A stretch of DNA of 13,756 bases from Deltaproteobacteria bacterium UBA2385 (GTDB lineage Bacteria > Myxococcota_A > UBA796 > UBA2385): contig DDSR01000350.1 of NCBI GenBank assembly GCA_002343455.1, positions 7,070 to 20,825 of the forward strand, written 5' to 3'. Below are positions 1 through 13,756 of the stretch, in pieces. The position numbers were made by a program, and so were the translations under genes. The notes beneath the pieces are model-generated. The model saw only the letters and a list, made by a program, of their open reading frames with translations. It did no database searches and was not told where the DNA came from. Each line of letters begins with the position of its first letter. Within the stretch, counting starts at the first letter, position 1.

Positions 1-291
1 GGCGTCGATCAGCGCCTCGACCGCGGCCTGCCGTGCGGCCTGCTCGTCGAGCTCCTGCAGGCGGTCCTCCAGCTCCTCCAGGGTGTCGGCGACCTTCTTG
101 ATCCCCGCCGTGGCGCCGCCGAGCTGCCCTCGCAGGCTGTTGACCAGGTCACGCAGCTCCTTGAAGTCGGTGCGGTTGGGGATCTGGCGCTGGTCGAGGG
201 TCTCGAGGATGACGTCCTCGACGGGTCGACGGAAGAAGGGGAGGAGGGTGTCGGCCAGGGTGGCGGAGATGAAGTCGGCGGTGCTGCCCAT
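1..291 (-). CDS. Unrecognised coiled-coil protein, N-terminal 97 residues (partial)
   Basis: The reverse strand is open from an ATG at 289-291 through the left edge of the window, giving 97 codons with no stop; the C-terminus lies outside. It begins MGSTADFISATLADTLLPFF. A hydrophobic, amphipathic start (residues 1-30) is followed by a charged section and a strongly heptad-like stretch (about 62-97, containing KKVADTLEELEDRLQELDEQ), which suggests a coiled coil. There is no signal peptide, so it is probably cytoplasmic. Composition and helix pattern recall phasin-like or small structural coiled-coil proteins, but I do not recognise the family and assign no function. The ribosome-binding site is weak (CGGAAC upstream). 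It is divergent from the AgmX-type gene across a 240-bp gap. Codon choice (GC-rich third positions) and the continuous frame support real coding; the overlapping longer reverse frames at 9-341 and 149-430 look like shadows. Confidence 0.72.
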   Translation of the reverse strand, partial: MGSTADFISATLADTLLPFFRRPVEDVILETLDQRQIPNRTDFKELRDLVNSLRGQLGGATAGIKKVADTLEELEDRLQELDEQAARQAAVEALIDA

Positions 292-531
292 TGGTCGTTC
301 CGGTGGAGCGAGGGGAGGGGAAGATCGATGCAGCGAACCATTGCCGCGATCCGATGTCGTACTGCAGGCCACTGCTGCCATGGTGCCCCCTAATGGCCCC
401 CGAACTTCCACACCAACCACCAGAAGCCACACTCCGACCGCCCGCGAGCCTTGCGTGACCGGTGTGCGGGGTGGTAGCCTCCCGCGGGCTCAGCTCGCCG
501 CGGCGGGAACCCGATCTGAAGAGGAGAGGAA
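292..531. promoter_or_regulatory. Divergent intergenic region with a weak sigma70-like promoter
   Basis: This 240-bp gap separates two divergent genes and must hold both start signals. On the plus strand, TTGCGT (451-456) and TAGCCT (475-480) are 18 bp apart and could form a weak promoter for the AgmX-type gene. A strong AGGAGAGGA Shine-Dalgarno sequence lies just before the ATG at 532. No convincing promoter was found for the left-edge gene. No RNA gene or terminator is apparent. Confidence 0.3.
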
Positions 532-1470
532 ATGGCCAATTGCCCCTTCTGCAAGGGCACCGTCGAAAAGGATCTGCTGGTCAACGGCGGCACCTGTCCG
601 CTTTGCTTGATCGAGATCCCCGGTGAAGAAGCGGCGACGGACCCTGGCGTCGAGGCGATCGCGCGCGAGCGGGAAGAGGTGGCGGCGGCCAAGCGACGAC
701 GGACGCCCCTGGTGGCCGTCGCGGTGCTGCTCGCGGTCGTCGGCGTCGCTGGGGGCGGCTGGTACATCGCCGTGGGCTCGCAGCCCCAGGTGATCGACCT
801 GGGCGAGGAGTCGTTCGCGCGGATCCCCCTGGCTGCCCACCAGAACGTCTACCAGGACGAGCCCGAGGCCGAAGCCGCCAAGGGCAAGTCCCCCGCCTCG
901 TCGGCCGCCTCGTCGGTCGCCTCCTCGGGGGGCTCTTCGGGGGGCTCCTCGTCTGGTAGCGCCTCGAGCGCGTCGGCCTCGACCCCCGCGACGGGCGGGC
1001 AGCTCGCCTCCTCCTCCGGCTCCACGGGCTCCCCGGGGCGCGCCGGGATCAACCCCACGGCGGGCTCGATCAGCAAGCAAGTAGAAGAGGTCGACCCGAC
1101 GGCCGCGCTGTCCACGGGCTCCTCGATCGGCGGGGGCCCCAGCGTCTCGGTGCTCAGCCGGACCGCGACCGAGGTGCTGACCGACCCGACCGCCATCGCC
1201 GAGATGACCCGCCGGGTCGTCAGCCGGAACAGCCGCCAGCTCGAAGACTGCTACAGCGATCGGCTCAAGCAGGACGAGTCCATCGAAGGCCGCTGGCGGG
1301 TGGGCTTCGAGATCCAGAAGGACGGCTCGGTCGACAAGATCGAGGTGGCGGCCCTCACCAAGGCCGATGCGCCCCTGGAGACCTGTCTGAAGGACAAGGT
1401 CAAGCGCTGGCGCTTCCAGCGCATCTCCAGCGCCCAGGGCGTCAGCAAGAACTACAGCTTCACCCGCTGA
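532..1470 (+). CDS. AgmX/PglI-type envelope protein with zinc ribbon, one membrane helix and TonB-like C-terminal domain
   Basis: 312 residues. The N-terminus has two CxxC pairs (C4/C7 in CPFC, C22/C25 in CPLC), a small zinc ribbon. A charged stretch with KRRR at 54-57 precedes a single membrane helix at about 59-82, so the zinc ribbon should be cytoplasmic and the rest periplasmic. Residues 115-170 are a low-complexity Ser/Gly/Ala linker. The C-terminal 90 residues match the AgmX/PglI C-terminal domain, a TonB-C-like fold: LEDCYSDRL, WRVGFEIQKDGSVDKIEV, LETCLKDKVKRWRF. Cys240 and Cys285 are the usual pair and could form a disulfide. In Myxococcus, AgmX (GltJ) belongs to the gliding machinery; most relatives are uncharacterised, and this one stands alone, so I assign architecture rather than function. 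The ATG has a strong SD sequence. The 3' end overlaps the convergent rimI by 11 bp. Confidence 0.88.
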   Translation: MANCPFCKGTVEKDLLVNGGTCPLCLIEIPGEEAATDPGVEAIAREREEVAAAKRRRTPLVAVAVLLAVVGVAGGGWYIAVGSQPQVIDLGEESFARIPLAAHQNVYQDEPEAEAAKGKSPASSAASSVASSGGSSGGSSSGSASSASASTPATGGQLASSSGSTGSPGRAGINPTAGSISKQVEEVDPTAALSTGSSIGGGPSVSVLSRTATEVLTDPTAIAEMTRRVVSRNSRQLEDCYSDRLKQDESIEGRWRVGFEIQKDGSVDKIEVAALTKADAPLETCLKDKVKRWRFQRISSAQGVSKNYSFTR

Positions 1471-1933
1471 TTCGCTCCTTCAGGGCGGTCATCAGGACGG
1501 CGTCGACCCCGTCGCTGTAGTAGCGCCTTCGTCGACCGCTATCTTCGAAGCCGGCGGCCCGGTACAGGCCCAGGGCCGCCGTGTTGTCGGCGCGAACCTC
1601 CAGCCAGATCTCCTCGGCCCCCCGATCGAGCGCCTGCCCCAGGAAGGCGCCGAGCAGCGCTCGTCCGCTGCCTTGTCGGCGCAGCACGGGCGAGACGGCG
1701 ATCCTCAGCAGCTCGGCGACGCCGCCAGCGGCCCAGCCCAGCGCGAGGCCGCTCAGCCGGCGCGGGCCGGGGGCCGTCTCCGCCGCGACGAGGCCCAGGC
1801 CGATGCCGTCGGCGCGGCCGATCTGGGCGAGGAGCATCGCCGGGGTCCAGGCGTCGTCGGGGAAGCAGGCCCGCTCCACCGCGTCCATGGCGGCGATGTC
1901 GTCAGGGTCCAGCCTGCGCACCGAGGGGCTCAC
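1460..1933 (-). CDS. rimI: RimI-type GNAT N-acetyltransferase
   Basis: 157 residues, the usual size for RimI, which acetylates the N-terminus of ribosomal protein S18 in E. coli; other protein N-termini are possible substrates. The GNAT fold is clear. Residues 74-100 contain beta4 and the acetyl-CoA loop RRQGSGRALL (R/Q-x-x-G-x-G/A). The C-terminal block (110-148) with LEVRADNTAALGLYRAAGF, GRRRRYY and SDGVDAVLM is diagnostic of RimI over generic GNATs. The GTG start at 1931-1933 overlaps the TGA of the upstream SurA-like gene as GTGA and has no good SD of its own, so translational coupling is likely; the open frame extends further upstream to 2281, but that part has no RimI similarity and is a shadow of the neighbour. 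The stop falls inside the last codons of the convergent AgmX-type gene. Confidence 0.9.
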   Translation of the reverse strand: MSPSVRRLDPDDIAAMDAVERACFPDDAWTPAMLLAQIGRADGIGLGLVAAETAPGPRRLSGLALGWAAGGVAELLRIAVSPVLRRQGSGRALLGAFLGQALDRGAEEIWLEVRADNTAALGLYRAAGFEDSGRRRRYYSDGVDAVLMTALKERISG

Positions 1934-2565
1934 CGGAGGTCCGCGGGGTTGGCGAGCGGGATGCGGCGGATGGCGATCAGGTCGCGCATATCGTCCAGCC
2001 AGGCGGCGTAGCTGGGACCCTGCTCCCCCTCGGGGAGCAGGCTGGGATCCACCTCCGGTCCGAGGTTGCGGACCACGAAGCGCTCGACCACCATCCGACC
2101 GTGGACCCAGGCCACGATGCTGCCTCGATCGGCTCCCAGGGCGACCCCGCGGGTGGACAGCTCGTCGGGATCGATCGCCTGGAGCAGGCGCTCGGCCCGC
2201 TCGCGGACCGCGGCAGGATCGGGCTGGTAGACGCTGATGTCGCCCGCCAGCTCGCGCAGCATGACCTGCTCGATCCACCACTCGGTCGGGCGGGCCCCGT
2301 CGTAGCGGATGGCGGGCACCGGGCTGGGATCCTTGCCCTCCAGCCAGCGGGACATCTCCAGCTCGGAGCGGGTGATGACCCGGACCCCGACCACCGCGAC
2401 GGCCCGGTCGATCATGACGCTCTCGGCGGGTTCCGGCTCCGCGCTCTCGGCTGGCTCCGGCTCGGAGCTCTCGCCGACGACCGGCGCGGCCAGGGGGGCG
2501 TCGGGGGCAGGCTGGGCGGAGGCGAGGCGGACGGCGGCCAGGAGCGGCCAGAGGTGGCAGGGCAC
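1930..2565 (-). CDS. SurA-N-like periplasmic chaperone-type protein lacking a PPIase domain
   Basis: 211 residues from a GTG at 2563-2565 preceded by a strong GGAGGAGG Shine-Dalgarno (in the reverse complement of 2570-2579), which fixes the start. Residues 1-18 (MPCHLWPLLAAVRLASA) look like a short signal peptide, followed by an Ala/Pro/Glu linker with two near-identical EPEPAES units (35-50). From residue 52, IDRAVAVVGVRVITRSELE matches the opening of the SurA/PpiC N-terminal chaperone domain (typically VDRIVAVVNDEVIT-S-E). The helices around 94-165 (EWWIEQVMLRELA, RERAERLLQAI, VERFVVRNL) fit the rest of that domain. There is no parvulin domain: the protein ends about 45 residues later. Likely role: binding unfolded envelope proteins; inferred from the domain only. 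It is coupled to rimI by a 4-bp overlap. Confidence 0.75.
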   Translation of the reverse strand: MPCHLWPLLAAVRLASAQPAPDAPLAAPVVGESSEPEPAESAEPEPAESVMIDRAVAVVGVRVITRSELEMSRWLEGKDPSPVPAIRYDGARPTEWWIEQVMLRELAGDISVYQPDPAAVRERAERLLQAIDPDELSTRGVALGADRGSIVAWVHGRMVVERFVVRNLGPEVDPSLLPEGEQGPSYAAWLDDMRDLIAIRRIPLANPADLR

Positions 2566-2642
2566 AGGACCTCCTCCCTGTTCTTTACCCCGTCGGCCGG
2601 ATGGAATAGACCGGTGGTTTGCTCCATGCGGATCCAGGGACG
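2566..2642. promoter_or_regulatory. Divergent intergenic region between SurA-like gene and ABC operon
   Basis: This 77-bp gap is less GC-rich than its surroundings and separates divergent genes, so promoters for both are expected. On the plus strand TTTACC (2584-2589) and TAGACC (2607-2612), spaced 17 bp, form a weak candidate for the ABC transporter operon. No clear operator palindrome is visible. The SD of the minus-strand gene lies at its left end. Confidence 0.28.
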
Positions 2643-3575
2643 ATGATTCGGGCCGACCACCTCAGCAAGCGATTCGGGCATCTGCACGCGGTGCGGGATG
2701 TCAGCTTCCAGGTGGAGAAGGGCGAGATCCTGGGCTTCATCGGCCCCAACGGTGCCGGCAAGACCACCACGATGCGCATGCTGACGGGCTTCATCCCCGC
2801 CAGCGAGGGGCGGGCCGAGGTGGCCGGCTTCGACGTCTTCGAGTCCCCGATGGAGGTGCGGCGCAGGGTCGGCTACCTGCCCGAGACCCCGCCGCTGTAC
2901 CGCGAGCTCAGCATCGGCGAGTACCTGCGCTTCGTCGCCGAGATCCGCGGGATCTCCCGCTCGCAGCAGATCGCCGCGGTAGGTCGGGTGATGGAGCAGG
3001 TGGGGCTCGCGGGCTGGGAGTCCCGCATCGTGGGCAGCCTCTCCAAGGGCTACCGCCAGCGGGTGGGGCTGGCTCAGGCCATCATCCACGACCCCCCGGT
3101 GCTGATCCTCGACGAGCCCAGCAGCGGCCTCGACCCGGCGCAGGTCGCGGGGATGCGGGACTTCGTGCGCCAGCTCGCCCAGGACCGGACCGTCATCCTC
3201 AGCACCCACATCCTGACCGAGGTGGAGCAGCTCTGCAGCCGGGTGGTCCTGATCAACGGCGGGCAGATCCTTGCGGACGAGGGCATCGACGAGATCCGGC
3301 GCCACGCCGGCGGAGGCGTGCGCTACCGCATCGAGCTGGGAGGCGCCGATCCCGAGTCCATCCCGGCCCAGGTCGGGGCGCTGGCCGAGGTCGAACAGGT
3401 CCAGCCGCTCCCTCCGCAGGACGGGCTGGCCGTGCTCGATGTGCGGGCCCCTGGCGATCCCCGCACGGCGATCGCCGCCCTGGCCACGGCCCGCGGCTGG
3501 TCGGTTCGAGCGATGGAGCGTCGGGTGCCCTCGCTGGAGGACGCCTTCCTGGCGCTGATCGGGGTGGAGCGATGA
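2643..3575 (+). CDS. ABC transporter ATP-binding protein, GldA type
   Basis: 310 residues from ATG 2643, preceded by AGGGA; an in-frame TTG at 2619 is possible but adds eight residues not typical of the family. All ATPase motifs are intact: Walker A GPNGAGKT (34-41), YLPETPPLY after the Q-loop region (78-86), signature LSKGYRQR (133-140), Walker B LILDEPSSGLDP (154-165) and switch His189 in STH. The YLPE-x-PPLY and LSKGYRQR variants are typical of the GldA/gliding-associated and drug/polysaccharide ABC-2 families. The C-terminal 80 residues form the accessory domain ending in PSLEDAFLALIG, also family-typical. It should energise the permease encoded next (3595). In Bacteroidota GldA with GldF and GldG is needed for gliding; in deltaproteobacteria the same set is widespread and its substrate is unknown. 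Confidence 0.92.
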   Translation: MIRADHLSKRFGHLHAVRDVSFQVEKGEILGFIGPNGAGKTTTMRMLTGFIPASEGRAEVAGFDVFESPMEVRRRVGYLPETPPLYRELSIGEYLRFVAEIRGISRSQQIAAVGRVMEQVGLAGWESRIVGSLSKGYRQRVGLAQAIIHDPPVLILDEPSSGLDPAQVAGMRDFVRQLAQDRTVILSTHILTEVEQLCSRVVLINGGQILADEGIDEIRRHAGGGVRYRIELGGADPESIPAQVGALAEVEQVQPLPPQDGLAVLDVRAPGDPRTAIAALATARGWSVRAMERRVPSLEDAFLALIGVER

Positions 3576-3594
3576 ACCCGACTGGAGGCGCGGC

Positions 3595-4308
3595 GTGACC
3601 ATTGCCTGGGCCATCTTCAAGAAGGAGCTGCGGACCTTCTTCGTCAGCCCGCTCGCCTACGTCTTCCTGGGCGTGTTCCTGCTGCTGGCGGGCTTCTTCT
3701 TCAGCATGGGCGTCTCCCTCACTGGCGAGGCCAGCCTGCGCATCATGCTGGCCAACCTCTCGATCAGCCTGCTCTTCCTGCTGCCCCTGCTGACCATGCG
3801 GCACTTCGCCGACGAGCGGCGGTCGGGCACCTTCGAGCTGCTGATGACCGCCCCGGTGCCGCTGTGGGCGATGCTGCTGGGCAAGTGGTTCGCCTCCCTG
3901 GCCCTCTGCGTCATCCTGCTGCTGGGGACCCTGCTCTTCCCCGGCATCCTGGCCTACTACGGTGACCCGGACTGGGGCGTCATCCTGACCGGCTACCTGG
4001 GCCTGCTGCTGGCTTGCAGCGCCTTCGTCTCGGCGGGGCTCTTCAGCTCCAGCCTGACCGACGAGCCTGTCGCCGCCGGGCTGATCGGCGTGGTCCTGCT
4101 CCTGCCCTTCTGGGTGGCCGGCTCGATCTCCGAGATGGTCGACACCGACGGCCTCCGCTCGGCCTTGCGGCACCTCTCCCTGCTGGCGCAGATCGAGCCC
4201 TTCAACCGCGGCGTGATCGACTCGGCGGCCGTGGCCTGGTTCCTGTTGGTCACCTTCGGCTTCCTCTTCCTGACCTGGCGCTCGATCGAGTCCAGGCGTT
4301 GGCGCTGA
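3595..4308 (+). CDS. ABC-2 type membrane permease, GldF-like
   Basis: 237 residues with six predicted membrane helices at about 20-40, 53-69, 97-120, 128-152, 159-178 and 211-228. The conserved cytoplasmic segment MRHFADERRSGTFELLMTAPV (68-88) is the hallmark of the GldF/ABC-2 permease family. The GTG start at 3595 has GGAGG at 3584-3588, six bases away. Its partners are the ATPase just upstream (19-bp gap) and the GldG-like protein eight bases downstream. Together they would form an inner-membrane ABC-2 complex. No substrate can be read from the sequence. Confidence 0.9.
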   Translation: MTIAWAIFKKELRTFFVSPLAYVFLGVFLLLAGFFFSMGVSLTGEASLRIMLANLSISLLFLLPLLTMRHFADERRSGTFELLMTAPVPLWAMLLGKWFASLALCVILLLGTLLFPGILAYYGDPDWGVILTGYLGLLLACSAFVSAGLFSSSLTDEPVAAGLIGVVLLLPFWVAGSISEMVDTDGLRSALRHLSLLAQIEPFNRGVIDSAAVAWFLLVTFGFLFLTWRSIESRRWR

Positions 4309-4316
4309 GGCCGACC

Positions 4317-5783
4317 ATGAACCAGATCTGGCGCCGCCGAATCGCCTACGGCTCGAACGCGACCCTCGTCTCGGTGATGATCATCGGGGTGCTGGTGCTC
4401 GTCTACCTGCTGGCGGACAGCCAGCGGGTGCGCTGGGACCTGTCGGCCGACGCCCTGAACACCCTGCAGCAGGACACCGAGGCCAAGCTCCGCGTCCTGG
4501 ACGACGAGCAGGTGCCGGTGCGCATCACGGCCTTCACCTACCAGCGAGGCAAGGACGACACCGTCCTGCGCGACCGGGCGGTGCGCGATCTGCTGGTCGA
4601 GCTCGACCTGCGCAGCGAGGTGCTGGAGTACCGCATCGTCGACTTCGATCGCGAGCGGCTGACGGCCGAGAAGCTCGGCGTGACCGACTACGGCACGGTG
4701 GTGGTGCAGCGGGGCGAGGACCGGATCGACCTGCGGGATCGGGACATGTTCCGCCGCAACCCGCGCAGCGCCGACCTGCCCTTCGACTTCCTGGGCGAGG
4801 GGGCCCTCTCCCGCTCCTTCGCCCAGCTCCTGGCCCCCACCCGCCGGGTGGCCTACGTCCTGCAGGGCCACGGCGAGCCCTCGCCCACGGACCGCGGCGC
4901 GACCGGCCTCTCCGAGCTGGTGACGGCCCTGGACCTGGAGCGCTACGAGGTCGCCCCCTTGGACCTGCTGCGCACCGATCGGGAGGGCCGAGGCCCGGTC
5001 GTCCCCGAGGACGCCGCCTTCGTAGTGGTCGCCGGCCTGCGCAGCGGCCTGACCCCACAAGAGGACGACGCCCTGCTGGCCTACCTCTCGGGGGGCGGCT
5101 CGGTCCTGTTGGCGCTCGAAGCGGGTCAGGCGGCCCCCTCCTTCCTCCCGCGGCTGGGCCTGCTGCAGCTCGAGGGTGTGGCCATGGACACCGTCCTGGT
5201 CTTCCCCTTCCGCGACCGTCCGGTCCCCGTCTACCGGGACCACGCGATCACGCAGGCGCTGCGGCAGAGCCAGAAGATCAGCGTGCTGGCGGCGCCGGCG
5301 CCGCTGCGGGCCACCGAACCCCTGCCCGAGGGCGTGCGCCACAGCCCGCTGCTGGTCGGCGGCCGCGAGAGCTGGATCGAGCGCGGCGGCCCCAGCGAGG
5401 GCGGAGGCGCCGCCTACCAGGCCGAGCTCGACGCCCCCGGCCCGACCCTGATGGCCGTGGCGGTCGACCTGCTCCCCGGCGGAGAGCTCGTGCGCCGGAC
5501 CCGGCCCCCGGCCAAGGTGCTGGTCGTCGGCGACGCCGAGTGGCTGACCAACGGGCTGCTGCTGGAGGGGCCCGGCAATCGGGACCTCGCGGTGGCCGCC
5601 GCCCAGTGGTTGGCCGGGGACGAGGCCCGCCTCAGCGCGACCGTCGGGCGCCCGACCGCTCAGCGACGGCTGGCCCTGACCGGCCAGGAGACCGAGCGGA
5701 TCCGCCTGATCTCGCTGCTGCTGCTGCCGGGCCTGGTCGCGCTGATCGGGCTCTTCACCTGGTGGGGGAGGCGCGGGCGATGA
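4317..5783 (+). CDS. GldG-like ABC transporter auxiliary protein
   Basis: 488 residues from ATG 4317, eight bases after the permease stop, with GAGG at 4307-4310. The longer open frame reaching upstream to 4014 lies inside the permease and is ignored. One N-terminal membrane helix (about 14-33) and one C-terminal helix (about 463-483, in RIRLISLLLLPGLVALIGLF) flank a large periplasmic region, the GldG/ABC_transp_aux arrangement. Visible family blocks are the opening DLSADALNTL, the YVLQGHGEPS motif near residue 180, and AAFVVVAGLRSGLT followed by DDALLAYLSGGGSVLLALE, a Rossmann-like half typical of the family. It probably acts as a periplasmic accessory to the ATPase/permease pair. Its TGA overlaps the next ATG as ATGA (5780-5783). 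Confidence 0.88.
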   Translation: MNQIWRRRIAYGSNATLVSVMIIGVLVLVYLLADSQRVRWDLSADALNTLQQDTEAKLRVLDDEQVPVRITAFTYQRGKDDTVLRDRAVRDLLVELDLRSEVLEYRIVDFDRERLTAEKLGVTDYGTVVVQRGEDRIDLRDRDMFRRNPRSADLPFDFLGEGALSRSFAQLLAPTRRVAYVLQGHGEPSPTDRGATGLSELVTALDLERYEVAPLDLLRTDREGRGPVVPEDAAFVVVAGLRSGLTPQEDDALLAYLSGGGSVLLALEAGQAAPSFLPRLGLLQLEGVAMDTVLVFPFRDRPVPVYRDHAITQALRQSQKISVLAAPAPLRATEPLPEGVRHSPLLVGGRESWIERGGPSEGGGAAYQAELDAPGPTLMAVAVDLLPGGELVRRTRPPAKVLVVGDAEWLTNGLLLEGPGNRDLAVAAAQWLAGDEARLSATVGRPTAQRRLALTGQETERIRLISLLLLPGLVALIGLFTWWGRRGR

Positions 5784-7294
5784 AGGCATTTCGTGGAACG
5801 CTGATCGCGGCGCTGCTGCTGCTGGCGGTGGCCGCCCTGGTGGTCTACCTGCGCCCTCCGGCGCCCGACGGGCTGCCGGTCGAGGGCGTGCGCATCTTCG
5901 CCTTCGAGAAGCACGAGCTGGTCTCGGTGCGGGTCGAGCGCCCCGGGGCCGAGCCGCTCAGCCTCGTCGAGAAGGACGGGGGCTGGATCATCGAGGGCTC
6001 GGGCTTCGCGGCCGGTCGGTCGATGGTCAACCGGGTCAAGCACCAGCTCCACGATCTCACCAGCCGCGCGACCGTAGTCGAGGCGCCCGACCAGCTCGAG
6101 CTCTACGGCCTGGGCGACAACGCCATCCGGGTCCGCCTGGGGCTGCGCGACGGGACCGAGCTGGCCTTCGAGGCCGGGGACCCCAACCCCAGCGCGGTCA
6201 GCTACTACATCCGGCCGCTGCCCGGCGATGTCATCTACACCGTCAAGAAGTCGGCGGTGGACTACTACTCCCTGACCCTCGACGAGTTCCGCGAGCAGCG
6301 CTTCGCCTCCTTCGAGAGCAAGGATGTGACCCGCCTGCAGGCCCTCATCCGCCTCCCGGAGGGCGAGGACAGCCCCGCGGTCGATCGCAGCCTGGTGCTG
6401 GAGCGGGTCGGTGAGCGCGAGTGGGAGATGCTCGACCCCGAGGTGATGGCCGCCAACGAGGACCGGGTCCGGCGGCTGCTGGGCAGGGTCAACGCGCTCA
6501 AGGCCCAGGGCTTCATCGCCGTGCCTGCCGATGACCTCGCCGCCCGCCTGCCGGAGTGGGGGCTGGACGCGCCCCGCCTGGACCTCAGCCTGAACTTCGC
6601 CAGCCGCGAGCCGATGCGCCTGCGGGTCGGCGCGGACGCCCCCTCCGAGAGCCGCTACGAGTCGCTGGCCTATGTGCTGGTCGACGGCGACGACACCGTC
6701 TTCATCGCCCGCCGCGGCCTGCTCGAAGAGTTCGCCTCGGACCTCCAGGAGCTCCGCAACCGCCGCGTGGTGCGGATGACCGAGCAGGATGTGCGCGCGG
6801 TGGACGTGGTGCTGCGCGCCGAGCCCCCGGACGAGGAGCTGGCAGGCCAGGCGGGGGTCCGCTTCGCCGCTGAGCGCTGGATGTGGCAGGACGGCGTCCC
6901 CGTCGCCGGCAGCACCCCCTCGCGGGTGGCGCGCTTCCTGGCCGAGCTGGAGGTCGAGGAGTTCGTCGAGGACAAGCCCGAGGACCTCGACCGCTACGGG
7001 CTGACCGACCCGGTGGCCCGGATTAGCCTGCGCAACGCCGAGGGCGAGGAGCGGGTGGTGCGCATCGGCGCGCCCGGACCCGCGCTGGTCGACCCCGAGG
7101 GCCGCGAGCGCGAGCGCCGCTACGCCACCATCGAGGGCGCCGACCCGGTCTACCTCGTCGACATGCGCGCGCTCAGCGTGGTGCGGGATCTCATCCGCGA
7201 GGGCAACCGCAAGAAGGAGAAGGACCTCGAGAAGGCCGGCCGGCTGGAGCGCATCCCCAGCGAGCTGCCCGAAGACGAAGCCCCGCCGGGTTAA
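5780..7294 (+). CDS. DUF4340 family envelope protein with three tandem repeat units
   Basis: 504 residues starting at an ATG that overlaps the GldG-like stop (ATGA). An N-terminal membrane helix (about 5-25) without a cleavage motif should anchor it with the rest in the periplasm. The body matches DUF4340, which often follows GldG-like genes. Three repeats are visible, anchored on YGLGDNAIRV (109), WGLDAPRLDL (260) and YGLTDPVARI (406). In each, a preceding helix ends in a GL turn, then come beta strands, a glycine-containing turn (VGA, IGA or AGD) and a closing strand such as VIYTVKKS, TVFIARRG or PVYLVDMR. The C-terminal 25 residues are Lys/Glu-rich. Biochemical function is unknown; context points to a partner of the Gld-type transporter. 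Confidence 0.86.
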   Translation: MKAFRGTLIAALLLLAVAALVVYLRPPAPDGLPVEGVRIFAFEKHELVSVRVERPGAEPLSLVEKDGGWIIEGSGFAAGRSMVNRVKHQLHDLTSRATVVEAPDQLELYGLGDNAIRVRLGLRDGTELAFEAGDPNPSAVSYYIRPLPGDVIYTVKKSAVDYYSLTLDEFREQRFASFESKDVTRLQALIRLPEGEDSPAVDRSLVLERVGEREWEMLDPEVMAANEDRVRRLLGRVNALKAQGFIAVPADDLAARLPEWGLDAPRLDLSLNFASREPMRLRVGADAPSESRYESLAYVLVDGDDTVFIARRGLLEEFASDLQELRNRRVVRMTEQDVRAVDVVLRAEPPDEELAGQAGVRFAAERWMWQDGVPVAGSTPSRVARFLAELEVEEFVEDKPEDLDRYGLTDPVARISLRNAEGEERVVRIGAPGPALVDPEGRERERRYATIEGADPVYLVDMRALSVVRDLIREGNRKKEKDLEKAGRLERIPSELPEDEAPPG

Positions 7295-7312
7295 GCGCCC
7301 GACTCTTCGGTC

Positions 7313-7317
7313 GGAGG
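7313..7317 (+). promoter_or_regulatory. Ribosome-binding site that sets the selenoprotein start
   Basis: GGAGG lies five bases before the ATG at 7323-7325, which opens the frame containing the in-frame TGA. The internal GTG at 7506, which a caller treating TGA as stop would choose, has only GAGG one base away. This supports 7323 as the real start. Confidence 0.75.
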
Positions 7318-7322
7318 CACCC

Positions 7323-8903
7323 ATGCTGCCCATCCTCATCCTGCTCTCCTGTCAGCCCGACCTCAGCCCGACCACCTCGGGCCAGGCGGTGGGCTTCGGC
7401 CTCGCCTTCTCCGGCAACGTGGACGGAGAGATCGAACCCTGTGGTTGACCGAAGAACCCTCGGGGCGGTCTGTCCCGTAGAAACCAGCTCCTCGGCGAGC
7501 GAGGCGTGGCCTTGCAGGCCCAGGGCCTGCCGCTCTTCGTGGTCGACGCGGGCGATCTTGGCTGGAAGTCGGCCAGCATCGCCCCCACCCTGGCCGGCCA
7601 GCAGCTCGAGAAGTTCGAGCTGCAGCTCCAGGCCTACGCCCTCGGCGGCATCGACGGCTGGACCCCCGGCGAGGGCGATCTCGCCTTGGGCCACGAGCGC
7701 CTGCAGGCCGCGGTCCAGCGCCACGGCACCCCCGCCCTGGCGGCCAACCTGCGCTGCGAGGGCGAAGAGATCTTCCCGGCCGGTCGGGTCGTGGAGCGCG
7801 GAGGCGTGCGCCTGGGCCTGGTCGGGCTGGTCGAGCCCACCCTGCTCGGCGCGGCCGGCATCGGCGGCTGCATCGCCGAGCCGACCCTCCCCGCCGCCAA
7901 GGCGGCCATCGACGCCCTGGGGCCGGTCGACGCCGTCGTCGTGCTCAGCCATATGAGCGCCGCCGCCGAAGCCGAGCTGGCGCCTGCGTTGGGGCGACCG
8001 GTGCTCTTCGTCAACGGCCATGAGCGCAAGAGCACTCCCCAGGCCGCAGCGCTGGGTTCGGGCTCGGTCCGGCTGGCCTCGGGCTCCCGGGGCAAGGAGC
8101 TCGGCTTCGCCGAGGTGCACTTCCAGGCCGGCGCCTCGGGCTTCCAGGCCGAGGCCGGCGCCGACGACGCCCGCAAGATCGAGCGCTTCACGGGTCGCCA
8201 GCAGATCGCCCGAACCAAGCTCGACGCCGCCGCTCCAGGCAGCGCCGAGGCGACCCAGGCCCAGAAGCAGGTCGACTTCTACCAGGCCGAGATCGACGCC
8301 GCCCGCAAGCGACTGCAGGCCGCCTCCACCGACCAGGGCCCCCGCCACGCGCTCAGCGTGCAGATCGTCGACCTGGGCAAGGACGTGGCCGACCACGCAG
8401 CGACCTTGAGCCTGGTCGAGAGCGCCAAGACCCGGATCGCGGCGGCCGACGCCCAGGCGGGCCCCACCGCGCCGGCCTCGCTGGGGGACTCGGCCTGGAA
8501 GGGCTCGGTCTGGGGGGGCTCGGCATCCTGCCTCTCGTGTCACCCCACCCAGCACGCGCAGTGGGCCTCGACCCCCCACGCCTCCGCCTGGACCCGGCTG
8601 GTGCAGGTCAACCGCCAGTCCGACCAGGCCTGCTTCTCCTGCCATGTGACCGGCGCCTTCGCCGAGGGGGCCCCGGCGACCGCCTCGGCCGTCCCCGCCG
8701 AGCTGCACGCCGTCGGCTGCGAGGCCTGCCACGGCCCCGGCGCCGCCCACAGCGCCGATCCCGCGGCCGGCGCCATCGTGCGAGACCCCCCGGTCGAGGT
8801 CTGCCAGCAGTGCCACGACGGCAAGATGGACGAGGGGCGCTTCGACCTCCAGACCTACCGGCCGCGGGTCCTGCACGGCCCCGCCGCGGAGCCTGCACCC
8901 TGA
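7323..8903 (+). CDS. UshA-like selenoprotein (Sec42) fused to a tetrahaem c-type cytochrome; lipoprotein
   Basis: Read through an in-frame TGA (7446-7448), the gene encodes 526 residues. Residues 1-10 (MLPILILLSC) are a short lipoprotein signal with lipobox LLSC and Cys10. Residues 24-230 resemble the UshA/5'-nucleotidase metallophosphatase fold: SGNVDGEIEPCG-Sec (30-42), PKNPRGGLSRR, VVDAGDLG, AANLRC, VLSHMSA, VNGHE. The first metal motif is replaced by Cys40-Gly41-Sec42. About 270-330 is helical, probably coiled coil. Four CxxCH haem sites follow at 403 (CLSCH), 437 (CFSCH), 466 (CEACH) and 494 (CQQCH), a cytochrome c554-like tail. The export signal and haem sites imply a periplasm-facing, membrane-anchored protein. 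I recall public families named UshA-like (seleno)protein with Cys or Sec here but cannot check. Role inferred: redox or metal chemistry at Cys-Gly-Sec linked to haem electron transfer. Its TGA at 8901 overlaps the tsaD ATG by one base. The alternative is a pseudogene with a nonsense mutation. Confidence 0.85.
7442..7486 (+). promoter_or_regulatory. Bacterial SECIS element downstream of and around the TGA
   Basis: Core hairpin: CGGGGC (7461-7466) pairs with GTCCCG (7472-7477), six pairs including one G-U, closing the five-base loop GGTCT (7467-7471). The loop starts with GG and lies 18 nt after the TGA, within the remembered bacterial SECIS range (about 16-37 nt; a G among the first two loop bases). 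An outer helix TGGTT (7442-7446) with AACCA (7482-7486) places the first U of UGA at its top, like the E. coli formate dehydrogenase element. In this model it would bind SelB with Sec-tRNA. Pairing was done by eye, not by folding software. Confidence 0.78.
7446..7448 (+). other. Selenocysteine codon (in-frame TGA, Sec42)
   Basis: TGA follows E-P-C-G (GAA CCC TGT GGT) and precedes P-K-N-P-R-G-G. In relatives as I know them this position is the second Cys of E-P-C-G-C, so TGA replaces Cys rather than a random residue. The frame is open on both sides and the downstream sequence keeps family motifs without a shift. Confidence 0.85.
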
Positions 8904-9916
8904 TGATCGTGCTCGGGATCGAGAGCTCCTGCGACGAGACGGCTGCGGCCGTGGTGGGCCCAGGGCCCGAGGGGCGCACCGTGGTGCTCTCGGACGTCAT
9001 CCACAGCCAGGCCATCCACCTGCAGTACGGGGGCGTGGTCCCCGAGCTTGCCAGCCGGTCGCACGCCGAGCAGGTCATCCCCACCGCCCGCGCCGCCCTG
9101 GCGCAGGCGGGGATCGACCGTCCCGACGCCGTCGCCGCGACCGCGGGGCCCGGCCTGCTGGGTGCGGTCCTGGTCGGCCTCTGCTTCGCCAAGGCCCTCG
9201 CCGTCGGCTGGAAGCTGCCCTTCGTCGGGGTCAACCACCTCGAAGGCCACCTGCTCTCGCCCCTGCTGGAAGAGCCCGGCCCCCGCTGGCCCTTCCTGGC
9301 GCTGGTGGTCAGCGGCGGGCACACCACCCTCTACCTGGCCCGCGGGTTGGGGGACTACCCGGTCCTGGCCAGCACCGTCGACGACGCCGCCGGCGAGGCC
9401 TTCGACAAGGTCTCCCGGCTCCTGGGACGGGGCTACCCCGGGGGGCCGATCATCGACGGGCTCGCCAGCAAGGCCCAGGGCGACCGCTACGAGCTGCCTC
9501 GCCCGATGGTGCGCGAGCGCACCCAGCTGCGCGCCGTCCACGACTGGTCCTTCTCGGGCCTGAAGACGGCCGTGCGCACCCTGCTGGAGAACCAGCCCGA
9601 TGCCGCCGAGGCCGACGTGGCGCGGGCCTTCCAGGAGGCGGTCGTCGATGTGCTGATCGACCGGGTGCTGGCCGCCGTGCAGTCCACCGGCGTGCGCGAG
9701 GTCGCCCTCAGCGGGGGGGTGGCCGCCAACAGCCGCCTGCGGCAGCGGCTCCAGGAGCTCGACGCCCAGGGGCGGCTGCGCCTGACGCTGCCGCCGCGCT
9801 CGCGCTGCACCGACAACGGCGCGATGATCGCCCATGTCGGCCGGCTGCGCCTGCTGGCCGGTCAGACCGACCCCCTCTCCCTGCCGGCCCGACCGCAGTG
9901 GACACCAGGGACATGA
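8903..9916 (+). CDS. tsaD: tRNA N6-threonylcarbamoyladenosine synthase subunit TsaD
   Basis: 337 residues, standard length. TsaD transfers the threonylcarbamoyl group to A37 of ANN-decoding tRNAs with TsaB and TsaE, which are not in this window. Motifs are complete: LGIESSCDET (4-13), HSQAIHLQYGGVVPELASR (34-52), the metal-binding HLEGH (His112, His116), VSGGHTT (136-142), SGGVAANSRLR (270-280) and CTDNGAMIA (302-310). The ATG overlaps the selenoprotein TGA (TGATG), with GGAG about a dozen bases upstream. The stop overlaps the ATG of rsmA (ATGA). Cytoplasmic. Confidence 0.97.
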   Translation: MIVLGIESSCDETAAAVVGPGPEGRTVVLSDVIHSQAIHLQYGGVVPELASRSHAEQVIPTARAALAQAGIDRPDAVAATAGPGLLGAVLVGLCFAKALAVGWKLPFVGVNHLEGHLLSPLLEEPGPRWPFLALVVSGGHTTLYLARGLGDYPVLASTVDDAAGEAFDKVSRLLGRGYPGGPIIDGLASKAQGDRYELPRPMVRERTQLRAVHDWSFSGLKTAVRTLLENQPDAAEADVARAFQEAVVDVLIDRVLAAVQSTGVREVALSGGVAANSRLRQRLQELDAQGRLRLTLPPRSRCTDNGAMIAHVGRLRLLAGQTDPLSLPARPQWTPGT

Positions 9917-10764
9917 GCCTCCCCGCCACAGCGGCCGAGGTCCTGCGGGCCTGGCCCGGCGGCGCGCGCAAGCGCTTCGGCCAGCACTTCCTGGCCAGCG
10001 ACGGAATCATCGCCCGCATCGTCGAGGCCGCCGCGCTGGGCCCCGGGGTCCCGGTGCTGGAGGTCGGCCCTGGCCCGGGCGTGCTCACCGCCGCGCTGCT
10101 GCGCGCCGAGGCGGATGTCGTCGCGGTGGAGATCGACCGGGACTGCTTCGCCCACACCCAGGCCCTCCTGCCGGCCGCCCGGATCGTGAACGGCGACGCC
10201 CTCTCGGTCGACCTCGACGCGCTGATCCCAGGTCCCGATGCGCGCTGTGTCAGCAACCTTCCCTACAACGTCGGCACCCGCATCCTGCTGCGGCTGCTGG
10301 AGCGTGACCCTCCCTTCGAGCGGCTGGTCCTGATGCTGCAGCGCGAGGTCGGCGAGCGCCTGCTGGCCCCTCCGGGAGACCGCCAGCGAGGCTCGCTCTC
10401 GGTGGCCGTCCAGGCCCGCGCCCGGATCGAGCGCGTCTGCCGCGTCCCCCCGGGCGCCTTTCACCCTCCCCCCAAGGTCGAGAGCGTCGTGCTGCGCCTC
10501 TGGCCCCACCCTCGGCCTCCCTCGGCCGAGCTCGACGGGCTGCTGCGGGTGGGCTTCGCCGCGCCCCGCAAGACCCTGCGCAACAACCTGCGTTCGGCGC
10601 TGGGCGAGGAGCGGGCCGACGCCATGCTCGCGGCCTCGGGGGTGGCGGGAGAGGCTCGGCCTGCGGTGCTGGATCTGCCTCAGTGGGAGCGGCTGACCGA
10701 GGCCCTGGTCCAGACCGGACCGGCGCTGGTCCAGGGCTCGCCGGACGCGGCCGGCCCGAGTTGA
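9913..10764 (+). CDS. rsmA: 16S rRNA (adenine1518/1519-N6)-dimethyltransferase RsmA (KsgA)
   Basis: 283 residues. RsmA dimethylates two adjacent adenines in the 3' terminal helix of 16S rRNA late in 30S assembly, using SAM. Motifs: RFGQHFL (21-27), SAM-binding LEVGPGPGVLT (49-59), VEIDRD (72-77), NGDAL (93-97), catalytic NLPYNVGT (115-122), FHPPPKVES (183-191) and PRKTLRNNL (218-226). I chose the ATG at 9913 because it overlaps the tsaD stop as ATGA and has AGGGA just upstream; an in-frame GTG at 9898 would add five residues and cannot be excluded. The last 20 residues are a loose tail. Confidence 0.96.
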   Translation: MSLPATAAEVLRAWPGGARKRFGQHFLASDGIIARIVEAAALGPGVPVLEVGPGPGVLTAALLRAEADVVAVEIDRDCFAHTQALLPAARIVNGDALSVDLDALIPGPDARCVSNLPYNVGTRILLRLLERDPPFERLVLMLQREVGERLLAPPGDRQRGSLSVAVQARARIERVCRVPPGAFHPPPKVESVVLRLWPHPRPPSAELDGLLRVGFAAPRKTLRNNLRSALGEERADAMLAASGVAGEARPAVLDLPQWERLTEALVQTGPALVQGSPDAAGPS

Positions 10765-10771
10765 ATATGAT
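10742..10771 (+). promoter_or_regulatory. Candidate sigma70-type promoter for the PP2C/M23 genes
   Basis: TATGAT at 10766-10771 matches the -10 consensus at five of six positions and stands in an AT-rich patch in otherwise GC-rich DNA, right at the rsmA stop. The -35 candidate CGGACG (10742-10747, 18-bp spacer) is poor. The 58-bp gap before the phosphatase gene is the largest break in the run since 2643, which fits a new transcription start. Found by eye only. Confidence 0.45.
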
Positions 10772-10822
10772 TACCACCAGAGCCCCCGCGCCGAGCTGGC
10801 GTGGAGGGAATGGGAGCAAAGG

Positions 10823-11593
10823 ATGAGGATCACCTCTTGTGGAATGACCGATGTCGGCGTCAAACGCACCAACAACGAGGACAATTACCTCATCAACGAA
10901 GAGCTCAACCTCTTTGTCGTCTGCGATGGGATGGGCGGCCACGTCGGGGGCGAATTCGCCAGCGCCATCGCCGTCAACACGGTCGAAGAGGTGCTCTCCA
11001 CCATGGAGCTGCGCCTGGATGACCTGGGCGTCGACCCCGAGGACGACGGCGGTGGGGTGGAGATCACCCGCGAGAAGCTGCGCTACGCCATCCGCCTCGC
11101 CGGCAAGCGCATCTTCCAGAAGGCCCAGGAAGAGCCCGAGTACCGCGGCATGGGCACGACCTGCCTCGCCCTGCTGGTCGACGGCAGCAACGCCTACGTC
11201 GCCCACGTCGGCGACAGCCGCGGCTACGTCGTGCGCGAGGGCCGCATCGAGCAGCTCACCGAGGACCACAGCCTCGTCAACCAGCACATCAAGGCCGGCC
11301 TGATCACCCCCGAGCAGGCCAAGACCCACAAGCTCAAGAACATCATCACCCGCTCCCTCGGCTACATGGAGGACGTCGAGATCGACATCCAGATCCGGGC
11401 CATCCGCCGGGGCGACCGCTTCGTGCTCTGCAGCGACGGCCTCTCCAACCTGGTGGAGACCAGCGAGATCGGCGAGCTGGTGCTGGACCTGGGCCCTCAG
11501 GACGCCGGCCGCCGCCTGATCGAGATCGCCTGCGAGCGAGGCGGTGACGACAACATCACCGTCGTCGTCGCCCGCGTGGACGAGGTCCCGTGA
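10823..11593 (+). CDS. PP2C-family Ser/Thr protein phosphatase (Stp/PrpC type)
   Basis: 256 residues, the normal size for bacterial single-domain PP2C phosphatases, which remove phosphate from Ser/Thr in proteins, often opposing Hanks-type kinases. Conserved blocks in order: MTDVGVKRTNNEDN (8-21), VVCDGMGGHVGGE (32-44), GMGTTCLALLV (109-119), AHVGDSRGYV (127-136), LTEDHSLV (145-152), NIITRSLG (173-180), LCSDGLSN (202-209) and GGDDNITVVV (240-249). Metal ligands Asp35, Asp205 and Asp243 are present, so it should be active. Cytoplasmic, no membrane helix. The ATG has GGGAG six bases upstream. No kinase gene lies in the window; the next gene encodes a cell-wall peptidase, a possible but unproven link. 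Confidence 0.95.
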   Translation: MRITSCGMTDVGVKRTNNEDNYLINEELNLFVVCDGMGGHVGGEFASAIAVNTVEEVLSTMELRLDDLGVDPEDDGGGVEITREKLRYAIRLAGKRIFQKAQEEPEYRGMGTTCLALLVDGSNAYVAHVGDSRGYVVREGRIEQLTEDHSLVNQHIKAGLITPEQAKTHKLKNIITRSLGYMEDVEIDIQIRAIRRGDRFVLCSDGLSNLVETSEIGELVLDLGPQDAGRRLIEIACERGGDDNITVVVARVDEVP

Positions 11594-13184
11594 AGGGCGG
11601 GCGGGTCTTGCGCCCTTGAGGCGGGGCGGCCCGAGACGGAGCCCGCTCCAGCAGCGGATCGACGCCCGCTGGCTGCGGCGAAGGGGTCGGCTGGCCGAGG
11701 CCTGGGCCCGCCTGCCGCCGCCCGCGCCCTCGCTGCGACCTCGGGCCGAGACCCACGAGGCTCCGCCTCGCACTGAGGCCCTCGAGGCTCCGCCTCGCAC
11801 TGAGGCCCTCGAGGCTCCGCCGGTCTTGACGACCGAGCCGGGCCCGCCGCCACGTCGGGAGGCGCGGCCGCAGGTCGACGCGGCGCTGGCCGCCTTGCTG
11901 GACCCGACCCTCTTGCCTACACCGCTGCACCTGCGGCCCGCCGCGGGGCTCGTGGCTGAGCCGCCCGCGCCTCGCGCAGAGGAGCCGCCCGCGCCTCCTG
12001 CCGAGGAGCCGCCCGCGCCTCCTGCAGAGGAGCCGCCCCCGCCCCCTACGGAGGAGCCGCCCGCGCCTCTTGCAGAGGAGCCTGCAGAGGAGCCTGCAGA
12101 GGAGCCAACCCGCGCCCTCCCCCAGGGGACCTGGCTGCACAAGCCCGTCACCCCGCTGCTCGACCTCAGGCACCCGCCCGAAGAGCTCGCGGCGCGGCGC
12201 TTCACCCTCTTCCTGGTGCCGGCGGAGGCCCGTGGCCCGCTGCGGCAGGTCGAGCTCTCCCTCGGCCAGGTGCGCCTCGCCCTGACCGGCGCCGCGGCGG
12301 TGAGCCTGCTGGCCCTGGTCGGCCTCGCCTCGGGCCTGTTGGCCTGGCCGGTCGCCAGCTCCCGTGACGCCTTGCTCAGCGAGAACATCGCACTCCGCGC
12401 CCGGATGCAGGACGTCGAGCGAAAGATGCTGGAGCTCGATGGCCAGCTGCGGCGCCTGCGCCTGTACAACACCCAGCTCGAAGGGCTGCCCCTCTCGGCC
12501 GTGCCGGGCTTCGGCCCGCTCGAGAAGGACGACGCCAGCGGGCTCGTCTGGCTGGGCAGGCTGGACGCCGACGCGCTCGCGCCCGGGGCCCTGACGGACT
12601 GGGAGATGGGCATGCCCATGGAGGAGCCGCCGGGCGAGGAGGTGGCCAGCGCCGATCTCAGCGAGGCCGAGGTCCGGGCGATCGAGCTCAGCCAGCGCAC
12701 CGAGCGCCTGCTGGCCGGCCTGCGGCTGGTGGAGCCCGAGGCGCGCGAGCTGGTGGAGACCGCCGCGGAGTGGCAGCGGCGCCAGGAGTCGATCCCCTCC
12801 TTGCTGCCGGTCGCCAGCGGGGTGCTGACCAGCGGCTTCGGCTGGCGGCGGGCGCCCTTCACCCGGCGATGGAAGTTCCACGCCGGCATCGACGTGGCCG
12901 CGCCACCGGGCACCCCGATCATGGCGGCGGGCTCGGGGGTGGTGAAGACGGTGGACTGGCACGGCGGCTACGGCCGGATGCTGGAGATCGACCACGGCGG
13001 TGGGATCATGAGCCGCTACGCGCACAACCGGACGGTCTTCGTCCGCGAGGGCGAGCACGTCACCCGGGGGCAGCTGGTGGCCACCGTCGGCATGACCGGC
13101 CTGACCACCGGGCCCCACCTCCACCTGGAGATCCACGTCGACGGGGTCGCCGCCGACCCTTTCGGCTTCATCGAGCGTCCCTGA
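11544..13184 (+). CDS. Membrane-anchored M23 (LytM-type) metallopeptidase with long Pro/Glu-rich cytoplasmic region
   Basis: Up to 546 residues. The start is uncertain: a GTG at 11544 overlaps the phosphatase gene by 50 bp, and a TTG at 11616 would avoid overlap; neither has a good SD. The first ~230 residues are disordered and rich in Pro, Glu and Ala, with two sets of tandem repeats (about 72-93 and 138-188). One membrane helix at about 244-268 follows, so the N-terminal part is probably cytoplasmic and the rest periplasmic. Then comes a coiled coil (about 272-312, SENIALRARMQDVERKMLEL), as in many M23 proteins that bind divisome or envelope partners. The C-terminal M23 domain keeps its zinc ligands: His446 and Asp450 in HAGID, and His527 in PHLHLEI (His525 catalytic), so it should cut peptidoglycan cross-links. 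Confidence 0.9.
   Translation: MTTTSPSSSPAWTRSREGRAGLAPLRRGGPRRSPLQQRIDARWLRRRGRLAEAWARLPPPAPSLRPRAETHEAPPRTEALEAPPRTEALEAPPVLTTEPGPPPRREARPQVDAALAALLDPTLLPTPLHLRPAAGLVAEPPAPRAEEPPAPPAEEPPAPPAEEPPPPPTEEPPAPLAEEPAEEPAEEPTRALPQGTWLHKPVTPLLDLRHPPEELAARRFTLFLVPAEARGPLRQVELSLGQVRLALTGAAAVSLLALVGLASGLLAWPVASSRDALLSENIALRARMQDVERKMLELDGQLRRLRLYNTQLEGLPLSAVPGFGPLEKDDASGLVWLGRLDADALAPGALTDWEMGMPMEEPPGEEVASADLSEAEVRAIELSQRTERLLAGLRLVEPEARELVETAAEWQRRQESIPSLLPVASGVLTSGFGWRRAPFTRRWKFHAGIDVAAPPGTPIMAAGSGVVKTVDWHGGYGRMLEIDHGGGIMSRYAHNRTVFVREGEHVTRGQLVATVGMTGLTTGPHLHLEIHVDGVAADPFGFIERP
11757..11821 (+). repeat. 27-bp tandem repeat, 2.4 copies, inside the M23 gene
   Basis: Two identical 27-bp units (11757-11783, 11784-11810), each beginning GAGGCTCCGC, plus an 11-bp partial third copy. 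They keep frame and encode EAPPRTEAL repeats. Perfect identity suggests recent slippage or duplication. Confidence 0.92.
11955..12098 (+). repeat. 24-bp and 12-bp in-frame tandem repeats in the M23 gene
   Basis: Five imperfect 24-bp units (11955-12074) encoding AEPPAPRA or EEPPAPPA-like octapeptides are followed by two 12-bp units (12075-12098) encoding EEPA. All preserve frame. They fall in the predicted cytoplasmic disordered region, so length variation between strains is expected. Confidence 0.88.
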
Positions 13185-13217
13185 GCTCCGCTGCGGGGTC
13201 GCTATCTCGTGGCGCGT

Positions 13218-13245
13218 GAGGCGATGCCCGGCTAGGCGCAGCCTC
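13218..13245 (+). terminator. Weak stem-loop after the M23 gene
   Basis: GAGGC (13218-13222) pairs with GCCTC (13241-13245), and inside it GCC (13226-13228) with GGC (13235-13237), leaving a six-base loop and a 3x3 internal loop. No T-tract follows, so this is at best a weak or Rho-assisted terminator. Confidence 0.22.
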
Positions 13246-13279
13246 CCGCTCGGACCGGTTTCGGGATGGCGCTGCCGGC

Positions 13280-13309
13280 TTGACTCGGCCGCATCCGCGC
13301 GCATCTAGG
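13280..13309 (+). promoter_or_regulatory. Candidate sigma70-type promoter of secA
   Basis: TTGACT (13280-13285) matches the -35 consensus at five of six positions; TCTAGG (13304-13309) after 18 bp is a weaker -10. The distance to the secA ATG at 13334 leaves a short leader with GGAG at 13322-13325. No secM-like arrest gene or clear leader structure is seen in the 149-bp gap. Confidence 0.45.
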
Positions 13310-13333
13310 CCCGATTGTTCCGGAGTACCCCAC

Positions 13334-13756
13334 ATGGCCGCCTTCGACTCCATCCTCAAGAAGATCTTCGGGTCACGCTCGGACCGCGAGCTGAAGAAGC
13401 TCCGCCCCCTGGTCGACCGGATCAACGGCATGGAAGAGCAGATGAAAGCCTGCTCCGACGACGAGCTGAAGGCCTTCACGCCGCGCTTCCGCGAGAAGCT
13501 GGACCAGGGCGCCTCGGTCGACGATCTCCTGCCCGAGAGCTTCGCCGTCGTGCGCGAGGTCGGGCGCCGCACGATGGAGATGCGGCACTTCGACGTGCAG
13601 CTCCTCGGCGGCATGGTCCTGCACCGCGGCAGCGTGGCCGAGATGAAGACCGGTGAGGGCAAGACCCTGGTGGCGACGCTGCCGGTCTACCTCAACGCCC
13701 TCTCCGGCAAGGGCGTCCACGTCATCACGGTCAACGACTACCTCGCCAGCCGCGAC
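13334..13756 (+). CDS. secA: Preprotein translocase ATPase SecA, N-terminal 141 residues (partial)
   Basis: The frame opens at ATG 13334 (GGAG eight bases upstream) and runs off the right edge after 141 codons. SecA drives post-translational export through SecYEG by ATP hydrolysis at the cytoplasmic membrane. The N-terminal part of nucleotide-binding domain 1 is clear: the opening [20 protein letters not shown], the [13 protein letters not shown] segment (82-94), [15 protein letters not shown] (97-111), Walker A MKTGEGKT (118-125) and [14 protein letters not shown] (128-141). All match canonical SecA at usual spacing. It is separated from the M23 gene by its own promoter-like region. Confidence 0.97.

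Follow-up and report, generated by a model that had tools for sequence, protein, structure and literature searches.

A probable selenocysteine codon within a UshA-like tetrahaem protein gene recurs across its bacterial class

The window analysed here is a stretch of 13,756 nucleotides from Deltaproteobacteria bacterium UBA2385 (contig DDSR01000350.1, positions 7,070 to 20,825), and on its forward strand it carries a candidate selenoprotein gene at 7323–8903. A GGAGG ribosome-binding site (7313–7317, forward strand) lies 5 nt 5′ of the ATG at 7323; the frame begins MLPILILLSCQPD, reaches SGNVDGEIEPCG with a peptide ending in GEIEPCG, meets a TGA at 7446–7448 and is then open to a terminal TGA at 8901–8903. 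These elements, together with the continuation PKNPRGGLSRR behind the internal TGA, had been put forward in the original prediction, and all were found by direct reading of the sequence. When the internal TGA is read as selenocysteine (Sec), translation yields 526 residues, with SGNVDGEIEPCG-U-PKNPRGGLSRR at the junction, in which a lipoprotein-type signal precedes a UshA/SoxB-fold domain with a C-G-U motif (Cys40, codon TGT at 7440–7442; Sec42 at 7446–7448) and a C-terminal tetrahaem cytochrome domain. The four CXXCH haem-binding motifs of this translation lie at residues 403–407 (CLSCH, 8529–8543), 437–441, 466–470 and 494–498. Directly upstream on the same strand, a DUF4340 protein gene recognized by Pfam (5777–7294) ends an ABC-2/GldG-like/DUF4340 cluster at 2619–7294; downstream, also on the forward strand, tsaD (8903–9916; Pfam TsaD, 1.9e-86) starts at ATG 8903, which overlaps the terminal TGA.

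Standard gene callers had been expected to mis-annotate the locus, and they do: calling the window with translation table 11 returned only a 465-aa open reading frame from GTG 7506, and the database protein P0002 is exactly this truncated form. PCGC is shown by 14 of 112 database homologues, whose named sources are Myxococcota and Oligoflexia, and is absent from the first 140 residues of the other 98. The median length of these 98 is 446 aa, compared with 526 for the window protein, as expected if calling starts behind the Sec codon, which would be one possible cause. Standard gene finding probably shortens much of the family, an annotation problem. The table-11 call and the 98 short homologues would equally suit a gene that truly starts at GTG 7506, or at another start behind the TGA, with the upstream part outside the product. 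We consider this very unlikely, because codons vary synonymously across a conserved upstream peptide, because in Cys-type relatives a single frame runs through the column and because the short form lacks the export signal that c-type haem attachment requires. Both c-type haem attachment and lipoprotein maturation occur after export.

One reservation concerns the lipoprotein signal. MLPILILLSC (7323–7352, forward strand) ends in a lipobox-like LLSC; it is short and has no basic residue, but full-length Cys-type relatives start similarly (MLPLFLVLGLGC and MLPLIFALGIGC). In 40 of the 49 Sec-type genes a lipobox pattern lies no more than 60 residues ahead of the TGA, the pattern being loose and not anchored to a start codon. 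The window product is probably exported as a lipoprotein.

The catalogued UshA-like (seleno)protein family mentioned in the original prediction corresponds to NCBIfam NF041198 (UshA_like_PCGU). Against this profile the extended frame, its Sec entered as Cys, reaches 254.2 bits and the truncated open reading frame 209.7. The alignment is near full-length (profile positions 18–514 of 519) and the PCG-U/C motif of the family is present at residues 39–42 of the window protein; a PCG-U motif, a UshA-type domain and a C-terminal multihaem part are common to both. The score nevertheless falls below the curated cut-off of 275, and we therefore file the window gene as a divergent homologue rather than a formal member; matches above 275 occur in 19 of 71 genomes of the class. 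PMC13188914 tabulates NF041198 among selenoprotein families, with the motif CxU, a UshA-like CxU family also appears in PMC9312934, and a COG0737 UshA-like CxU row derived from ocean metagenomes dates from 2008 (PMC2398784).

Searching the 71 class genomes with the NF041198 profile (E ≤ 1e-40) gave matches in 57, and 55 of these hold a copy interrupted by exactly one in-frame TGA; the remaining two matches (G299 and G307) begin at profile positions 85 and 182, behind the TGA column. The 55 TGA genes comprise 49 chosen by a sequence motif (the window included), L025 and the five loci L090–L094. DNA read at the TGA places P-C-G-U ahead of a G-L-x-R stretch at the same column in all 55, with masked N bases within this stretch in L025. 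A pseudogene or a sequencing error at 7446 would account for a single stop within an otherwise open frame, but it is barely conceivable when 55 of 57 class genomes share a single in-frame TGA and at least 350 codons stay open behind it in the 49 genes measured. The recurrence in 55 class genomes thus excludes the sequencing error that could have overturned the original prediction. A second, TGA-free family match accompanies the Sec copy in G287, G193, G198, G009, G132, G246, G174, G003 and G256, and these may be paralogues.

Relatives that lack the TGA carry Cys at its column, in agreement with the placement of the TGA at the second Cys of E-P-C-G-C. Among 21 non-TGA loci from other classes (within L017–L086), Cys occupies the column in 19, with no reading for L043 and L079. 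Fourteen of the 21 were assigned by the motif, with printed codons TGC or TGT, and five by profile alignment without it (L046, L082, L084, L085 and L086). A single distant locus from a scan of named genomes, L016, also has Cys there. Closer Cys-type relatives are the database proteins P0041, P0059, P0063 and P0065, which show EPCGCP, read at the protein level, at 97–100% query cover and 37–38% identity.

How the rows were selected bears on these comparisons. The Sec-type (49) and Cys-type (14) rows were picked with a motif in which P, C/U/S, G, C/U, GG and R/K are set in advance. Finding Cys or Sec at the column is therefore built in, as is some of the peptide conservation; of the 71 loci examined (the window and L017–L086), 8 did not match the motif. 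The partner Cys before the TGA, where the motif admits C, U or S, is present in 49/49 Sec-type genes, and also in six genes read without the motif. Codon choice never formed part of the motif; in the Sec-type genes four different codons serve the invariant Gly at −7, and four the invariant Pro at −3. In a midpoint-rooted tree, a single branch (100/100) separates the 49 Sec-type from the 14 Cys-type rows, and Sec versus Cys is thus confounded with clade in this sample. Four CXXCH motifs were counted in 49/49 Sec-type genes.

Just behind the codon, the window encodes a predicted bacterial SECIS (bSECIS) hairpin at 7459–7480 (forward strand), a candidate on the grounds of its fold, its offset and its conservation. 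It has 8 bp, a 5-nt apical loop starting with G (GGUCU, 7467–7471), a spacing of 18 nt from UGA to loop, and a predicted energy of −11.0 kcal/mol, values that fit the constraints which PMC13188914 gives in its section 5. With the U of UGA numbered 1, the window has GGUCU at nt 22–26, a position kept by 54 of the 55 class genes: 48 of the 49 motif-chosen genes, L025 and all five of the remainder, the exception being L019 with GGACU. Escherichia coli fdhF (NC_000913.3) has GGTCT at the identical nt 22. L025 and L090–L094, which were read without the motif, have both the TGA and GGTCT, and after clustering at 50% identity GGTCT is kept in 25 of 26 representatives.

Folding energy alone fails to single out this hairpin. 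The bSECIS model is satisfied in the minimum-energy fold of 39 of 49 Sec-type genes (10 miss it), of 5 of 14 Cys-type genes and of 749 of 1,960 synonymous recodings (38%); the mean hairpin energy is not lower in the genes (−11.1 kcal/mol) than in the recodings (−12.05 kcal/mol), and folding-energy z values of 0.30 and 0.25 are unremarkable. Base-pair covariation is mixed, with pair 17–31 read as TA in 25, as GC in 4 and as unpaired in 20 of 49 genes, and Rfam, searched at a permissive threshold, matched no SECIS family within 7320–7620. The case rests instead on the frozen loop codons. Synonymous recoding retains the GGUCU loop in 14%, and the two loop glycines are encoded, one by GGC in 49/49 and the other, at +7, by GGT in 48/49 Sec-type genes, compared with a GGT share of 13.9% among the remaining Gly codons of these genes and 0/14 at the +7 site in Cys-type genes. 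All four codons are in use for the Gly at −7. Codon freezing is stronger evidence than the fold.

Components for Sec insertion are largely present in the source genome, a draft of 6.76 Mb in 496 contigs that is 87.6% complete. Of the sel genes whose presence was to be checked, selA (469.6 bits), selB (273.8 bits; a 610-aa open reading frame with EF-Tu-like domains and SelB wing-2 and wing-3) and tRNA-Sec, the selC product (65.4 bits, over cut-off, anticodon TCA), were found; selD was not found in this 87.6%-complete draft, the best match scoring 35.4 bits against a cut-off of 125. Across the class, selD exceeds the cut-off in 61 of 71 genomes, including G241 of the same genus. Many of the listed class selD rows contain one in-frame TGA, and SelD may therefore often be a selenoprotein in this class.

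tRNA-Sec lies over cut-off in 250 of 377 phylum genomes, and Sec use looks widespread in the phylum on this sequence survey. Fourteen class genomes picked for having no strong tRNA-Sec match gave none over cut-off even with laxer filters; the TGA gene is present in 13 of these 14 and selB over cut-off in 11, with G241 left out of this count. G068, G170, G009, G213 and G132 are among the class genomes that have selB and the TGA gene without a tRNA-Sec over the Rfam cut-off, and completeness is 94–97% for the first three. The missing matches probably reflect assembly gaps or divergent tRNA-Sec genes. In the opposite direction, G342 and G066 have tRNA-Sec over cut-off and a Cys-type gene copy. 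No strict link between tRNA-Sec and the TGA was found, given such Cys-type copies in tRNA-Sec genomes and the 14 class genomes with no tRNA-Sec over cut-off.

The presence of this machinery also bears on whether the TGA might be reassigned to Trp or Gly, or whether a near-cognate tRNA might decode it with no selenium involved. TGA reassignment does occur in some bacteria. Here either event is highly improbable, as the frame itself terminates at TGA 8901–8903, overlapped by the tsaD start, the relatives carry Cys and neither Trp nor Gly, the loop codons are under constraint and the genome has Sec machinery. The column, the machinery and the GGUCU loop together support the proposal that TGA 7446 is decoded as Sec in a probable lipoprotein of the catalogued UshA-like family, to which we assign a probability of about 0.94 by comparison rather than by experiment. 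Decoding would proceed through SelB, charged Sec-tRNA and the hairpin just behind the codon.

What the Sec residue might do is suggested by the domain into which it is set. Sequence and predicted structure describe a 5′-nucleotidase/SoxB-type domain with Cys40-Gly-Sec42 joined to a tetrahaem c-type cytochrome domain. Residues of about 21–378 share their fold with the SoxB thiosulfohydrolase and the UshA 5′-nucleotidase, and to this extent the earlier label 'UshA-like' is apt; the metal site does not follow it. The positions of the ancestral DxH metal ligands are 10 and 8 residues ahead of Sec, and the window protein reads N-V-D there. Asp is found in 1/49 and His in 1/49 Sec-type genes, meaning that the pair is kept in at most one and lost in at least 48 of the 49. 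GNHE has become GEGD, and GHxH has become GHER, in the window protein. Compared with SoxB and UshA, the window protein has thus lost the DxH pair and gained C-G-U and haems. The DxH His is also kept in only 1 of 14 Cys-type relatives, so that its loss is not tied to Sec.

In its C-terminal haem domain the window protein matches cytochrome c554 (1bvb) and 6i5b in sequence; these matches span the haem part, with none reported over the part holding the Sec motif. ExtKL (NF040886; E 0.045) and MccSep (PDB 9wt8; E 0.22) match weakly, again in the haem part only. By their names, we take both to be multihaem cytochrome selenoproteins.

Two readings of the domain differ in what they make of the altered metal site. 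In the first, Sec is inserted and the domain is still a hydrolase, of nucleotidase-like or thiosulfohydrolase-like type, in which Sec would serve as metal ligand or structural residue; we judge this unlikely, given that at most 1/49 Sec-type genes retains the DxH pair and that the GNHE and GHxH motifs are altered in the window protein. In the second, the active site has passed to the Cys-Sec pair, and the protein would be a haem-wired redox enzyme and not a nucleotidase, a proposal from sequence and model that we hold at about even odds. The Cys-Gly-Sec centre, sitting where the metal site was, would form a selenenylsulfide or attack an oxidized sulfur, selenium or peroxide substrate, the substrate being a guess drawn from the SoxB fold and from Sec chemistry, and the four fused haems would pass electrons to or from the pair. 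Stated in full, this redox reading has a metallophosphatase fold rebuilt as a redox enzyme, its metal site replaced in place by a Cys-Gly-Sec wired to the tetrahaem domain, in a class-wide lipoprotein whose mRNA carries an fdhF-like SelB loop; as a whole we offer it tentatively.

Sec decoding of this kind is known, and the redox reading is a testable proposal. No function test of UshA-like/NF041198 selenoproteins is reported in the literature searched, whose scope did not extend to subscription papers, and within the same sources nothing of use was found on MccSep or on selenoproteins or the selenoproteome of Myxococcota or myxobacteria. What is new is the divergent member below the cut-off, the class-wide orthologue group, mostly beside tsaD and DUF4340, and the loss of DxH. 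At this locus the Sec motif comes with a tetrahaem domain, in a fold that has lost its metal-ligand pair and in a neighbourhood that is conserved, and tying the motif to these other features makes function testable.

Within the stretches fetched around the loci, many of which end at contig ends or short flanks, with tsaD 1–3 kb away in a few, tsaD was found at 35 of 49 Sec-type loci and DUF4340 at 34 of 49, compared with 0 of 21 other loci of L017–L086 in each case (Sec-type loci L017–L027, L030–L034, L036–L038, L040, L042, L045 and L047–L073; the window not counted). Members above and below the NF041198 cut-off share this context, and several over the cut-off fall on the Sec side of the tree. 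Given the common tsaD/DUF4340 context, the window gene is most readily regarded as an orthologue of the formal NF041198 members that has diverged. Elsewhere in the window, a 312-aa protein at 532–1470 gave no Pfam match at E ≤ 0.001 and has what we take to be a TonB/AgmX-like look at its C terminus. From 2619 to 8903, the window runs from an ABC-2 ATPase through a permease, a GldG-like protein and DUF4340 into the selenoprotein gene and tsaD, an order that recurs in many same-order loci.
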